Origin: Gemmatimonadetes bacterium bin94
GTDB lineage: Bacteria; Gemmatimonadota; Gemmatimonadetes; Longimicrobiales; Gaopeijiaceae
Direction: 5' to 3'
Length of the DNA stretch: 64,000 nucleotides
Assembly (NCBI GenBank): GCA_002238865.1
Contig: MPNE01000005.1
Coordinates: 62,001 to 126,000, forward strand
Shown here: positions 1 to 64,000 of the stretch, in pieces
How positions within the stretch are numbered: position 1 is the first letter of the stretch
How the letters are laid out: every line of letters starts with the position of its first letter
Made by a program: the position numbers and the translations under genes
Notes under the pieces: generated by a model
What the model saw: only the letters and a program-made list of their open reading frames with translations
Database searches by the model: none
What the model was told of the DNA's origin: nothing

Positions 1-6
1 CCTCGT

Positions 7-40
7 TTGTCCGCCACTTCGTCCCCGCTTTGGCGGACAA
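7..40. other. 10-bp perfect inverted repeat (hairpin) at the left edge
   Basis: TTGTCCGCCA at 7-16 is exactly repeated as its reverse complement TGGCGGACAA at 31-40, with a 14-nt loop. No T-run follows on either strand. It lies upstream of the transporter gene at 126 and probably belongs to the 3' end of whatever gene precedes the window, as a processing or termination hairpin. The rest of 1-125 shows no gene and no convincing promoter. Confidence 0.5.
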
Positions 41-125
41 GCTCGCTATGGCCCCGATGTCCACAAGGCGATAGGCTATCAGCCGTCGGCCCGCCACCCA
101 CCCATCAACCAAGGAGCCGTGTCCC

Positions 126-1619
126 TTGTCGACCAGATCCGAGGTATTCACGTCCCGCTGGGGAATGCTGCTGGCCATGCTCGGCATGGCTATCGGAACC
201 GGGAACATCTGGCGCTTTCCACGCATCGCGGCTTCGAACGGGGGCGGCGAGTTCCTGGTTGCGTGGGCCGTCTTCCTGCTCATGTGGTCTGTCCCGCTGC
301 TCATCCTCGAGTTCGGCATGGGGAAGGGGAACCGCCGGGGCACCATCGGGTCGTTCATCAAGACGATCGGGCCGAAGTTCGCGTGGATGGGCGCCTGGAT
401 CGCCTGGGTGGCGACCGCGATCATGTTCTACTATTCGGTGGTGATGGGGTGGACCATCCGGTTCTTCGTCGCAACGTTCACGGGAGATATTCCGGACGCG
501 GTTCCGGGCAGTTTCTGGGAAGCGTTCAACTCGACGCCGCAGGCGATTCTCTTCCACGCCATCGCGGTCGGCCTGGGCGTCTTCGTCGTCTCGAAGGGGG
601 TGCGCGGAATCGAAACCGCTGCCCGTTTCCTGATTCCCTCGCTCGTCATTCTGGTCGTGGTGCTGGCGATCAAGGCCGTCACGCTGCCGGGTGCCTCCGA
701 AGGCCTCGCCTTCCTCTTCACCCCCGATTTCAGTGCCCTCGGGGACGTCAGGATCTGGCTCGAAGCGCTCACCCAGAACGCGTGGGACACCGGCGCCGGT
801 TGGGGACTGGTCCTCTCCTACGCCGTCTACATGCGGTCGCGGGAGGACACCGCGCTCAACGCCTTCGTCATCGGCTTCGGGAACAACTCCATGTCGCTGC
901 TGGCGGGGATCATGGTGCTCTGCACGATCTTCTCGGTCATGCCGGAGGCGGCCGGCGAGATCGTGGGTCAGAGCAACGAAGGGCTGACCTTCATCTGGGT
1001 CCCGCAGCTCTTTGCCCAGATCCCGGGCGGACAGTTCTTCATGGGCCTGTTCTTCCTCGCGCTGGTCTTCGCCGCGTGGTCGAGCCTGGTGGCAATGATC
1101 GAACTCGCGTCGCGCATCCTGATCGATCTGGGGCTGACCCGGCGCCACGCGATCATCGCGGTCGGTTCCGCGGGCTTCCTCTTCGGCATCCCGTCGGCAA
1201 TGCGGATCGGGGTCTTCCAGAACCAGGACTGGGTCTGGGGCGTCGGTCTCATGCTGTCCGGGTTCTTCTTCGCCTTCGCGGTACTGAAGTACGGAGTCAC
1301 GAAGTGGCGCCGGACATTCATCAACACGCCCGATTCGGATGTGCGAATCGGAAGATGGTGGGACTGGGCCATGCGGCTCGTGGCGGTCGAGGCCGTCGTG
1401 CTGATGGTGTGGTGGCTGGTCCAGGCCGGTGGCGATGACTTCACCTCGGCCGCAACCTGGACGCTCTTCTCGCCCTACAACGTGGGGTCGGTGGTGATCC
1501 AGTTCGCGGTGGTGATTCTGATTCTCCGCGCGCTGAACCCGTGGCTCGTGGCCAGGATCACCGCTGCGGGGGGTGGCGGGGACGGCGCAGGACCCGCCAC
1601 GGATGGCGGAAGCGGGTAG
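126..1619 (+). CDS. NSS-family sodium-dependent transporter (neurotransmitter:sodium symporter type)
   Basis: A 497-residue inner-membrane protein with about 12 hydrophobic segments. The first segment carries the family signature GMAIGTGNIWRFP (residues about 20-32), the unwound TM1 region that binds sodium and substrate in LeuT-type carriers. Members import amino acids or other small amines with sodium. The start is a TTG preceded by AAGGAG (111-116) at ideal spacing, giving MSTRSEVFTSRWG, the typical NSS N-terminus; no ATG fits. The C-terminus is a short glycine-rich tail. Substrate cannot be read from the sequence. A MetS-like small subunit, which in other bacteria accompanies such transporters, occurs about 8 kb downstream at 9769. 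Family assignment is firm, substrate unknown. Confidence 0.93.
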   Translation: MSTRSEVFTSRWGMLLAMLGMAIGTGNIWRFPRIAASNGGGEFLVAWAVFLLMWSVPLLILEFGMGKGNRRGTIGSFIKTIGPKFAWMGAWIAWVATAIMFYYSVVMGWTIRFFVATFTGDIPDAVPGSFWEAFNSTPQAILFHAIAVGLGVFVVSKGVRGIETAARFLIPSLVILVVVLAIKAVTLPGASEGLAFLFTPDFSALGDVRIWLEALTQNAWDTGAGWGLVLSYAVYMRSREDTALNAFVIGFGNNSMSLLAGIMVLCTIFSVMPEAAGEIVGQSNEGLTFIWVPQLFAQIPGGQFFMGLFFLALVFAAWSSLVAMIELASRILIDLGLTRRHAIIAVGSAGFLFGIPSAMRIGVFQNQDWVWGVGLMLSGFFFAFAVLKYGVTKWRRTFINTPDSDVRIGRWWDWAMRLVAVEAVVLMVWWLVQAGGDDFTSAATWTLFSPYNVGSVVIQFAVVILILRALNPWLVARITAAGGGGDGAGPATDGGSG

Positions 1620-1637
1620 GCCCGGCAAGCCAGCAGC

Positions 1638-2591
1638 GTGGCCATCCACGACGCCTACGCCCGGCTCACCCCGTACGAGTTGCTGATGCCGGATCCGGAG
1701 TTTCCGGACCGGTGCTTCCCCGCGGTCGGGGAGGAAGCGGGGGAGCGGGGAGTCGACCCGGGCAACCCCGCGGCGTTCGTGATGCTGGGGGCGGTGCAGG
1801 GGGCGCTGACCGAGTTCAAGACCGACGACGTGGAGCCCGAGGCTGCGCACGACCATGGAAGCGTGCTCTACTTCGCGTATCACATGTGGCGAACGGGCGG
1901 GGACGTCGCTCTGGTGCGGACCGCAACCCTGCGTGAGTTGCTGGCCACGGCGTCCCCGGACCCATCCCCCGCGGTCGACGACGACTGGACGGCTGCGTTG
2001 CATGAAGGGACTGGCTACGTACAGTTGCCGCAGCACCTGGTCTGGATGGCCCCGCTCCCCGACGATCCGGATCCGGCACACGCCCCACCCGAATCCGTCG
2101 ACGGCTTCTTCTGGTGCGGCGACCGCGGCGGCGCCCTCCACCTGGCCCTGATCACGGGCATGCGCCCCGACCGCCCCGGCTACGGTGTCGTGCCCGTCCC
2201 GCCGGTGCCCCTCACCTCGCTGCCCGGATGGGCCACCGGACCGGCCCGGGAAGGAGGCGGCGATTTCGCGACGTCGCTGCCCGGCGCCGATCTGGACGGC
2301 TTGCTGGGCATCCGCACCCCGGCGGAGGTGTTCAAGCTGGCAGCACTGGTGCTGCCTCGCATCGCGGACGCGGACCCGTCGGAGAGTGCATCCGGCGCTG
2401 CTCCCGCCTCGGCACCGCCCGGCGCGGGCCAGCTCCTCGAGCCCGGCGCGGACCAGCCCCCCCCGCCCCCCCCCCCCCCCCCCCACCCCCCCCCCCCCCC
2501 CCCCGCCCCCCCGGCCCACCCCCCCGACCCCGCCCCCCGGCCCCACGACCCGGCCCCCCGTCCGTCGGCGCTGCCGTACACCGCGCTGTGA
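1638..2591 (+). CDS. Conserved-looking hypothetical protein; C-terminal third unreliable
   Basis: I do not recognise this family. The first ~260 residues look like a genuine soluble protein of mixed composition, rich in acidic residues, with no signal peptide or membrane segment; it begins at a GTG 18 nt after the transporter stop. After residue ~270 the frame runs into a C-saturated tract (2457-2560) and encodes almost only proline. That tail is probably sequence error, so the real C-terminus and even the stop are uncertain. It is followed 7 nt later by endonuclease III, so the two are likely cotranscribed. Confidence 0.6.
   Translation: MAIHDAYARLTPYELLMPDPEFPDRCFPAVGEEAGERGVDPGNPAAFVMLGAVQGALTEFKTDDVEPEAAHDHGSVLYFAYHMWRTGGDVALVRTATLRELLATASPDPSPAVDDDWTAALHEGTGYVQLPQHLVWMAPLPDDPDPAHAPPESVDGFFWCGDRGGALHLALITGMRPDRPGYGVVPVPPVPLTSLPGWATGPAREGGGDFATSLPGADLDGLLGIRTPAEVFKLAALVLPRIADADPSESASGAAPASAPPGAGQLLEPGADQPPPPPPPPPHPPPPPPAPPAHPPDPAPRPHDPAPRPSALPYTAL
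2457..2560. repeat. C-saturated low-complexity tract (suspect sequence)
   Basis: From 2457 to 2512, 53 of 56 bases are C, with single non-C bases at 2465, 2485 and 2505; the tract fades out with isolated G and A bases to about 2560. Read on the minus strand it is ordinary sequence degrading into poly-G, the same appearance as the tracts at 6224-6275 and 39605-39678. It interrupts the hypothetical gene at 1638. Confidence 0.8.
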
Positions 2592-2598
2592 GCCTCCC

Positions 2599-3252
2599 GT
2601 GAGCCCCCGCGAATCGAAGAAGGCCCGAAAGGCCCGCTCCGCCGAGATCTACCAACTTCTCCTGGGCGAGTACCCCGATGCCGAGTGCGCGCTCCGCCAC
2701 GCATCCCCCTTCGAGCTGGCGGTCGCGACCATCCTGTCAGCGCAGTGTACCGACGTGCGCGTCAACATGGTCACGCCCGAGCTGTTCCGCCGCTATCCGG
2801 ACCCCGAATCCCTGGCAGCCGCGCTTCCCGAGCAGCTCGAAGACGTGATCCGCTCGACGGGTTTCTTCCGCAACAAGACCCGCAACCTGATCGGCATGGC
2901 CAACGCCCTGCTCGACGAACACGGCGGCGAGCTTCCCCGCAACATCAAGCAGCTCTCCGCGCTGCCCGGCATCGGCCGCAAGACGGCGAACGTCATTCTC
3001 GGCAACGCCTTCGGCATCGACGAGGGGGTGGTTGTCGACACCCACGTCAAGCGGCTTTCCGGGCGGATGGGCCTTACGAAGGAGGTCTCGCCCGTGAAGA
3101 TCGAGAGAGACCTCATGGCCCTCTTCCCGCGCGAAGTGTGGACCATGCTGGCGCATCTGCTGATCTATCACGGACGGCAGGTCTGCAATGCCCGCCGACC
3201 GCGCTGCAACCAGTGCGAGCTGTCGCACCTGTGCCCATCGAGCGCGGTGTGA
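2599..3252 (+). CDS. nth: Endonuclease III (DNA glycosylase/AP lyase)
   Basis: A 217-residue base-excision-repair enzyme that removes oxidised pyrimidines and nicks abasic sites. The helix-hairpin-helix LPGIGRKTAN (122-131) holds catalytic Lys128, and VDTHVKR (146-152) supplies catalytic Asp147. The C-terminal 4Fe-4S cluster loop is intact: Cys196, Cys203, Cys206 and Cys212 in C-x6-C-x2-C-x5-C spacing. Length matches the E. coli enzyme (211). The start chosen is GTG at 2599, giving MSPRESKKARKARSAEIYQLL, the usual distance to the conserved SAQCTD motif (47-52); the frame stays open upstream only through the suspect C-rich tract. Confidence 0.95.
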   Translation: MSPRESKKARKARSAEIYQLLLGEYPDAECALRHASPFELAVATILSAQCTDVRVNMVTPELFRRYPDPESLAAALPEQLEDVIRSTGFFRNKTRNLIGMANALLDEHGGELPRNIKQLSALPGIGRKTANVILGNAFGIDEGVVVDTHVKRLSGRMGLTKEVSPVKIERDLMALFPREVWTMLAHLLIYHGRQVCNARRPRCNQCELSHLCPSSAV

Positions 3253-3263
3253 GGCGGGCGTAC

Positions 3264-3304
3264 ATGTCAATCACACATTACATAATGTCAACTTTACTTG
3301 ACAT
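3264..3304. promoter_or_regulatory. AT-rich overlapping palindromes with a -10-like box upstream of the HD gene
   Basis: In an otherwise GC-rich region, 3264-3304 contains ATGTCAA (3264-3270), ATGTCAA again exactly 21 bp later (3285-3291) and its inverse TTGACAT (3298-3304), making a perfect 7-bp inverted repeat with a 6-bp spacer. A second perfect palindrome, ACATTA-CA-TAATGT, spans 3275-3288. CATAAT (3281-3286) resembles a -10 box, which would put the transcription start near the centre of the 7-6-7 palindrome, as expected for a repressor operator. No good -35 is visible. The binding protein is unknown. Confidence 0.6.
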
Positions 3305-3327
3305 CGATCACCTGAAAGGGACCTGAA

Positions 3328-3909
3328 ATGCCCACCCGAACCGATGCCGTCGCACTCCTCGAGGAATGGGTCGAGAGCGAAGCGCTCAGGAAGCACATGT
3401 ACGCCGTGGAGGCCGCCGTGCGGCACTACGCCCGCCTCATGGGCGGGGACGAGGACCTATGGGGCCTGGCCGGGCTGCTGCACGATCTCGACTGGGAGAG
3501 GCATCCCGACGACCATCCGCGCATCGGCGCCGCGAGGCTGCGCGAGCTCGGCTATCCCGAAGAGGTCGTGCACGCGATCGAGGCCCACGCCTACCCGGAC
3601 CGCACGGACGTCGTCCCCGAGTCGCAGCTCGACCGGGTGCTCTACGGCTGCGACGAGCTGAGCGGACTCGTGTACGCGTGCTGCCTGGTGCGGCCGAACG
3701 GGATCGACGACCTGAAGCCGAAGTCGGTGGCGAAGAAGATGAAGGACAAGGCGTTCGCGCGGGGCGTCCACCGCGACGCGGTCCAGCGCGGCATCGATCT
3801 GGTCGGGCTGCCGCGCGCCGAGCACATCCGGAATGTGATCGACGGGCTGCGGACGGTGGGCGATGTGTTGCAGGTGAGGGGAGTGGACCAGGCCGCGCGG
3901 AGGAGGTGA
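3328..3909 (+). CDS. HD-domain hydrolase
   Basis: A 193-residue cytoplasmic protein of the HD metal-dependent phosphohydrolase superfamily. The signature GLLHDLDWE places the metal-binding His52-Asp53 pair, with further candidate ligands His23/His33 upstream and the EAHAYPDR segment downstream, the arrangement of stand-alone HD-type predicted hydrolases acting on nucleotides or phosphomonoesters. The ATG follows AAAGGGA at proper spacing. It has its own control region (3264-3304) and is followed at once by a convergent minus-strand gene, so it is probably monocistronic. The substrate cannot be inferred. Confidence 0.85.
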   Translation: MPTRTDAVALLEEWVESEALRKHMYAVEAAVRHYARLMGGDEDLWGLAGLLHDLDWERHPDDHPRIGAARLRELGYPEEVVHAIEAHAYPDRTDVVPESQLDRVLYGCDELSGLVYACCLVRPNGIDDLKPKSVAKKMKDKAFARGVHRDAVQRGIDLVGLPRAEHIRNVIDGLRTVGDVLQVRGVDQAARRR

Positions 3910-3917
3910 AGCCGGCG

Positions 3918-5126
3918 CTATCCCCCCGAACGCATCAACGACCAGACCTGCACGTATTCCACCCCGAGGTCGTCGGTGACGCGGCCCAGGATGTAGTCGG
4001 CACCGATTTCGTAGACGTTCATCCCGGCGGGCGTTTCCACGAAGCCGAGCGCGCGTCCCTCCGGGTCGAACACGGTCCACAGTGGATTCGTCCGCGGCTC
4101 GCCGGGCAGGTCGTATTCCTCGACCCAGAGATGTCCCAGGGCGTCGGCGACGATCTGGTCGAACGCCGGAAACGTCTCTGCAATCGGCACCTCCTCGAAG
4201 GTCCGACGTAGCTCCTGGCGCCGTTCAGCCTGTTGTTCGGGGGGCCTGAGCGCCACACGCCGCTCGATCTCGGCGTCCGTGTGGGTCGGGGTCGGCGCAA
4301 CCAGGGCATGGTCGCGCCGGACGATGCGGCTGAGCGCCCCGGCGGGTTCAAAGGCCCTGATTTCGTAGGTGTCGTTGGGGGCCACGACAAACAGGCCGGC
4401 CCACGCGGTTGTGCGCGTGGAGCGCGTGAAGGGGATCGTCATGATACTGAACACATTTCCGGATCCCGAGGTATGCATTTCGCTGCCCGGAAAGGGGCCC
4501 AGTGACGCCAGTACCTGTCCGTCCGCGTCGACGACTTCGTGATTGCGTTGCCGGCGGTCCCGCCCGTCATCGAGGCTGAAACCGCCAGCGCTGAATCCGG
4601 AGGCGAGGATTGCGCCGGTCGGCAAGGCCACATGGGCGCGCAGATCCCCGGGAATCAGCGTCCGGCCGAAGTTCCCGGAGGAGTCGAAGACGGAAAGACG
4701 GTCGCTCTGCGAATACCATGCGATCAGCGAGTCCCCCGGCCAGTGGGCGACCTCCAGCAGGCTGTTGAACTCACCGGGTCCTTCTCCCCGTCCTCCCCAT
4801 GTGTCGACATGGATTCCCGACGCGTCGAAGATACGCAACTCCTGCGAGCTCCGGTTGGCGACGACGATCCGGCCGTCCGGCATCGTCAACGCGTCGCGGA
4901 CCTGATCCAGGAGATAGGGCTCCTCGCCCTCGAGCGCCCCGATCGAGACCGAGGGCACCGAGTCGACCCGCCAGCCGAGCCTCGATCCATCGGGCGGGCG
5001 CGCGCTCTCGACGATGCTGACTCCGGCGCTGTCCCGCGCTTCGGACCCGAGTTCAAGGGTGGCGCCCCGGTCACCGCAAGCGGCTGTCGCCAGGGCGATG
5101 ACTGCGGCTCCGAATACGATTCTCAT
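3918..5126 (-). CDS. Six-bladed beta-propeller (NHL-like) lipoprotein
   Basis: A 402-residue exported protein. The start is the ATG at 5126, which overlaps the stop of the M56 gene (ATGA), giving MRIVFGAAVIALATAACGDRG: a short signal peptide ending in a lipobox-like TAAC, so it is probably anchored by Cys18. The mature part has the repeated pattern of 6-bladed propellers, with segments such as DGRIVVANRSSQELRIFD, the GGRGEGPGEF loop and GHLWVEEYDL. This is the third gene of a BlaI/M56/propeller operon, so it may be the sensed or protected cargo of that regulatory pair; that role is inference. The longer upstream reading frame is just the antisense of the M56 gene. Confidence 0.8.
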   Translation of the reverse strand: MRIVFGAAVIALATAACGDRGATLELGSEARDSAGVSIVESARPPDGSRLGWRVDSVPSVSIGALEGEEPYLLDQVRDALTMPDGRIVVANRSSQELRIFDASGIHVDTWGGRGEGPGEFNSLLEVAHWPGDSLIAWYSQSDRLSVFDSSGNFGRTLIPGDLRAHVALPTGAILASGFSAGGFSLDDGRDRRQRNHEVVDADGQVLASLGPFPGSEMHTSGSGNVFSIMTIPFTRSTRTTAWAGLFVVAPNDTYEIRAFEPAGALSRIVRRDHALVAPTPTHTDAEIERRVALRPPEQQAERRQELRRTFEEVPIAETFPAFDQIVADALGHLWVEEYDLPGEPRTNPLWTVFDPEGRALGFVETPAGMNVYEIGADYILGRVTDDLGVEYVQVWSLMRSGG

Positions 5127-6738
5127 CTCTCGCTCCCGAAGACTGTGATTCGATGTTCCCCCGTCGGCTGGGCTTGGCGAATCCGTTCCAACAACACGCT
5201 GCCGCTGCTGTTGCCATGCAGACGGTGTCGTTCGTCGGGCTCCCAGCCTTCGCAAATGCCGCGCCAGCCGCCGGCCGCGCTTCCCCAGCCCACGCACACG
5301 TTCCGGTCGACGGAGTCTGCCGTCCCCCCGAGATCGTTGGACATCGCCCTCGCGCACGCGGCCATGGCTGCGTCGCGGGTATCCTCGTCCGGTTCGTCCG
5401 GATCCAACAGGCATGCCGGAGGCTGCACCGGCGCGTCGGCGAGAGCGTGCGGACCGACGTTGCCGTCCACCCGGTCGAATATCCAGTAGGTGTACACCGG
5501 ATCGCCTCCAAACAGCTCCTTCAGCTCTGCCGCACGCGAAGCCGGGAGCACGACGACGACCTCGGATTGGGCCACCGGCGGCGGCATGGGCGAGCCCTCC
5601 GGCAATGTCGGTGTCGACAGGTCGGCTGTGCCGCAATACACGAGCCCGAGAGGAAGCAGACATACCGTGGCCGCGGCACCCGCCGTACGAATCCAGCGGG
5701 GTGCCCGGCCGGTCGATTCGCGCTGGAGGAGCACTCGCAGCCTCCGTTCGAGAGCCGCGGGGTCGCGGGGGCTCGCCGCACCCGTCGCGAATGCCGGTGT
5801 GGGGCGCGCGGGCGGAGTCGACATGAGCTCGACCGCGCGAAGAAGCGACGTGGCGAAGGCGCGAGGGGTTGCACCGAGAGCCGTCACGCCCAGGGCGTCG
5901 CACGACGCTTCTTCGGCAGCCCTGAGTTCGCGGCGGGCCCACCATGCCATCGGATTCCACCAGAAGGCCGCGCAGGCCAGCCATTCAATCCAGCGCACCA
6001 CGTGGTCTCGCCTGCGAACGTGAGCGAGCTCGTGCGCCAACACCGAGCGGAGCTCCTGCCGGTCCAGACCCACCACGAGAAACGAGGGAATGACCAGATG
6101 GATCCGACCGCCCGTCCAGCACACCATGGGCGATACGCGCGCGGTTGTGGTGTGCACCTCCGGCAGCCGCGACAGGCCGAGCCGGCCGCCGATTTCGGCG
6201 ACCTGGCGAAGTAGCGGCGGCGGGGCGGGGCGTGGGGGGGGGGGCAGGCAAGCCCCGAAAGGCGGAGCGGGCCGCCGATTTCGGCGACCTGGCGAAGTAG
6301 CGGCGGCGGCGCGGGCCGTGAGGTGCGGATCAGCCAACGCCGAAAGCGCCATACGCGGGCCAGCGTCCACCCCAGCAGCAGGACGGTGCCGACAAGCCAC
6401 GCCAGCGCGAATCCGGCCTTGCCGTACCCGGCAATCCAGGTGCCGAGGGACGTGCCGGGCGCGGCGAGTTCGTGAGCGGGGCGTTCCACCGGGGACAGCG
6501 CCTTCGGTTCCCCCGCGAGTGCCGCGCCGTCGCCGGTCACCGTAGCGGCTGAGGTCTGTCCCGGAAGCACCGGAATCGAGACCACCGCCGGAATCAGCAG
6601 GGTGACGAGCACCAGCAGCCAGAGCGAATAGGCGATGGCGGGGTGGGCAACGCGCCGCTGCACCACCCACGCCAGTCCGGCCAGCAGCGCGGAGATGACC
6701 AGCTTGCTCGCTCCGATCTGAATCAGAATGTCGAACAT
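5123..6738 (-). CDS. M56 family (BlaR1/MecR1-like) membrane zinc metallopeptidase, reading frame interrupted
   Basis: The N-terminal frame starts at ATG 6738 (MFDILIQIGASKLVISALL) with GGAGGAG just upstream inside the end of blaI, and encodes several membrane segments. The second frame carries the catalytic HELAH motif and the FWWNPMAWW segment typical of M56 proteases, then a transmembrane segment and a ~170-residue extracytoplasmic tail rich in Cys, unlike the penicillin-binding domain of BlaR1. Both frames encode the same stretch APPPLLRQVAEIGG because of an 86-bp out-of-frame duplication (6184-6309). Deleting 86 bp restores one open frame of 509 residues, the expected family length. The family cleaves or inactivates the cognate BlaI repressor on sensing an envelope signal. 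The break is probably an assembly error rather than a true mutation. Confidence 0.82.
6184..6309. repeat. 86-bp imperfect tandem duplication with G-saturated spacer, breaking the M56 gene
   Basis: The 40-bp sequence at 6184-6223 recurs exactly at 6270-6309. The spacer 6224-6275 is not independent sequence: aligned to 6310 onward it matches base for base with differences that are almost all to G (for example at 6224, 6230, 6235, 6238, 6240, 6243, 6244, 6248, 6252). The spacer is therefore a G-degraded copy of the flanking DNA. Since 86 is not a multiple of 3 it shifts the frame of the M56 gene. Confidence 0.9.
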
Positions 6739-6739
6739 G

Positions 6740-7105
6740 CTACTCCTCCAGGATTCGCCGAAGTTTGTCGATCTCGGCGAGAGGGAGCCTGTTGTCTTCT
6801 ACCAGGCGGGTGATCATCGGCACCAGGGAGCCCTGGGTGAGCCGGTTTGCGAGGGATTCCAGCTGCTCGCTGGCGTACTCCTCGCGGCTGACCGCGGGCG
6901 AGAAGATGCTCACGCCCAGGTCGCGGTCGCGGACCACGAGGCCCTTGGCCCCGAGCCGCTGCAGGAGTCGTTGCACGGTGCCGTGCTGCGGCCTGGCGAC
7001 ATCGGGGTAGAGTTGCTCGAGGATCTGACGGGCGGTGAGACGGCCCTTTTTCCACAGCAGCTCCATTACCGAGAGTTCGGCGTTGGGCAGCGATTGAATG
7101 GTCAT
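6740..7105 (-). CDS. BlaI/MecI/CopY-family winged-helix repressor
   Basis: A 121-residue dimeric repressor. It shows the BlaI pattern: ELSVMELLWKKGRLTARQIL (helix 1 to recognition region), then GTVQRLLQRLGAKGLVVRD forming the wing, and a C-terminal dimerisation helix in which M56 partners usually cleave. The frame is open from 7162, but the promoter -10 box lies at 7159-7164, so translation must begin downstream; ATG 7105 has GAAAG (7115-7119) nine bases ahead (ATG 7114 is an alternative). The stop TAG (6742-6740) almost touches the M56 start. No beta-lactamase gene is nearby, so this is a generic signal-responsive BlaI/M56 pair. Confidence 0.9.
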   Translation of the reverse strand: MTIQSLPNAELSVMELLWKKGRLTARQILEQLYPDVARPQHGTVQRLLQRLGAKGLVVRDRDLGVSIFSPAVSREEYASEQLESLANRLTQGSLVPMITRLVEDNRLPLAEIDKLRRILEE

Positions 7106-7142
7106 GGCAGGCATCTTTCGGCAGAGCCCCGGGGGTGATGAC

Positions 7143-7187
7143 ACGACAACATGTCGTAACATTAAGACACGATGTCGTAGATGTCAA
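7143..7187 (-). promoter_or_regulatory. Promoter and operator of the blaI-M56-propeller operon
   Basis: On the minus strand TTGACA (7187-7182) is followed after exactly 17 bp by TAATGT (7164-7159), a near-consensus sigma70 promoter. Embedded in it are two direct copies of ATGTCGTA (7151-7158 and 7172-7179, 21 bp apart; TACGACAT on the minus strand) and the interrupted palindrome ACGAC-AACAT-GTCGT (7143 onward). This is the position and periodicity expected for autoregulation by the BlaI-type repressor. The divergent pxpA gene starts at 7232, so the region may also influence it. Confidence 0.8.
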
Positions 7188-7231
7188 GCCGGGGGGGTGC
7201 GAACGTCGTTGTGGCGGCTATATCTTTCCGC

Positions 7232-7963
7232 ATGCTGATCAACTGCGACATGGGGGAGAGCTACGGGCCCTGGGAGAAGGGGGCCGACGAAGCTGTGATG
7301 CCGCTGATCGACTGGGCCAACATCGCGTGCGGAGGCCATGCGGGAGACCCGGACACGATGGCGCGCACGCTGTCGCTGGCGGCCGAGCACGGTGTACGGG
7401 CGGGCGCGCATCCCGGCTATCCCGACCGTCGCAACTTCGGGCGCCTGAGGCTGGACTGGCCACTCGATTCGCTCGTGCTCGAGGTGCAGGCGCAGATCGG
7501 AGCGCTTCAGGCCGTCGCGACCGCGCTGGGGACAGGCCTTCACCATGTGAAGCCGCACGGGGCACTGTACCTTGCCATGATGAATGACGACCGGCTGCTC
7601 AAGCGGCTGGCCGAAGGCGTTGCCGCCGTGGATCCGTCGCTCGCCTTCGTCGTGCAGGCAACGCCGGATCGCGAGCGGCACGCGGCGATGCTTGAGCACA
7701 CGGGGCTGGTGCTGGCGTTCGAGGCCTTCGCCGACCGCGCCTACGCCGCCGACGGACGCCTCCAGTCGCGCTCGATCCAGGGGGCGGTCCTCGGCGATCA
7801 CGACGCGGTCGCTGACCATGTGGCGCATCTCCTCGACGGTTTCGTGGAGACGCCCGAGGGAACGCTGCCGGTGCGGGCCGAGACGTTGTGCGTACACGGC
7901 GACAACCCTTCGGCGGTGGGGGTTCTGAGCCGCATCCGTGAGCTGGTGCCACGGCGCACGTGA
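7232..7963 (+). CDS. pxpA: 5-oxoprolinase subunit A (LamB/YcsF family)
   Basis: A 243-residue cytoplasmic protein. With PxpB and PxpC it hydrolyses 5-oxoproline (pyroglutamate) to glutamate using ATP. The N-terminus MLINCDMGESYGPW holds the family motif N-x-D-x-GE, followed by the NIACGGHAGD and HVKPHGALY motifs of this TIM-barrel fold. ATG 7232 is chosen because the family starts immediately before this motif; an in-frame GTG at 7211 is possible. The stop overlaps the pxpB GTG by 4 nt. The E. coli protein is 244 residues. Confidence 0.93.
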   Translation: MLINCDMGESYGPWEKGADEAVMPLIDWANIACGGHAGDPDTMARTLSLAAEHGVRAGAHPGYPDRRNFGRLRLDWPLDSLVLEVQAQIGALQAVATALGTGLHHVKPHGALYLAMMNDDRLLKRLAEGVAAVDPSLAFVVQATPDRERHAAMLEHTGLVLAFEAFADRAYAADGRLQSRSIQGAVLGDHDAVADHVAHLLDGFVETPEGTLPVRAETLCVHGDNPSAVGVLSRIRELVPRRT

Positions 7964-8631
7964 TCACCTTCCCGGGCCCAGTCAGCGCCCTGGTCACCCT
8001 GCCGGTGCCCGCCGACCGGGATGGGATCGCGCGCGTGCTCGGCCTCGAGCGCTTTGCACGTGACGCGCTGCCGGATGTGCGGGTGACGATTCCGGCGTAC
8101 AACCGGCTGCTGATCGAAGGTTCGCCGCGCAGTTGGGACCCCGCGGACGTTGAGGCCCGGCTGGCAACCGCCGCCAGGGAGTGCGCTCTGAAGGTGCCCG
8201 AGATCGAGACGGGCGATCCCGTTTCGCTGCCCGTTTGCTACGATCCCGAACTGGCACCGGACCTCGTGGATGTGTCAGCGAGCAAGGGTCTCGGCGTGGC
8301 GGAGGTCGCACGGCTCCACAGCCGCACTGTGTACGTTGTGCTGGCGACGGGGTTTGCGCCGGGGTTCGCATACCTGGGCGACCTGGACGCGCGGATTGCC
8401 ATGCCTCGCCTGGCCACGCCCCGCCGACGGGTCGAGGTGGGCTCGGTCGGGATCGCGGACCGGCGCACCGGCATCTATCCGGCGGCGGGCCCGGGTGGGT
8501 GGCGACTCATCGGCCGCGTCCCTCCGGCGTTTTTCGCGGATCCCACGGAGCGGATCTCCCGCTTCCGCCCGGGCGGCACGGTCAAGCTTCGCATGATCGG
8601 TCGTGACGCGTACGAGGCGGAATGCGGATGA
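7960..8631 (+). CDS. pxpB: 5-oxoprolinase subunit B (KipI-like)
   Basis: A 223-residue protein of the PxpB/KipI family, the subunit that with PxpC forms the ATP-dependent phosphorylating half of prokaryotic 5-oxoprolinase. The conserved segment ATGFAPGFAYLGDLD, followed by the PRLATPRRRVEVGSVGIA stretch and the GGWRLIGR motif, is diagnostic. The GTG start overlaps pxpA (GTGA). In some bacteria KipI homologues inhibit a sporulation kinase, but the three-gene context here points to 5-oxoproline breakdown. Confidence 0.93.
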   Translation: MITFPGPVSALVTLPVPADRDGIARVLGLERFARDALPDVRVTIPAYNRLLIEGSPRSWDPADVEARLATAARECALKVPEIETGDPVSLPVCYDPELAPDLVDVSASKGLGVAEVARLHSRTVYVVLATGFAPGFAYLGDLDARIAMPRLATPRRRVEVGSVGIADRRTGIYPAAGPGGWRLIGRVPPAFFADPTERISRFRPGGTVKLRMIGRDAYEAECG

Positions 8632-9563
8632 GCCCGCACGGCGTCGTGGATCGGCCCGGGCCGTTCTGCACGATCCAGGATCTGGGGAGACGCACCGGCC
8701 GCCGTGCCGGCCTCGCTCCCGGGGGCGCAATGGATCAGCGGGCGTTTCTCTGGGCCAACCGGCTTCTCGGAAACGACCCGGCGGCGGCGGCGCTCGAGAT
8801 CACCCTGGGCGGCTTCGCCCTGCGCTTCGCGGTTGCAACCGTTGTCGCGCTGACGGGGGCGGGCTGCGCCGCCACGCTCGACGGCGTCGAGGTGGGGGCG
8901 TGGCGCACCTTGCGTGTGCGGCCGGGCCAGATCCTCCGCCTCGGATACGGCGCGACAGGCATGCGCACCTACCTCGCCTTCCCCGGCGGGCTGGACGTCA
9001 CAACGGCGTTCGGCTCGGCGTCGGCCGTCGTGCGAGACGGTCTGCCCGGGTTGCTCGGCCGATGCATCCGTCCGGGCGAGCCGCTGCGCTGGCACGCACC
9101 CGGCCACTGGTGCCCGGTGCGGCGTCTGCCCGACGAACTGGTTCCACCGGACACGGATTCGCTGATGGTGCCGCTGGTCGTCGGCTACGAGTGGGCCGAG
9201 TTCTCGAGCGCCGACCGGACCAGGGTGTTCGACGCGACATGGACGCTGGACCCCGCGAGCGACCGCACCGCGAGCCGCCTGGCTGGTCCCGCCCTGTCCA
9301 CGGGTCCGCGCGTCCTCGACTCGACACCCCTCGTGGACGGCACAATGCAGGTCACCGGCGATGGCCTCCCGCTGGTGTTCATGCGGGACCGTCCGACGAT
9401 CGGCGGGTACGCGAAGCTCGGTTCCGTCGATCCGATTGCGCTCGACTCGCTCGCGCAAGCCCGGCCGGGCACACCCGTCCGCTTCGTCCACGCCCAGCCC
9501 GATTCGCTCCGCGAGGCACTCGCCCGCCGGGAGTCGTTCTTCGAGATCCGTGGCGAGCGGTAG
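8622..9563 (+). CDS. pxpC: 5-oxoprolinase subunit C (biotin-dependent carboxyltransferase-like, KipA family)
   Basis: A 313-residue protein. The family pattern is clear: the GPFCTIQDLGRRTGR segment near the N-terminus, GGAMDQRAF, NDPAAAALEIT, and the C-terminal DRPTIGGYAKLGSV motif. It completes the 5-oxoprolinase complex with PxpA and PxpB. The start overlaps the end of pxpB by 10 nt (ATG 8622; ATG 8628 is an alternative with a 4-nt overlap), so translation is coupled. The three genes form a compact operon divergent from the BlaI operon. Confidence 0.92.
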   Translation: MRMSPHGVVDRPGPFCTIQDLGRRTGRRAGLAPGGAMDQRAFLWANRLLGNDPAAAALEITLGGFALRFAVATVVALTGAGCAATLDGVEVGAWRTLRVRPGQILRLGYGATGMRTYLAFPGGLDVTTAFGSASAVVRDGLPGLLGRCIRPGEPLRWHAPGHWCPVRRLPDELVPPDTDSLMVPLVVGYEWAEFSSADRTRVFDATWTLDPASDRTASRLAGPALSTGPRVLDSTPLVDGTMQVTGDGLPLVFMRDRPTIGGYAKLGSVDPIALDSLAQARPGTPVRFVHAQPDSLREALARRESFFEIRGER

Positions 9564-9768
9564 CGGTGCCCGGGCGGGGCAGGCCGTGCCCGCGAGTTGC
9601 AGCCGGGCCTGTATGACCTGCTCCCGCCTTGCCCCGCCGCCCCCCTTTCCGCACCTTATTTCGGCCCTGGAAGCGGTGCTCCCCGCCCGATGGCTGCATT
9701 CCGTTGCCCCTCTTCCTCGGCACCAACCAGCAAAGCCCACCCGTGTAGTTGAAGGGAGCCGGTCCGAA
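9564..9768. other. Intergenic region with long-range inverted repeat between pxpC and the MetS-like gene
   Basis: GGCGGGGCA (9573-9581) is matched by its exact inverse TGCCCCGCC (9630-9638) across a 48-nt loop that itself contains complementary GC-rich segments. It may act as a terminator for the pxp operon, though no T-run follows. No promoter is obvious. The ribosome binding site of the next gene (AAGGGAG, from 9752) lies at its end. Confidence 0.35.
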
Positions 9769-9882
9769 ATGACCACCGCAAGCTGGATCACCATGATCGT
9801 GATCATGGCGTTCGTGTGGGGAGGCCTGACCATGGCCCTCCGCACCGCGGTCAAGAAGGAATCCGCGAAGAGCGCCGACTGA
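9769..9882 (+). CDS. MetS-like small subunit of an NSS transporter (37 aa)
   Basis: A 37-residue micropeptide with a single membrane helix (about residues 6-25), the signature FVWGGLTMAL after it and a short basic cytoplasmic tail. This matches the MetS family, tiny proteins required for methionine/alanine uptake by MetP, an NSS-type transporter studied in Corynebacterium. A good ribosome site (AAGGGAG) precedes the ATG. It is 13 nt upstream of carB rather than beside a transporter; the only NSS transporter in the window is at 126-1619. Assignment rests on size, topology and the WGG motif. Confidence 0.72.
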   Translation: MTTASWITMIVIMAFVWGGLTMALRTAVKKESAKSAD

Positions 9883-9895
9883 CTGCTGATCGACC

Positions 9896-12800
9896 TTGCC
9901 TAAACGCACCGACATCGACTCGATCCTGATTCTGGGGTCGGGTCCCATCGTAATCGGCCAAGCCTGCGAATTCGACTATTCCGGCACACAGGCGGTGCGT
10001 GCACTGAAGGAGGAGGGCTACAGGGTCGTCCTGGTCAACTCCAATCCGGCGACCATCATGACCGACCCGGACCTGGCGGACCGGACCTACATCGAGCCGC
10101 TGACTCCCGAGTGGGTCGCGCGTGTCATCGAACGCGAAAAGCCGGACGCACTCCTCCCCACCATGGGGGGGCAGACCGCGCTGAACATCGCCATGGACCT
10201 GCACCGGCAGGGGGTGCTGGCGGAGCACGGCGTCGAGCTGATCGGGGCCGACGAGCGCTCGATCAAGATGGCCGAGAACCGCGAGGAATTCACCGCCGCG
10301 ATGGACCGGATCGGGCTGGCCGTGCCCCACGGGGGATTTGCGCGGTCCGTGGACGACGCCCTCGAGATCATCGAGGACACCCGCTACCCGGCCATCATAC
10401 GGCCTTCCTTCACCCTGGGCGGCACGGGGGGCGGCACCGCCTACAACCTCGCCGAGTTCGAGGCTCAGGTGCGCAAGGGGCTCGACGCGAGCCCGATCGG
10501 CGAGGTGCTGATCGACCGATCCGTGATAGGCTGGAAGGAGTACGAACTCGAGGTCGTCCGCGACGGGCTCGACAACGTGATCATCGTTTGCTCGATCGAG
10601 AATTTCGACCCGATGGGGGTGCACACGGGGGACTCGATCACTGTTGCCCCGGCGCAGACGCTCTCCGACGTCGAGTACCAGCGCATGCGCGACGCCGCGA
10701 TCGCGATCATCCGGGAAATCGGGGTCGAGGCGGGCGGGTGCAACATACAGTTTGCCGTGAATCCGAAAGACGGCGAGATGCTGGTGGTGGAGATGAACCC
10801 CCGGGTGTCCCGCTCGTCGGCACTGGCGTCCAAGGCGACCGGCTTCCCGATCGCGCGCGTGGGCGCAAAGCTGGCGGTCGGATATCACCTCTACGAACTG
10901 CCGAACGATATCACGAAGACCACGCCGGCCTCCTTCGAGCCCGCGCTCGACTACGTGGTGGTGAAATTCCCCAGGTTCGCCTTCGAGAAGTTCCCGGACG
11001 TGGACGATACGCTGGGCGTGCAGATGATGGCGGTGGGTGAGACGATGGCGATCGGGCGCACCTTCCGCTCGGCCTGGCAAAAGGGGCTGCGCGGGCTGGA
11101 GGTGGGGCGGATCGGCTGGGTCTCCGGCAGGATTCCGGGAGACGATGGACTCGAGTCCGACGATCCCCAGGCACTCCTGAGCGCGGTGCGCCGGCCGACC
11201 ACATGGCGCAAATACCAGCTCAAGCGGGCCCTGGAGGCGGGGATCTCGACCGAACGGCTCCACCGGGCCACCGGGATCGACCCGTGGTTCCTCGACCAGT
11301 TGGAGCAGATCATCGAGATGGAGCGCTGGTTCGCTTCCCTGCCGTCCCTCGATGCGGCCTCGGTGCGTCGCATGAAGCGCGAGGGGTTCGCCGACGCGCA
11401 GCTCGCGGCCCTGCGCGGGGTGGACGAGGCCGCCATACGGTCGCAGCGCTGGCAATGGGGGATCCGGCCGACGTACAACGTGGTCGACACCTGCGCCGGG
11501 GAGTTCCCCGCGGCGACGCCCTACTACTACTCATCCTACGAATCGGAAGACGAGTCCAACCCCTCGGACAGGCGCAAGATCGTCATTCTGGGCAGCGGAC
11601 CGAACCGCATCGGGCAGGGAATCGAATTCGACTACTGCTGTGTGCAGGCGGTGCTGGCACTCAAGGAGATCGGGTTCGAGACCATCATGGTCAACTCCAA
11701 CCCGGAGACGGTGTCGACCGATTTCGACGTGAGCGACAAGCTGTACTTCGAACCGCTGACGCTGGAAGACGTGGTCGAGATCGTGGAGCGGGAGCGGCCC
11801 GTGGGGGTGATCGTGCAGCTCGGCGGGCAGACGCCGCTGAATCTGGCCGACGCGCTGGAGGAGCTGGGGGTGCCGATTCTGGGGACTTCGGTCGACGCGA
11901 TCGACCGTGCCGAGGACAGGCGCCGTTTCGAGGAGGTGTGCCGCCGGATCGGGGCGCGGGTGCCGGCGAACGGGACCGCGCTCAGCGAGGACGAGGCGCT
12001 CGTGATTGCGCGAGAGATCGGCTTCCCGGTGCTGGTGCGGCCGTCGTACGTGCTGGGCGGCCGCGCCATGGAGATCGTCTACGACGGGGAGTCGCTGAAG
12101 GGGTATTTCGCACGGGCCGTGAAGGCTTCGCCGGACCACCCGGTGTTGATCGACCGCTTTCTCGAGGACGCCTTCGAGGCGGACGTGGACGCGCTGTCCG
12201 ACGGGACGGACGTGGTGATCGGCGGCATCATGCAGCACATCGAGGACGCAGGCGTGCACTCGGGCGACTCCGCGTGCGTGCTGCCACCGTACCTGCTCGG
12301 GCGCAGGGAACTGGACGAGATGCGCCGCCTGACGAGGAGTTTCGCGCTGGAACTTGGCGTGGTCGGCCTTCTGAACGTGCAGTACGCCGTCAGGGACGGT
12401 CAGGTGTACGTGCTGGAGGTGAACCCGCGGGCTTCGCGGACGGTGCCGTTCGTGGGGAAGGCGACCGGCGTGCCGCTGGCGCGGCTGGCCGCGCGGCTGA
12501 TGGCGGGGGAGAAGCTGGCCGACCTGGACGTGCCGTCCGAGCCGGAGGTAAACGGGGTCGCGGTCAAGGAGGCGGTCTTCCCCTTCAACCGCTTCGACGT
12601 GGACACCCTGCTGGGCCCGGAGATGCGCTCGACCGGCGAGGCCATGGGGGTGGACGACTCGTTCGGCATGGCCTTCGCCAAGGCGCAGGTGTCGGCCGGC
12701 AACCGGCTGCCCGGCGAGAACGACACCCGCACGGTGATCGTCACCGTCAACGACGCGGACAAGCCCACCGTCACGCCCCTGGTGCGGCGGCTGGCCGACC

Positions 12801-13126
12801 TCGGCTTCACGATCCTCGCGACCGACGGTACGCGCCACCACTTCAACCAGCTCGGGATCGCGTGCGAACGCATCTACAAGGTCGGCGAGGGCCGTCCCAA
12901 CATCGTCGACCGGATCGTGAGCGGGCGCGTTGGGCTCCTCATCAACACGCCGCTGGGGAAGCAGTCCCAGTACGACGACTACGCCATGCGCCGGGCCGCG
13001 ATCACCTACGGCGTCCCGTACCTCACCACCATGTCGGCCACCAGCGCGGCGGTGGACGCGGTCACGGCGGAGAGGACCCGTCGCCCCGAGATCCTGAGCA
13101 TCCAGGAGCGGATCGCGCGCACGTGA
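9896..13126 (+). CDS. carB: Carbamoyl-phosphate synthase large subunit
   Basis: A 1076-residue enzyme (E. coli 1073) making carbamoyl phosphate for pyrimidines and arginine from bicarbonate, ATP and ammonia delivered by CarA. The TTG start gives [19 protein letters not shown], which aligns exactly with CarB N-termini, so the unusual start is secure. Two ATP-grasp halves are present: the first with [13 protein letters not shown], the second opening with [18 protein letters not shown] and containing [14 protein letters not shown]. The C-terminal ~140 residues (from about [13 protein letters not shown]) form the MGS-like allosteric domain. carA is not in the window. The stop overlaps the next gene (GTGA). 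Confidence 0.97.
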
Positions 13127-14121
13127 CCGGCTTCCTCATGCACGGCGCGGCGGTGCTCCACGACACGGGCTGGGGCCACCCCGAGCATCAGGGCCGGCTA
13201 CGCGCCGTCGCGTCGGCGCTGAAGAACGACCTGGTGGCCCTTCACGGCCATGTGGAACAGATCGCTCCCCCGCCGGCGTGCGAGGACGACCTGCTTCTCG
13301 TACACACCGAGGAGCACATTGCGGCGGTGCGGAGCGCGGTTCGGGACGCCGCGAAACGGGGGCGTCCGGTCGGGATCGACGCGGACACCCTGGTGTCGGG
13401 CGCCTCCTGGGAAGCCGCGCTGGGGACGGCCGGGGCGGGGCTGGAAGCCGTGCGATGCGTCGCGGAGGGCCGGCTGCAAAACGCGTTCGTGGCGGCGCGC
13501 CCTCCGGGGCACCATGCCACCCCGGACCGCGCGATGGGGTTCTGCCTCTTCAACAACATCGCCGTCGCGGCGCGGAGCCTCCGGGAACGCCACGGCGCCG
13601 AGCGTGTCCTGATCGTGGACTGGGACGTCCATCACGGGAACGGCACGCAGGACGCCTTCTACGGCGATCCCGCCGTGTTCTTCCTCTCGCTCCATCAGTA
13701 CCCGCACTATCCCGGCACGGGAGCCGCGAACGAAACCGGGCGGGGAAGGGGGGAGGGGTTCACCCTGAACGTGCCCCTGCCGGCCCAGACGCCCCGCAGG
13801 GACTATCTGCGGGTCTACCGCATGGCCCTGGAGTCGGCGGTCTCGCGGTGCGCGCCCGACTTCATCCTCGTTTCTTCCGGCTTCGACGTTCTCGCGGGCG
13901 ACCCTCTGGGCGGGCAGCTCCTCGAGCCGGGGGACCTGCACGAGATGACGCTCGGCGTGATGGACGCGGCGGAGCGCTGTTGCGATGGCAGGGTTGTGGT
14001 ATTCTTGGAGGGTGGGTACGACCCGGAGCGTACCGGCGCGGGCTGCGTGTCCGTGGTCCGCGCGCTGGCAGGGATACCGAACACCGCTGGCAGGGATGGT
14101 GTCACCGATGACTGGACGTGA
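13123..14121 (+). CDS. Histone deacetylase-family (AcuC/HdaH-like) zinc deacetylase
   Basis: A 332-residue zinc-dependent deacetylase of the arginase/HDAC fold; bacterial members deacetylate polyamines, acetoin-related substrates or protein lysines. Catalytic features are all visible: RPPGHHA (His130-His131), the zinc site [11 protein letters not shown] (Asp168, His170), the second zinc Asp in SSGFD, and the EGGYD tyrosine loop near the C-terminus. The start is GTG 13123, overlapping the carB stop by 4 nt; ATG 13138 is a less likely alternative. The frame upstream is just the antisense-free shadow of carB. Why it is coupled to carB is unclear. Confidence 0.92.
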
Positions 14122-14680
14122 CCGCGGCCGCTCCGCGCGGCGCGCCGCCGTGGCCGTGACACTCCTGGTGTTCGGCGCTCTCGCGGCGCCGGCTGACCGG
14201 TTGACGCCGCAGGAGCCGGCATCCGCGCTGCGGGAGCCGGCGTCCGCGGTGCAGGACTCCGCCTCTCTGCCGCGCGAGATCCACCCCGCGGCGCGGGAGG
14301 CCATCTCCAAGATCCGCTCTCCGTACTGTCCCGGGCTGATGCTCGAAGTGTGTCCTTCCCTGGAAGCCCAGTGGCTGCGGGACAGCATCCAGGCCGGCGC
14401 CCTTGAGGGCTTGAGCGCCGACAGCCTGCTCGAGATGGTGATCCTGGCCCACGGCGAGGAGTACCGCGCCTTCCCGAAGAACAGTGGTGCGGGGCTGCTG
14501 GCGTGGGTCATTCCGCCTTTGGCGCTGCTCCTTGGACTCGGATTGGTCCTGGTGGCGCTCAGGAAGCTCAGAGGACCCGTTGGGGAAGACGTTGAAGCGG
14601 GGGAGATGACGGAACGGGAGCGGGGCCTGCTGGACGCCGCCCTGGCAGAACTCGAAGAGATGGAGGACACTGCATCATGA
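14108..14680 (+). CDS. CcmH/NrfF-like cytochrome c maturation protein with altered cysteine motif
   Basis: A 190-residue protein: N-terminal signal/anchor (~residues 8-28), a soluble helical domain and a C-terminal membrane helix (GLLAWVIPPLALLLGLGLVLV). The domain follows the CcmH order: a Cys-bearing loop at IRSPYCPGLMLEVC, the SLEAQWLRDSI helix, the GLSADSLLEMVILAHGEEYRAFP segment, then the helix. CcmH normally has an LRCxxC pair; here the first Cys is replaced by Ser and the remaining ones are eight residues apart, so classical thioreduction of apocytochrome c is doubtful. The start overlaps the deacetylase gene (ATG 14108; 14096 possible), and its ATGA end overlaps the next gene. Confidence 0.7.
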   Translation: MTGRDRGRSARRAAVAVTLLVFGALAAPADRLTPQEPASALREPASAVQDSASLPREIHPAAREAISKIRSPYCPGLMLEVCPSLEAQWLRDSIQAGALEGLSADSLLEMVILAHGEEYRAFPKNSGAGLLAWVIPPLALLLGLGLVLVALRKLRGPVGEDVEAGEMTERERGLLDAALAELEEMEDTAS

Positions 14681-15891
14681 AGGGGAGAACGGGCGCGTCG
14701 AGCGCGTTGCTGGCTACGGACGCAGGTGTGGCAAGGGTGCAGGCGGAACTGGCGAAGCGGGGCCTGGACGGGTGGCTGCTATACGATTTCAAGGACCGCA
14801 ACCCGATCGGGCGCTCCCTCCTCGGACTGGAGTGGACGACCCGGCGCGGATTCGCGCTCATCCCTGCTTCAGGTCCGCCCCGCCTTCTGATCCACGCGAT
14901 CGAGCACTCGTCCTGGCGCCATCTGGACTGGGAGAAGGAGAGCTATTCCAGCCGCCAGCGCATGGAGGCGGGGCTGCGCGACATGTTGGCGGGATGCCAA
15001 CGGGTTGCCGCCGAGACATCGGCGCGGGGGGACGTGCCGTACCTGGACCTCATCCCGGCGGGCATGAGGGACGTGATCCTCGACACGGGTACCGAACTGC
15101 ACACCTCGGGGGACCTCGTGTCGACCTTCTACGCGGTGTGGACCCCGGCGCAGCGCGAGGAGCACGGCCGCGCCTCGGAGCTGGTGAAGAGAGTGGCCCG
15201 GGACGCCTTCGACCGAGTGGCGCGCCATGTAGCCGAAGACCAGCACATCACCGAGGGCGCGCTCGCAACCTGGATCCGGCACGAACTGGCCCGGCGGGGC
15301 GCGCCCGTGCAGGCCGACTGCATCGTCGCGATCGGTCCCATGGCGGCCGACCCCCACTACGACCCTGGCGAGATAGGGCGGCCGATACGAGCCGGCGACC
15401 TGCTGCTCATCGACCTTTGGGGTGCCTTCCACGAAGACTCCGTGCCCGCGGACCAGACATGGATGGGCTTCCTCGGCCACGAGCTGCCCTCCCGGATCGG
15501 GGAGTTGTGGGAGACGGTCAAGGCCGCGCGGGACGGGGTCGTGGCATCGTTGCAGGAGCGGCACGCGCGCGGCGAGGTCATTCGCGGATTCGAAGGCGAC
15601 GACGTCGCGCGCGGGATCATCACCGAAGCCGGGTACGGGGAGTACTTCATCCACCGCACCGGCCACTCGATCGACCGTGACATCCACGGACGGGGCCCCA
15701 ACCTGGACAACCTCGAGACCCGGGATGACCGTGCGCTCGTGCCAGGAGTGGGGTTTTCGGTCGAACCGGGCATCTACATCCCGGACGACATCGGGATCCG
15801 CACCGAGCTGAACGTCTTCATGGGCCCGAACGGCCCCGAGGTGACCGTGGACAATCCTCAGCAGGAGGTCTTCCTTCTCCTGCAGGGCTGA
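14677..15891 (+). CDS. M24-family metallopeptidase (Xaa-Pro peptidase-like)
   Basis: A 404-residue cytoplasmic peptidase of the pita-bread fold. The metal ligands are recognisable: Asp in LLLIDLWG, Asp in the EDSVPADQTW segment, His in HRTGHSID, Glu in FSVEPGIY and Glu in IRTELNV. Family members cleave Xaa-Pro or related N-terminal bonds, usually with two Mn or Co ions. The DLWG variant of the first ligand motif differs from canonical prolidases (DxG), suggesting a divergent subgroup. Coupled to the CcmH-like gene by an ATGA overlap and followed 9 nt later by priA. Confidence 0.88.
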   Translation: MKGRTGASSALLATDAGVARVQAELAKRGLDGWLLYDFKDRNPIGRSLLGLEWTTRRGFALIPASGPPRLLIHAIEHSSWRHLDWEKESYSSRQRMEAGLRDMLAGCQRVAAETSARGDVPYLDLIPAGMRDVILDTGTELHTSGDLVSTFYAVWTPAQREEHGRASELVKRVARDAFDRVARHVAEDQHITEGALATWIRHELARRGAPVQADCIVAIGPMAADPHYDPGEIGRPIRAGDLLLIDLWGAFHEDSVPADQTWMGFLGHELPSRIGELWETVKAARDGVVASLQERHARGEVIRGFEGDDVARGIITEAGYGEYFIHRTGHSIDRDIHGRGPNLDNLETRDDRALVPGVGFSVEPGIYIPDDIGIRTELNVFMGPNGPEVTVDNPQQEVFLLLQG

Positions 15892-15900
15892 CCGGGACCG

Positions 15901-18255
15901 TTGCCCCAGGACACGCCGCGGGCTGCCATCATGCCGGCCGGCCGGACGTCCTTCGTAGAGGTGGCGCTTCCGGTGCCGGTGCATCGGGCGTTCACCTACC
16001 GGATCGAGGGCGAGGCGCCGGCTGCCGGCACGCGCGTCATGGTTCCGTTCAGGAACAAGAGGCTCGTCGGCTGGGTGTTGGGGCCCGGATCGGAGGTGCC
16101 GAGAGTGAGGGACGTTCTGTCCGTCCTCGACACCGAACCGTCGGTGGGAGCCGAACTGATGGCGCTGGCGCACTGGATTGCGGACTACTACGTGGCGCCG
16201 GAGGGCATCGTGCTCAAGACCATGTTGCCGGCGCGGATGGGGAGTCCCTCCGCGAGACAACCCGCTCCGAAGACGCGGCTCGTCGTTCGGCTCACCCGGT
16301 CCGTCGGCACCCTGGACGAACTGGACCGGATCTTCGGTCGCGCGAAACGGCAACGGGAGGCGTACGACCGGCTCCAGGGGTCGGGGGGAAGGCAACCTCT
16401 CGCCGCCCTGCTCGAGAGCGGTTTCAGCCGCGGCGTGGTGCGCGGGCTCGAGGACAAGCACGTCGCCCGCGTGACCAGGGAGGTCGTCGAGCGGGATCCC
16501 TTCCGGGACCAGTCCCTCGCCTCCGGGCCCGCGCTCACGCCGACCCCCGCCCAGCGCGCGGTGCTGCAGCGCATGGGAGGCGCCCTGGATCAGGGTGGCG
16601 GGACCTTTCTGCTGCACGGGGTCACCGGTTCCGGCAAGACGCTCGTCTACATCGAACTCATCGGGCAGGTGCTGGCCCGGGGAAGAGACGCGATCGTGCT
16701 CGTTCCCGAGATCGCTTTGACGCCGCAGACGGTTTCCCGCTTTCGCGAGGCGTTCGGAGACCTGGTCGCCGTTCTCCATTCCGGATTGTCGACGGGCGAA
16801 CGCTTCGACGCGTGGAGGCAGCTCAGGTCAGGTGCCAGGCGGATCGCCGTGGGGGCCCGGTCGGCGGTGTTCGCGCCCGTCTCGTCACCCGGAGCGATCA
16901 TCGTGGACGAGGAGCACGACGGCAGCTACAAGCAGTCGGAGACCCCACGGTACAGCGCGCGCGATGTGGCGGTGGTGCGGGCGGCTCGCGCGGGAGCCGT
17001 CTGTGTCCTGGGGTCCGCCACTCCTTCGCTCGAGAGCTGGGTCAACGCCCGGACGGGCAAGTACACGCTCCTGGAACTGCCTGATCGGGTCGGAGGAGGG
17101 GTTCTGCCGGAGGTCCGAGTGGTCGACCTCAGGTCCCGGCCCGGGACGGGGGGCCCGGCAGGGCGGTCCTCACCGCCCGCTTCGGCCGCGCGGGCACCGG
17201 CACGGTCTGGTTCGGCAGCCCCCCCGGCCTCACCGTCCGCGTCGGCCGCGCCCCCCGATCCCCCCCCGGGCGTGCTGTCCCCGCCCCTCGTCGACGCGCT
17301 GCGCCGCCGCCTCGAGCGGGGGGAGCAGACCATCCTGCTGCTTAACCGCCGAGGCTATGCCACGTTCCTGCTCTGCCACAGCTGCGGCGATGTAGGCGAA
17401 TGCGTGCAGTGCTCGGTGGCCATGACTCTGCATCGGGGGCGAGGCCGCCTGATCTGTCACCACTGCGGCCACACCGAAGTCCCGCCGGAGCGCTGCTCCC
17501 GGTGCGGCGCGGCGGACCTGTCGTACGGGGGGCTGGGCACGGAGCAGGTCGAGCGAATTCTGCTCGAGACGCTTCCCGGTGCCCGCGTGGCCCGGATGGA
17601 CATGGACACGACCCGGGGGAAGTGGTCGCACAGGGACATTCTGGGGCGCGTCCGGGCGGGAGAGGTGGACATCCTTCTCGGCACGCAGATGATCGCGAAG
17701 GGGCTCGACTTCCCCCGTGTCACCCTGGTCGGGGTCATCAACGCGGACATCGGGCTGCATCTCCCCGACTTTCGGAGCTGTGAGCGCACCTTCCAGCTCC
17801 TGGCTCAGGTTGCGGGGCGGGCGGGGCGGGGACACCTGCCGGGAGAGGTGGTGATTCAGACCTACGTTCCGGACCACTACGTCGTGCGTGCGGCCGTCGT
17901 CCACGATTACAAGGGGTTTGTGGAGCGCGAACTCAAAGCCAGGCGGGACCCTCTGTACCCGCCCCACCTTCGCATGGGGAGGATCCTGGTGAGCAGCCCC
18001 GTGCAGGAGGAGGCGCTGGCCGCGGCGGAGGCGCTGGGTGCGTGGCTGAGGAAGGGAGGCCGCCCGCCCCCCGAGGTGATGGGGCCGGCGCCGGCGCCGA
18101 TCGAGAGGCTGCACGGGCGTTTCCGCTGGCATGTGCTGCTGCGGGGAAGTGTTTCTGACGTGGGTCGGACGCTGCATTCGGTCGCGGCCCGCTTTCGCGC
18201 CAGGGGCACGGATGTCCGCATTTCGCTGGACCGGGATCCGCTGCAGCTCATGTAG
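15901..18255 (+). CDS. priA: Primosomal protein N' (PriA replication-restart helicase)
   Basis: A 784-residue 3'-5' DNA helicase that reloads the replisome at stalled forks. The N-terminal DNA-binding domain begins FVEVALPVPVHRAFTYR; Walker A HGVTGSGKT lies at about 237-245, and the DEEH box reads VDEEHDGSYKQ. The zinc-binding region has the four CxxC pairs (CHSC, CVQC, CHHC, CSRC). TTG 15901 is used; ATG 15931 (MPAGRTSFVEV) is an equally plausible start. Odd: a roughly 45-residue Pro/Ala/Ser-rich insertion (nt about 17134-17271) sits between the first helicase lobe and the LSPPLVDALRRRL segment, absent from usual PriA. Confidence 0.94.
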   Translation: MPQDTPRAAIMPAGRTSFVEVALPVPVHRAFTYRIEGEAPAAGTRVMVPFRNKRLVGWVLGPGSEVPRVRDVLSVLDTEPSVGAELMALAHWIADYYVAPEGIVLKTMLPARMGSPSARQPAPKTRLVVRLTRSVGTLDELDRIFGRAKRQREAYDRLQGSGGRQPLAALLESGFSRGVVRGLEDKHVARVTREVVERDPFRDQSLASGPALTPTPAQRAVLQRMGGALDQGGGTFLLHGVTGSGKTLVYIELIGQVLARGRDAIVLVPEIALTPQTVSRFREAFGDLVAVLHSGLSTGERFDAWRQLRSGARRIAVGARSAVFAPVSSPGAIIVDEEHDGSYKQSETPRYSARDVAVVRAARAGAVCVLGSATPSLESWVNARTGKYTLLELPDRVGGGVLPEVRVVDLRSRPGTGGPAGRSSPPASAARAPARSGSAAPPASPSASAAPPDPPPGVLSPPLVDALRRRLERGEQTILLLNRRGYATFLLCHSCGDVGECVQCSVAMTLHRGRGRLICHHCGHTEVPPERCSRCGAADLSYGGLGTEQVERILLETLPGARVARMDMDTTRGKWSHRDILGRVRAGEVDILLGTQMIAKGLDFPRVTLVGVINADIGLHLPDFRSCERTFQLLAQVAGRAGRGHLPGEVVIQTYVPDHYVVRAAVVHDYKGFVERELKARRDPLYPPHLRMGRILVSSPVQEEALAAAEALGAWLRKGGRPPPEVMGPAPAPIERLHGRFRWHVLLRGSVSDVGRTLHSVAARFRARGTDVRISLDRDPLQLM

Positions 18256-18337
18256 CGTTTGGCGGCACCGATACATTATCGTGTTGGATTGCCGCGGTAG
18301 TTGGGCCTTCACTCCCGGATCGCCAAGGAGATGCCAG

Positions 18338-18895
18338 GTGAGTTGCCTCGCCTTGAACGCATCGTTCGAGCCATTGATGATTGTCCCGTCCCGCCGAGCC
18401 ATCAGGCTCGTGCTGGACCGGAAGGCGGAGATACTCGAGGAAGATGCCCACCGCGCGTTCCGCTCGGTGCGGTCACACTACCCCTTTCCGCTGGTCATCC
18501 GCCTCACGCGGTATGTGCAGGTCCCCAGGCGCTTCAGGAGGCAGGTGACGAACACCTTTCTCTTCGCCCGCGACGGCTACGCCTGCCAGTACTGCCGGCG
18601 GCACAAGAGGGAACTGCGCATCCGCGAATTCCTGACCCGCGACCACGTGCTCCCCATCTCGCGCGGCGGCGGCAACTCCTGGGACAATGTGGTGACCGCC
18701 TGCTCGACCTGTAACCATCGCAAGGGCAACCGGCTCCCGGCCGAGGCCGGGCTGCGCCTGTTGTCCCGGCCGATGGAGCCGAACCACGTTCAGCTCGTAT
18801 GGGCCGTCCGCCGGGTCACGCCCGTGCAGGCCAAGTACATCCGCATGTTCTTCGGCGACGACGCCGTACCTCTCGCGCTGGCGGACGTGGAGTAG
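18338..18895 (+). CDS. HNH endonuclease
   Basis: A 185-residue protein with a C-terminal HNH nuclease module: zinc-binding CQYC, the catalytic RDHVLPISRGG segment with its Asp-His, the Asn in SWDNVV, then CSTC and NHRKGNR. The N-terminal part (CLALNASFEPLMIVPSRRA) is typical of a widespread small HNH family often found in GC-rich bacteria. The start is GTG 18338, justified by AAGGAG (18325-18330) seven bases upstream; the longer upstream frame overlaps priA. No methyltransferase or intein is adjacent, so a restriction role is not supported. Confidence 0.88.
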   Translation: MSCLALNASFEPLMIVPSRRAIRLVLDRKAEILEEDAHRAFRSVRSHYPFPLVIRLTRYVQVPRRFRRQVTNTFLFARDGYACQYCRRHKRELRIREFLTRDHVLPISRGGGNSWDNVVTACSTCNHRKGNRLPAEAGLRLLSRPMEPNHVQLVWAVRRVTPVQAKYIRMFFGDDAVPLALADVE

Positions 18896-18901
18896 CGCCC
18901 C

Positions 18902-19492
18902 GTGACCAAAGAGAAAGCCGGTCCGCCGCGACCACCTGCCGTCCGGGCCGACGAGCACGCGGGAGCGTCCGCGCCGGAGACGCCCGGTTCGCGCGGCGGC
19001 GATCCCTCTCCCCCGCGTCCGGAACGCCCCGCCTCGGTGCGCGAGACGATGCTACCCGGCCGGCGGTATCAGCCGGTGTCTCGCCGGTCGAAGCGACGGA
19101 CCGGACCGGCGCCGCGGCGCCGCGGCGCCGCCCCGCCGCCGGCACGCGGGATTTCTCCGTCGGCAGAGAGAGAGTTGGAGGTGCGCCGGGTGGAGGTCCG
19201 AGGCGAACTCTGGACCGTTCGCGTTCAGGGGTCAACCAATGTGGGTTCGGGGACCGATCGCGGTCCGCGGCTGCTCAGTGTCTGCGTAGAGGGGCCGCAG
19301 CAGCGTTCAGGCCCCGGGCGCACCGGCTACCTCCTGGCAAAATCGCTCGGGGACGTCGCCGAAGAGGCTCTCGTCGCCCTGGTGAAAGGAGCGAGCCTGG
19401 AGCCTGACGTTACGTCAGGGTCCCCCGGCCGGCACCGTCGAGCGGGGCGCCAGGGACGCTCCGGCCGCCGGGGCGCTGGACGAGTATCTTGA
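18902..19492 (+). CDS. Hypothetical protein with disordered basic N-terminus and small C-terminal domain
   Basis: I do not recognise this 196-residue product. Residues 1-90 are Pro/Arg/Ser-rich and look disordered; residues about 95-165 form a compact beta-rich domain (VRRVEVRGELWTVRVQG, then LLSVCVEGP and a C-terminal helix AKSLGDVAEEALVALV); the last 30 residues are Arg/Gly-rich. The start is GTG 18902, six bases after the HNH stop, so the two may be cotranscribed. Codon use looks coding and the WTVRV domain reads as a genuine fold, but the long low-complexity flanks keep confidence moderate. Confidence 0.55.
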   Translation: MTKEKAGPPRPPAVRADEHAGASAPETPGSRGGDPSPPRPERPASVRETMLPGRRYQPVSRRSKRRTGPAPRRRGAAPPPARGISPSAERELEVRRVEVRGELWTVRVQGSTNVGSGTDRGPRLLSVCVEGPQQRSGPGRTGYLLAKSLGDVAEEALVALVKGASLEPDVTSGSPGRHRRAGRQGRSGRRGAGRVS

Positions 19493-19628
19493 TGCGAACC
19501 CTGTCGGTACCGGAATGCCTCACACCGGTCCGGGACGCTAACGATCGTGCGTGGCCACCTGTCCGACCACCAGTGAACGGCGCAACCGCTTCAACGGGGA
19601 AGCCGCGGCAGGTGTCTAGTCACAAGGA

Positions 19629-20186
19629 ATGAAGGAACGCACCGATTCCGACCTCGTGGTCCTGGCGCGCTCCGGCGACAGCGACTCCTTCGGGGAATTG
19701 GTTCGCAGATATCAGAGGGCTGCGTACTCCGTGGCCCTTGCGGTCACCGGGAGGCATCAGGACGCGGAGGACGCGGTTCAGGAGTCTTTTCTGGTAGCGT
19801 TGCAGCGGATTGAGGACTGCCGGAATCCGGCCCGGTTCGCCGGATGGCTTCTGGCGATTGTGCGAAACCGCTCGCGGAACCTCATTCGGCGCGAGAGCCT
19901 GCGCCGCGGGGATGAGATTCCACCGAGCGCGAGTTCGTCGGGACCGGCGCCGGACAAGGCGGCGGACCTGTCGGCTCTGAGGAGTCGATTGAGAGAGGCA
20001 TTGGGAACATTGAGCGAAACGCAGCGGGAAATCGTGCTTCTGCACGACCTGGAGGGATGGAAGCACGCCGAGATTTCGGAGCGCCTCGGCATGCCGTCCG
20101 GGACCATCCGGTCCCACCTCCATTTCGCGCGAAAAGCACTGCGGGTTGAGTTGTCCGGGTGGAAAGACCACGGAAGAGCTGAGTGA
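19629..20186 (+). CDS. ECF-type RNA polymerase sigma factor
   Basis: A 185-residue group 4 sigma factor. Sigma-2 covers about residues 20-90, with the DAEDAVQESFLVAL recognition helix; sigma-4 covers about 125-175 (LSETQREIVLLHDLEGWKHAEISERL, then the GTIRSHLHFARKAL helix). It opens an operon whose remaining genes encode a membrane protein, a Spy-like protein and a complete tripartite efflux pump, so it probably senses envelope stress and autoregulates the operon. The 136-nt upstream gap (19493-19628) shows no convincing standard promoter, as expected if an ECF promoter is used. Confidence 0.92.
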   Translation: MKERTDSDLVVLARSGDSDSFGELVRRYQRAAYSVALAVTGRHQDAEDAVQESFLVALQRIEDCRNPARFAGWLLAIVRNRSRNLIRRESLRRGDEIPPSASSSGPAPDKAADLSALRSRLREALGTLSETQREIVLLHDLEGWKHAEISERLGMPSGTIRSHLHFARKALRVELSGWKDHGRAE

Positions 20187-20187
20187 G

Positions 20188-20580
20188 ATGAACACCGAAC
20201 ATGAAGACCGACTGACAGTCGTGAGCGTCATGGACCCGGCGCACGACAATCCCGGGTACTGGGACCGATTCCGCACCGGAATCATGGAGCGGGCCGTCTT
20301 CGAGTTGGCCAGGCGCCGCGAGATTGCCCGGGAATCCGTGGCGGCCGTCCTCTCGGGCTGGTCCCGAAGCCTGATTCCCGTGACGCTGGCTGCCGCGGCC
20401 ATCGCCGCCATCCTGGTCGGGAGCGAGGCACGCAGCAGGGCCGCGTCCGGCCCGCCGCTGGCACTGGAAGACGTACTCGCGAGCGAGGTGCAAAACAACC
20501 CGTATCAGGCTCTCACCCGGAGTGAAGGACCCGCCAACCTGGTGGCATTCCTGGCCGTCGTCGAAGGGAACGTTCCGTGA
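20188..20580 (+). CDS. Putative membrane-anchored anti-sigma factor
   Basis: A 130-residue single-pass membrane protein: a ~60-residue cytoplasmic part with WDRFRTGIMERAVFELARRRE, a membrane helix about 61-78 (SLIPVTLAAAAIAAILVG) and a ~50-residue external tail. It lacks the HxxxCxxC zinc motif of ZAS anti-sigmas. Its position directly after an ECF sigma gene (stop TGA at 20186, ATG at 20188) and its topology are what suggest an anti-sigma function; the sequence alone does not prove it. Confidence 0.65.
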   Translation: MNTEHEDRLTVVSVMDPAHDNPGYWDRFRTGIMERAVFELARRREIARESVAAVLSGWSRSLIPVTLAAAAIAAILVGSEARSRAASGPPLALEDVLASEVQNNPYQALTRSEGPANLVAFLAVVEGNVP

Positions 20581-21035
20581 TGGCCGGCTTGGGCAAAGCC
20601 CGTGTTCTTTCGATCGCACTGCTCCTGCTGACCTTCGCCGCCGGGGTTCTCGCCGGCGTCGCATGGCGGGGAAACCGACCGGCCTCGCCTCCCGCCGAGG
20701 AGGAGTCCGCAGAGGAACAGTCTGACCGGGATGGGCGCCGCCTGGTCATTGACGAGGTGGGTCTTGAACCCGCCAAGCGCGCTGAGGTCGACGAGATCGT
20801 GCGACACTACCGGGCGACCATGCGGGCGCTCAACGACGAGTTCGACGCGGCGTTCGAGCCGAGGCGCCGGGGGCTCGTCCGCGCGACCCTGGATTCCATC
20901 AGGTCCATTCTATCGCCCGAGCAGCTCGCCACCTACGACTCGTTGCGGGCAAACCGGGTCCGAGGCCGCAACGAAAACTCCGATTCCGCGGGAGACCGCG
21001 ATCGGGGCCGGTCGGACCGAAGACCCAATCGCTGA
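20580..21035 (+). CDS. Spy/CpxP/ZraP-like periplasmic stress protein
   Basis: A 151-residue protein with an N-terminal membrane anchor (~9-28) and a helical periplasmic domain. The segment EIVRHYRATMRALNDEFD, then RGLVRATLDSIRSILSPEQLATY, follows the LTxxQ-type repeats of the Spy/CpxP/heavy-metal-sensor superfamily, which act as envelope chaperones or metal sensors. The ATG (20580) overlaps the preceding stop (TGATG). Its charged C-terminal tail (RGRNENSDSAGDRDRGRSDR) is probably disordered. It likely buffers or senses misfolded envelope proteins for the sigma/efflux operon. Confidence 0.7.
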   Translation: MAGLGKARVLSIALLLLTFAAGVLAGVAWRGNRPASPPAEEESAEEQSDRDGRRLVIDEVGLEPAKRAEVDEIVRHYRATMRALNDEFDAAFEPRRRGLVRATLDSIRSILSPEQLATYDSLRANRVRGRNENSDSAGDRDRGRSDRRPNR

Positions 21036-21059
21036 TATCAAGAGAAGAGTGGTGATATT

Positions 21060-22385
21060 GTGAAACCAAGTGCAATCCAGGCGAGGACTGTCCGTCTCGC
21101 ACTCCTGGCCCTGGTCGCGGCTACGCGTACCGTGGGTGCCCAGGACGCGGCGGACGCCATGTCCATGCCCGTCATGGCCCTGTCGGAGGCGCAGGAGCTT
21201 TCCCTCGTCCACAGTCCGCAGCTGGCGCAGACACAGGCAAGTCTGGCGAACGCCGGCAGTACGCGGCTTCGTGCCTGGGGATCGTTTCTGCCCAACTTGA
21301 GCGTGGGCTCGGGTGCATCCGTGCAGAGCCAGGACCGGTTCGACCCCAATACCCAAAGGGTGGTGACCGGAAGCAACGACTCGTACAACGCCTCCCTCAA
21401 CGCCAGTTACCAGCTGTTCCAGGGGGGGAGGAAATTCTCGGAGCTCGGCCGCACCGAGTCGGGGATCCTGGAAGCGCAGGCGCGACTACAGAACCAGCGC
21501 TATGCCGTCCTGTTGCAGACCAGTACCCTGTTCATGAATGCACTTCGCCAGTTCGAACTGGTGGCGGTGGCCGAAGCAAGCGTGCAACGGGCCGAAGAGA
21601 GCCTGGAGATTACCCGCGTCCGGGTTCTTGTTGGAACGGGGACGCGTTCCGACAGCCTGCGGACCCGTCTGGAGTTGGCGAACGCACGGCAGTCCCTGCT
21701 GCAGGCGGAGAACCAGCTGCGTGCCGCCCGATACGCCCTGGGCCGGCAGGTGGGCGCCGACGGACCCGTGCTGCCTGCGTTGCCGGACAATCTGGATCCC
21801 GCGCCTCTGGCTCTGAGCGAAAGGGAACTCATCGCCCTCGCCGAATCCGTGTCGCCGGCGGTGCGTGCGGCGGAAGCGGCGTCGGCCGTTGCCCGGTCGC
21901 AGGTGGGTAGTGCGCGCAGCTCGTATCTGCCGTCGCTGAGCGTGTCGTCGGGATACACGTGGGCCAACCAGCAGCCCGCCTTCGACGGCGGAAATACGAG
22001 CTGGAGCCTCCGGGTTTCGGGGAGCTATCAGCTCTTTGACGGATTCCAGCGTGAGCAAAGCGTCGGCCAGGCGTCCGAGAGCCGGCGGGTGGCGCGCCTG
22101 ACCGAGGAAGACGCGCGGCGCGGGGTCAGGCAGAGCGTCGACGCGGCACTGCGGACCATCGAGACCCAGGAGCAGGCGATCGCCATCGCCGAAGAGGCCG
22201 TGTTCGTCGCGGAAGAGGATCTTCGGCTGAACCGCGCGCGCTATGGCGCCCAGGCGGCCACCGTTCTGGATGTGATCACGAGTCAGGTGGCTCTGGACCA
22301 GGCCGAAGCAAATCTGGTGTCGGCACGGTATGACTATGCAGTGGCTAAAGCGGAACTCGAATCGATTGTCGGAAGGGAGTTGTAG
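21060..22385 (+). CDS. TolC-family outer-membrane efflux protein
   Basis: A 441-residue outer-membrane channel subunit with a signal peptide ending near VGAQDA (about residue 28). Two structurally repeated halves are visible: each has a beta-strand pair ([15 protein letters not shown] and [17 protein letters not shown]) flanked by long Ala/Glu/Gln-rich helices, the classical TolC/OEP layout. The GTG start is 24 nt after the Spy-like gene. It should form the exit duct for the MacAB-type pump encoded by the next three genes. Confidence 0.93.
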
Positions 22386-22387
22386 AT

Positions 22388-23137
22388 ATGAATAACGGGT
22401 ACTCGGGTGGTCAGGACTTCGGAAACGGCGCGAGTTCCAACGACGTCGTCATACACACCGCAGGGTTGAGCAAGTACTACATCCTCGGAGCGGAGACAGT
22501 GCGCGCCGTGCGCCGTGTGGACATGGAGGTTCGCCGCGGCGAGTTCGTGGCGATCATGGGTCCGTCGGGGAGCGGCAAGTCCACGTTCATGAACCTCATC
22601 GGTTGCCTGGACACGCCCACGGACGGGAGCTACTGGCTCAACGGTCGAGAGGTGTCGGAGCTCTCCGACGATCAGCTGGCGCGGGTTCGCAACCGGGACA
22701 TCGGGTTCGTCTTCCAGACCTTCAACCTGCTTCCGCGCGCCAGTTCGCTTCATAACGTCGAGCTGCCACTGATCTACGCGGGGGTTTCCGCCAGGGAGCG
22801 GCGGAAGCGGGCGGAGGAGAAGCTGGAGCGGGTGGGGCTGGGAGATCGGATGAACCACAAGCCGCCGGAACTTTCGGGCGGACAGCGGCAGCGCGTGGCG
22901 ATTGCCCGTGCGCTCGTCAACGATCCGGCGCTGCTGCTTGCCGACGAGCCGACCGGAAATCTGGATTCGCAGACGTCTCGGGAGATCGTCGAGATTCTTG
23001 TCCAGCTGAATCAAGCGGGCCAGACGATCATCCTGGTCACCCACGAGCCCGACATCGCCAGTGCGGCGTCCCGCCAGATCCATCTGAACGATGGCTTGGT
23101 CGAGCGGGATTTCATGAACGAAGGGATTGGAGTCTGA
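22388..23137 (+). CDS. MacB-type ABC transporter ATP-binding protein
   Basis: A 249-residue cytoplasmic ATPase. Walker A is GPSGSGKS (about 57-64), the Q-loop FQTFNLLP, signature LSGGQRQR (about 161-168), and Walker B with catalytic Glu [12 protein letters not shown]. The sequence type is that of LolD/MacB ATPases, which power mechanotransmission rather than substrate pumping through the membrane. It starts 2 nt after tolC and its final base overlaps the adaptor start (TGATG), indicating strict co-translation with the adaptor and permease. Confidence 0.94.
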
Positions 23138-24780
23138 TGCGATTCGCAAATGACCGACACGGCGTGCTCACGGTGCCATTGGCCGTAATGGCCGGTACGC
23201 TCGGAGCACTCTCCGGGTGCGCTCAGCCCGAGGAGGTGGAAGGTATCTCCATACAGACGGCTCCCGCCGAGTTGCGCGACCTCCGGATTACGGCCGAAGC
23301 CACCGGCGAGCTGGAGCCCGTGCTGCGCGTAGAGGTGAAATCCAAGGCGTCCGGCGAGATCCTCGAGCTCTTTGTCGACTCGGGCGACGAGGTCGAGCCG
23401 GGCACTCTGCTTGCGAGGGTCGATCCTCGCGACGTGGAGAATGCCTACGAGCAGGCGGAAGCCGATCTGGACGTGGCCAAGTCCCGGATGGAGATCGCCG
23501 GGGCCCAGCTGCAGCGGAACGCAGACCTCCTGGACTCGGAAGTCATCACCGCGCAGGAGTACGAAAGCAAGCAGCTGGAGTTCGCCAACGCGCAGGCCGC
23601 TCTGGTTCGGGCCACGACCAACCTGGAACTGGCCACGCTGCGACGCACCGACGTCACGATCCGCGCGCCCATGGCGGGCACGATCCTGGAGAAGCAGGTG
23701 GAGTTCGGGCAGGTCATCCAGTCGGCGACCCAGAACGTCTCCGGCGGCACCACGCTCTTCATCATGGCGAATCTGGACGACATGCGCGTCAGGACGCTGG
23801 TGGACGAGACCGACGTCGGCCAGTTGAACGCGGAGATGGCCGCTACGGTGCGCGTAGAGGCGTTCCCGGACCGGACCTTCACCGGCGAGATCGAAAAGAT
23901 CGAGCCCCAGGCGGTAGTGGTGCAGAACGTCACGATGTTCCCGGTGATCGTGCTTCTTGACAATCGGGCCGGTCTCCTGAAGCCGGGGATGAACGCCGAG
24001 GTCGAAGTGCTGGTGAACGAGCGGACCCAGGCGCTGACCGTCCCGAACAATGCGGTGGTACAGCCTCAGGAGGTCGCTCCGGCCGCCGAGGTCCTGGGCC
24101 TTGATCCTCAGGTGGTCACCATCGACCGGGGAGTTTGGGGCGACCTCATGGCCCAGGCTGCTTCCCGCGCCGGCGTGACGATGGCTGCGGGCGGGGGCGG
24201 TGGGCTCATGGGCGGCGGTGGCCCGTCAGGGGTCGACATGTCGGCGATGGCCGACATCCGGGCCAGGATCGAGTCGGGGGAGATCACGCAGGACTCGGCC
24301 CGGGCACTCTTCGCGGCGATGCGTGAAGGCCAGCGTTCGGCCGACTCCGACGCGGACGCCGAAGAGCAGGCCGAAGATGGCGGCGAGGCGGTGGTGGCGG
24401 AGAACGGCCAGGAGGCTGCGGCCGGGGCCGCGGGTCGGCGTCCGAGGGGTGACGGGGTGGCCGGAGCGGATGGGCGCGGTGGGGCGGGGATGCGCGGGCG
24501 GGGAGGCGCTGGTGGCTTCGGCGGCGGCGTGATGGCCGCCATGGGTGGCGGCACCGGCGATCCCGCGTTCCAGGCCGCGGTGGTGTTCGTGGTGGACGAA
24601 GGCGGCAACATCGAGGCGCGTCCCGTGGTGATGGGCCTGAGCGACTGGGACTACGCCGAGATTCTGGCCGGACTGGAGCCGGGCGAACAGCTGGCCCTGA
24701 TCGGCGCTGCCCAGCTTCAGGCGCGGCAGGATGAACGCATGCAGCGGATGATGGGACGCATGCGTCCCTTTGGCGGCTGA
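23137..24780 (+). CDS. MacA/HlyD-type periplasmic adaptor lipoprotein
   Basis: A 547-residue adaptor with a lipobox LSGC (Cys28). Order: first half of the biotinyl-lipoyl domain (VEVKSKASGEILELFVDSGDEV), a helical hairpin (about 95-160), the second lipoyl half with TIRAPMAGTI, then the beta-barrel and membrane-proximal domains. Odd: between barrel and membrane-proximal domain is an insertion of about 120 residues, glycine-rich (MAAGGGGGLMGGGG) and acidic, containing a predicted helix IRARIESGEITQDSARALFAAM. Ordinary MacA proteins are under 400 residues. It links the MacB permease to TolC. Confidence 0.9.
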   Translation: MRFANDRHGVLTVPLAVMAGTLGALSGCAQPEEVEGISIQTAPAELRDLRITAEATGELEPVLRVEVKSKASGEILELFVDSGDEVEPGTLLARVDPRDVENAYEQAEADLDVAKSRMEIAGAQLQRNADLLDSEVITAQEYESKQLEFANAQAALVRATTNLELATLRRTDVTIRAPMAGTILEKQVEFGQVIQSATQNVSGGTTLFIMANLDDMRVRTLVDETDVGQLNAEMAATVRVEAFPDRTFTGEIEKIEPQAVVVQNVTMFPVIVLLDNRAGLLKPGMNAEVEVLVNERTQALTVPNNAVVQPQEVAPAAEVLGLDPQVVTIDRGVWGDLMAQAASRAGVTMAAGGGGGLMGGGGPSGVDMSAMADIRARIESGEITQDSARALFAAMREGQRSADSDADAEEQAEDGGEAVVAENGQEAAAGAAGRRPRGDGVAGADGRGGAGMRGRGGAGGFGGGVMAAMGGGTGDPAFQAAVVFVVDEGGNIEARPVVMGLSDWDYAEILAGLEPGEQLALIGAAQLQARQDERMQRMMGRMRPFGG

Positions 24781-24781
24781 G

Positions 24782-25996
24782 ATGTTCATCATCAGGGAAA
24801 CCATCAGGGTGGCGCTCGGGTCGATTCGCGCCAACGCGCTCCGCTCCGGGCTCACGACGCTGGGTATCGTCATCGGCACGGGGGCCGTCATCACCATGGT
24901 CGCGCTGGGCGAAGGCGCGCAGCGGCAGGTGCAGCAACAGATCGAGAACATGGGGACGAACATCCTCACCGTCCGGCCCGGACAGGGGATGTTCCGGGGC
25001 GTGGCGAGCGGATCGCGGCGCCTGGAGGAGGACGACGCGCTCGCGCTTCGCGCCCAGATCGGCGACAGGTACGAGATCGCGCCCGAAATCGAGAGTCGCC
25101 TGCAGGTATCGTACCTGCGCTGGAACTCATCCAACTCCGTGGTGGGAACGTGGCCGTCCTTCTTCCCGCTCCAGAGCCATGAGTTGGCCTACGGTCGCTT
25201 CTTTGACGAGGGAGAGGTTCAGGGTCGCCGGCGCGTTGCGGTGCTGGGCTCGAATGTACCGGACGATCTGGGCACCCCCGCGGGGCTGCTCGTGGGCCGC
25301 GACATCCAGATTCGTGGCATCGGCTTCGAGGTGATCGGGGTGCTCAAGGAAAAGGGCGGCGCCATGTGGATGCAGCCCGACGACCAGATCTTCATCCCGC
25401 TGTCCACGGCCATGTACCGGGTAATGGGCGGGAGGGACCGGTTGCGGTCCATCTATGTGGCCGCGCCTTCCCCGGACGAGCTGGATCCGGCCTGGGCCGA
25501 AATCGATCAGGTTATCAGGCGGGAGCACCGTATCCTCCCCACCCAGGAGGCGGACTTCAGCATTCAGCAGTCGTCGGAAATGCTCGAAACCTTCAACGAG
25601 ACCACGCAGACGTTCGCGATGCTCCTGGCGGGGATCGCCGGTGTGAGCCTGTTGGTGGGTGGAATCGGCATCATGAACATCATGCTCGTCAGCGTGACCG
25701 AGCGGACTCGCGAGATCGGAGTCCGGAAGGCGCTGGGGGCAACCCGGAAGACCATCCTCTTCCAGTTCCTCATCGAGGCGCTGGTTCTGTGCGTGCTGGG
25801 GGGTATCCTGGGCGTGTCCGCGGGATTCGGGAGCGCGCAGTTGATCACCCAGGTCTACGGATCGCAGACTGCGGTGGCTCCGGAGGCGGTCGCGGTTGCG
25901 TTGGGATTCTCGGCCGCGATCGGGTTGTTCTTCGGGATCTGGCCGGCTCGCCGCGCATCGATCCTGGATCCGATCGACGCCTTGCGGTACGAGTAG
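24782..25996 (+). CDS. MacB/FtsX-type ABC transporter permease
   Basis: A 404-residue inner-membrane permease. The N-terminal helix (LTTLGIVIGTGAVITMVALG) is followed by a large periplasmic MacB-PCD domain (about 45-260) and three C-terminal helices containing the hallmark GGIGIMNIMLVSVTERTREI segment and the IGVRKALGAT coupling helix. In E. coli MacB this is fused to the ATPase; here they are separate genes. ATG 24782 follows the adaptor stop by one base. The pump probably exports a lipid-linked, peptide or toxic substrate from the periplasm through TolC. Confidence 0.93.
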   Translation: MFIIRETIRVALGSIRANALRSGLTTLGIVIGTGAVITMVALGEGAQRQVQQQIENMGTNILTVRPGQGMFRGVASGSRRLEEDDALALRAQIGDRYEIAPEIESRLQVSYLRWNSSNSVVGTWPSFFPLQSHELAYGRFFDEGEVQGRRRVAVLGSNVPDDLGTPAGLLVGRDIQIRGIGFEVIGVLKEKGGAMWMQPDDQIFIPLSTAMYRVMGGRDRLRSIYVAAPSPDELDPAWAEIDQVIRREHRILPTQEADFSIQQSSEMLETFNETTQTFAMLLAGIAGVSLLVGGIGIMNIMLVSVTERTREIGVRKALGATRKTILFQFLIEALVLCVLGGILGVSAGFGSAQLITQVYGSQTAVAPEAVAVALGFSAAIGLFFGIWPARRASILDPIDALRYE

Positions 25997-26033
25997 GGAC
26001 TGCCGTTCAGCCGGAGGGCATGCCGAGGGCGTC

Positions 26034-27140
26034 CTATCGGCCCGGGTAGGACAACTTCACCTGATTCCTCTGCCGAATGATCGTAAGTTCAATCGGCATC
26101 ATAACATCGGCTAGATCAACGCGAAGTTCCGTCACCGTTGCGACCTCTTTGTCACCCACCGAGACGATCACGTCCCCGGGACGGAGCCCGGACTTCTCGG
26201 CGGGCCCCCCGGGCACGACATCGGTGATCAAAACGCCTGCCCCCAGACCAAAGTAGCGTCCGAGATCCACGCCGAGATCGCGCACCAGGGCACCTCCGAG
26301 GACAACCGGGTTCCCCACGATGTTGGGCGTCAGCAAAAAGCGTGGCTGCATGGTGTAGACGGCGTCGATCGGTGTCGTGTCGGGGCCTCCTCCACCGGCT
26401 GCCGGAGGCTCGAACGTTTCCTCCAGGAGGCGCATCTCCTCTTCGGCGGCGCGAAACTGCTGCAGGGCCTCCTGGTACCTCTGCGCATTGTCCTGGACGA
26501 TTCGCTCGAACGCGAGCAGGCGCTCCGAAGCGTCTGCCCAGTCGATGGCCACGGTCGCGCCGAATGTCACCTGCCATGCGACCGAGTCCATCCCGCCGGG
26601 ACCGCGAACGACTACTTCGGATGCCCACGGAATGCTCGGCGGTTCGTCCCATCCGCCCCATGCCGCGTCGGCGACGGTCTGAATGAGGGAGTCGGCGTTG
26701 CGCGCGAGCCTGGCGCCCGTGCTGAAGTAGATGTCCAGCGACAGTGCGGGCTGGACGGACTGGGGGCGCTGGCCCGCGATGATCGTCACATCCCGTTCCG
26801 TCCCGCTGCGCAGGAGCTTGATGCGCAGCGTCTCGCCGGGCGCCACGCTCGACAGCGCGCGCATCCAGCCGTCATAGGATGCCAGGCGGACCCCGTTCAC
26901 CTCGATCACCCGGTCCCCGGGATGGAGCCCCCCCGCATCCGCGGGGCCGCCACGGTACGTGTCCGTGACCACTATCGCGAAGCGCTCATCGGTGACTCCG
27001 GGGGCGCCAGATCCACTGATGTCGAAGCGGATGCCGATCCAGCCCGCCTCGGGAGGGGTTGGCACGGCCTCCTGACTCGGGAGTGGGGCCGGAAGGGCCA
27101 GTCCCAGGGCGCCCAGGAATGCGATCGAAGATAGTTTCAT
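26034..27140 (-). CDS. Secreted protein with two PDZ domains
   Basis: A 368-residue protein with a signal peptide (cleavage near PLPSQEA, residue ~23). An N-terminal PDZ domain spans about 30-120 (GGLHPGDRVIEVNGVRL peptide-binding loop) and a C-terminal PDZ about 275-365 (SGLRPGDVIVSVGDKEV). Between them lies a helical, Glu/Gln-rich stretch ending in LLEETFEPPAAGGGGP. No protease domain is present, so it is an adaptor rather than a DegP/HtrA-type enzyme. It is the last gene of a sigma/anti-sigma/PDZ unit, starting 4 nt after the anti-sigma gene, and faces the MacB operon tail to tail. Confidence 0.87.
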   Translation of the reverse strand: MKLSSIAFLGALGLALPAPLPSQEAVPTPPEAGWIGIRFDISGSGAPGVTDERFAIVVTDTYRGGPADAGGLHPGDRVIEVNGVRLASYDGWMRALSSVAPGETLRIKLLRSGTERDVTIIAGQRPQSVQPALSLDIYFSTGARLARNADSLIQTVADAAWGGWDEPPSIPWASEVVVRGPGGMDSVAWQVTFGATVAIDWADASERLLAFERIVQDNAQRYQEALQQFRAAEEEMRLLEETFEPPAAGGGGPDTTPIDAVYTMQPRFLLTPNIVGNPVVLGGALVRDLGVDLGRYFGLGAGVLITDVVPGGPAEKSGLRPGDVIVSVGDKEVATVTELRVDLADVMMPIELTIIRQRNQVKLSYPGR

Positions 27141-27144
27141 GGCC

Positions 27145-27810
27145 TCAATGCCAGTTGTCCCGGCCGATTTGGCGGAGGGTTTGCTGCCTCTCCCACATCG
27201 TATTCAGCAGAAACCCGTTGAGGAACTGATCTTCGGGGAACTCCGCCACGGTCGCCTGAGTGGTGGCGACAAGGGCTTCCAGCGCGGCCAGCCGCCTGGC
27301 GGGGTTGGTCGGTGTCCGGCGTACGTTCTGAGCGTCGAAGAGGCGCCGGTATTCGTTGAATGCCCAGGTCCACTCCTCTTCGGCCGCCAGCACCGCCGTG
27401 CGCGCCTCGTCCAGGCTTGCGAACGATGCGGGTTGTGCGGTGGCGGCAGCGTCGCCGGCCTCGCGACCCGGCGGGGGTTGCGATCCACGGCCGGCACCGG
27501 CGGACCAGCCAAACGCGGTACCGCCGGTAAACAGCACCAGGGCGGCGGCGACCTGCATCCACTTTCGCCACAACCCGGGCATTGCCGGCTCGCCACGTAT
27601 CAGACCCGCCGACCGCAGCTTGTTCTCCAGGTCCCTCCAACCGTCCGGCGGAGGGAGGACCGCGGGAAGATCCTTCAGCGCGCGGGTCTGGGCCCGCAGG
27701 GCCTCCAACTCGCGTCGCAGATCCGGATCCGAGTCCAGGATCGCCTGTTCTTCCGGCGTCGGCTGCCGATCGACCAGCCGAGCCAACTGTTCAAGATTCA
27801 AATGCTCCAT
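27145..27810 (-). CDS. Anti-sigma factor-like membrane protein
   Basis: A 221-residue protein: a cytoplasmic domain (MEHLNLEQLARLVDRQPTPE, about 1-80) of the kind that binds ECF sigma factors, one membrane helix near residues 85-105 (WMQVAAALVLFTGGTAFGW), and a helical external domain (about 130-221). The gene overlaps the sigma factor end by 13 nt, strongly supporting a sigma/anti-sigma pair with translational coupling. The external domain may receive the signal through the PDZ protein encoded next; that is inference. Confidence 0.75.
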   Translation of the reverse strand: MEHLNLEQLARLVDRQPTPEEQAILDSDPDLRRELEALRAQTRALKDLPAVLPPPDGWRDLENKLRSAGLIRGEPAMPGLWRKWMQVAAALVLFTGGTAFGWSAGAGRGSQPPPGREAGDAAATAQPASFASLDEARTAVLAAEEEWTWAFNEYRRLFDAQNVRRTPTNPARRLAALEALVATTQATVAEFPEDQFLNGFLLNTMWERQQTLRQIGRDNWH

Positions 27811-28439
27811 GCTTCGATTTCCTTGGGACGTGTTTCATATCCGCGCAGCATTTGCCGCATCTTCGCGCGCGCCTTGAAGAGCTGCGACTTCGAGGTGCCC
27901 GAAGTCACTCCCAGGGCGGTTCCGATCTCCTCGTGCGTATAGCCTTCCACATCGTGTAGAATCAAGACTTTTCTCATCCCCTCTGGAAGCTGGTCGAGTG
28001 CCTTTTCCAACTTCGTTTCCATCAGCACGTCACCGATCCGGGGAGCCACCGCGATGTAATCCGGAAGCGGCGACTCGCGCTTCTGTCGCGTCTTCGCCTT
28101 CCTGACTTCCTGAAGCGCCGAGTTGACCGCGATCCGGTGCAGCCACGTGGAGAAGCGGGCATCCCCGCGGAAGCTGGGGAGGGCCCGGATGGCCCGTATC
28201 CACGCTTCCTGGGCGTAGTCCTCCGCCAGATCGTCGTCCCCGGCAATGCGCCGCACCACCGCGTACACCCGTGGGGAGTATCGGTCGTACAGTGCTCGCA
28301 CGGCCCGGCCGTCACCTTCGCATGCTCGGCGAATCAGATGCTCTTCGATGTCCCTGGATCCAGTTGCCATGCCGGACGCAACCACGGGGGCGCCGTCCGG
28401 GCGTGTCAGAACACCACGCCTGCTATTCGGTCGTGTCAT
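27798..28439 (-). CDS. ECF-type RNA polymerase sigma factor
   Basis: A 213-residue group 4 sigma factor. Sigma-2 lies near residues 30-105 (DDDLAEDYAQEAWIRAIRAL, then FRGDARFSTWLHRIAVN) and sigma-4 near 140-200 (LDQLPEGMRKVLILHDVEGYTHEEIG, then GTSKSQLFKARAKMRQML). ATG 28439 gives a 23-residue N-terminal extension; ATG 28370 (MATGSRDIEE) is an alternative of more normal length. A TATTAT -10-like box lies only 15 nt before ATG 28439, so a very short leader, or the inner start, must apply. It drives the anti-sigma/PDZ unit and is oriented opposite to the ECF unit at 19629. Confidence 0.92.
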   Translation of the reverse strand: MTRPNSRRGVLTRPDGAPVVASGMATGSRDIEEHLIRRACEGDGRAVRALYDRYSPRVYAVVRRIAGDDDLAEDYAQEAWIRAIRALPSFRGDARFSTWLHRIAVNSALQEVRKAKTRQKRESPLPDYIAVAPRIGDVLMETKLEKALDQLPEGMRKVLILHDVEGYTHEEIGTALGVTSGTSKSQLFKARAKMRQMLRGYETRPKEIEAWSI

Positions 28440-28617
28440 GAGACGCGTGAGATCATAATACGGTTGCCCACCCGCCGCCGTCCGCGCCGGGGTCGCCCCC
28501 TTGCTTGTGTCGAGCGGTGACGGGGTTCCACCCGCGATACCGACGTGACAGCTTTACGGTGCCCGGCGGCCAGCGTGCCCACGCGGACGCACTTCCCACA
28601 CTTCGATCCCGGACCCC

Positions 28618-29835
28618 ATGCACTCCTCCGACAACACTCTTGCCGGTGCCGCGTTCCTGGAATGTACAGCAACCGGAGCCACATTCGAATCCGAGCAGCT
28701 GATCGGTCTCTCGCCGGCCGGAAAGCCGCTCTTCGCCCGCTACGACCTCGACGCGCTGCGCAAGCGGTTTACACCGGCGGCGGTGGCGCACCGTGCCCCG
28801 ACACTGTGGCGCTACGAAGAGGTCCTTCCGGTGCGTGACCGAGCGTGCCAGGTCAGTCTGGGCGAAGGGTTGACGCCGTTGTTGGAATCGTCCCGTCTTG
28901 CCCGGGCCGTGGGCGTGAAGCGGCTGTGGATCAAGGACGAGGGCCAGAATCCGACGGGTTCCTTCAAGGACCGGGGGTTGTGCATGGCCGTGTCCCGCGC
29001 CTTCGAGCTGGGCGCGCGGGAGCTGGCGATTCCCTCCGCGGGGAACGCCGCCGGGTCGACCGCGGCTTACGGGGCTGCGGCGGGGCTTCCGGTCCACGTC
29101 GTGGTCCCCATGGACACTCCTGTTGCCATTCTCGCGGAGATACGGGCGCTGGGGGCGGATCTGCAGCTCCTCGACGGGCTGATCAGCGACTGCGGCAGGG
29201 TGGTGCGCCAGCGTTGCGACGAAGACGGGTGGTGGGATCTGTCCACCCTGAAGGAGCCGTACCGGGTAGAGGGGAAGAAGACGATGGGGTACGAACTCTT
29301 CGAGCAGCTGGGTGGACGGCTGCCTGACGCGATCGTCTACCCCACGGGGGGCGGCACCGGCCTGATCGGCATGTGGAAGGCGTTCGCCGAGATGGAGGAG
29401 CTGGGGTGGATCGGAGCCGAGCGGCCCAGGATGTTCTCCGTGCAGGCCACCGGCTGCGCTCCGATGGCGCGTGCCTGGCAGGAGGGCTGGGAGGAGGCGG
29501 GGATGTGGGAGGACGCCGCAACCTACGCGGCGGGGCTGAGGGTGCCGGGCGCAGTGGGCGACTTCCTCATCCTGCGCGCGCTGCGTGAATCGGGGGGAGG
29601 GGCGGTGGCGGTCACCGATCACGCCATGGAGGAGTGGGTCGGCACGATGGGAGCCGCGACCGGGATCTTCGGGGCTCCGGAGGGAGGGGCCACGGCGGCG
29701 GCCGTGCCCAGGCTGCGTGACATGGGACTCATCCAGAGAGAGGACGAGGTCGTGCTCTTCAACACGGGCAGCGGTCTCAAGTACGTGGGCATGGAGCCCG
29801 TCGGGACGGGAGTGCGCCGCGACGGCCCGCGTTAG
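28618..29835 (+). CDS. thrC: Threonine synthase
   Basis: A 405-residue PLP enzyme converting O-phosphohomoserine to threonine. The PLP lysine is Lys117 in NPTGSFKDRG; the phosphate-binding SAGNAAGSTAAY loop and the C-terminal TGSGLKY motif fit the short plant-like threonine synthases. The N-terminus has a single Cys (FLECTATGATF) where many relatives carry a CxxCG zinc pair. The gene stands alone, divergent from the sigma unit, and ends with a 4-nt convergent overlap with the minus-strand gene at 29832. Confidence 0.94.
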   Translation: MHSSDNTLAGAAFLECTATGATFESEQLIGLSPAGKPLFARYDLDALRKRFTPAAVAHRAPTLWRYEEVLPVRDRACQVSLGEGLTPLLESSRLARAVGVKRLWIKDEGQNPTGSFKDRGLCMAVSRAFELGARELAIPSAGNAAGSTAAYGAAAGLPVHVVVPMDTPVAILAEIRALGADLQLLDGLISDCGRVVRQRCDEDGWWDLSTLKEPYRVEGKKTMGYELFEQLGGRLPDAIVYPTGGGTGLIGMWKAFAEMEELGWIGAERPRMFSVQATGCAPMARAWQEGWEEAGMWEDAATYAAGLRVPGAVGDFLILRALRESGGGAVAVTDHAMEEWVGTMGAATGIFGAPEGGATAAAVPRLRDMGLIQREDEVVLFNTGSGLKYVGMEPVGTGVRRDGPR

Positions 29836-30368
29836 CCCGGCTGCCAGCGGTAGCTGAGTTCGGGTAGCGGGATAAGGTTCGTGCGAGGCGGCCGCAGGTT
29901 TTCGGGGTCCGGACGTTTCACGGCCAGCGCCCGGTTCAGGAAAACCGTGAGGGCCGCGTTGTGGCGTGACGCCATGTCCCAGCCCACGCCCACAGGGAAC
30001 CGCGCGATGAGGCCGAGGCCCGTGCCCGCTTCCGCGCGGGCCACCACCGCCCAAAGGCCCGCTCCAACGAAGGGCTCGACCGAGTAGGAGCCCGCATACT
30101 GCTTCGCGGTAACCGATACGCTGAGGTCCCGGAAGCCCCACGTTCCGAGTTGCACTTCGATCCCCTGGTGCGCCCACCTGTGTTCCACGACCAGGGCCGT
30201 CACGCTCCCTCCGCCGACGGTGATGCCGAATCGGTACTGCGCCGAGACGGAAGCCGCGGCCGCGGCCACGAATGCGAAGGCCAGGGTCAGTGTGCAGAGG
30301 CCGCGCAGCGCGGTCGCCGTTGCGGGGCGCGGAGGGGTGGGGGTGCAGGGCGGGGAAGGTGAGGTCAT
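29832..30368 (-). CDS. Hypothetical exported protein, outer-membrane beta-barrel-like
   Basis: A 178-residue product with a long signal peptide (hydrophobic core ALRGLCTLTLAFAFVAAAAA, cleavage near SVSAQ, about residue 43). The mature part alternates hydrophobic and polar residues in short strands (YRFGITVGGG, GIEVQLGTWGF, YSVEPFVGAGLWAVV), the pattern of small outer-membrane beta-barrels, and ends LPELSYRW with a near-terminal aromatic residue. No family is recognised. A TATACT box 8 nt ahead of the ATG implies a leaderless or nearly leaderless message. Confidence 0.62.
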   Translation of the reverse strand: MTSPSPPCTPTPPRPATATALRGLCTLTLAFAFVAAAAASVSAQYRFGITVGGGSVTALVVEHRWAHQGIEVQLGTWGFRDLSVSVTAKQYAGSYSVEPFVGAGLWAVVARAEAGTGLGLIARFPVGVGWDMASRHNAALTVFLNRALAVKRPDPENLRPPRTNLIPLPELSYRWQPG

Positions 30369-30405
30369 GATGCGGGAGTATACCCTTTCGGGATGGTGGA
30401 TTCCA
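30369..30405 (-). promoter_or_regulatory. Putative -10 box giving a leaderless transcript for the gene at 29832-30368
   Basis: On the minus strand TATACT (30382-30377) lies eight bases before the ATG (30368-30366), so transcription would start at or within one base of the start codon. No ribosome site is present between them. At 17 bp upstream the hexamer is TGGAAT, not a recognisable -35. The remainder of the 30406-30610 divergent gap shows no other clear signal. Confidence 0.45.
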
Positions 30406-30610
30406 GCCGGGCCTCCTCCGTCCGTGTCTGTCGGCGGGTGTCCCTCGCGTGCGGGTTCTCCGGGCCAGCCGAGTCGTTAGCTTGCAGGGTGGGCTCTCGT
30501 CCCCCCCAGCCCGTTTCTGCCGCTGCTTGGTCATTCCCCTGCCTGTGCACACGCTGATTCGTACGATCGACCGCACTTCTTCCGCGCTCCCGTTGCAGGC
30601 GCCGGCCTCG

Positions 30611-31486
30611 ATGCGCCACGCGATGTTCGTGGTGGCCGCCGTGGCCCCGTTGGCAGCGTGTGCGGCACCGGACAGCCCTGCCGGACTGACTCCCCCGCTC
30701 CCGTCCGCGACCTTGTCCATCCTTGCACCCGATTCGCTCCGTTCGCTGCGGTTGGGCGATGGTGTCCACTACCATTTTGCGTGGTCCGCAGAGGGACCAT
30801 GGGCCATCCACCTGGTGTCGGCGGACCTCGGGCGCTGTGAGGTGGGCTTGCGCGTCGTGCCGGCTCTCGAGGGGGATGGTGTCACCCGCGCGCGCAGGTC
30901 GGTGACGGAAATGACGCCCTCCGCGACTGCGCGGGTCCTGGCGGGCGTCAACGGAGACTTCTTCGCGCCGGACGGGACCCCCGTGGGACCGGAGTTGACG
31001 CCGACCACGAGAAGGTCATCCCCCCGGCCGGCGTTCGCGTGGGGTCCGGGCCGGTTCCCTCGAATCGGTCCGGGCGCCGCAGTCGACATGTCTCAGGCGG
31101 GTCTGCACGTCGTGGGAGGATTTCCCGAACTGCTTGACGGCGGGCGAATGACGGGTGATCTGGGTGTCGCGGAACGGCCGGCGTTCGCGGCTGTGCGCCA
31201 CCCCCGCACCGCCATCGGACTCGACTCCGAACAGGACAGGCTCTGGCTGGCCGTCGTGGACGGTCGTCAGGCGCCCCGGTCGGTCGGGATGTCGCTGCCC
31301 GAACTCGTGGATCTGTTCCTGTCGCTGGGCGCCGACGAGGCCCTGAACCTGGACGGCGGAGGCTCGTCCGCAATGACGCTGCGGGGACGGCTCGTCAGCC
31401 AGCCCTCAGACGCGGACGGAGAGCGGCGTGTGGGGAACAGCCTGTGGCTCGTTCGCGACGAGACCGCTTGTCAACGGGGTCGCTGA
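30611..31486 (+). CDS. Phosphodiester glycosidase (NAGPA)-domain lipoprotein
   Basis: A 291-residue exported lipoprotein: MRHAMFVVAAVAPLAACAAP has an ideal lipobox LAAC (Cys17), which decides the start at ATG 30611 over the longer frame from 30449. The body contains the NAGPA/DUF2233 landmarks: VLAGVNGDFF near the middle, a later PRTAIGLDSEQDRLWLAVVDG strand pair, and EALNLDGGGSSAMTLRG near the C-terminus. Relatives remove or hydrolyse N-acetylglucosamine-phosphodiesters on glycans or cell-wall polymers. It ends in a 16-nt convergent overlap with the TonB receptor gene. Confidence 0.85.
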   Translation: MRHAMFVVAAVAPLAACAAPDSPAGLTPPLPSATLSILAPDSLRSLRLGDGVHYHFAWSAEGPWAIHLVSADLGRCEVGLRVVPALEGDGVTRARRSVTEMTPSATARVLAGVNGDFFAPDGTPVGPELTPTTRRSSPRPAFAWGPGRFPRIGPGAAVDMSQAGLHVVGGFPELLDGGRMTGDLGVAERPAFAAVRHPRTAIGLDSEQDRLWLAVVDGRQAPRSVGMSLPELVDLFLSLGADEALNLDGGGSSAMTLRGRLVSQPSDADGERRVGNSLWLVRDETACQRGR

Positions 31487-33603
31487 CGCCGTTCCAGGAG
31501 TACCGAGAGCCCCACGTGTCCCCCCCGGCCGGGCCCGGGTTCGAAGTACCTTCCGCCGAACGCGTTGACCACCACGGACGATGCATACCGCGTGTTTGTG
31601 AGGTTGGTGACCGCTGCGAAGGGCGACAGCCGAAGTCTCCCCGCGCGGATCCCGGACGCTCCTGTGCGCAGTTCCACGAGGGTGTACGCGCCGGCGCTGG
31701 CGTCGTTGGCGTCGTTGACCGGGACTTCGCCGCGTTTTTCGAGGCGTACCTCGCCGAACCAGGCGCCGCGTCCGGCGCGCAGACCGGCTTCGACACGGTG
31801 CGGCGAAATACCCGGGATGCGGTTGTCGTCGAAGGAGTCGCCGCCGACGGAGAACTCGGTGAAACGGGCGTCGACGTAGCCGTAGGCCAGACGCGCGGTC
31901 AGAAGTGGCGACAGGACCATCCGCGCCGAGGCCTCGAAGCCCCGCACGCGGGACCGTCCGCTGTTGCGGTAGAACCTTCGTCCCGGGGCGGACGGCACCT
32001 CGAAGGGGACGAGCTGGTCGGACAGCTTCGAGGTGAAGGCTGCGAGGTCGTAGGTGGAGACCTCGCCCAGGGTGCCCCGGAGGCCACCTTCTACCGTCCA
32101 GCCGCGCTGGGGGTCCAGTCCGGGATTGAAGCCCCCGGCGCGGTCGGGCTGGTTGGCGAGTTCGGTGGTGGTCGGGGTCTCGAAGGACCGCGCGACGGAG
32201 GCGAACAGACCGTGTTCGCCCAGGTCGATGTGAACACCCAGGGATGGATTCAGGCCGCTCATCGTCCGGCTCCCGGAGTCGTCGGGGTTGCCGGCGGCGA
32301 CGAAGCGGTCGTCGGTGCTGAAGTTGAAGTGGTCGAAGCGGAGAGCGCCCATGACGTCCACGCGTCCGGACAGGGGAATGCGCAGTTGGCCGAAGAGCGC
32401 CGCCGCCCGCACGCGCTCCTGCTGGTCCAGCGTTCGGTCCCCGGCTTCACCACCCTGGTTCGCGAAGTTCTCGCGGTCGTCGCTTTGCACCTCGCCTTCC
32501 ACACCGAAATCCAGACGGCCCGCGCCGCCCGCCGTGTTCCACTCCCTGGCCAGGGCCGCGCGCAATCCCCCGCCGTTGCGGTCGAGGTCGATCACGCTGG
32601 TGGGGATCGGGTTGTCCAGCTCGCGCCTCACACCGTAGGCCGCGAAGTCGCCCTCGAGACCTCCGAGACCACCCCTCCAGCTGACCCCGGCCTGGCCTTG
32701 CCGGACCTTCTTGTGGGTGCGCCGGGCGACGTTGAAGCCCCATGCCTGATTGCTGCCCTCGTCGAAAAGGCTTGCAGGGAGGGACCCCGCGTTGAGGGCA
32801 TCGAGGTCGAGACCGCTGAGCTGAATCGCCAGGGTGCCCCCGCCGACGACCGAGGTGATTCCGGCGTTGACTGTCGTGCGGTCCGCCATGCTGTACGGGT
32901 CTTCTCCCGACTCCGAGACGTTGTTCCTGAAGCCGTCGAAATGACCGCGGGCGACGCTGGCCCGAAAGCCGACGCTGCCGGCCGTGCCGGACCCTGTGGT
33001 CTGGAGGCGGAGGAGCCCGTTCGAACCGGACACCACCGTGGCTTCCTGCCGATACGGGCCGGCGTACGGGGGCGCGCTGCGGAACAGGAGCACGCCGCCG
33101 GCTCCGTTGCCGTAGATGGCCGCCGCCGGGCCGCGCAGCGCCTCCACCCGTCCCAGCGAACCGATGTCGAGATGATCGAGCGTTGTCTGGCCATCGGGGA
33201 GTGTGGCCGGGATGCCGTCGACCAGGATCTTGATCCCCCGGACGCCGAACTGGGAGCGGGCACCGAAGCCGCGAATGGAGATCCTCTCACCGACGGCGGG
33301 GTTGTATCGGTTCTGGACCCTGACCCCGGGGAGCGCGTGCAGCGCCTCTTCGATGGAAAACCCGGCGTTGCCTTCCACCAGTTCCCGCCCGGCGGTGACC
33401 GAAGCCGAAAAGGGAAGCCGGTCGAGCCGCACCGGTGAGCGCAGCACGGACACCACGAGGGGATCCAGTTCGACCGTGTCGGGGGGCTCCGTCTGGGCGT
33501 GCGCCGAAGCGGCGAGGCCTGGAAGCGCTGTCAGGGCCAGCCCTGCGAGCGCGGCGGAGGCCAAGGCTCCATGAACGCGGAAAGGGATCGAGGATTTGCT
33601 CAC
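31471..33603 (-). CDS. TonB-dependent outer-membrane receptor
   Basis: A 710-residue receptor with signal peptide (cleavage near AHAQT, residue ~37). The plug domain runs to about 175 (DPLVVSVLRSPVRLDRLPFS; RISIRGFGARSQFG; VRGIKILVDGIPATLPDGQT; RVEALRGPAAAIYGNGAGG), followed by a ~530-residue 22-strand barrel with the usual DPQRGWTVEGG region. There is no N-terminal signalling domain. It is 51 nt downstream of the carboxypeptidase-regulatory-domain protein on the same strand, so the pair is probably one operon. Substrate unknown; siderophores, vitamin B12 and glycans are typical. Confidence 0.93.
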   Translation of the reverse strand: MSKSSIPFRVHGALASAALAGLALTALPGLAASAHAQTEPPDTVELDPLVVSVLRSPVRLDRLPFSASVTAGRELVEGNAGFSIEEALHALPGVRVQNRYNPAVGERISIRGFGARSQFGVRGIKILVDGIPATLPDGQTTLDHLDIGSLGRVEALRGPAAAIYGNGAGGVLLFRSAPPYAGPYRQEATVVSGSNGLLRLQTTGSGTAGSVGFRASVARGHFDGFRNNVSESGEDPYSMADRTTVNAGITSVVGGGTLAIQLSGLDLDALNAGSLPASLFDEGSNQAWGFNVARRTHKKVRQGQAGVSWRGGLGGLEGDFAAYGVRRELDNPIPTSVIDLDRNGGGLRAALAREWNTAGGAGRLDFGVEGEVQSDDRENFANQGGEAGDRTLDQQERVRAAALFGQLRIPLSGRVDVMGALRFDHFNFSTDDRFVAAGNPDDSGSRTMSGLNPSLGVHIDLGEHGLFASVARSFETPTTTELANQPDRAGGFNPGLDPQRGWTVEGGLRGTLGEVSTYDLAAFTSKLSDQLVPFEVPSAPGRRFYRNSGRSRVRGFEASARMVLSPLLTARLAYGYVDARFTEFSVGGDSFDDNRIPGISPHRVEAGLRAGRGAWFGEVRLEKRGEVPVNDANDASAGAYTLVELRTGASGIRAGRLRLSPFAAVTNLTNTRYASSVVVNAFGGRYFEPGPGRGGHVGLSVLLERRQRPR

Positions 33604-33654
33604 GCTGGTCGCCTGCTCGTCGAGGGAAGGTGCAGGGGAAGCTATCGGGTTCGT

Positions 33655-35469
33655 CTACTTCGGTTCAACCCGGAGGTTCAGCGTGGCAAAGCCCGAATCG
33701 GAGTCGATGAGAACTCTCTCCTCACGCCAGGAGATCAGGTCGGACAGGTGGTAGCCGACCTGCAGGGTGTTGGGATCGAGCTCCTGGTCGGGTTCGAGCA
33801 CCGCCACGTCGAGTTCGGTGTCCACGGGCACCCAGCACGCACGGTAATACCCTGAGGCATTGGTCAACACTGCGACGCCCGAACGCCCCGCCCGCATCTC
33901 GGTGGTCACGACCCTGGTCTCGATCGACGAAATGTCGAAGGCGCGCGCCAGAACGCGTACCCTGGCCCCCGCCAGCGGGTTGCCTTCGCCATCCGTTACG
34001 CGTCCGATCAGGACTCCGTGGTTGCGAAGCACGCCGCCGCCCGGGATGGTCGCCTCCTCGCCGGGCTGCTCCTCATCCTGACACAGCCTGTCCAGGATCC
34101 GTCTCACGCGCGGGGCGGCGAAGTTGAGCTGGGCCGCGGTCTCGGCCCCCTCGGCGACCTCGACCTCGAAGGGCTCCGGGCGGTAGGAGTACCGTTCCAT
34201 GTAGGGATGGCTGTACGTCACGGAGTACAGCCCGGGGTCGAGGTGCAACAGTTCGAACCGACCCTGCCGGTCGGTCGTGACCTCGATACCGGTGCCCTCC
34301 ACGAATACGCGCGCCCCCGGCAGCGCCGCGCGCAGGCTGTCGAAGACGAACCCCGCGATGCGCCCGCCGACGTTCGTCTCGAGGACGGTTCCCTCGTTCC
34401 CGACAACCTTGAGGACATCGCCGCCCTGGACCGTCAGTCCCTCCAGAATCGTCATGATTCGCCCGTCCAGCGGGTTCAGTTTCGTAGTGCCGCGGGGCAT
34501 GCGGATCCGCCACGAATCGACGATCCAGGTTCCGTTGGGAAGCCCCTGGAACTCCACCGTGCCACCGATGTCGGCGCCCAGGAGCGCATCGGGCAGGTTC
34601 AGGTTGCGATACTGGAAGTCCAGACGCTCCAGCTGGGAGCTTTCGGCGCCAAGCCAGAGAGTCCCGCCAATCTCGGCCAGCCTCCGCCCGGGCACGGGCT
34701 CGAACTCCAGGCCCACGAGCCCCGGGCCGTCCTCTCCGTCTTCCTTCAGCCGGAAACAGTGGGTGTCCAGAAAAGCGTCCGACAACAGGACGTCGGCGTC
34801 GGGAGCCCAGTATACCGACTCGCTCGCGGACAACTGGGCAAACCCGTTCTCGATCAGCTCCTCGGCCGGCCGGGAGACATATGGCGCCTGCCGGTACGAT
34901 CGGTCGTAGCTCCTGTCTTCCGAGACGACCTGGCGGCCTTCACGCCCCAGTTGGCGCGTGATTCTCATCATCTCGTAACGGTAGTAGCCCCTCTCTTGCG
35001 TCCACGCCGCCGCGGCGAGGGCCTTGCGGGCTTCGTCCCAGACCCGGGTAACGGCCAGGCCGTCCTCGGGACGCACCCTGCAGCGGCGGTCTCCCTCCGC
35101 CGAAATCCCCTTCAGCGAGACCGCCTGCACCGCAGCGACCATCCGGAGGGACAGGGTGTCCCCGGCCGCGAGATCGAAGTAGTCGGAGAATGTGGTCGCG
35201 TAACCGATCCGGTCCGCCCGGAGTCGGTAGGCGCCGGGGATCGCCGTGCTCAGCTGGAAGAGGCCGCTGTCCCGGGAGAGCACGCGGGACAATTCGTTGC
35301 CGCTCCGGTCCACGAGGCTCACCATGGCTCCACCGATGCCGGCGTCGTCGACGGCGTCGACCAGCCGGCCCTGGACGACCTGTGAACTCGCTGGCCGGTG
35401 GATGCCCCCGCACAGGACGAACGCCGCGGCGAGACAGAGGGCAATCGGGCGGGGCGAGTGCGTCGGCAT
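33655..35469 (-). CDS. Exported carboxypeptidase-regulatory-domain protein, four-cysteine family member A
   Basis: A 604-residue secreted protein. A signal peptide (to about SSQ30) precedes an N-terminal transthyretin-like CarboxypepD_reg domain (about 31-120), a large central domain of unknown type (about 121-365), a second regulatory-like domain (IAGFVFDSLRAALPGARVFV, about 370-450) and a third (VLIGRVTDGEGNPLAGARV, about 485-600). Four cysteines, 130, 238, 463 and 545, are conserved in the paralogues at 51256 and 53040. Start ATG 35469 is supported by GGAGG (35480-35476) six bases upstream. The first 460 residues align with the 51256 protein without a gap. It precedes a TonB receptor gene. 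Confidence 0.85.
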   Translation of the reverse strand: MPTHSPRPIALCLAAAFVLCGGIHRPASSQVVQGRLVDAVDDAGIGGAMVSLVDRSGNELSRVLSRDSGLFQLSTAIPGAYRLRADRIGYATTFSDYFDLAAGDTLSLRMVAAVQAVSLKGISAEGDRRCRVRPEDGLAVTRVWDEARKALAAAAWTQERGYYRYEMMRITRQLGREGRQVVSEDRSYDRSYRQAPYVSRPAEELIENGFAQLSASESVYWAPDADVLLSDAFLDTHCFRLKEDGEDGPGLVGLEFEPVPGRRLAEIGGTLWLGAESSQLERLDFQYRNLNLPDALLGADIGGTVEFQGLPNGTWIVDSWRIRMPRGTTKLNPLDGRIMTILEGLTVQGGDVLKVVGNEGTVLETNVGGRIAGFVFDSLRAALPGARVFVEGTGIEVTTDRQGRFELLHLDPGLYSVTYSHPYMERYSYRPEPFEVEVAEGAETAAQLNFAAPRVRRILDRLCQDEEQPGEEATIPGGGVLRNHGVLIGRVTDGEGNPLAGARVRVLARAFDISSIETRVVTTEMRAGRSGVAVLTNASGYYRACWVPVDTELDVAVLEPDQELDPNTLQVGYHLSDLISWREERVLIDSDSGFATLNLRVEPK

Positions 35470-35721
35470 TGAAGACCTCCGGGCTTTGATGCTGGATGCA
35501 AGGTAATACGCCGGAACGCGCGCGGCATGTCTGGACGTGCCGGCGCCCCGCTGCCCGGTCGCCGGGGCTGCTGCGCCTGGGCTGGGACGCACCGCGCCTC
35601 TCCTTCGACTTGAGGCGAATCGCGGTGGCGCCTTACCTTGCCGTGCCTGCCCTATCCGCTTTGCGGGGATTTCCGAGCGCGGAGGGCGCGGATGGACGGA
35701 CAAGGTGGATCGGAGTCAGGA

Positions 35722-37878
35722 ATGGCGCCTCAACGAACACAACTCTTCGCAGTCGCATCCTCTTTGGCCCTGGCTGCCACGACGTGGACCTCCGGGGCCG
35801 CGAGTGCCCAGGTCGCCGGATATTCCCCGGTGCACTATTACGACCTGGTCGGGGTGAGCGAGGTCGCCGTGGCTCCGGACGGCGCCCATGTGGCCTTCAC
35901 CGTCACGACGATCGTTGAGGACGAGAACCGGCGCCACCGGGAGGTCTGGCTCCAACCGCTGGAAGAGGGCCGTGCGGACGGCAGCGCCTTCCCCGTCACC
36001 AGCCCGACCGAAGAGTCGAGTGGCCCGCGCTGGTCCCCGGACGGCTCCCTGCTGGCGTTCACTTCATCGCGGGGCGATGACCCCAACTCCGTGTGGTTCG
36101 TGCGGGTAAGGGGTCCGGGGGGCGAAGCATTCCACATCGAGGGTGTGGAGGGGTCTCCGGTGTGGTCTCCGGACGGGTCGCAGATCGTGTACGTGAAGGC
36201 CCCCGGGCAGGATGACGCCGACGCCGGGAGCGAGGGCGATGAAGTGCCCGGCCGCGAGGGCTGGATAGCGCCCGACGCGGTGTCGCGCACGCTCGACCCA
36301 CGCCGGTTCGACGGGCGCGTCGTGACATCGATGCGCTACAAGCAGGACGGCAGGCTGGCCTTCCAGCCCCACTACCTGTCGCGCGAGAAGCGGCAGTTGA
36401 TGCTCGTCGACGCCGGCGGAGGGACTGCCCGGCAGCTGACGGAGCTGGCCTTCGACGCGGGTACACCCGTGTGGTCCACGGACGGACGAGTGATCTTCTT
36501 CACCGGGGATGAACGCCAGGACGACGAGCTCGACACCGAGAACTCGGGCGACATCTGGGCCGTGGACGTGGAGGTGGGAACGATCCGCCGCCTTACGTCG
36601 AATCCGGGAACCGAGAGCGCGCCCGCCCTTTCGCCTGACGGACGCCGCATGGCGTACCTCTCGACCCCCGAGCGGGGCAGCCAGACGGATCTGCTGGTCG
36701 CCGAAATCGGATCGGACGGCAACCTGCGTGGAGGCTTCGTCAACCTCACCGCCGAATGGGATCTGCGTCCGGGGTCCCCCACCTGGTCCGCGGACGGGAC
36801 CGGGGTCCTTTTTTCCGCCAGCGTGCGTGGTGACAGCCACCTTTTCCGGGCCGCGCCGGACGCGCCCGTGACGCAGGTGACCCGGGGTCCCCGCCGACTG
36901 TCGTCCTTCTCCTTTTCGGCCGCGGGCGACGTCATGGCCTTCACCGCCACGGACCCGGTAACGCCGCCGGAGCTCTACGTCGGGCCGGCGGACGGCTCGT
37001 CGGAGCAGAAGGCCACCCGTTTCAACGACGGTTGGCTTTCGGATGTGACCCTGATGCCGGCCGAGGAGTTGACCTGGACGGCCGAAGACGGGACCGAGGT
37101 CGAGGGATGGGTCGTCAAGCCTGTCGGATTCCGAACGGGCGGTTCCTACCCCATGGTGCTCAAGATCCACGGAGGGCCGCATTCCGCGTACGGGAACACC
37201 TTCTTCCCCACCTTCCACGTCCTCTCCGCGGCCGGGTTCTTCGTTCTCTACACCAACCCGCGCGGTTCCTCCGGCTACGGGCACGACTTCCAGTACGCGA
37301 CCAGGGGCGCGTGGGGAATCGTGGACCGGGAGGACTATCTGGCCGGGGTCGACGCGGCCCTGGCGGCATACCCGGAGATCGACGCGAACCGAATGGGTGC
37401 GTCGGGGGGGAGCTATGGCGGCTTCATGACGAACTGGCTCACCGCGACCACGGACCGCTTCCACGCCGCCGTCACCTCGCGATCGATCACCAATTGGGAG
37501 AGCTGGTGGGGCACGTCCGACGCCCAGGGGCTCACCGAGTACGAATTCTACGGGCCCCCGTGGGAACAGCGGGACCTGTATCGGCGGCTCTCGCCCATCT
37601 CGTACGTCGAGAACGTGACGGCGCCGACGCTGATCATCCACAGCGAGAACGACTACCGTACCCCGATCGGCGATGGTGAACAGTGGTTCATGTCGCTCAG
37701 GAAGCTGGGTGTGCCGGTGGAGCTCGTGCGCTATCCGCGGTCGTCGCATGGCCTGTCGCGCAGCGGTGAACCGTGGCTGCTGGTGGATCGCCTGGAGCGG
37801 ATTCGCAGTTGGTTCAGCCACTTCCTGATCGAGGATCCGCCTCGCCGGGCGACCGGGTCGGGAGTAGGCCGGAGGTGA
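35722..37878 (+). CDS. S9-family prolyl oligopeptidase-type peptidase (exported)
   Basis: A 718-residue serine peptidase: signal peptide (cleavage near ASAQ), an N-terminal TolB/WD40-like propeller with repeated WSPDGS motifs (about 30-430), and an alpha/beta-hydrolase domain. The catalytic triad is visible: Ser564 in GASGGSYGG, Asp644 in SENDYRTP and His676 in RSSHGLSR. Such enzymes digest oligopeptides, often proline-containing, in the periplasm. ATG 35722 has a good GGAG/AGGA ribosome site; the frame upstream to 35638 is unlikely. The neighbouring gene encodes aminopeptidase P, together suggesting proline-peptide utilisation. Confidence 0.94.
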   Translation: MAPQRTQLFAVASSLALAATTWTSGAASAQVAGYSPVHYYDLVGVSEVAVAPDGAHVAFTVTTIVEDENRRHREVWLQPLEEGRADGSAFPVTSPTEESSGPRWSPDGSLLAFTSSRGDDPNSVWFVRVRGPGGEAFHIEGVEGSPVWSPDGSQIVYVKAPGQDDADAGSEGDEVPGREGWIAPDAVSRTLDPRRFDGRVVTSMRYKQDGRLAFQPHYLSREKRQLMLVDAGGGTARQLTELAFDAGTPVWSTDGRVIFFTGDERQDDELDTENSGDIWAVDVEVGTIRRLTSNPGTESAPALSPDGRRMAYLSTPERGSQTDLLVAEIGSDGNLRGGFVNLTAEWDLRPGSPTWSADGTGVLFSASVRGDSHLFRAAPDAPVTQVTRGPRRLSSFSFSAAGDVMAFTATDPVTPPELYVGPADGSSEQKATRFNDGWLSDVTLMPAEELTWTAEDGTEVEGWVVKPVGFRTGGSYPMVLKIHGGPHSAYGNTFFPTFHVLSAAGFFVLYTNPRGSSGYGHDFQYATRGAWGIVDREDYLAGVDAALAAYPEIDANRMGASGGSYGGFMTNWLTATTDRFHAAVTSRSITNWESWWGTSDAQGLTEYEFYGPPWEQRDLYRRLSPISYVENVTAPTLIIHSENDYRTPIGDGEQWFMSLRKLGVPVELVRYPRSSHGLSRSGEPWLLVDRLERIRSWFSHFLIEDPPRRATGSGVGRR

Positions 37879-37929
37879 GCATGACGGGCCGGGCGGGGGA
37901 CGGGTCGTGGTGACCGGGGCCTGTCACCG

Positions 37930-39252
37930 GTGACGCAGCCGGCGTGCCCGCCGATTCCTCATGGTGAACGGCGCGACAAGGTTCTCTCGCGCCTCGCGGA
38001 AGGGTCGCTGATTCTGCCGGCGGCCCCGGTGCGCCACAAGAACGCCGATTCCGAGTATCGCTACCGTCCCGATTCGGAGTTGCTGTATGTAACGGGGTGG
38101 AGCGATCCGGGCTGCGTTGCGATCCTGCGGGGCTTTGCCGACGAGGATCGCTACGTGCTTTTCGTGCCTGAAAGGGACGCCGCTGCGGAACTCTGGACGG
38201 GGCCGCGCCGCGACCTGGAAGAGGTAAGGGCGGCGTTCGGTGCCGACCGGGTGTTCCCCGCCGGGGAGTTTGCCGAACGGGCCCCGGGCCTGCTTGCAGG
38301 CGGAGACCGCATCTGGTACCGGTTGGGGACGTCCCGGGTCTGCGATCGCGTGGTCCGCGAGGCGTTGCGATCCGGCCGCCGCACAAGGCCCCGCCGCGGC
38401 ACGGGCCCGTGCCTGGTCGGGGATCCAGGGGCGGTGCTGGACGACCTGCGCCTCCGCAAGGACCAGGCGGAGATCGCCCGCATGCGCGAGGCCGCACGCA
38501 TCTCGGTGGCGGCCTTTCGGGACGCCTTGAGGAGCGTGCGCGCCGGTGCCCGCGAATGGGAGGTCGAGGCGGCCCTGGACGGCGGTTTCCGCCGCCGGGG
38601 CGCGAACGGTCCCGCATTTGCCACGATCGTCGCCGCGGGGGCCAACGCGTGCACGCTGCACTATGCGGCCAACGACTCGCGCATCCGCGCCGGAGACCTG
38701 GTGCTTGTGGACGCCGGAGCCGAGTTCGACTTCTACGCCGCCGACATCTCGCGGACCGTGCCTGCTCCGGGGCCGCTGCCGGGTCACCGCCGGGAGGCCC
38801 ACGAGGTGGTCCGCCGGGCTCACAGGGCGGCGTTGGCCGCGTGTGGACCGGGTCGGCAGCTTGCCGGTGTGCACGAGGCGGCGGTTCGCGCGATCGCCGG
38901 GGGGCTGGTCGAGCTGGGCGCGGTGCGGGGAACCGTCGACGAGGTGGTGGAAGAGAAGGCGTACCACCCCTTCTTCCCCCACAGCACCTCGCACTGGCTG
39001 GGCCTGGACACCCACGATGTGGGCGACTACAAGGGTGCCCACGGCTCGGTCGTGCTGGAGCCCGGGATGGTCTTCACCGTGGAACCGGGACTCTATTTTC
39101 CGTCCGGTGGCCGGTCCTGGGCCTCCGAGCTGGTCGGAACCGGCATCCGAATCGAGGACGTCGTGCTGATCACCGAGGCCGGGACCGAGGTTCTGACGGG
39201 TGGCTTGCCGACCGGGCTGGAAGCGCTGGCGGACATGGTCGGGGACGGATGA
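37930..39252 (+). CDS. pepP: Xaa-Pro aminopeptidase (aminopeptidase P, M24B)
   Basis: A 440-residue cytoplasmic metallopeptidase that removes N-terminal residues before proline. The N-terminal domain has the FRYxxDxxLLYxTG-type motif (EYRYRPDSELLYVTGW). Catalytic metal ligands: Asp in LVLVDAGAEFDFYAADISR (two Asp), His in HSTSHWLGLDTHD, Glu in FTVEPGLYF and Glu-bearing GIRIEDVVL. GTG 37930 is the start; the 37909-37928 stretch just ahead can form a 6-bp hairpin covering its upstream region. The stop overlaps the following MTHFR-like gene (ATGA). Confidence 0.93.
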   Translation: MTQPACPPIPHGERRDKVLSRLAEGSLILPAAPVRHKNADSEYRYRPDSELLYVTGWSDPGCVAILRGFADEDRYVLFVPERDAAAELWTGPRRDLEEVRAAFGADRVFPAGEFAERAPGLLAGGDRIWYRLGTSRVCDRVVREALRSGRRTRPRRGTGPCLVGDPGAVLDDLRLRKDQAEIARMREAARISVAAFRDALRSVRAGAREWEVEAALDGGFRRRGANGPAFATIVAAGANACTLHYAANDSRIRAGDLVLVDAGAEFDFYAADISRTVPAPGPLPGHRREAHEVVRRAHRAALAACGPGRQLAGVHEAAVRAIAGGLVELGAVRGTVDEVVEEKAYHPFFPHSTSHWLGLDTHDVGDYKGAHGSVVLEPGMVFTVEPGLYFPSGGRSWASELVGTGIRIEDVVLITEAGTEVLTGGLPTGLEALADMVGDG

Positions 39253-40204
39253 CTCCGTCTGCAGCTTCCAGGGGAATCGCAGAGCGTCTGCGGGAGCCCG
39301 GACCGCTTGTCGCGGTCGAACTGAGGCCGCCGCGCCTCGGGCTGGATGCCGCTCGAAGCATGAGCGTATGGATCGACATGCACCATGCAGTCCAGCGTCT
39401 GGCCCGGCGAGGGACCTTCGTCCTCCTTACCGACGATGCCGCGGGGGACGAAGAGGAGGAGAGCCTGGCCCACCTGGCCGCGAACCTGGGCGGCAGCGCC
39501 GACCTTGGTGTGGTGATCCCCTTCCTGACGTGCAAGCACACTGTGGAGTACTGCCTCATGTTCGCGCGGCGTGCTGCCGAGCTGGGGGTGGCGGCGGTGG
39601 CGGTGGGGGGCGGGGGCAGGCGGCGGGGGTGGGGGGGGCGGCGGGGGGGGGGGGGGGGGGGAAGGGGGGGGGGGGGGGCGAGCGGTGCGTGCCTCACGGC
39701 AAGGACCTGAGGGGAATGTTGCGCGATGACACGCCTGGATTGGCGCTCGGGGGGTGGGCGAACCCGCACCGCGACCCGTTGGAACAGGCGCGCTTCATCG
39801 CCGACGAGGGGTTCAGCGCGGACTTCGTGCTTACCCAGATCGTATCGCATCACTCACTGGACCGTGTGGAGCGCTTCCAGCGCGAGTTGGCGCGCCTGGG
39901 CGTGACGCTCCCGGTCGTCTACGGGGTGTTCCAGTACCGGAGCGCGAATCCGCGGACGCTCGCGTACCTGGGCCGGTACTTTCCGGTCCCTGCCCGGGAG
40001 ATTGCCGCGGAATTCGAAGCCGGGGCCGGGGCGGAAGAAATCTGTCGGCGCACGATACGCGGATTGCGAAGTATTGGCGCGGACAAGGTGTATGTGAGCA
40101 ATTTGCCGACACGGAGCGTTGCGGGGAGCCTGGGGCGGGTGGAGGGCGTGGTGGGGGGTGCCGCGGGCGCTGCGGAACGCGCTCGGCGCGGAGGGGTCCC
40201 ATGA
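39249..40204 (+). CDS. Methylenetetrahydrofolate reductase-like protein, frame broken by a poly-G tract
   Basis: The first frame (ATG 39249, ATGA overlap with pepP) encodes GPLVAVELRPPRLGLDAARS, with the catalytic-type Glu of MTHFR, and IPFLTCKHTVEYCLMFARRA. After the G-saturated tract 39605-39678 the homology resumes in another frame with ERCVPHGKDLRGML, the LALGGWANPHRDPLEQARFI segment, then FVLTQIV and LPVVYGVFQYRS, ending at 40204. Together they form a TIM-barrel FAD enzyme of ~310 residues reducing methylene-THF or a related one-carbon substrate. The break is most likely sequence error, since both sides are well conserved. It is more divergent than the MTHFR domain at 43496. Confidence 0.75.
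39605..39678. repeat. G-saturated tract (suspect sequence) inside the MTHFR-like gene
   Basis: Includes 19 consecutive G (39643-39661), AA, then 15 consecutive G (39664-39678), preceded by G-rich sequence with scattered C and single T and A. It encodes only Gly/Arg, and the correct reading frame changes across it. It matches in character the tracts at 2457-2560 (C-rich, i.e. G on the other strand) and 6224-6275. Confidence 0.85.
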
Positions 40205-40253
40205 CAGGGTTGGCGCGAGCCTTGTCCGTCGAATCGCCGAAGGGGACAGAAGA

Positions 40254-43200
40254 ATGCAACGCCGGGTATCACGCTCCTGGGGCACGGCCCTGCTCATCCT
40301 GGTGGCCACGTGCTCGGAAGCCCCCGAGCCCACTGCACCACCGGTCACGCCGGTCGATGCGGACCACCCCGACAGACAGACGCTCATTGCACTTTACAAC
40401 GCGACGGGTGGACCGGGGTGGTGGGAAGACCGGAACTGGAATGGCGCCATGAGCATTGGGACCTGGCACGGCGTCGAGACCAATTCGGACGGGTTCGTCA
40501 CGGAGTTGTCGTTGGCGGAAAACAACCTCACGGGAACACTGCCCGCTCAGCTCGGAGATCTCGTGCACCTGAAGCGGCTGGTCCTGGACAACAACGAACT
40601 GACGGGCCGGATACCGCCGGACCTTGGCGATCTGAGCGAGCTGACCATGCTCGATCTCTCCTGGAACGCTCTGGCGGGGTCGATTCCCTCCGAATTGGGG
40701 ATGCTGGCGCGCCTGGACACGTTGGACCTGTTTTCCAACGAGCTGTCCGGCACGATCCCGCCGTCCCTCGCGGACCTGGGTGCGCTGCGGAGGTTTACCG
40801 TGGGATGGAACCAGCTGTCGGGTCCGATTCCAGGCGGGTTGGGGAACCTGGCCCACGTGACGTACATGAACTTCAGCCGCAACGAACTGACGGGCACGGT
40901 ACCTCCGCAGCTCGGCAACCTCGGTGCGGTCGAAGTGCTTTCGGTCTCCCGGAACAACCTGACCGGCACGATCCCCGTCGAACTCGGCAATCTCTCCTCG
41001 GTGGAGGGTCTGTACCTCTACGACAATCAGCTGACCGGCGAGATTCCACCCGAACTGGGCCGGTTGTCGACACTCGAGACACTGTGGATCCACCAGAACG
41101 ATCTCACCGGACCCATTCCGCAGGAGTTCGGCAACCTGGCCGCGCTGCAGGTTCTGCGCGCGTACGAGAATGATCTGAGCGGCGAGATCCCGTCCGGGTT
41201 GGCTGGACTGCCGCTGACGATACTGTGGCTCCACGACAACGCCCTGAGCGGTCGGCTCCCGGTCGAGACCGGAGAGATCGGCACTCTGGAACACCTCACG
41301 CTGCATGGGAATCCGGGCCTGAGCGGACTGCTCCCCCGGAGCCTTCTGGATCTCGAATACCTGTCGACGTTGACCTTCGCGGACACCGGCCTGTGCGAGC
41401 AGGTCGACGAGGAATTCCAGGAGTGGCTGCGGGGGGTGCGAAACACGGCGACGACGGAGTGCGATATCGGGCAGGTCGAAAGACTGGCCCTGGCCGAGTT
41501 TCATGCATTGACCGGCGGCACCTCGTGGGGGAACCGGGCCGTCTGGGTGACCGACGCGGCCGTCGGCGACTGGTACGGCGTCACCACCGAGAGCGGTCGG
41601 GTTGTTGAGCTGTCGCTTGCGGACAACGGCCTGGTGGGCCCTCTGCCACCGGAGCTTGCCAACCTCGCCGGATTGAAGGTGGTCGATCTCTCCGGCAACG
41701 ACCTTTCCGGTGCGTTTCCAGCGGCTGTTGCCGGATTGTCGGAGTTGACCGAGTTGCGTGTGGGCGGGAACATGGGGCTCGAGGGTGCGCTGCCGTTTGC
41801 CATGCGGCGATTGGAACGGCTCCGTGTGCTGGCCTACGAGGGGACCGGCTTGTGCGCGTCGCCTTCCGCAAACTTTCAGGCATGGTTCGCCGCGATCACG
41901 GAAACCGCAGGGGCAATCTGCGACAACCCGGATCAGGTCACCGTGTCGCTGCCCATCGTCTACCTCACCCAGTCGGTCCAGACACCGTCGCGGCGCGTGC
42001 GCCTGGTGGCGAACCGGGACGCGCTGCTGAGGGCATTCGTCACCGCCGAGGAGCCGAGGGGATTCTTCGAGCCCGAAGTCGTCGCGGTCTTCACCGGGCC
42101 GGGAGGCGACGAGGCTCACCGCGTCGTGATGACGCGGGACGACAATCAGATCCCGGCCGAGGCGGAGGAGGGTGATCTGAAGCTGTCGTACAACGCGGTG
42201 ATTCCCGCCGGGATTGTGGTCCCGGGTGCCAGGATGTTCGTCGAAGTCGACCCGGAGGGAACGCTTCCGCTCGCCGAGGGAAGCAGTACTCGATTCCCCG
42301 AAGAGGGCTCCGATTCCCTGAAGATCGTGGCGGTACCCCCGATGCAGCTGACGCTGGTCCCCGTGCTGGAGGCTGCGGAACCCGACACGACCGTTCTGGC
42401 ATGGGTCCGCGGCATCTCCGCCGACAGTCCCCAATTGGCACTCCTGAGACACGCCTTCCCGTTCGCGGAGTTCAACCCGGGTGCACACGAAGCCTACTAC
42501 ACGTCGCTGGATCTCACGACCGAAGACGGCCAACACGGGCTGCTGAACGAACTTGAAGCGCTGCGGGCATCGGAAAACGGCACGGGCTACTACTACGGAG
42601 TCGCCGCCAGCGTGAACGGATCCGTGCGCGGATGGGGCCGACTGCCGGGATGGGTAGGCATGGGCCAGACAAGCCCGGTCACGTTGGCACACGAAGTCGG
42701 GCACAATCTGTCGCTTCGGCACGCGCCGTGCGGCGGACCGGAAAACGTCGAACCGGCCTACCCATATCGGGACGGCAGCATCGGCGTATGGGGATACGAC
42801 TTCTTCGACGGATCTCCGATGTCTCCGGAGCGCAGCAAGGATCTCATGACCTATTGCCGGCCCAACGTATGGCTCAGCGACTTCTACTTCGAGCAGGTGA
42901 TCGACCATCGGGCCGGATTGGCGAGGGACGTCGCGAGAGCGCGCGCGGCGGCCGGCCCGCCTTCCGACATGCTGGTGCTTCGGGGCGGGATGGTGGGGGG
43001 TGAGCTGCGGCTCGATCCGGTGTTTTCGATGCGCGCCCCGCCGCGACTTCCCGACGAGCCGGGACCCTATCGCATCCGGGGAAGCGGTTCCGATGGCAGG
43101 TCCCTGTTCTCCCTGGACTTCGCGCCCGGCGAGGACGGAAACGGCGGCAGCCACTTCTTCTTCATGATTCCCATCGAGGCCGGTTGGGCGGATGCGCTGG

Positions 43201-43412
43201 AGCGGATCACGCTGACGGGGCCGGAAGGCCTCGTGACCCTGAACACCGACGATCCGCGCCGGATTTCGGTCGTGACGGAACGCTCGACGGGGCGGATCCG
43301 GGCGCTTCTGCGGGATTGGGAGGGTGGGCTGCCAGCGGCGTTGGGCGGCGATCCCGACCTTGATGTGGTGACCACACGAGGCCCGGCGGAGGCGGCGCGC
43401 CTGCGAAGGTGA
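40254..43412 (+). CDS. Large lipoprotein: leucine-rich repeats plus metzincin (M66-like) zinc protease
   Basis: A 1052-residue surface or periplasmic lipoprotein (lipobox VATC, Cys20). Residues about 38-395 are a plant-type LRR domain introduced by the ALYNATGGPGWW cap, with ~24-residue repeats of the form LTGxIPxELGNL; a second, shorter LRR block starts near 410 (ALTGGTSWGN). Residues about 570-700 look beta-rich. The protease motif HEVGHNLSLRH (His813, His817, His823) is followed by a Met-turn LMTYC, as in M66-like metzincins, but the usual Gly before the third His is Ser. A C-terminal beta domain of ~170 residues follows. Monocistronic, with RBS-like AAGGGGA upstream. Probable adhesion-guided protease. 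Confidence 0.9.
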   Translation: MQRRVSRSWGTALLILVATCSEAPEPTAPPVTPVDADHPDRQTLIALYNATGGPGWWEDRNWNGAMSIGTWHGVETNSDGFVTELSLAENNLTGTLPAQLGDLVHLKRLVLDNNELTGRIPPDLGDLSELTMLDLSWNALAGSIPSELGMLARLDTLDLFSNELSGTIPPSLADLGALRRFTVGWNQLSGPIPGGLGNLAHVTYMNFSRNELTGTVPPQLGNLGAVEVLSVSRNNLTGTIPVELGNLSSVEGLYLYDNQLTGEIPPELGRLSTLETLWIHQNDLTGPIPQEFGNLAALQVLRAYENDLSGEIPSGLAGLPLTILWLHDNALSGRLPVETGEIGTLEHLTLHGNPGLSGLLPRSLLDLEYLSTLTFADTGLCEQVDEEFQEWLRGVRNTATTECDIGQVERLALAEFHALTGGTSWGNRAVWVTDAAVGDWYGVTTESGRVVELSLADNGLVGPLPPELANLAGLKVVDLSGNDLSGAFPAAVAGLSELTELRVGGNMGLEGALPFAMRRLERLRVLAYEGTGLCASPSANFQAWFAAITETAGAICDNPDQVTVSLPIVYLTQSVQTPSRRVRLVANRDALLRAFVTAEEPRGFFEPEVVAVFTGPGGDEAHRVVMTRDDNQIPAEAEEGDLKLSYNAVIPAGIVVPGARMFVEVDPEGTLPLAEGSSTRFPEEGSDSLKIVAVPPMQLTLVPVLEAAEPDTTVLAWVRGISADSPQLALLRHAFPFAEFNPGAHEAYYTSLDLTTEDGQHGLLNELEALRASENGTGYYYGVAASVNGSVRGWGRLPGWVGMGQTSPVTLAHEVGHNLSLRHAPCGGPENVEPAYPYRDGSIGVWGYDFFDGSPMSPERSKDLMTYCRPNVWLSDFYFEQVIDHRAGLARDVARARAAAGPPSDMLVLRGGMVGGELRLDPVFSMRAPPRLPDEPGPYRIRGSGSDGRSLFSLDFAPGEDGNGGSHFFFMIPIEAGWADALERITLTGPEGLVTLNTDDPRRISVVTERSTGRIRALLRDWEGGLPAALGGDPDLDVVTTRGPAEAARLRR

Positions 43413-43460
43413 CGGAGCGGTCAGGCGGCTCCCGGTGATCGCCATTGAACCTCTCTCGGG

Positions 43461-43488
43461 GAGCCCGCGCGGGGCGAAGCCGCGGCTC
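43461..43488. terminator. Hairpin between convergent genes
   Basis: GAGCcCGCG (43461-43469) pairs with CGCGGCTC (43481-43488), one bulged C, 11-nt loop. It sits in the 83-nt gap between the convergent LRR-protease gene and the methyltransferase/MTHFR gene and could terminate both, although there is no T-run. Confidence 0.4.
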
Positions 43489-43495
43489 GCAGACG

Positions 43496-45413
43496 TCACG
43501 TTGACGATGTCCCTGTTCCAGCGGCAGGTGACTGGGTCGCCAGCTCCGCGACCAGCCCCGCGGCGGCCGCTCCACCCGGCTTCCCGAACGCCACGATGTC
43601 CAGCCCGGCGACCTCCCCGATCAACGCCGAGGCCGTCTCCCGCGCGATCGCCAGCCCCTCCGCGGCGGCGTAGGCGGTGCCCCGGGCCGCCGCCCGTCGC
43701 ATCCGATCCAGCACCCGGTCGGGCACATGTACGCCCGGAACCTCGTGCTTCAGGAATTCGGCCTGGCGCAGCCCCGTCAGGGGCCGAATCGCCGCCACCA
43801 CGGGGATGCCCGGGGCGTGGCCGTCCTCGCGACGGGGCGACTTCGGCGCGCCTCCCCCCAGCCCCGCTCCGGCCATGAACTCCCGCAGGTGGTCAGCGTC
43901 GAAGACCGGTCGCGTTACGGCGAAGTGGGCGCCCGCGTCCACCTTCCAGTGGAGGCGGCCAAGCTCCCTGTCGGGGTCCAGGGCCCCCTGATTGAGGCCA
44001 ACGCCCACGATGAAAGCGGTGGGATCACCGATGTCGTTGCCCGAGGGATCCACCCCCGCGTTCAGCCCGGCAAGCACGTTCACGAGGCCGATCGAGTCTA
44101 CATCGATGACCGACCGGTAGTCGGCGTAGGGTCCGGCGCCGGGCGGGTCGCCGGTCAGGACAAGGACGTTGTGGAGCCCCAGCGCCGCCGCTCCGAGCAT
44201 GTCGCTGATCATGCCGAAGAGCGTCCGGTCCCGGCAGGTATAGTGGACCAGGGGCTCCACCGGGCACGATTCCGCGATCTTCGCGGCCGTGGCGAGCGCG
44301 CTCAACCGGGCGGAACCGCGCTCCTCATGGACACCGACCACGTCCGCGCCCGCCTCGGCGAGCGCGCGGCAGTCCTCCACCAGCTGCGCGGTCTCCCACC
44401 CCCTGGGCGGCAGAATCCTGACCGAGGTCAGCGAATCGCCCGCGGCCAGGCGGTCGCCCAGGCCGGAGCGCGATGCGATGCTGCGTGCCCGCTTGCGCGG
44501 GGACGACCCCGCGGCCTCGCGAATCACGCGCACGGACGCGGATCGGGGCTGGATCGAGGCCACGACGTCCCTGATGCGCCGGATGTGCTCGGGCGTGGTG
44601 CCGCAGCAGCCGCCCACGATCCGGGCGCCGGCGGCGATTGCGCGCCGGGCGTATTGCGCCATGTACTCCGGGCCCGTGACGTAGATCTTGCGGTCCCCGA
44701 TGGCACGGGGCAGTCCGGCGTTGGGCATCGCCGCGAGCGGCAGCCGGGTGACCTCGGCCATCCTCTCAAGTCCGTCCAGGATGACCGCCGGCCCCACCGA
44801 GCAGTTGAGACCGACGGCATCGGCGCCCCACTCGTCGGCCGCGCGGGCGGCCTGTTCCACGGTCGCCCCGTATTGGGTAACGCAGTCCTCGCCGATCGTC
44901 ACCAGCGCGATCACCGGGAGGTCGCACCGGTTCCGCACCGCGCGAAACGCCTGCTCCAGTTCGGCGAGGTCCGAAAACGTCTCGAGCACGAAGCCGTCGA
45001 CTCCGCCGTCGAGCAGCCCGTCGACCTGACGGCCGTAGAAGTCACGTGCCTCCTTCCGCGATGTCGGGCCCAGGGGTTCGACGCGGATCCCCAGAGGACC
45101 GATCGCACCCGCCACCGAGGCACGCCCGGACGCCGCCCGGACCGCGATCTCGGCCGCCGACCGGTTCAGTTCCTCGGTGCGCCCCTCGAGGCCGTGCGAC
45201 TGCAGCTTCACCGGGTTGGCCCCGAAGGTGTTGGTCTCGATAACCTCGGCGCCCGCCCGGACATACTGCTCGTGCACCTCCTGAACCAGCGCAGGATGCG
45301 TGGCGTTCAGTTCGTCGTAGCAGACGTTGAAGAACACGCCCCGGGCATACAGCATGGTGCCCATGGCGCCGTCCACGACGTGAACACGGCCGCCGGTGAG
45401 CATCCCGCGGAGG

Positions 45414-45421
<8 letters not shown>
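43496..45421 (-). CDS. Bifunctional homocysteine S-methyltransferase / methylenetetrahydrofolate reductase
   Basis: A 641-residue fusion. The N-terminal half (to ~300) is a zinc homocysteine methyltransferase barrel: [19 protein letters not shown], and the zinc ligands in GLNCSVGP and [10 protein letters not shown]. The C-terminal half (about 325-610) is [34 protein letters not shown], and the [11 protein letters not shown] segment. The predicted role is to make methyl-THF and to move methyl groups to homocysteine. The start overlaps the metH stop by 8 nt, so it is translated with metH. Arrangement known from other bacteria as one polypeptide. Confidence 0.95.
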
Positions 45422-49319
<3,898 letters not shown>

Positions 49320-49601
49320 TCCGCCCGTCGGGAAAGCCCGATCCCTGTCAGGACCGAACCCCTGCGGGGCCGATCCGGACCGGAGCCCTCCGGCGGGCGT
49401 GGCTTTTTAGCTGTTCCCTGGCCGCAATACGCCACAAATCGCCTTACACTCAGGCTCATCCGCCGGTAAACGGCGGAGGCCGTTGGAGTTGCAACGATAG
49501 CGGAAACGGCGGAGCGATTCCAGCGGAGCGGGCGAATGTCGGCGGCCGCGGGGGCGGGGCGATGAGCATATGAGCTGATGCCGATCAGGAGGTCGAGCCG
49601 C
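49320..49601. other. 282-nt metH leader: inverted repeats, no recognised riboswitch
   Basis: This gap separates metH from the symporter gene upstream of it on the minus strand. It contains CCGGAG-CC-CTCCGG (49380-49393) and complementary GTGGC/GCCAC segments flanking an A-rich loop on the minus strand, so the metH leader is probably structured. I looked for the conserved cores of SAM, SAH and cobalamin riboswitches and could not match them. No promoter boxes are convincing. Confidence 0.4.
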
Positions 49602-50825
49602 TCAGCCGTCCGCCCCCTCCCCGCCCCTTCGCCGCGTCACCCCGTCGACCGTCGTCGCGGCCGCCATGTGACCGATCACGTTGGTCGCGGAGCGGAAGAC
49701 GTCCGGCACGCGGTCGATCCCCAGCAGGATGCCGAGCCCTGCGACCGGCACGCCCACGACGTCGAGCGCCGGGACCATCGACACGATGCTGGCGCTGGGC
49801 ACCGGCGCGACCGTCATCGAGGCAAGGAAGATTGCCAGCACGGCTGCCGCAATCAGCGCCGCGTCCAGTGGGACCCCGTACATGGCGGCCAGAAAGACCA
49901 GCGACGCGCTCTGAAAAAGCGCGCTTCCCGGGCGGTTGATCGACGCCGCCAGCGGCAGGACCAGCGTGAAGTTGCTCTTCGACAGGCCCAGCGCCTCCGC
50001 CTCCTGCAGCATCATGGGCAGCGTCGCCACGGATGTCGTCGTGGTGAAGCCCACCGTGTACGAACCCACCGTTCCCCGGATGAACCGCCCCGGCCCCATC
50101 CCGCCCACGATCCGAACCAGGGGAAGCAGCACGAGAGCCTTCAGGATGAAGAGGCCCACGACAACGGCGACGATGAAGACGGCGAGGTTCTGCAGCATCG
50201 CAAGCCCCGTGCGCGCGACCACCGGTGCCGCGAGACCGAAGACTCCGACGGGCGCCGTCCACAGGATCCAGGTCATCAGCTTGATGAGGGCGTCCCCAAG
50301 CGTCTCGGCGAGGGATGTGAGCGACCGCCGCTTCTCCGCCGGCAGCGTCGTCGTGGCCGCGGCAAGGAGAACGACGAAGATGAGGAGGGGGAGGAGGGAT
50401 CCGTCCGCGGCGACCTGGATCGGATTCCGGGGGACGAGGTTGACGAGGAAGTCGACCACTCCGGGTGCCGCCGTGTCCAGGTCCGCCACGGGCGTGGGCG
50501 GGGGCACCGGAGCCGTGAAGTTGAGGGCCAGTCCCATCACGCCCATCCCGATCAGGATCCCCGGCACCGTCGTAACCCAGAAGAAGCCCACCGCCAGACC
50601 CCCCAGCCGGCCGAGCTTGCGCAAGTTTCCGATCCGCGCCACGCCGACGAAGACGACGGCCGCCACCAGCGGGATCACGACCATCTGGATCGCGCGCAGG
50701 AAGACCTGGCCGAGCGGTTCGACAGCGTCGGCCGCCCACAGCAGCGACGGAGATCCGGTTGCGGAGGCGGTGACCCCGAGCCCAAGCCCGAGTGCCAACC
50801 CGATGAGAATGGCGCGCGTGTTCAC
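49602..50825 (-). CDS. Dicarboxylate/amino-acid:cation symporter (DAACS, GltP-like)
   Basis: A 407-residue inner-membrane carrier of the glutamate/aspartate transporter fold. Characteristic segments: MVVIPLVAAVVFVGVARIGN (TM2-3), the serine/threonine-rich HP1-type loop TTTTSVATLPMML, the NRPGSALFQS stretch in place of the canonical NMDG region, and the HP2-type AAAVLAIFLASMTVAPVPSASIV. The replacement of the NMDGT motif by NRPGS suggests a member with a different substrate or ion coupling. GTG 50825 is the start. It is 282 nt ahead of metH on the same strand. Confidence 0.9.
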   Translation of the reverse strand: MNTRAILIGLALGLGLGVTASATGSPSLLWAADAVEPLGQVFLRAIQMVVIPLVAAVVFVGVARIGNLRKLGRLGGLAVGFFWVTTVPGILIGMGVMGLALNFTAPVPPPTPVADLDTAAPGVVDFLVNLVPRNPIQVAADGSLLPLLIFVVLLAAATTTLPAEKRRSLTSLAETLGDALIKLMTWILWTAPVGVFGLAAPVVARTGLAMLQNLAVFIVAVVVGLFILKALVLLPLVRIVGGMGPGRFIRGTVGSYTVGFTTTTSVATLPMMLQEAEALGLSKSNFTLVLPLAASINRPGSALFQSASLVFLAAMYGVPLDAALIAAAVLAIFLASMTVAPVPSASIVSMVPALDVVGVPVAGLGILLGIDRVPDVFRSATNVIGHMAAATTVDGVTRRRGGEGADG

Positions 50826-50907
50826 GTCGCGCTCGTCGGCATTCCCGGGTGGGGCGCTTCCGCTGTGGGCCTTCCGAAACCGCTTCGGTTTGCCAACAGG
50901 ACCGTCG

Positions 50908-51162
50908 CTATGGGGCCGGCTCCGCGACCCGCAGCTCCCAGTCCGTAGTGCAGGACCTGTAGATGAACGGGACTCCCCGGCAATCGGTTCGCTGCACGTA
51001 GTCGTCCTGTGTCTTCCCTTCGTCGGGCAGAAAGATCCTGGTGGAGGTCCTCGTTATCACGGCCGGAAACCGAACCATGCCGGTGAGGCCCAGGAACAGC
51101 AGAACCAGAGCGGCAGTCCCGACGCAGACCCGTTGCCGTCGGGTCCACTTCATATGCATCAT
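50908..51162 (-). CDS. Small single-pass membrane protein of unknown function
   Basis: An 84-residue product: basic N-terminus (MMHMKWTRRQR), one membrane helix (about 13-30, CVGTAALVLLFLGLTGMV), then a ~50-residue external domain with two cysteines (DCRGVPFIYRSC) eleven residues apart that could form a disulphide. ATG 51162 has GGAG seven bases upstream. It is divergent from the four-cysteine family genes at 51256, sharing the control region that contains the 51183-51202 palindrome. Not recognised. Confidence 0.6.
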   Translation of the reverse strand: MMHMKWTRRQRVCVGTAALVLLFLGLTGMVRFPAVITRTSTRIFLPDEGKTQDDYVQRTDCRGVPFIYRSCTTDWELRVAEPAP

Positions 51163-51182
51163 GGTCTTCTCCGTTGACGCTG

Positions 51183-51202
51183 GTCAGGTCGCTTCACCTG
51201 AC
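51183..51202. promoter_or_regulatory. Perfect 7-6-7 palindrome in a divergent promoter region
   Basis: GTCAGGT (51183-51189) and ACCTGAC (51196-51202) are exact inverse arms around CGCTTC. It lies between the small membrane protein (minus, ATG 51162) and the four-cysteine family gene (plus, ATG 51256) and is well placed to be an operator controlling one or both. The geometry (7-bp arms, 6-bp spacer) equals that at 3285-3304, but the sequence differs. Confidence 0.55.
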
Positions 51203-51255
51203 GAAAAGACCAACAATACACTGCAGCCGCAACCCTGCGGGATGGAGGGCATATC

Positions 51256-53040
51256 ATGGTGCGCCCCCGGCGCTCGCGTCGTTACCCCGGTCTGCTGGCC
51301 GCTCTGTGGCTCATTGCCGCCGTCCCCGACAGCGCCGATGGCCAGGTGGTCCGTGGCAGACTCGTTGACGCTGCCGGAGGAAGCGGGATAGGCGGTGCGA
51401 TGGTGAGTCTGGTGAACCGCAGTGGTCGCGGGATCGGACAGACACTCACCCGAAGCAGCGGCCTTTTCCAACTCCAGGCACCCGGTCCCGGCGAGTACCG
51501 TCTCAGGGCCGACCGGATCGGCTACGCCTCGACCCTCTCCGACTTCTTCGGCGTGGTCGCCACGGACACCATGACAATCGAGCTCGTAGCACGCATCGAG
51601 CCGGTCTCCCTGCAGGGAATCGAAGCGGAGGCGGGTCGTCAGTGCCGCGTGCGTCCGGACGAGGGTCTGGCCGTTGCTCGCGTGTGGGAGGAGGCCCGCA
51701 AAGCCCTCGCGGCTGCCGCGTGGACCCAGGAGCGGGGACTGTACCGTTACGAGATGCTCCGGATCAAGCGCCGGCTGGATGACAGGGGCCGCAGGGTAGA
51801 GCGGGAAGACCGCGACTACGTGCAGGTGTCAGCCCCGACGCCCTACGCTTCCCGTCCCGCGGATTCACTGCTGGCCGAGGGATTTGCGCGGTTGTCGGCC
51901 GAGGGCTCCGTGTTCTGGGGACCGGATGCCGGCGTGCTTCTCTCCGACTCGTTCCTGGACACGCACTGTTTTCGAATCCGGCCGGGTGAGCGCCAGCGCG
52001 GGGACCGGATCGGCCTGGAGTTTGAGCCGTTGCCCGATCGCGAGGTCGCGGAGATCACCGGCACGATGTGGCTGGACCCGGTCTCGGCGCAGTTGGAGCG
52101 GCTCGATTTCCGCTACGTCAACCTCGACGCTTCCTCGCGGCTCATGGAAGCCTCTCCCGGAGGCAGAGTGGAATTCAGGACGTTGCCCAACGGCACGTGG
52201 ATCGTGCCCTCGTGGCACCTTCGCATGTTTCGTCCGGGTGAAGCCCTCGACCCCGTTACCGGTCGTCCCACAGTTGCCCTCTCGGCCATCATCATGGAAC
52301 ATGGCGAGGTGCTGCGGGTTCACGCCGGACAGGACATCGTCTTCGAGGGTGACCGTGGAGGCCGCATTGCCGGCACGGTTTTCGACACTCTGAACGTTGG
52401 GTTGCCGGGCGCCAGGGTGTTCCTCAACGGTGAGGGGGCCGAGGTGGTCACGGACGCCGACGGCGGATTCGAACTCACCCACCTTGGGCCGTGGACGTAC
52501 ACGGTCCACTACACGCATCCCTATCTGGAACAGCTTTGGTATCAGCCCGGACCGGTCGAGGTCGAGGTGGATCCGGCGCGTGCGAACCCTGTCCGGCTGG
52601 ACTTCGAGGCGCCTTCGCTCAATGAGGTGCTCGACGACGTCTGCGACGGTGCTCGGCAGCCCGAGCCGACCCCGCTTGCGCGAGGCGGGATCGCCTCGTC
52701 TCCGGGCATTCTCACCGTGGCCGTGACCGATGCGGAGGGAACCCCCGCAGCGGATGCGACTGTTCTGATCATGACGGCCGCTCTCCGGGCGGGTGGCCCT
52801 GGGGACCGCCGCGCCAGGATCCGGGGAGAGACCAGCGCTTCGGGACTCTATCGAATATGCTGGTTGCCGGTGGATCTTCCGCTGGAGGTGGTGGTACTTA
52901 ACCGCACCGAGAAGCTCGACCGCCGCGCATTTGAGGATGCACGCGAGCTGGCCGATCTCTTCCCCGGCAGAGTTCAGGAGATCACCATCGCTCGCGAAGC
53001 GCCGTACAGAACCCTCCTGCTGCGAATCGAGGCCGGATAG
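51256..53040 (+). CDS. Exported carboxypeptidase-regulatory-domain protein, four-cysteine family member B
   Basis: A 594-residue secreted protein closely related to the one at 33655-35469: collinear without a gap for about 460 residues, with 40 of 50 residues identical in positions 121-170 (counted by eye). Signal peptide to about DGQ30; CarboxypepD_reg domain about 31-120; central domain with the PDAGVLLSDSFLDTHCFR motif (about 223-240); two further regulatory-like domains (about 370-450, 485-590). Conserved cysteines 130, 238, 463 and 535. ATG 51256 has GGAGGG upstream. The stop TAG shares its last base with the GTG of the next gene. Confidence 0.85.
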   Translation: MVRPRRSRRYPGLLAALWLIAAVPDSADGQVVRGRLVDAAGGSGIGGAMVSLVNRSGRGIGQTLTRSSGLFQLQAPGPGEYRLRADRIGYASTLSDFFGVVATDTMTIELVARIEPVSLQGIEAEAGRQCRVRPDEGLAVARVWEEARKALAAAAWTQERGLYRYEMLRIKRRLDDRGRRVEREDRDYVQVSAPTPYASRPADSLLAEGFARLSAEGSVFWGPDAGVLLSDSFLDTHCFRIRPGERQRGDRIGLEFEPLPDREVAEITGTMWLDPVSAQLERLDFRYVNLDASSRLMEASPGGRVEFRTLPNGTWIVPSWHLRMFRPGEALDPVTGRPTVALSAIIMEHGEVLRVHAGQDIVFEGDRGGRIAGTVFDTLNVGLPGARVFLNGEGAEVVTDADGGFELTHLGPWTYTVHYTHPYLEQLWYQPGPVEVEVDPARANPVRLDFEAPSLNEVLDDVCDGARQPEPTPLARGGIASSPGILTVAVTDAEGTPAADATVLIMTAALRAGGPGDRRARIRGETSASGLYRICWLPVDLPLEVVVLNRTEKLDRRAFEDARELADLFPGRVQEITIAREAPYRTLLLRIEAG

Positions 53041-54716
53041 TGCGAGGCGTGCCGACCTTGATCCTGTTTGCCGCGAGTGCCCTCGTCGTCCAACAGGGCG
53101 GTGCGCAGGTCATCGACGGTGTCGTCGTCGACTCGGCTTCGCGAGTTCCGGTCGCCGGGGCGCTCGTGTCGCTGGTCGACAACGGCGGCCGCGACCTTCA
53201 GCGAGTGATGGTGGATGCCGACGGATCGTTTCGATTCATCGTCGCCGGATCGCCCGGAACCTACACCCTGCGGGCGGAACGTCTCGGGATGGCCACCGAA
53301 ACGGTGGGAGGGCTCGATCCGGGGCCGGTCGACACGGTCACGGTTCGGATCGCGCTCCGGCACCGGCCAATCGCCCTGACTGGCATCGAAGCCTCGGGAG
53401 AAGGGCGGTGCGAGCTGCGGGCCGCGGTCGGCGACGCGACCCACCGCGTGTGGGAGGGGGCCCGCCAGGCGCTAATGGCGGTGGATGCCTCGGGTTCCGC
53501 CGGCCGGTATTCCTACGATCTCGAGAGACATGTTCGGGAGCTTGAACCGGGTTCCCTGAAGATCCGCACCGATTCGCGCACGCGTACCCGATCAATGAAC
53601 CAGCGCCCGATCAGGAGCCATCCGGTGGAGTCCCTCATCTCGGGCGGCTGGGTTGTCGGCGACAGCGATGGCTATCGCTATTTTGCACCGGACGCGCACG
53701 CGCTGCTTTCCGACCCGTTCCTTGCCACTCACTGCCTGCGGCTTCGCGGCTACGACGAGGCGCGCCCCGGGCTGGTCGGCCTGGAGTTTCGCCCCATTCG
53801 CTCCCAACCGAATCGCACCGACATCGAGGGCGTCCTTTGGTTGTCGCGAGAGACCGGCGAACTGGAATGGCTCGATTTTGGCTACCGCGGCCTTCCGGGG
53901 ATCGCGGGAGAACATCAAAGTGATCAGATCGGTGGCCGCGTGGAGTTCGTCGGCGTTCCCGACGGCGGCTGGATCGTCTCGAAGTGGCACATCCGGATGC
54001 CGCTGATGGCCGAAGAGCGCGACCGGTTCTCCGGTGGCTTGCGCGCGAGACTGGTTGGAATTGCAGAGGAAGGGGGGCGGGTGGTGCGGGCACTGCGAAG
54101 GGCTACCGGACAGGTGGCCTATGCCGAGCTGGGAGGGGCGGTGGTCGGGGAGGTAGCCGGAGGTGTCGCCGGGGACCTGGTCGCTGTCGTGGGCGTCGGC
54201 CTCGAGGCGGTGGTGGACGAGGGCGGAGGTTTTGCCATTGGCGGCCTCCCGGAGGGAAGCTATGGCCTTGCGCACGTTCGCCCTTCTCTCCTGGGGTTGG
54301 ATCGCGAGTACGTCGGGGCCGAGGCCAGTGTTGTGGCCGGTGACACTGCGACGGTGCGTATCGAGGCCCCTTCGACGGACGAGGTGCTGGCCGCGGCGTG
54401 CCGGGTGCCCTCGTGGAACCCGGCAACGGGGGTGTTGCTGGGCGAAGTCGCCGATGAGGGCGGTCGCACGGTGGAGGGCATCGGGGTGGTAGCCGAGTGG
54501 GTTGTGGTGAGCGACATCGCCGCCAGACTGAGCGCGGAGGCCCGCAGGGAGGAGACCATGACCAGTCGGCTGGGCGAGTTCCGCATCTGCGGTGTGCCGG
54601 TGGATCATCGCACGATTGCCGTGACCGCCGGAACAGGAACCGAGAACGCGTCGCAAGAGGTGGTGCTGTCGCCGGAGGAGCCGGTTGGCAGGGTGTCGCT
54701 CACGCTCCGGAGGTAG
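53040..54716 (+). CDS. Exported carboxypeptidase-regulatory-domain protein, four-cysteine family member C
   Basis: A 558-residue secreted protein, a more divergent third member. Signal peptide to about GAQ23; CarboxypepD_reg domain about 24-110; central domain with PDAHALLSDPFLATHCLR (217-234), GLEFRPIRSQPNRTDIEG and LEWLDFGYR, all with counterparts in the other two proteins; regulatory-like domains about 365-445 and 465-558. Cysteines 124, 232, 454 and 517 match those of A and B. Residues 330-410 are unusually Gly/Val-rich (VVGEVAGGVAGDLVAVVGVG). The GTG start overlaps the preceding stop by one base, so B and C form one operon. Confidence 0.82.
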   Translation: MRGVPTLILFAASALVVQQGGAQVIDGVVVDSASRVPVAGALVSLVDNGGRDLQRVMVDADGSFRFIVAGSPGTYTLRAERLGMATETVGGLDPGPVDTVTVRIALRHRPIALTGIEASGEGRCELRAAVGDATHRVWEGARQALMAVDASGSAGRYSYDLERHVRELEPGSLKIRTDSRTRTRSMNQRPIRSHPVESLISGGWVVGDSDGYRYFAPDAHALLSDPFLATHCLRLRGYDEARPGLVGLEFRPIRSQPNRTDIEGVLWLSRETGELEWLDFGYRGLPGIAGEHQSDQIGGRVEFVGVPDGGWIVSKWHIRMPLMAEERDRFSGGLRARLVGIAEEGGRVVRALRRATGQVAYAELGGAVVGEVAGGVAGDLVAVVGVGLEAVVDEGGGFAIGGLPEGSYGLAHVRPSLLGLDREYVGAEASVVAGDTATVRIEAPSTDEVLAAACRVPSWNPATGVLLGEVADEGGRTVEGIGVVAEWVVVSDIAARLSAEARREETMTSRLGEFRICGVPVDHRTIAVTAGTGTENASQEVVLSPEEPVGRVSLTLRR

Positions 54717-54868
54717 CAGGCTCGAAGCGGTTTCGACAAGGCGCGTGGCCGCCACCCGATTCGGTGCCGTACCGTTCACAGGCGCCCAGGCTCGCCGGGG
54801 TTGCGATCCCGCTCTCCGCGTCGCAACGTCAACCTCCCAGCCTCAACCCCTACCGGAGGGATGGCATC

Positions 54869-55978
54869 ATGGCGCGCGACCCGCGCACTCCCCGTCGGCC
54901 CTGTCTCGCGGCCCTTCCCGACTCCGCGATCGCCAGGTCGCTGCGCCGTCTTGCCGCGGTGGCCGCTGCCCTGGCCGCGCTGCCGATCCTGTCGCCGGCC
55001 CGGGACGCCAGCGCCCAGGACGCGGCCCGGCCGAGCCAGGTCACCATCGCGGGCACCGTCGTCGACGCGGTCACCGGACAGCCCATCAGCGGGGTGGTGG
55101 TGGAAGTGCGCGGAGTGGGGTTCCGGCTTCAGACCGACACCGATGGCGGGTTCACCCTGTCCCGGATTCCGGTCGGCGACTACCAGCTGGAGCTTACCCA
55201 CCCGGGCTATCATCCCGTCGTCGGGGACTTCACGGTCATGCGCTCCGGGGAGTTTGTGACAACGATGGAGCCGGTGTTCACCGGGTCGGACGACCTTCTG
55301 ACGGGGATCGTCGGCGTGGTCAGCGACGGCGCTGACGGGAGGCCGATCGGTGGCGTCACCGTCCGCTCCATCAACGCCCGCCGGGGAATGCTCACCGATC
55401 CCCGCGGCCGGTTCAGCCTGACGGAACTTTCCCCCGGGTTGCACGTCGCCGAATTCGTGCAGCTGGGGTACGTGAGCCGCCGGGACTCGATACAGGTGAT
55501 GCCCGGACGCGTCACCAACGTGCGGGTGTCGCTCTCGGTCGATCCCGTGCAGATGGATCCGATCGAGGTCACCGTGGAACGACGAGAGATCGCGCTGCAG
55601 GAGGTGGGGTTCTATACGCGTGAGAACGAGGGGTTCGGCGACTTCATCGACCGCGAACAGATCGAGCAGCGGCCTCCCGGCCAGATGTCCGACCTGTTCA
55701 CCACACTCCCGGGCGTGGATACGAGGCCCGACCCGGGGAACCCGTTCGAAAAGCATATCATGCTCCGCGGGGGCCGCAGCGAAAACTGCTTCCCCCGGGT
55801 CATCATGGACGGAGTGGTGGTGGGCCGGGGCGGGGACGAGCCCGCCATGCTGGACCGCCTGCTCGAACCCTCGGCGGTCGCGGGTGTGGAGGTGTACGTG
55901 AGCCAGTCGGGGGTGCCGGCCCAGTACATGGGCACCGGTGTTTCCTGCGGGTTGATCATTATCTGGACGCGGCGTTGA
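54869..55978 (+). CDS. CarboxypepD_reg plus TonB-plug protein without a beta-barrel
   Basis: A 369-residue exported protein. After an Arg-rich signal peptide (cleavage near ASAQD, ~50) come two carboxypeptidase-regulatory-like domains (about 60-145 and 150-235) and a plug-type domain (about 235-365): PGQMSDLFTTLPGVDTRPD, IMLRGGRSENCFPRVIMDGV, VAGVEVYVSQSGVPAQYMG, ending at IIIWTRR, the last plug strand. No barrel follows; the gene stops cleanly. ATG 54869 has GGAGG nine bases upstream. It follows the four-cysteine genes by ~150 nt, echoing the pairing of member A with a full TonB receptor at 31471. Confidence 0.85.
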   Translation: MARDPRTPRRPCLAALPDSAIARSLRRLAAVAAALAALPILSPARDASAQDAARPSQVTIAGTVVDAVTGQPISGVVVEVRGVGFRLQTDTDGGFTLSRIPVGDYQLELTHPGYHPVVGDFTVMRSGEFVTTMEPVFTGSDDLLTGIVGVVSDGADGRPIGGVTVRSINARRGMLTDPRGRFSLTELSPGLHVAEFVQLGYVSRRDSIQVMPGRVTNVRVSLSVDPVQMDPIEVTVERREIALQEVGFYTRENEGFGDFIDREQIEQRPPGQMSDLFTTLPGVDTRPDPGNPFEKHIMLRGGRSENCFPRVIMDGVVVGRGGDEPAMLDRLLEPSAVAGVEVYVSQSGVPAQYMGTGVSCGLIIIWTRR

Positions 55979-56049
55979 TTGCCGTTTGAGTCTGCCCGGG
56001 CGTTCCCGGTGCGGAGTGCGAGAGGCCAGGAGAGCGGAGGGCAGTGACG

Positions 56050-59000
56050 ATGAGGAGCATGCACGCGGTTTGCCGGGGTGGCGGCGAGTGGCGGTCCGCG
56101 TCCCGCGCTTCGGGGGCGCTGCGATGGGACTGGGTACGGTGGCGCCCGGGATTGGTGCGTCTCTGTTCCGTCGCGACCGCGGCGGCTGCGATGATCGCGT
56201 CGCCCCCCGGTTTCGCGGCGGTCGTGGGAATCCCGGCGGTCGCGTCGGCCCAGACGGCCGAGCAGAACGACAGCTCCGCCCAGGCGGCGCGGCGTGCGAA
56301 CGGGCTCCCGCTCATCCCGGCCCGGACTCTCGATTTCACGACGAACGAAGGCACCTGGATCTCGCTCGACCTGTCTCCCGATGGGGAGACGATCCTCTTC
56401 GAACTGCTCGGGGATCTGTACACGTTGCCGGTGTCCGGGGGCAGCGCGACTCGCGTCACCAGTGGGCAGGGGTACGACATGCAGCCGCGCTTCTCGCCCG
56501 ACGGTGGCGAAATCGTGTTCGTGAGCGACCGCGACGGTTCCGAAAACGTCTGGATCGCGAAGGCCGACGGCACGGATCCACGCCAGCTCACCGACACCGA
56601 GCGGGAGAACTACATGTCCCCGGTGTGGACGCCGGACGGCGAGTACGTCATGACGGGCAAGGGAACACAGCTCTGGCTCTACCACGAGGACGGGGGCTCG
56701 GGCGTGCAGGTCACGGGGCACCGGGAGGAGGGTGCTCCCGCGCCGCCCGCTCACCTGGGGGCCGCGTTCGGGTCCGATCCGCGCTATCTCTGGGTCAACG
56801 TGCGCGGCAACCTCGGGGGTGGCTTCCCGGCCGGGGACGCGGCCGCGGGCCTGGCCGACGTTGGCGCGTATTTCGGCCCCGACCACTTCGGCCCGAACCG
56901 CGGTCCCCGCAGTTCGGCCCGACAGGTCGGCCAGTTCCAGATCGCGATGATCGATCGCGAGACGGGGCGCACCTTCGTCCGCACCCACGAGCACGAGGGG
57001 GCATTCCGTCCCATGCCGAGTCCCGACGGCCGCTGGCTGGTGTACGCGACGCGGTACGATGCGCGTGAAGCCCTCAAGCTGCGCGACATCGCGAGCGGCG
57101 AAGAAAGCTGGCTCGTCATGGATGTGCAGCGGGACGAGTCGCAAGGCGGCGGCACGCGCGACCGGGATGTCTACCCGGGCTCCGCCTGGACGCCTGACTC
57201 GCAGGCTTTGATAACCAGCTACGGCGGCAGGATCATGCGCGTCGAGGTGCCCTCCGGCAACGCCACCGAGATCCCCTTCACGGCCCACATCCAACAAGAA
57301 GTGGGTCCGCGTGTCAAGTTCGACTATCCCGTCAACGATTCCACGCTCACGGTCTCGCAGATCCGCGGCGCGCGCCCGTCCCCCGACGGCAGCCACCTCG
57401 CATTCACCGCGCTGGATCGCCTCTGGATCGCTGCGCTTCCCGATCCGTCCGGGACGCAGACCGAGGGCTATCCGGTCATCCGCGATGCCCGCCGGCTGAC
57501 CTCCTCCACCGACGTCGAGCACGGTCCGGCCTGGTCCCCGGACGGCCGCCATATCGCCTATGCCACCTGGAACGATTCGGCCGGCGGCGACATCTGGCGG
57601 GTCCGGGCCGACGGCAACCACGACCCGGAGCGTCTGACACCGGCGTCGGCATTCTTCGACCGGGTCGCCTACAACGGCGATGGATCGCGCATCCTGGCCG
57701 TGCGCGGCTCGAAGATGCACCGGATGCGCACGCTGGAGGACTTCGGACAGCACAGCCCCGCCGCGGAGCTGGAGTACGTGTGGCTGCCGGCGGAGGGTGG
57801 GGAGCCGGATCGGATAACCTGGGTCGGGCGGGGTACCACGCAGCAGGGCCGCAACGCCCCGCACCCCGGACCGGATCCGGACCGCGTGTACATCTGGGCG
57901 GGAACCGATGGCCTGCTGTCGATGCGCTATGACGGCACCGACGTTCGCACGGTCGTCAAGGTCACCGCGCCTGCCCGCCCCGGACCGGGAACGCCGGGGG
58001 CGCCGGACGAGGTGGTTCTCTCCCCCGACGGCAAGCGCGCGGTGGTACGTGCGAACCGCAACGTCTTCACGATTACGGTGCCCCCGGCGGGCGGCGAGGC
58101 CCCCACGGTGTCCGTCGCGGCGTCCTCGTCGATGCCCACGCGGCGGCTCACGCGCATCGGGGGCAACTTCGCGGGGTGGACGCCGGACGGTGCCGGCGCC
58201 TTCTACTCGATCGGGCGCAGCTTCTTCCTGTACGACGTCGCGCTTGGCGACTCCCTGGTCGCCGATTCGGTGGCGGCCGCCCGCGCCGAGGCGGAGACGG
58301 AGGAGTCGGGGGACGAAGCCGCGGACTCCGCCGACGTGATCGAGGAGGAGGCCGAGGGCGACGAGGACGAGGGCGGCCCCGTATACGAGGCCGCGCGGTT
58401 CGACATCGAGATCACGGTGCCGAAGGACAAGCCTCGCGGCACTGTGGTTCTGAGCGGTGCCCGCCTCATCACCATGCGCGGCGACGAGGTCATCCCCCGG
58501 GGCGACATCGTGGTGCGAGACAACCGCATCGCCGCGGTGGGGGCTACCGGGACCGTGGCGATACCCGGGGACGCGGAGGTGCGCGACATGTCCGGCAAGA
58601 CGATCATGCCGGGCCTGGTGGATATCCACGCGCACACCTGGGTCGCGTGGGGCGTCCACCGAAGCCAGGTCTCCCAGTTTCTGGCGCAGCTCGCCTACGG
58701 AGTGACCACACAGCGCGACCCGCAGACGTCGGCAGAGGATATCGTGACCTACAGCGACCTCATGGAGACCGGCGAGCTGATCGGGCCCCGCCTCTACTCG
58801 ACCGGCCCGGGCGTGTTCGGCGCCGATCGGATCTCCAGCCTCGACGACGCGCGCGACGTGCTGCGCCGCTACTCCGACCACTTCAACACGCTTACGATCA
58901 AGCAGTATCTGGCAGGCGACCGGAAGGTGCGGCAGTGGGTGATCATGGCCGCCCGCGAGCTGGGGCTCACGCCGACAACCGAGGGCGGCTCCAACTTCAC

Positions 59001-59688
59001 CATGAACCTCACGCTGGCGCAGGACGGCTATGCGGGGCTGGAGCATTCGCTGCCCATCAGTCCGTTCTACCGGGATGTCGTCCAGCTGGGCGCATTCAGC
59101 GGGATGGTCTACACGCCCACGCTGATCGTCGCGTACGGCGGCCCGTCAGGCCGGCAGTACTACCTGACCCGCACGAACATGGACGAGGTCGAGCGGCTCC
59201 GCTTCTTCACCCCGCACGACGAACTCGACAAGTGGAAGACCACGACCTGGTTCCGGGACGACCAGTACCCGCACTTCCTGCACGCCGAGCAGATCGTGAA
59301 GTGGATGGATGCAGGGGGACAGGCGGGACTGGGCTCGCACGGGGAGGTGCAGGGGCTGGGCACGCACTGGGAGCTGTGGATGATGGCGTCGGGAGGCATG
59401 GACAACCACGACGCCCTGCGCATGGCCACGCTCATGAGCGCCGATGCGATCGGCCTCGCCGGCGACATCGGATCGCTGGAGGCGGGGAAGCTGGCCGACC
59501 TGCAGGTGCTCGGTTCCAATCCGCTGGACGACCTGGAAAACACTGTTGATATCGATTTCGTCATGAAAAACGGCCGGCTATACGACGCGGCGAATCTGAC
59601 CGAGCTGTGGCCCCGTGAGCGGCCGCTGCCCACACAGTGGTGGTGGCGGGTGGAGCCGCCCGACGTGCGCGAGGAGCGCGGCCGCTGA
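56050..59688 (+). CDS. TolB-propeller/amidohydrolase fusion protein
   Basis: A 1212-residue exported protein. After an Arg/Trp-rich leader and hydrophobic segment (to about VASAQT, ~66), a WD40/TolB-like propeller region (about 90-745, many SPDGxxIxFxSDR repeats) is followed by an acidic linker (EEEAEGDEDEGG) and an imidazolonepropionase-like amidohydrolase domain (about 800-1190): VDIHAHTW (HxH metal site), TIKQYLAGDR (candidate Lys ligand), GLEHSLPISP and GSHGEVQGLGTHWEL. Metal hydrolase, substrate unknown. ATG 56050 fits GGAGGG better than GTG 56044. Paralogue of the convergent gene at 60332. Confidence 0.9.
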   Translation: MRSMHAVCRGGGEWRSASRASGALRWDWVRWRPGLVRLCSVATAAAAMIASPPGFAAVVGIPAVASAQTAEQNDSSAQAARRANGLPLIPARTLDFTTNEGTWISLDLSPDGETILFELLGDLYTLPVSGGSATRVTSGQGYDMQPRFSPDGGEIVFVSDRDGSENVWIAKADGTDPRQLTDTERENYMSPVWTPDGEYVMTGKGTQLWLYHEDGGSGVQVTGHREEGAPAPPAHLGAAFGSDPRYLWVNVRGNLGGGFPAGDAAAGLADVGAYFGPDHFGPNRGPRSSARQVGQFQIAMIDRETGRTFVRTHEHEGAFRPMPSPDGRWLVYATRYDAREALKLRDIASGEESWLVMDVQRDESQGGGTRDRDVYPGSAWTPDSQALITSYGGRIMRVEVPSGNATEIPFTAHIQQEVGPRVKFDYPVNDSTLTVSQIRGARPSPDGSHLAFTALDRLWIAALPDPSGTQTEGYPVIRDARRLTSSTDVEHGPAWSPDGRHIAYATWNDSAGGDIWRVRADGNHDPERLTPASAFFDRVAYNGDGSRILAVRGSKMHRMRTLEDFGQHSPAAELEYVWLPAEGGEPDRITWVGRGTTQQGRNAPHPGPDPDRVYIWAGTDGLLSMRYDGTDVRTVVKVTAPARPGPGTPGAPDEVVLSPDGKRAVVRANRNVFTITVPPAGGEAPTVSVAASSSMPTRRLTRIGGNFAGWTPDGAGAFYSIGRSFFLYDVALGDSLVADSVAAARAEAETEESGDEAADSADVIEEEAEGDEDEGGPVYEAARFDIEITVPKDKPRGTVVLSGARLITMRGDEVIPRGDIVVRDNRIAAVGATGTVAIPGDAEVRDMSGKTIMPGLVDIHAHTWVAWGVHRSQVSQFLAQLAYGVTTQRDPQTSAEDIVTYSDLMETGELIGPRLYSTGPGVFGADRISSLDDARDVLRRYSDHFNTLTIKQYLAGDRKVRQWVIMAARELGLTPTTEGGSNFTMNLTLAQDGYAGLEHSLPISPFYRDVVQLGAFSGMVYTPTLIVAYGGPSGRQYYLTRTNMDEVERLRFFTPHDELDKWKTTTWFRDDQYPHFLHAEQIVKWMDAGGQAGLGSHGEVQGLGTHWELWMMASGGMDNHDALRMATLMSADAIGLAGDIGSLEAGKLADLQVLGSNPLDDLENTVDIDFVMKNGRLYDAANLTELWPRERPLPTQWWWRVEPPDVREERGR

Positions 59689-60233
59689 TGGCCGACGGGG
59701 GCGCGGTCGCCTTCACCCTGAAGCGGAGTTCCGATCTGTGGGACGCGGAGGGGGGTTATGAGTCCAAGACCGAGACTGCACACGGACTCCTGCGGCTGGA
59801 GTCGGACCGGCTGGTGATCCAGTGGCGCCTCGCGGTCGAGACGGAGGTATACGGCGCGACCTACGAGACCCGGGAAGAGATCGAACCGGTCCGCGAAATC
59901 GTGATCCTGCTCGACAGCGTTGCGGGGGCATTCGTGCCACCACCGCGATGGTGGCACTTCGGCCGACCGAAACTGGTCATCACGGCGTCGGATCTGCTGG
60001 CGTTCGAAGAGGTTGCGGGCCAACAGGGACTCAGGCTCAAGCATCCGGCCAAGCTCGTGCTGCGAATTCAGCGTGCGGACCGTCTGGCCGCGGAAGAGTT
60101 TGCCGCCGAGCTGGCGTTGGCGCTGGCCCGGCTCCCCGATGGGGACGCGGAGGGCCGAAGCATCCCCGCGAGCACGCTCGAACGAGACTCCGGGCCGCCC
60201 GTACGACTGCGCCCGGCCATGGAGCCCGAGTAG
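59688..60233 (+). CDS. Hypothetical protein coupled to the amidohydrolase gene
   Basis: A 181-residue soluble protein with no signal peptide, not recognised. It reads as one beta-rich domain (AFTLKRSSDLWDAEGGYESK; LRLESDRLVIQWRL; REIVILLDSV; PRWWHFGRPKLVITA) followed by an Ala/Leu-rich helix (DRLAAEEFAAELALALARL) and a disordered tail. This layout resembles a small PH-like or beta-sandwich domain, a guess only. ATG 59688 overlaps the amidohydrolase stop (TGATG), so translation is coupled. Confidence 0.65.
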   Translation: MADGGAVAFTLKRSSDLWDAEGGYESKTETAHGLLRLESDRLVIQWRLAVETEVYGATYETREEIEPVREIVILLDSVAGAFVPPPRWWHFGRPKLVITASDLLAFEEVAGQQGLRLKHPAKLVLRIQRADRLAAEEFAAELALALARLPDGDAEGRSIPASTLERDSGPPVRLRPAMEPE

Positions 60234-60280
60234 CACCCGTTCGCCCGCTACCGGCGCGGGGACCGGCTCCCGCCTGACCG

Positions 60281-60319
60281 GTCGGGGCCCTCCGCCACGC
60301 TGGGCGTGAGGGCCCCGAC
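60281..60319. terminator. Strong bidirectional hairpin between convergent genes
   Basis: GTCGGGGCCCTC (60281-60292) is perfectly complementary to GAGGGCCCCGAC (60308-60319), a 12-bp GC-rich stem with a 15-nt loop, centred in the 98-nt gap between genes ending at 60233 (plus) and 60332 (minus). No T-run follows in either direction, but stability and position make it a likely two-way terminator. Confidence 0.75.
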
Positions 60320-60331
60320 TTCGGTGGTCGG

Positions 60332-63300
60332 CTACCTCCGGCGAATCCCGGCTGCGGTGGTCCCCGGGTCCGACTCGGCGGGCCTCCTCCGCTCCAGCGT
60401 TCGCTCCTCGGGGTACACCTCGTCGAGCGTCATGCCGTCGTAGAGGCGTCCGTCCTTCATCACATACCGGATGTCGACCGAATTGCGGAGCTCGTCCAGC
60501 GGGTTGGAATTCAGGATGACGATGTCGGCGAACTTGTCCTTCTCGATGCTGCCGATCTGCTTGCCGAATCCGATCGCCTCGGCGCCCAGGATCGTGGCCG
60601 CCCGCAGCATGTCGTGATTCGACGCGCCGCCCGCGGCCATGGCCCACAGCTCCCAGTGGAAGCCCAGGCCCTGAATCTGTCCGTGGCTTCCAACGCCCAT
60701 GCGGGCGTCGCCTTCGAGCATCTTCTTCACGAATTCGCCGTGGCGCGGGAAGACGTGCTCCTCTTTCAGGAACCAGCCCACCGGTCCGGGACTGCCCCCG
60801 GAACCCGAACCGCGCCGCCGCGTCCGCGCGTCAATGTTGGCTCCGGGGACGAACATGTTCAGCTTGGGGTCGTCGTGGGCGTTCTCGGTGGCGTAGAAGT
60901 AGTTCTCGCCGAAGGGGCCGCCGTACGAGACCAGCAGGGTGGGCGTGTTCGTCGTCTCCGATTCCTTGAAGAGTTCGACGACATCGGAGTACATCGGCGC
61001 GATGGGGATGTTGTGCTCGATCCCCGGGTATCCGTCGATCGCGTGGGTCATGTCGATCTTGTAGTCGAGCCCGCCCTCGGTGGTCGGCATCAGCTCGAGC
61101 TCGCGCGCGGCCTGGATGATCCACTGGCGCTGCTGGCGGTTCCCGCTCATGTACATCTTGAGCGTCTTGGTGTCGTAGTACTCTGCGTACCTCCTCAGGA
61201 TGCTCTTCGCGTGATCCGCGTTTCGGATGTTCTCGCCGTTGAAGACGCCGGGCCCCGTCGAGTAGATCCGCGGACCGGTCATTCCGCCGGTCAGGACGCG
61301 GTCGGTGTAGCTGAGGATGTCCGTGAACGCGGTCTGCGGGTCGCGCGTGGTCGTGACCCCGTAGGACAGCGTTGCCAGGTACTGCCACACCTCCTGCGGA
61401 TGGATCTCCGGGACCAGCCACATGGAATGGTAGTGGGTGTCGATGTAGCCCGGCACCAGCGTCTTGCCGGAGACGTCGATCACCTGTGCGCTGTCGGGTA
61501 TCTCGACCGAATCGGCGATGCCGACTTCGACGATCCTGTTGTCCCTGACCAGCACCACCCCGTTGTCGATCACGTGCGGCGCTCCGGTGGTGTCGGACGG
61601 ATTGTCCGCCATCGTGATGATGCGGCCGCCCCGGAGCGCCACCAGGCCGCGGGGGATGTCGCGCGGCAGCTCCACCTCGATCTTGCGCTCGTGCGCCTCA
61701 TAGGCATCGGTCGTGTCGGCCAGGATCTCCTTGTCGCCGCCCCGGACCGCGCTGGCCTTTGCGGCCACCTCCTCCGCCGCCCCCCGGATCGAGTCGGCGC
61801 GCGCCATGAGCGAATCGGCGACGACCTGGACCGAGTCGGCCACGAGCCGCGTGATCTCGTCGTCGAGTTCCTCCGGGACCTCCTCGTCGGCGTTCTTCAC
61901 GCTGTCCGCCTCGGCGCGCCTGTCCTTCAGCGTGTCCGAAATGGCCATGGCCCGCGCCCGGATCAGCGCCCGGGCGTGTGCGGTCTCCTCTTCCTCCGCC
62001 TCTTCGGCTTCCACGTGGTCGAGGTCGTAGGTGAACAGCACGTTGCCCATCGCCCAGTGCAGCGCCGAGCCGTCGGGTGACCACGCGGGGAACTCGCCGC
62101 CGACATCGGTGAGCTTCCGCACCGGAACCGGCGAGGCTCCCAGGTTGGTGAGCATGATGTTCGGGGGCGTGGCCCCGACCTCCGCCAGATCGACGATGTA
62201 GATGTCGTTGCCAAACTGGACGAAGGCGCGGTCGCCCCCGGGGGACAGGACGATGAGACCCGCGGGCTGCGGCAGTCCGGGCTCGGTCGGCGGCTCGGGG
62301 TCGGTCGGGTCGGGGCCCTTGCGCCACGGGTAGACCCGCCTCGGGAGGTATTCCCACTCGTTCGGGTGGGGGCTCGCGATTCCGGCGACGCCCTGGCGCC
62401 CGCGCACCACCAGGTGACGCTTGACGTCCGTGCCGTCCCAGCGGAAGGAGACCAATCCCTCGACCGGGCTGTAGGCGTAGATCCGGTCGGAATCGTCCGC
62501 GGCGAAGTGCGCGACGTCGCGTGCCCCGGTCGGCGAGATCACCGTCGCCTCCGCGGGTGCGGCGGCGGTTGCCGGGACCCAGACGAACTCGGCGCCCATG
62601 GGACCGAAGAAGATGTCCGACGCTTCCATCAGATCACGGGCCGCACCGCGCGACGCGACAATCCGCTCGCCGTTCGGGGACCAGGCCACGTTGTAGTACA
62701 TGGCCGCGGTGCGGGTGAGTTGCGTGGGCGTGCCGCCCGAAGACGGCACGTTCATGATGTGGCCGCCGTTGGTGTCGTCCCACGTCACATAGGCGATCGA
62801 GGACCCGTCGGGCGACCACTGCGGGTGGAACTCGCCGACTTCCGCCTCGGTGAGGCGCGTTGCCTCTCCCTCGGGGAGATCCCGCACCCAGAGACGGTCG
62901 AACGCCGTGAATACGACGCGGTCGCCACCGGGTGACACGGCGGGGCTGCGGATCTGACGGGCGGTCACCATCGCGGTCGTGTCGATCTGGTAGTCGAACT
63001 TGACCGAAGGCCCGATGTTCAGCTCTACGTCGACCTCGAACGGAATCTCGGTGGCCTCGCTGCCGTCCATCGGGACGTTCCAGATCCTGCCGCCGTACGA
63101 GACGACGATCGCCGAACCGTCAGGGAGGAAGGCATAGCCCGGGTACACGTCGACGGGAGCGCGCGATTCCTGCTCGTCGCGCTGGACCGGATACGCCAGC
63201 CACTCCTCGTCACCCGTCGTCAGGTTGCGCTTCCGCAACCCGGTGTCTGCGTTGTAGCGCGACGCGTACACCAGCCAATTGCCGTCGGGCGAGATTGCGG

Positions 63301-64000
63301 GGCGCATCGCGGAGCCGTACCGGCTGGTCATGAGTGTGCTGGCGCCGGTCTCGCGGTCGTAGCGGTACACCTGGTAGCGGGGAAGACGGGCGTTGTACTC
63401 CCAATCCCCGAAGGACTGCGCATACCAGATGTGTCGTCCGTCGGGGCTGAAGGCGGCTCCTATGCGCTTGATGCCCCCGAACAGGGCCGCGAAGATCGGC
63501 GATGTGGAAGCACCGGGGATCGTGATCGGCGACGAGCGCTCCGCGTTGTACATGTACAGGTTGGCCGCGCCGCCCAGACCGCCCGAACGGCTGACGACGA
63601 TGTATTCGCCGTCGGGCACCCACTCGGGCGACAGGAAGAGGTTGTTGTTGCCGCGAGATACCTGCGTCGTGTCCGTCTTGTCCAGACGCATCGTCCACAG
63701 GTTGTCGCCCCCGCTGCGGTCGGAGACGAACGCCACCGACTCGCCGTCGGGGCTGAAGCGCGGCTGCACCTCGAAGGCCATTCCGGTTAGCAGTGGAGAC
63801 GCCTTGCCCCCGGTGATCGGCATCGTGTAGAGATCGCCGAGCAGATCGAAGACGATCGTCTGGCCATCAGGGCTGATGTCGAGCGAGATCCACGTGCCCT
63901 CCGTCGCCGTAAACTCGGCCGTTCGGGCGCTGCGGAGCGGGAGGGGATCCTGGCGCGGTCCGCCGGGTCTGGGCGGTTGCGCCGCGAGAGGGGCGACCAC
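60332..64000 (-). CDS. TolB-propeller/amidohydrolase fusion protein, N-terminus beyond window
   Basis: At least 1222 residues, open through the window end, so the signal peptide and true start are missing. It shares the architecture of the plus-strand gene at 56050: propeller (EGTWISLDISPDGQTIVFDLLG near the N-terminus, then many WSPDGS repeats), a long acidic and helical linker (EAEEAEEEETAHARALIRARA), and an amidohydrolase domain with DTHYHSMW, TLKMYMSGNR, GIEHNIPIAP and GSHGQIQGLGFHWEL. One insertion of ~20 Gly/Ser/Pro/Arg residues (RTRRRGSGSGGSPGP) is unique to this copy. Likely exported metal hydrolase of unknown substrate. Confidence 0.92.
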   Translation of the reverse strand: MVAPLAAQPPRPGGPRQDPLPLRSARTAEFTATEGTWISLDISPDGQTIVFDLLGDLYTMPITGGKASPLLTGMAFEVQPRFSPDGESVAFVSDRSGGDNLWTMRLDKTDTTQVSRGNNNLFLSPEWVPDGEYIVVSRSGGLGGAANLYMYNAERSSPITIPGASTSPIFAALFGGIKRIGAAFSPDGRHIWYAQSFGDWEYNARLPRYQVYRYDRETGASTLMTSRYGSAMRPAISPDGNWLVYASRYNADTGLRKRNLTTGDEEWLAYPVQRDEQESRAPVDVYPGYAFLPDGSAIVVSYGGRIWNVPMDGSEATEIPFEVDVELNIGPSVKFDYQIDTTAMVTARQIRSPAVSPGGDRVVFTAFDRLWVRDLPEGEATRLTEAEVGEFHPQWSPDGSSIAYVTWDDTNGGHIMNVPSSGGTPTQLTRTAAMYYNVAWSPNGERIVASRGAARDLMEASDIFFGPMGAEFVWVPATAAAPAEATVISPTGARDVAHFAADDSDRIYAYSPVEGLVSFRWDGTDVKRHLVVRGRQGVAGIASPHPNEWEYLPRRVYPWRKGPDPTDPEPPTEPGLPQPAGLIVLSPGGDRAFVQFGNDIYIVDLAEVGATPPNIMLTNLGASPVPVRKLTDVGGEFPAWSPDGSALHWAMGNVLFTYDLDHVEAEEAEEEETAHARALIRARAMAISDTLKDRRAEADSVKNADEEVPEELDDEITRLVADSVQVVADSLMARADSIRGAAEEVAAKASAVRGGDKEILADTTDAYEAHERKIEVELPRDIPRGLVALRGGRIITMADNPSDTTGAPHVIDNGVVLVRDNRIVEVGIADSVEIPDSAQVIDVSGKTLVPGYIDTHYHSMWLVPEIHPQEVWQYLATLSYGVTTTRDPQTAFTDILSYTDRVLTGGMTGPRIYSTGPGVFNGENIRNADHAKSILRRYAEYYDTKTLKMYMSGNRQQRQWIIQAARELELMPTTEGGLDYKIDMTHAIDGYPGIEHNIPIAPMYSDVVELFKESETTNTPTLLVSYGGPFGENYFYATENAHDDPKLNMFVPGANIDARTRRRGSGSGGSPGPVGWFLKEEHVFPRHGEFVKKMLEGDARMGVGSHGQIQGLGFHWELWAMAAGGASNHDMLRAATILGAEAIGFGKQIGSIEKDKFADIVILNSNPLDELRNSVDIRYVMKDGRLYDGMTLDEVYPEERTLERRRPAESDPGTTAAGIRRR

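Follow-up and report, generated by a model that had tools for sequence, protein, structure and literature searches.

The stretch at positions 7142-7187 of the window (the whole 64,000-nucleotide stretch of DNA analysed here) is, at a probability we put at roughly three in four, the promoter of an autoregulated operon of three genes, which encode a BlaI-type repressor, an M56 membrane protease and a beta-propeller lipoprotein. Two BlaI dimers would sit on two 17-bp pseudo-palindromes, TACGAC-N5-GTCKTA, two helical turns apart and on one face of the DNA. The dimer on the first site (O1) would fill the spacer between the -35 and -10 elements and the dimer on the second (O2) would cover the start site, so that bound repressor would block RNA polymerase. 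A signal outside the cytoplasm would then activate the BlaR1-type M56 protease, which would cleave BlaI and free the operon. This signal would be read by the variable ectodomain of the protease, whose most likely partner is the propeller lipoprotein, and not via a penicillin-binding domain. The reading draws on the promoter layout and its conservation, the symmetry of the operators, the gene order, M56-propeller fusions and an association between protease tail and propeller, all read from sequence; we infer binding, repression, cleavage and partnership.

The Promoter and Its Candidate Operators

On the minus strand, TTGACA (7187-7182) is followed after a 17-bp spacer by TAATGT (7164-7159). The sequence TACGACAT occurs twice on this strand, at 7179-7172 and 7158-7151, with the copies 21 bp apart, and the palindrome ACGACATGTTGTCGT lies at 7157-7143. 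An earlier note, made from the letters of this DNA, had described TTGACA-17-TAATGT with repeats 21 bp apart and a palindrome, and every letter it named was found in place. The repeats and the palindrome are present, but the layout is better described as two full 17-bp pseudo-palindromes. Candidate operator O1 (TACGAC-ATCGT-GTCTTA, minus strand, 7163-7179) fills the promoter spacer, and its last two bases start the -10 element. Candidate operator O2 (TACGAC-ATGTT-GTCGTG, minus strand, 7142-7158) lies directly 3' of the -10 element, over the expected transcription start.

Taken alone, the palindrome is ordinary and at chance level. With up to two mismatches it has 17 matches in the window against 20.3 expected, the one at 7157-7143 being the only exact match. 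Across the genome, ACGAC-N5-GTCGT occurs exactly at three places, the other two inside ORFs, against five for a reversed control pattern. The pattern TTGACA-N17-TAWTGT is exact in the window only here, with one match at up to two mismatches and 0.71 expected. A sigma-70 promoter scan of positions 5000-10000 detected none. The -35 element is exact and the spacing is 17, and TAATGT matches the Escherichia coli consensus TATAAT at only three of six bases, which is poor; relatives keep TAAYRT. We count the promoter as real because its layout is conserved in relatives, and it is this conservation that shows more than chance in the palindrome as well.

Conservation among Relatives

A homologue search with the window repressor through 121 genomes of the family resulted in 51 BlaI genes that form one clade (57-100% identity, own copy counted), the next best match being 36% identical. 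These genes are spread over 21 of the 121 genomes, and 20 of those 21 belong to the genus, for which 23 genomes were available. One genome (G025) has up to seven copies, some cut by contig ends. We take several isolates of the group to come from sponges.

Of the 50 upstream regions that could be read, 46 scored at least 22 for a common layout, with a dyad-symmetric candidate dimer operator at the repressor's own promoter. A TTGAC-type -35 element (TTGAC in 44 and TTGACA in 35 of the 46 aligned promoters) is followed by a spacer holding the 17-bp operator TACGAC-N5-GTCKTA, a -10 element at the edge of this operator and another operator offset by 21 bp from the first. The scoring scheme was devised after inspection of the sequences; scores above 20 were reached by 0 of 2782 random windows and by 0 of 2000 shuffles, in which two-base blocks were moved and which are not exact dinucleotide shuffles. 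The four promoters below 22 (L052, the second copy of L060, L063 and L076) were excluded from the spacing and -10 counts. In L054, the first BlaI copy, which has no upstream sequence, was skipped, and the second, a truncated BlaI, was omitted from the tree. At L060, two BlaI-M56 modules stand directly in tandem (minus strand, 5863 and 8029), with operators that differ in quality.

The distance from O1 to O2 is 21 bp in 40 of the 46 promoters, 20 in five and 22 in one. The arms of O1 are 6 bp long and 5 bp apart. In most relatives O1 contributes its final two bases to the -10 element, TAAYRT, and the four-base linker between the operators supplies the rest. Among the 33 promoters above the cut whose repressors carry a TVQR or TIQR recognition helix, the O2 arms are nearly invariant and the middle is variable. 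The right O1 arm has T as its fourth base, just before the two O1 bases of the -10 element, in 27 of the 33 (GTCTTA, not GTCGTA).

The Repressor, Its Candidate Operators and Its Probable Regulon

The repressor gene (6740-7105, minus strand) encodes 121 aa, of which residues 8-121 match PF03965 (84.3 bits, cut-off 22.6), and its structure relatives are solved MecI and BlaI. Staphylococcal repressors are cleaved at an N-F pair. This pair is absent from the window repressor, which has R-L at the position aligned to the N-F of MecI.

Operator letters follow the recognition helix (residues 43-46). The inner arms of O2 are GA[CT]...GTC for 32 of 35 repressors with TVQR or TIQR and for 0 of 14 with AVQS, which mostly have TACGGC, TAAGGC, TAATGC or similar instead. 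On the tree, the AVQS repressors fall into one well-supported clade. Because the switch is one event on the tree, the covariation counts as one observation, shared by descent; repeated origins of the switch were considered and none was found. As read from these alignments, one BlaI subclade has altered its recognition-helix and operator letters together.

The sites in the window lie between divergent genes, and they could be the targets of another regulator or act on the neighbouring divergent gene pxpA (5-oxoprolinase subunit A; 7234-7963, plus strand, with the matched region starting at residue 17 of a longer ORF). We consider this very unlikely. In relatives the sites remain next to BlaI and the gene on their far side varies, with pxpA at a distance of 1.7-1.8 kb in L038, L039, L041 and L042, and changes in the operator letters go along with those in the recognition helix of BlaI. 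Control of pxpA was rejected as a conserved feature, since pxpA stands well away from BlaI where it is seen near the module in relatives, and we do not think it part of the module.

The earlier note had proposed that a search for further copies of the repeats would uncover a regulon. Run with a strict pattern, such a search gave 26 matches in 17 of the 23 genus genomes and 0 for the reversed control, and it recovered only the repressor's own operons. By their coordinates, 23 of the 26 are promoters of BlaI-clade genes already in the set. Two of the remaining three precede a BlaI remnant followed by M56, and one precedes a BlaI start at a contig end. As all 26 lie before BlaI-clade genes or remnants, control by each repressor seems confined to its own operon. 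A wider regulon in this genome was rejected at the stringency of exact palindromes, which elsewhere are inside ORFs and not above control. The two loci with a remnant (L125 and L126) have kept promoter, M56 and propeller and are possibly constitutive. Conservation and the profile match support the suggestion that BlaI-type sites overlap the promoter of the repressor's own operon, with autoregulation the probable outcome.

The M56 Protease Gene

The second gene (5123-6738, minus strand) encodes an M56 protease of BlaR1 type, but its frame is interrupted, which the earlier note had overlooked in placing an M56 gene in the operon. Two tandem 86-bp copies, 86% identical and with a G run, lie at 6165-6336, and the frame is shifted because 86 is not a multiple of 3. 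The window frames match residues 1-163 and about 142 onward of intact orthologues, which are single frames of 497-505 aa, at identities of 49-55% and 57-62%. The catalytic motif is intact in the downstream frame, where HELAH fits HEXXH. This frame scores 62.2 bits with PF05569 (orthologue L039, 101.3 bits; cut-off 31). With the NCBIfam model blaR1_generic, the downstream frame reaches 43 bits and an intact orthologue 47.4, both below the cut-off of 400.

The duplication may mean that the module is decaying in this organism, with a frame-shifted M56 that could not cleave the repressor and an operon that would stay silent. We take this reading seriously but lean against it. The imperfect duplication splits a frame that is single in the orthologues, and broken copies occur elsewhere: the propeller is split in L040, M56 is short in L069 and L080, and BlaI is a remnant in L125 and L126. 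However, both halves of the window M56 still match the orthologues with the catalytic motif intact, and promoter and repressor are intact as well. The genome is also a draft of 83 contigs, and misassembly may account for a GC-rich duplication next to a G run. The interruption may come from such misassembly; alternatively, the copy in the window may be locked in the off state.

No C-terminal penicillin-binding domain was matched by Pfam in the window frames or in any of 12 orthologues and paralogues scanned. The M56 tail had been said to lack this domain, which these scans confirm, and the signal sensed is probably something other than penicillin. The fold of the tail was poorly modelled (mean pLDDT 54), and its PDB matches at E-values up to 0.001 were BlaR1 chains only.

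The Propeller Lipoprotein and the Variable Ectodomain

The third gene (3918-5126, minus strand) encodes a lipoprotein of 402 aa, and its ATG overlaps the M56 stop as ATGA. It matches DUF5128 at 25.8 bits (cut-off 22.9), as do 13 of 16 aligned propeller members. The structural model (pLDDT 82, pTM 0.82) has NHL propellers as its best PDB matches in Foldseek. By profile and model, the lipoprotein is a six-bladed NHL-like propeller; the third gene was thus correctly described before as encoding a beta-propeller lipoprotein and not a beta-lactamase. We take its ATAAC to fit a loose lipobox, with the Cys that follows the signal peptide as the predicted site of lipid attachment.

Propellers accompany most of these modules. 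M56 was in view in 47 modules. Of these, seven have the propeller fused to M56, 25 have one that starts no more than 400 bp downstream and eight have one further away within 2.5 kb; none was found in the remaining seven, although the overlap cut-off placed L070 in the third class and L074 in the last when both have a propeller ORF overlapping the M56 end, and the true count without a propeller is maybe 6 of 47. A propeller is thus fused or downstream in 40 of the 47 (7 fused and 33 downstream). A second BlaI-M56 lineage has M56-propeller fusions in six genomes, including this one, where the pair is on contig C7 (L086:4242-6422). The same genome has two further M56 genes beside BlaI, one with a doubled TonB C-terminal domain (L085:4027-5634) and one whose tail looks by eye like a TonB-receptor plug (L084:3555-4574). 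In L065 and L072, tandem arrays of M56-propeller fusions and secreted propellers stand behind one BlaI gene.

The window locus was recognised in relatives by its neighbouring HD-domain and endonuclease III genes, whose names were read from the sequences. The M56 tail at this locus is of three types, W, X and Y. Type W occurs with a propeller in 6 of 6 cases (the window, L037, L039, L040, L041 and L049, the last with another gene arrangement), and types X and Y in 0 of 4 (L035 and L042; L036 and L038), an association across 10 related loci that represents no more than two joint changes. The protease cores group differently from the tails. L042 shares 79-80% identity with L036 and L038 in the core and 27-31% in the tail, where its identity to L035 is 68%. 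Because of this, and because the presence of a propeller tracks the tail type, M56 tail and propeller seem to be exchanged as one cassette.

The earlier note spoke of an M56-regulated lipoprotein operon, and the propeller could be a plain regulated output. On that account the lipoprotein would be induced to handle the signal, outside sensing, and the fusions elsewhere would be another use of the domain. Classical Bla operons do end with an effector, and four orthologous modules (L035, L036, L038 and L042) persist without a propeller. Propeller genes are also common around these loci, and fused tails are no closer to the secreted propeller of the same operon than to those of other operons. We looked for co-evolution of a fused tail with its own secreted propeller and did not see it; the L066 tail is closer to the propellers of L073 and L072. 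Against the output account, fusions in two M56 lineages and the 6/6 versus 0/4 tail association link the propeller to the ectodomain, and we think the account possible though somewhat improbable. The lipoprotein looks more like a part of the sensor: since the propeller is fused to M56 elsewhere and is associated with tail type W, we read it as most likely the sensor's partner and not merely an output. No report of M56 with propellers was recognised in the literature searched.

A broader reading, which we offer tentatively and with some doubt, is that this lineage has recast BlaI/BlaR1 as a set of parallel one-step modules, in which exchangeable ectodomains and propellers would replace the penicillin sensor and joint divergence of recognition helix and operators among duplicated repressors would prevent cross-talk between copies of different class within one cell.

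Comparison with Known Systems

To our knowledge, BlaR1-type proteases have been described almost exclusively as penicillin sensors, and we know of no signal assigned to M56 genes without a penicillin-binding domain. Orthologous loci with swapped ectodomains, a partner that tracks one ectodomain type and natural fusions make the question of M56 sensing testable. The paired changes in recognition helix and operator are a ready data set for BlaI specificity.

The BlaI/MecI-BlaR1/MecR1 systems of staphylococci and Bacillus licheniformis share with this operon the repressor fold and family, an M56 protease with HEXXH and adjacent genes for repressor and protease. In contrast, the operon described here has no penicillin-binding sensor domain and encodes no beta-lactamase or PBP, with a propeller in their place; its operator letters are other ones and the cleavage-site pair is not conserved. 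Cleavage of BlaI by M56 would follow the pattern of the family. Repression is suggested by the operator sequences together with precedent (PMC8457756; PMC9834060). In Clostridium thermocellum, the sites of BlaI_0696 and BlaI_1845 have inverted arms of 6 bp separated by 5 nt, with two dimer sites at each promoter, autoregulation and a very small regulon (PMC8457756), and the window system resembles them in these respects. They differ in their arms (GTCTAT/GACTAT) and operon contents, and a propeller is not described in the part of the text consulted (PMC8457756). The Mycobacterium tuberculosis homologue of BlaR1 is likewise an M56 protease without a penicillin sensor, as given in the consulted part of its source, which unlike the present system mentions no variable ectodomain with a propeller (PMC9834060). 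The lipoprotein itself fits the known six-bladed DUF5128/NHL propellers by profile and fold, but is here encoded in a BlaI-M56 operon, and in relatives such propellers are also fused to M56. We see the operon as a variant of the known BlaI/BlaR1 scheme, probably with a propeller instead of the penicillin sensor.

Follow-up and report, generated by a model that had tools for sequence, protein, structure and literature searches.

A barrel-less TonB plug protein from a large secreted family of Gemmatimonadota, a putative periplasmic accessory of SusC-SusD import

The gene described here encodes a secreted protein of 369 residues (P0001), intact in the 64-kb window (i.e., the whole stretch of DNA that was analysed), whose chain stops directly after a TonB plug and lacks the C-terminal 22-strand beta-barrel. 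It is a member of a large secreted family of Gemmatimonadota, in which one or two carboxypeptidase-D-like domains are followed by a TonB-box-like linker and a complete, terminal plug. For want of a barrel P0001 falls outside the TonB-dependent receptors, although it may work like the N-terminal half of one. Our tentative reading, to which we assign a probability of roughly 0.45, is that the family represents the N-terminal module of SusC in a soluble form without a barrel, pinned by a disulfide, which would serve as a periplasmic accessory of TonB-dependent SusC-SusD import by engaging either TonB or SusC.

Protein architecture and structural matches

The open reading frame begins with an ATG at 54869, preceded by a GGAGG ribosome-binding site, and is closed by a TGA at 55976-55978 (Table 1). 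Two CarboxypepD_reg stretches were recognized with Pfam, together with a Plug domain (PF07715, residues 260-346, 34.1 bits at a cut-off of 23.9), and an NTE-type domain (PF13715), a feature of the SusC subfamily, is present ahead of the TonB-box-like segment. The protein ends in IWTRR and has no final aromatic-ending beta-strand, while many full receptors of the same genome end in F, Y, or W. No barrel-encoding frame was found just past the stop when the reading frames 3' of 55978 were inspected.

Table 1 Features of P0001, its adjacent genes, and SusD-linked relatives
Feature	Position	Strand	Evidence or remark
Upstream neighbour, CarboxypepD_reg protein	53040..54716	+	In 6 other genomes its relatives are joined to the plug in one protein
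CDS, 369-aa barrel-less plug protein P0001	54869..55978	+	ORF, Pfam; GGAGG RBS upstream
Signal peptide, residues 1-49, predicted cleavage ASA/QD (ARDASA/QD)	54869..55015	+	Sequence reading; hydrophobic helix 21-36 in the model
First carboxypeptidase-D-like (NTE-type) domain, residues 59-125	55043..55243	+	Pfam PF13620, AlphaFold2, VIA-align
Second carboxypeptidase-D-like domain, residues 146-222	55304..55534	+	Pfam, AlphaFold2, VIA-align
TonB-box-like linker segment MDPIEVTV, residues 229-236	55553..55576	+	Conserved L229 and V234; alignment to Bt1763 VDEVVV
Plug domain, residues 241-369, CGLIIIWTRR at the stop	55589..55975	+	Pfam PF07715; plug-only AlphaFold2 model; TBDT plugs in PDB
Cys307, first conserved plug cysteine	55787..55789	+	Family alignment
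Cys360, second conserved plug cysteine, putative disulfide with Cys307	55946..55948	+	Family alignment
Downstream neighbour, PD40 + amidohydrolase, 66 bp on	56044..59688	+	Same placement in most same-genus relatives
SusD-linked plug loci L093, L100, L102, L104, L113, L132, L133, L143, L144, L149			

The AlphaFold2 model of P0001 consists of two beta-sandwiches, a linker, and the plug, with a mean pLDDT of 87.5 and values of 95 and above over most of the plug. Beta-sandwich domains filled the hits of a fold search made with the complete model, so the plug was additionally modelled alone (pLDDT 91.3, pTM 0.85). Among the PDB matches listed for this plug-only model all were TonB-dependent transporters, including BtuB, FhuA, FecA, FepA, and RagA, the best one listed being the SusC protein Bt1763 (6z9a_B; Z 10.7, rmsd 3.1, 107 residues). 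The second carboxypeptidase-D-like domain was matched to the NTE of SusCdex (9hfj) with a VIA-align Z of 12.5. The best PDB match by sequence was XusA (9gbc, E 8e-24), extending over one carboxypeptidase-D domain, the TonB-box region, and the plug; unlike P0001, this TonB-linked receptor of Bacteroides is complete, with a barrel and a surface lipoprotein partner, XusB.

The order of NTE, putative TonB box, and plug in P0001 is that of the SusC-type transporters (e.g., Bt1763, BT2264, RagA), to which the best structural match listed for the plug belongs, and some relatives of P0001 have a SusD neighbour. It differs from them in having neither the 22-strand barrel nor, in the window, a SusD neighbour, in carrying two NTE-type domains and a conserved pair of plug cysteines, and in stopping at the WTR end, with no run-on into a barrel.

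Size, spread, and constant length of the family

The source genome, a 4.42-Mb draft estimated to be 97.5% complete, holds five full-length copies of the family, P0001 included. When this genome and its relatives were searched with a query devoid of the end motif, and therefore yielding an unbiased set, matches at E 1e-20 or better were obtained in 40 of 59 genomes, and in all 34 loci read from this search the stop lay 0-32 residues past the end of the match. A contig scan with P0001 alone as query gave no match, whereas a profile using the CG..WTR motif worked; it was run over the genomes of 84,980 species and recovered 80 loci, a set biased to the family by that motif, with titles of Gemmatimonadota or lower groups within it except for one 'Bacterium HR33'. 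The plug is followed by only 0-31 residues in each of the 114 distinct relatives examined. In a sample of 150 Gemmatimonadota genomes drawn across the phylum (completeness at least 90%), a plug-only profile (E 1e-12 or better) detected 1-18 copies per genome in 117, and tblastn against plasmids produced matches over the plug from Gemmatirosa only. P0001 itself shows the complete family signature, i.e., a C-terminal plug, a cysteine before the DG strand, another before the last strand, and the CG[LV]I..WTR end. Literature searches on plug-only proteins and on Gemmatimonadota plugs returned nothing relevant, and no description of such a family was found in them.

These data agree in part with the original prediction, made from the letters and their open reading frames. 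The signal peptide, the two regulatory-like domains, and the complete plug ending in IIIWTRR before a normal stop, as it had described them, are borne out by Pfam, the sequence, and AlphaFold2. The barrel-less plug, which it judged unable to act as a transporter by itself, is real, all 114 distinct relatives ending after the plug as well. It had proposed to check the length of homologues, which proved to be conserved, the plug being the end of the protein in every close relative examined. Of the two findings it had named as speaking against it, a frameshift just after 55978 is not there, the next gene being the PD40-amidohydrolase, and none of the close homologues is a full receptor. The phylum-wide, multicopy nature of the family and its conserved cysteine pair go beyond what had been predicted.

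Plug cysteines

In the family alignment (95 rows), Cys360, Gly361, Trp366, and Glu341 are invariant and Cys307 is found in 99% of the rows; exactly two plug cysteines are present in 88 of the 95 rows, and four in another six. Among the 114 distinct sequences, Cys360 is kept without exception. Cys307 is kept in about 97%, and the three paralogues in a single locus (L107) that lack it each have a cysteine earlier in the same loop. The plug cysteines are absent from 34 of the 35 full receptors of the same genome. From this pattern of conservation, Cys307 and Cys360 probably form a disulfide, which would replace the support normally given to the plug by the barrel. P0001 is probably a soluble periplasmic protein.

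As cited in PMC11658791, the isolated plug of FepA (Usher et al. 2001) behaved as unfolded, so a free plug would need help in folding. That plug was also without its barrel; however, in this account it was an unfolded laboratory construct, while the plug of P0001 is natural and has the cysteine pair. Under the pull of TonB, the plug of BtuB unfolds in its first half (residues 23-73) and stays folded in its second (PMC5413942). When aligned to BtuB, Cys307 and Cys360 both fall in the second half, and because they lie in the half that resists the pull there, the half adjoining the TonB box would stay pullable in P0001.

TonB-box-like linker

Apart from the pattern L-x-x-[ILV]-x-V-x-[AVG], the linker that joins the second sandwich to the plug is variable. 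The entropies of L229 and V234, both part of this pattern, are 0.60 and 0.58 bits in the family alignment, the neighbouring positions having mostly 2-3.5; the pLDDT here is 72-79 in the plug-only model. A profile alignment pairs this segment with VDEVVV of Bt1763, the deletion or alanine substitution of which caused a growth defect on levan like that seen after the loss of SusD (PMC7782687). Six matches to TonB_C (PF03544) indicate that TonB homologues are present in the genome of P0001. We infer from the linker sequence that P0001 may bind TonB.

Other plug sequences without a barrel

A further non-receptor protein of the same genome contains barrel-less plug sequence, namely an M56 peptidase of the BlaR1 type whose C-terminus is formed by the second half of a TonB plug (L059:2458-3750; G000:C80, plug 122041-122211). 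It differs from P0001 in having this second half only, no TonB box and no cysteines, and in being an integral-membrane peptidase. A 182-aa frame likewise ends in a half plug (PVIYVDGIRV...AGVIRIFTRN) and has no barrel (L062; G000:C22:169978-170157). A 252-aa protein with CarboxypepD_reg and plug but neither barrel nor cysteine pair (L051:1202-1957; G000:C26:6124-6420) may represent an independent instance or else a truncated receptor, and a 284-aa CarboxypepD_reg and plug-like protein with three plug cysteines (L053; G000:C68:171598-171897) adjoins a family member. In the relatives at L046 and L109, a hydrophobic helix after the plug at the C-terminus would anchor it in a membrane.

Genomic context

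A PD40-amidohydrolase gene on the same strand is a steady neighbour of the plug gene within the genus of P0001 (about 12 loci), and it also flanks plug copies in two other lineages (L112, L118). The window contains two convergent genes of this type (56044-59688 and 60332-64000, about 1,200 aa each), and several relatives of the same genus have a similar convergent pair next to their plug gene. On the other side, 51256-53040 and 53040-54716 code for tandem CarboxypepD_reg proteins with a long middle domain without a Pfam match, relatives of which occur in 35 of 40 related genomes, mostly in several copies. In six genomes, a long CarboxypepD_reg protein resembling the products of these two upstream genes has the plug as its C-terminal end. 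A conserved operon with the upstream gene was considered and rejected, as the adjacency is not kept among the relatives retrieved, even if the two are fused in these six distant ones.

Neither in the window nor in its genus was a SusC-SusD pair found next to the plug gene. In other genera, ten loci (Table 1) have the plug gene downstream of a SusD-like gene on the same strand, either directly or with one gene between them, and in most of these a SusC that has both plug and barrel precedes the SusD. Six of the ten SusDs are positive for PF07980, and the remaining four were matched by a profile built solely from confirmed SusDs, the loci under test being left out of it. These copies are a minority (10 of the 66 loci with enough upstream DNA). 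Across the eight genomes searched, PF07980 occurs at a density of about 1.5 per Mb, and by our estimate for the 81 family ORFs that have 2.5 kb of sequence upstream, around 0.1-0.3 same-strand SusD neighbours within 1.7 kb would be expected by chance; the linkage observed in ten loci is far above this. Five of the ten loci belong to one clade, and the SusD-linkage label changes six times on a weakly resolved tree, with only two of the changes forced by well-supported branches.

Proposed function and alternative explanations

As an accessory of SusC-SusD import, P0001 would use its retained TonB box to bind the C-terminal domain of TonB, or would bind SusC at its periplasmic face, or both; in this way it could modulate, hand over, or time the engagement of TonB while imported material is processed. 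The constant architecture, the prevalence of the family, the cysteines, the plug fold, the TonB-box-like segment, the TonB homologues of the genome, and the SusC-SusD context all argue for such a role. On the other hand, the TonB-box-like segment could be a relic, there is no SusC-SusD beside the gene in the window or the genus, and the SusD-linked copies are few, with five of them in one clade. Of the two possibilities raised by the original prediction, a periplasmic factor linked to TonB or to a receptor is the likelier, given the kept TonB-box-like linker and the relatives located beside SusC-SusD, with TonB binding itself being presumed.

It is also quite possible, while short of probable, that the fold of the plug has been taken over as a general periplasmic binding or scaffold domain (for a ligand, an enzyme, or another domain), stabilised by the disulfide and making no contact with TonB, so that the TonB-box-like strand would be a relic or purely structural. 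Such recruitment fits with the six genomes in which the plug is fused to long CarboxypepD_reg proteins lacking a transporter part, with the steady PD40-amidohydrolase neighbour within the genus, with the half-plug tails on the M56 peptidase and the 182-aa protein of the same genome, and with the C-terminal hydrophobic helix of two relatives, but it sits poorly with a motif conserved at the TonB-box position of an otherwise variable linker and with the copies that travel with SusC-SusD.

The two carboxypeptidase-D domains of P0001 could be those of an NTE-type signalling protein with the plug as its sensor, which would influence gene expression or the assembly of SusC, and removal of the NTE from Bt1763 was dominant-negative in a manner unexplained by transport (PMC7782687); yet no anti-sigma, sigma, or assembly gene recurs among the identified neighbours (part of the neighbours being annotated), and we consider a sensor improbable.

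A plug that enters in trans a barrel from another gene is more doubtful still. Plugs can leave the barrel of Bt1763 in vitro (PMC7782687), but all barrels found in the genome with PF00593, PF14905, and PF25183 have a plug in the same ORF. The search for a barrel-only partner, as proposed in the original prediction, gave none in the genome for these three families, and its suggestion of a plug completed by a barrel elsewhere is unsupported. One candidate (C52:91129, 798 aa) had a barrel match without a Pfam plug hit; on reading it has a plug-like region of its own, so it is not a plug-less barrel. Finally, P0001 could be an assembly error or a full receptor that has decayed or been truncated or frameshifted, for which nothing more speaks than full receptors being the usual setting of a plug. 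This is ruled out by the clean stop, by an unrelated gene starting 66 bp further on, and by the conserved length of the family, in which 114 relatives share this end.

Implications

The family is currently described by domain names only, and its reading as a periplasmic accessory of SusC-SusD import would supply a function. A more far-reaching proposal, which we regard as unlikely at present, is that Gemmatimonadota evolved freely soluble plugs, pinned by a disulfide and equipped with a working TonB box, of which a genome may carry up to 18 copies. As channel-less, TonB-driven periplasmic proteins, these would pull on TonB, compete for it, or share it out among the SusC-SusD importers. The plug has so far been thought to work only inside its barrel, and such proteins, if real, would be a second use of the TonB-plug couple. 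A natural, phylum-wide family of free plugs, in which a TonB-box-like motif is kept and a cysteine pair added, makes the action of TonB on a pore-less plug directly testable and offers soluble material for plug-TonB biophysics.
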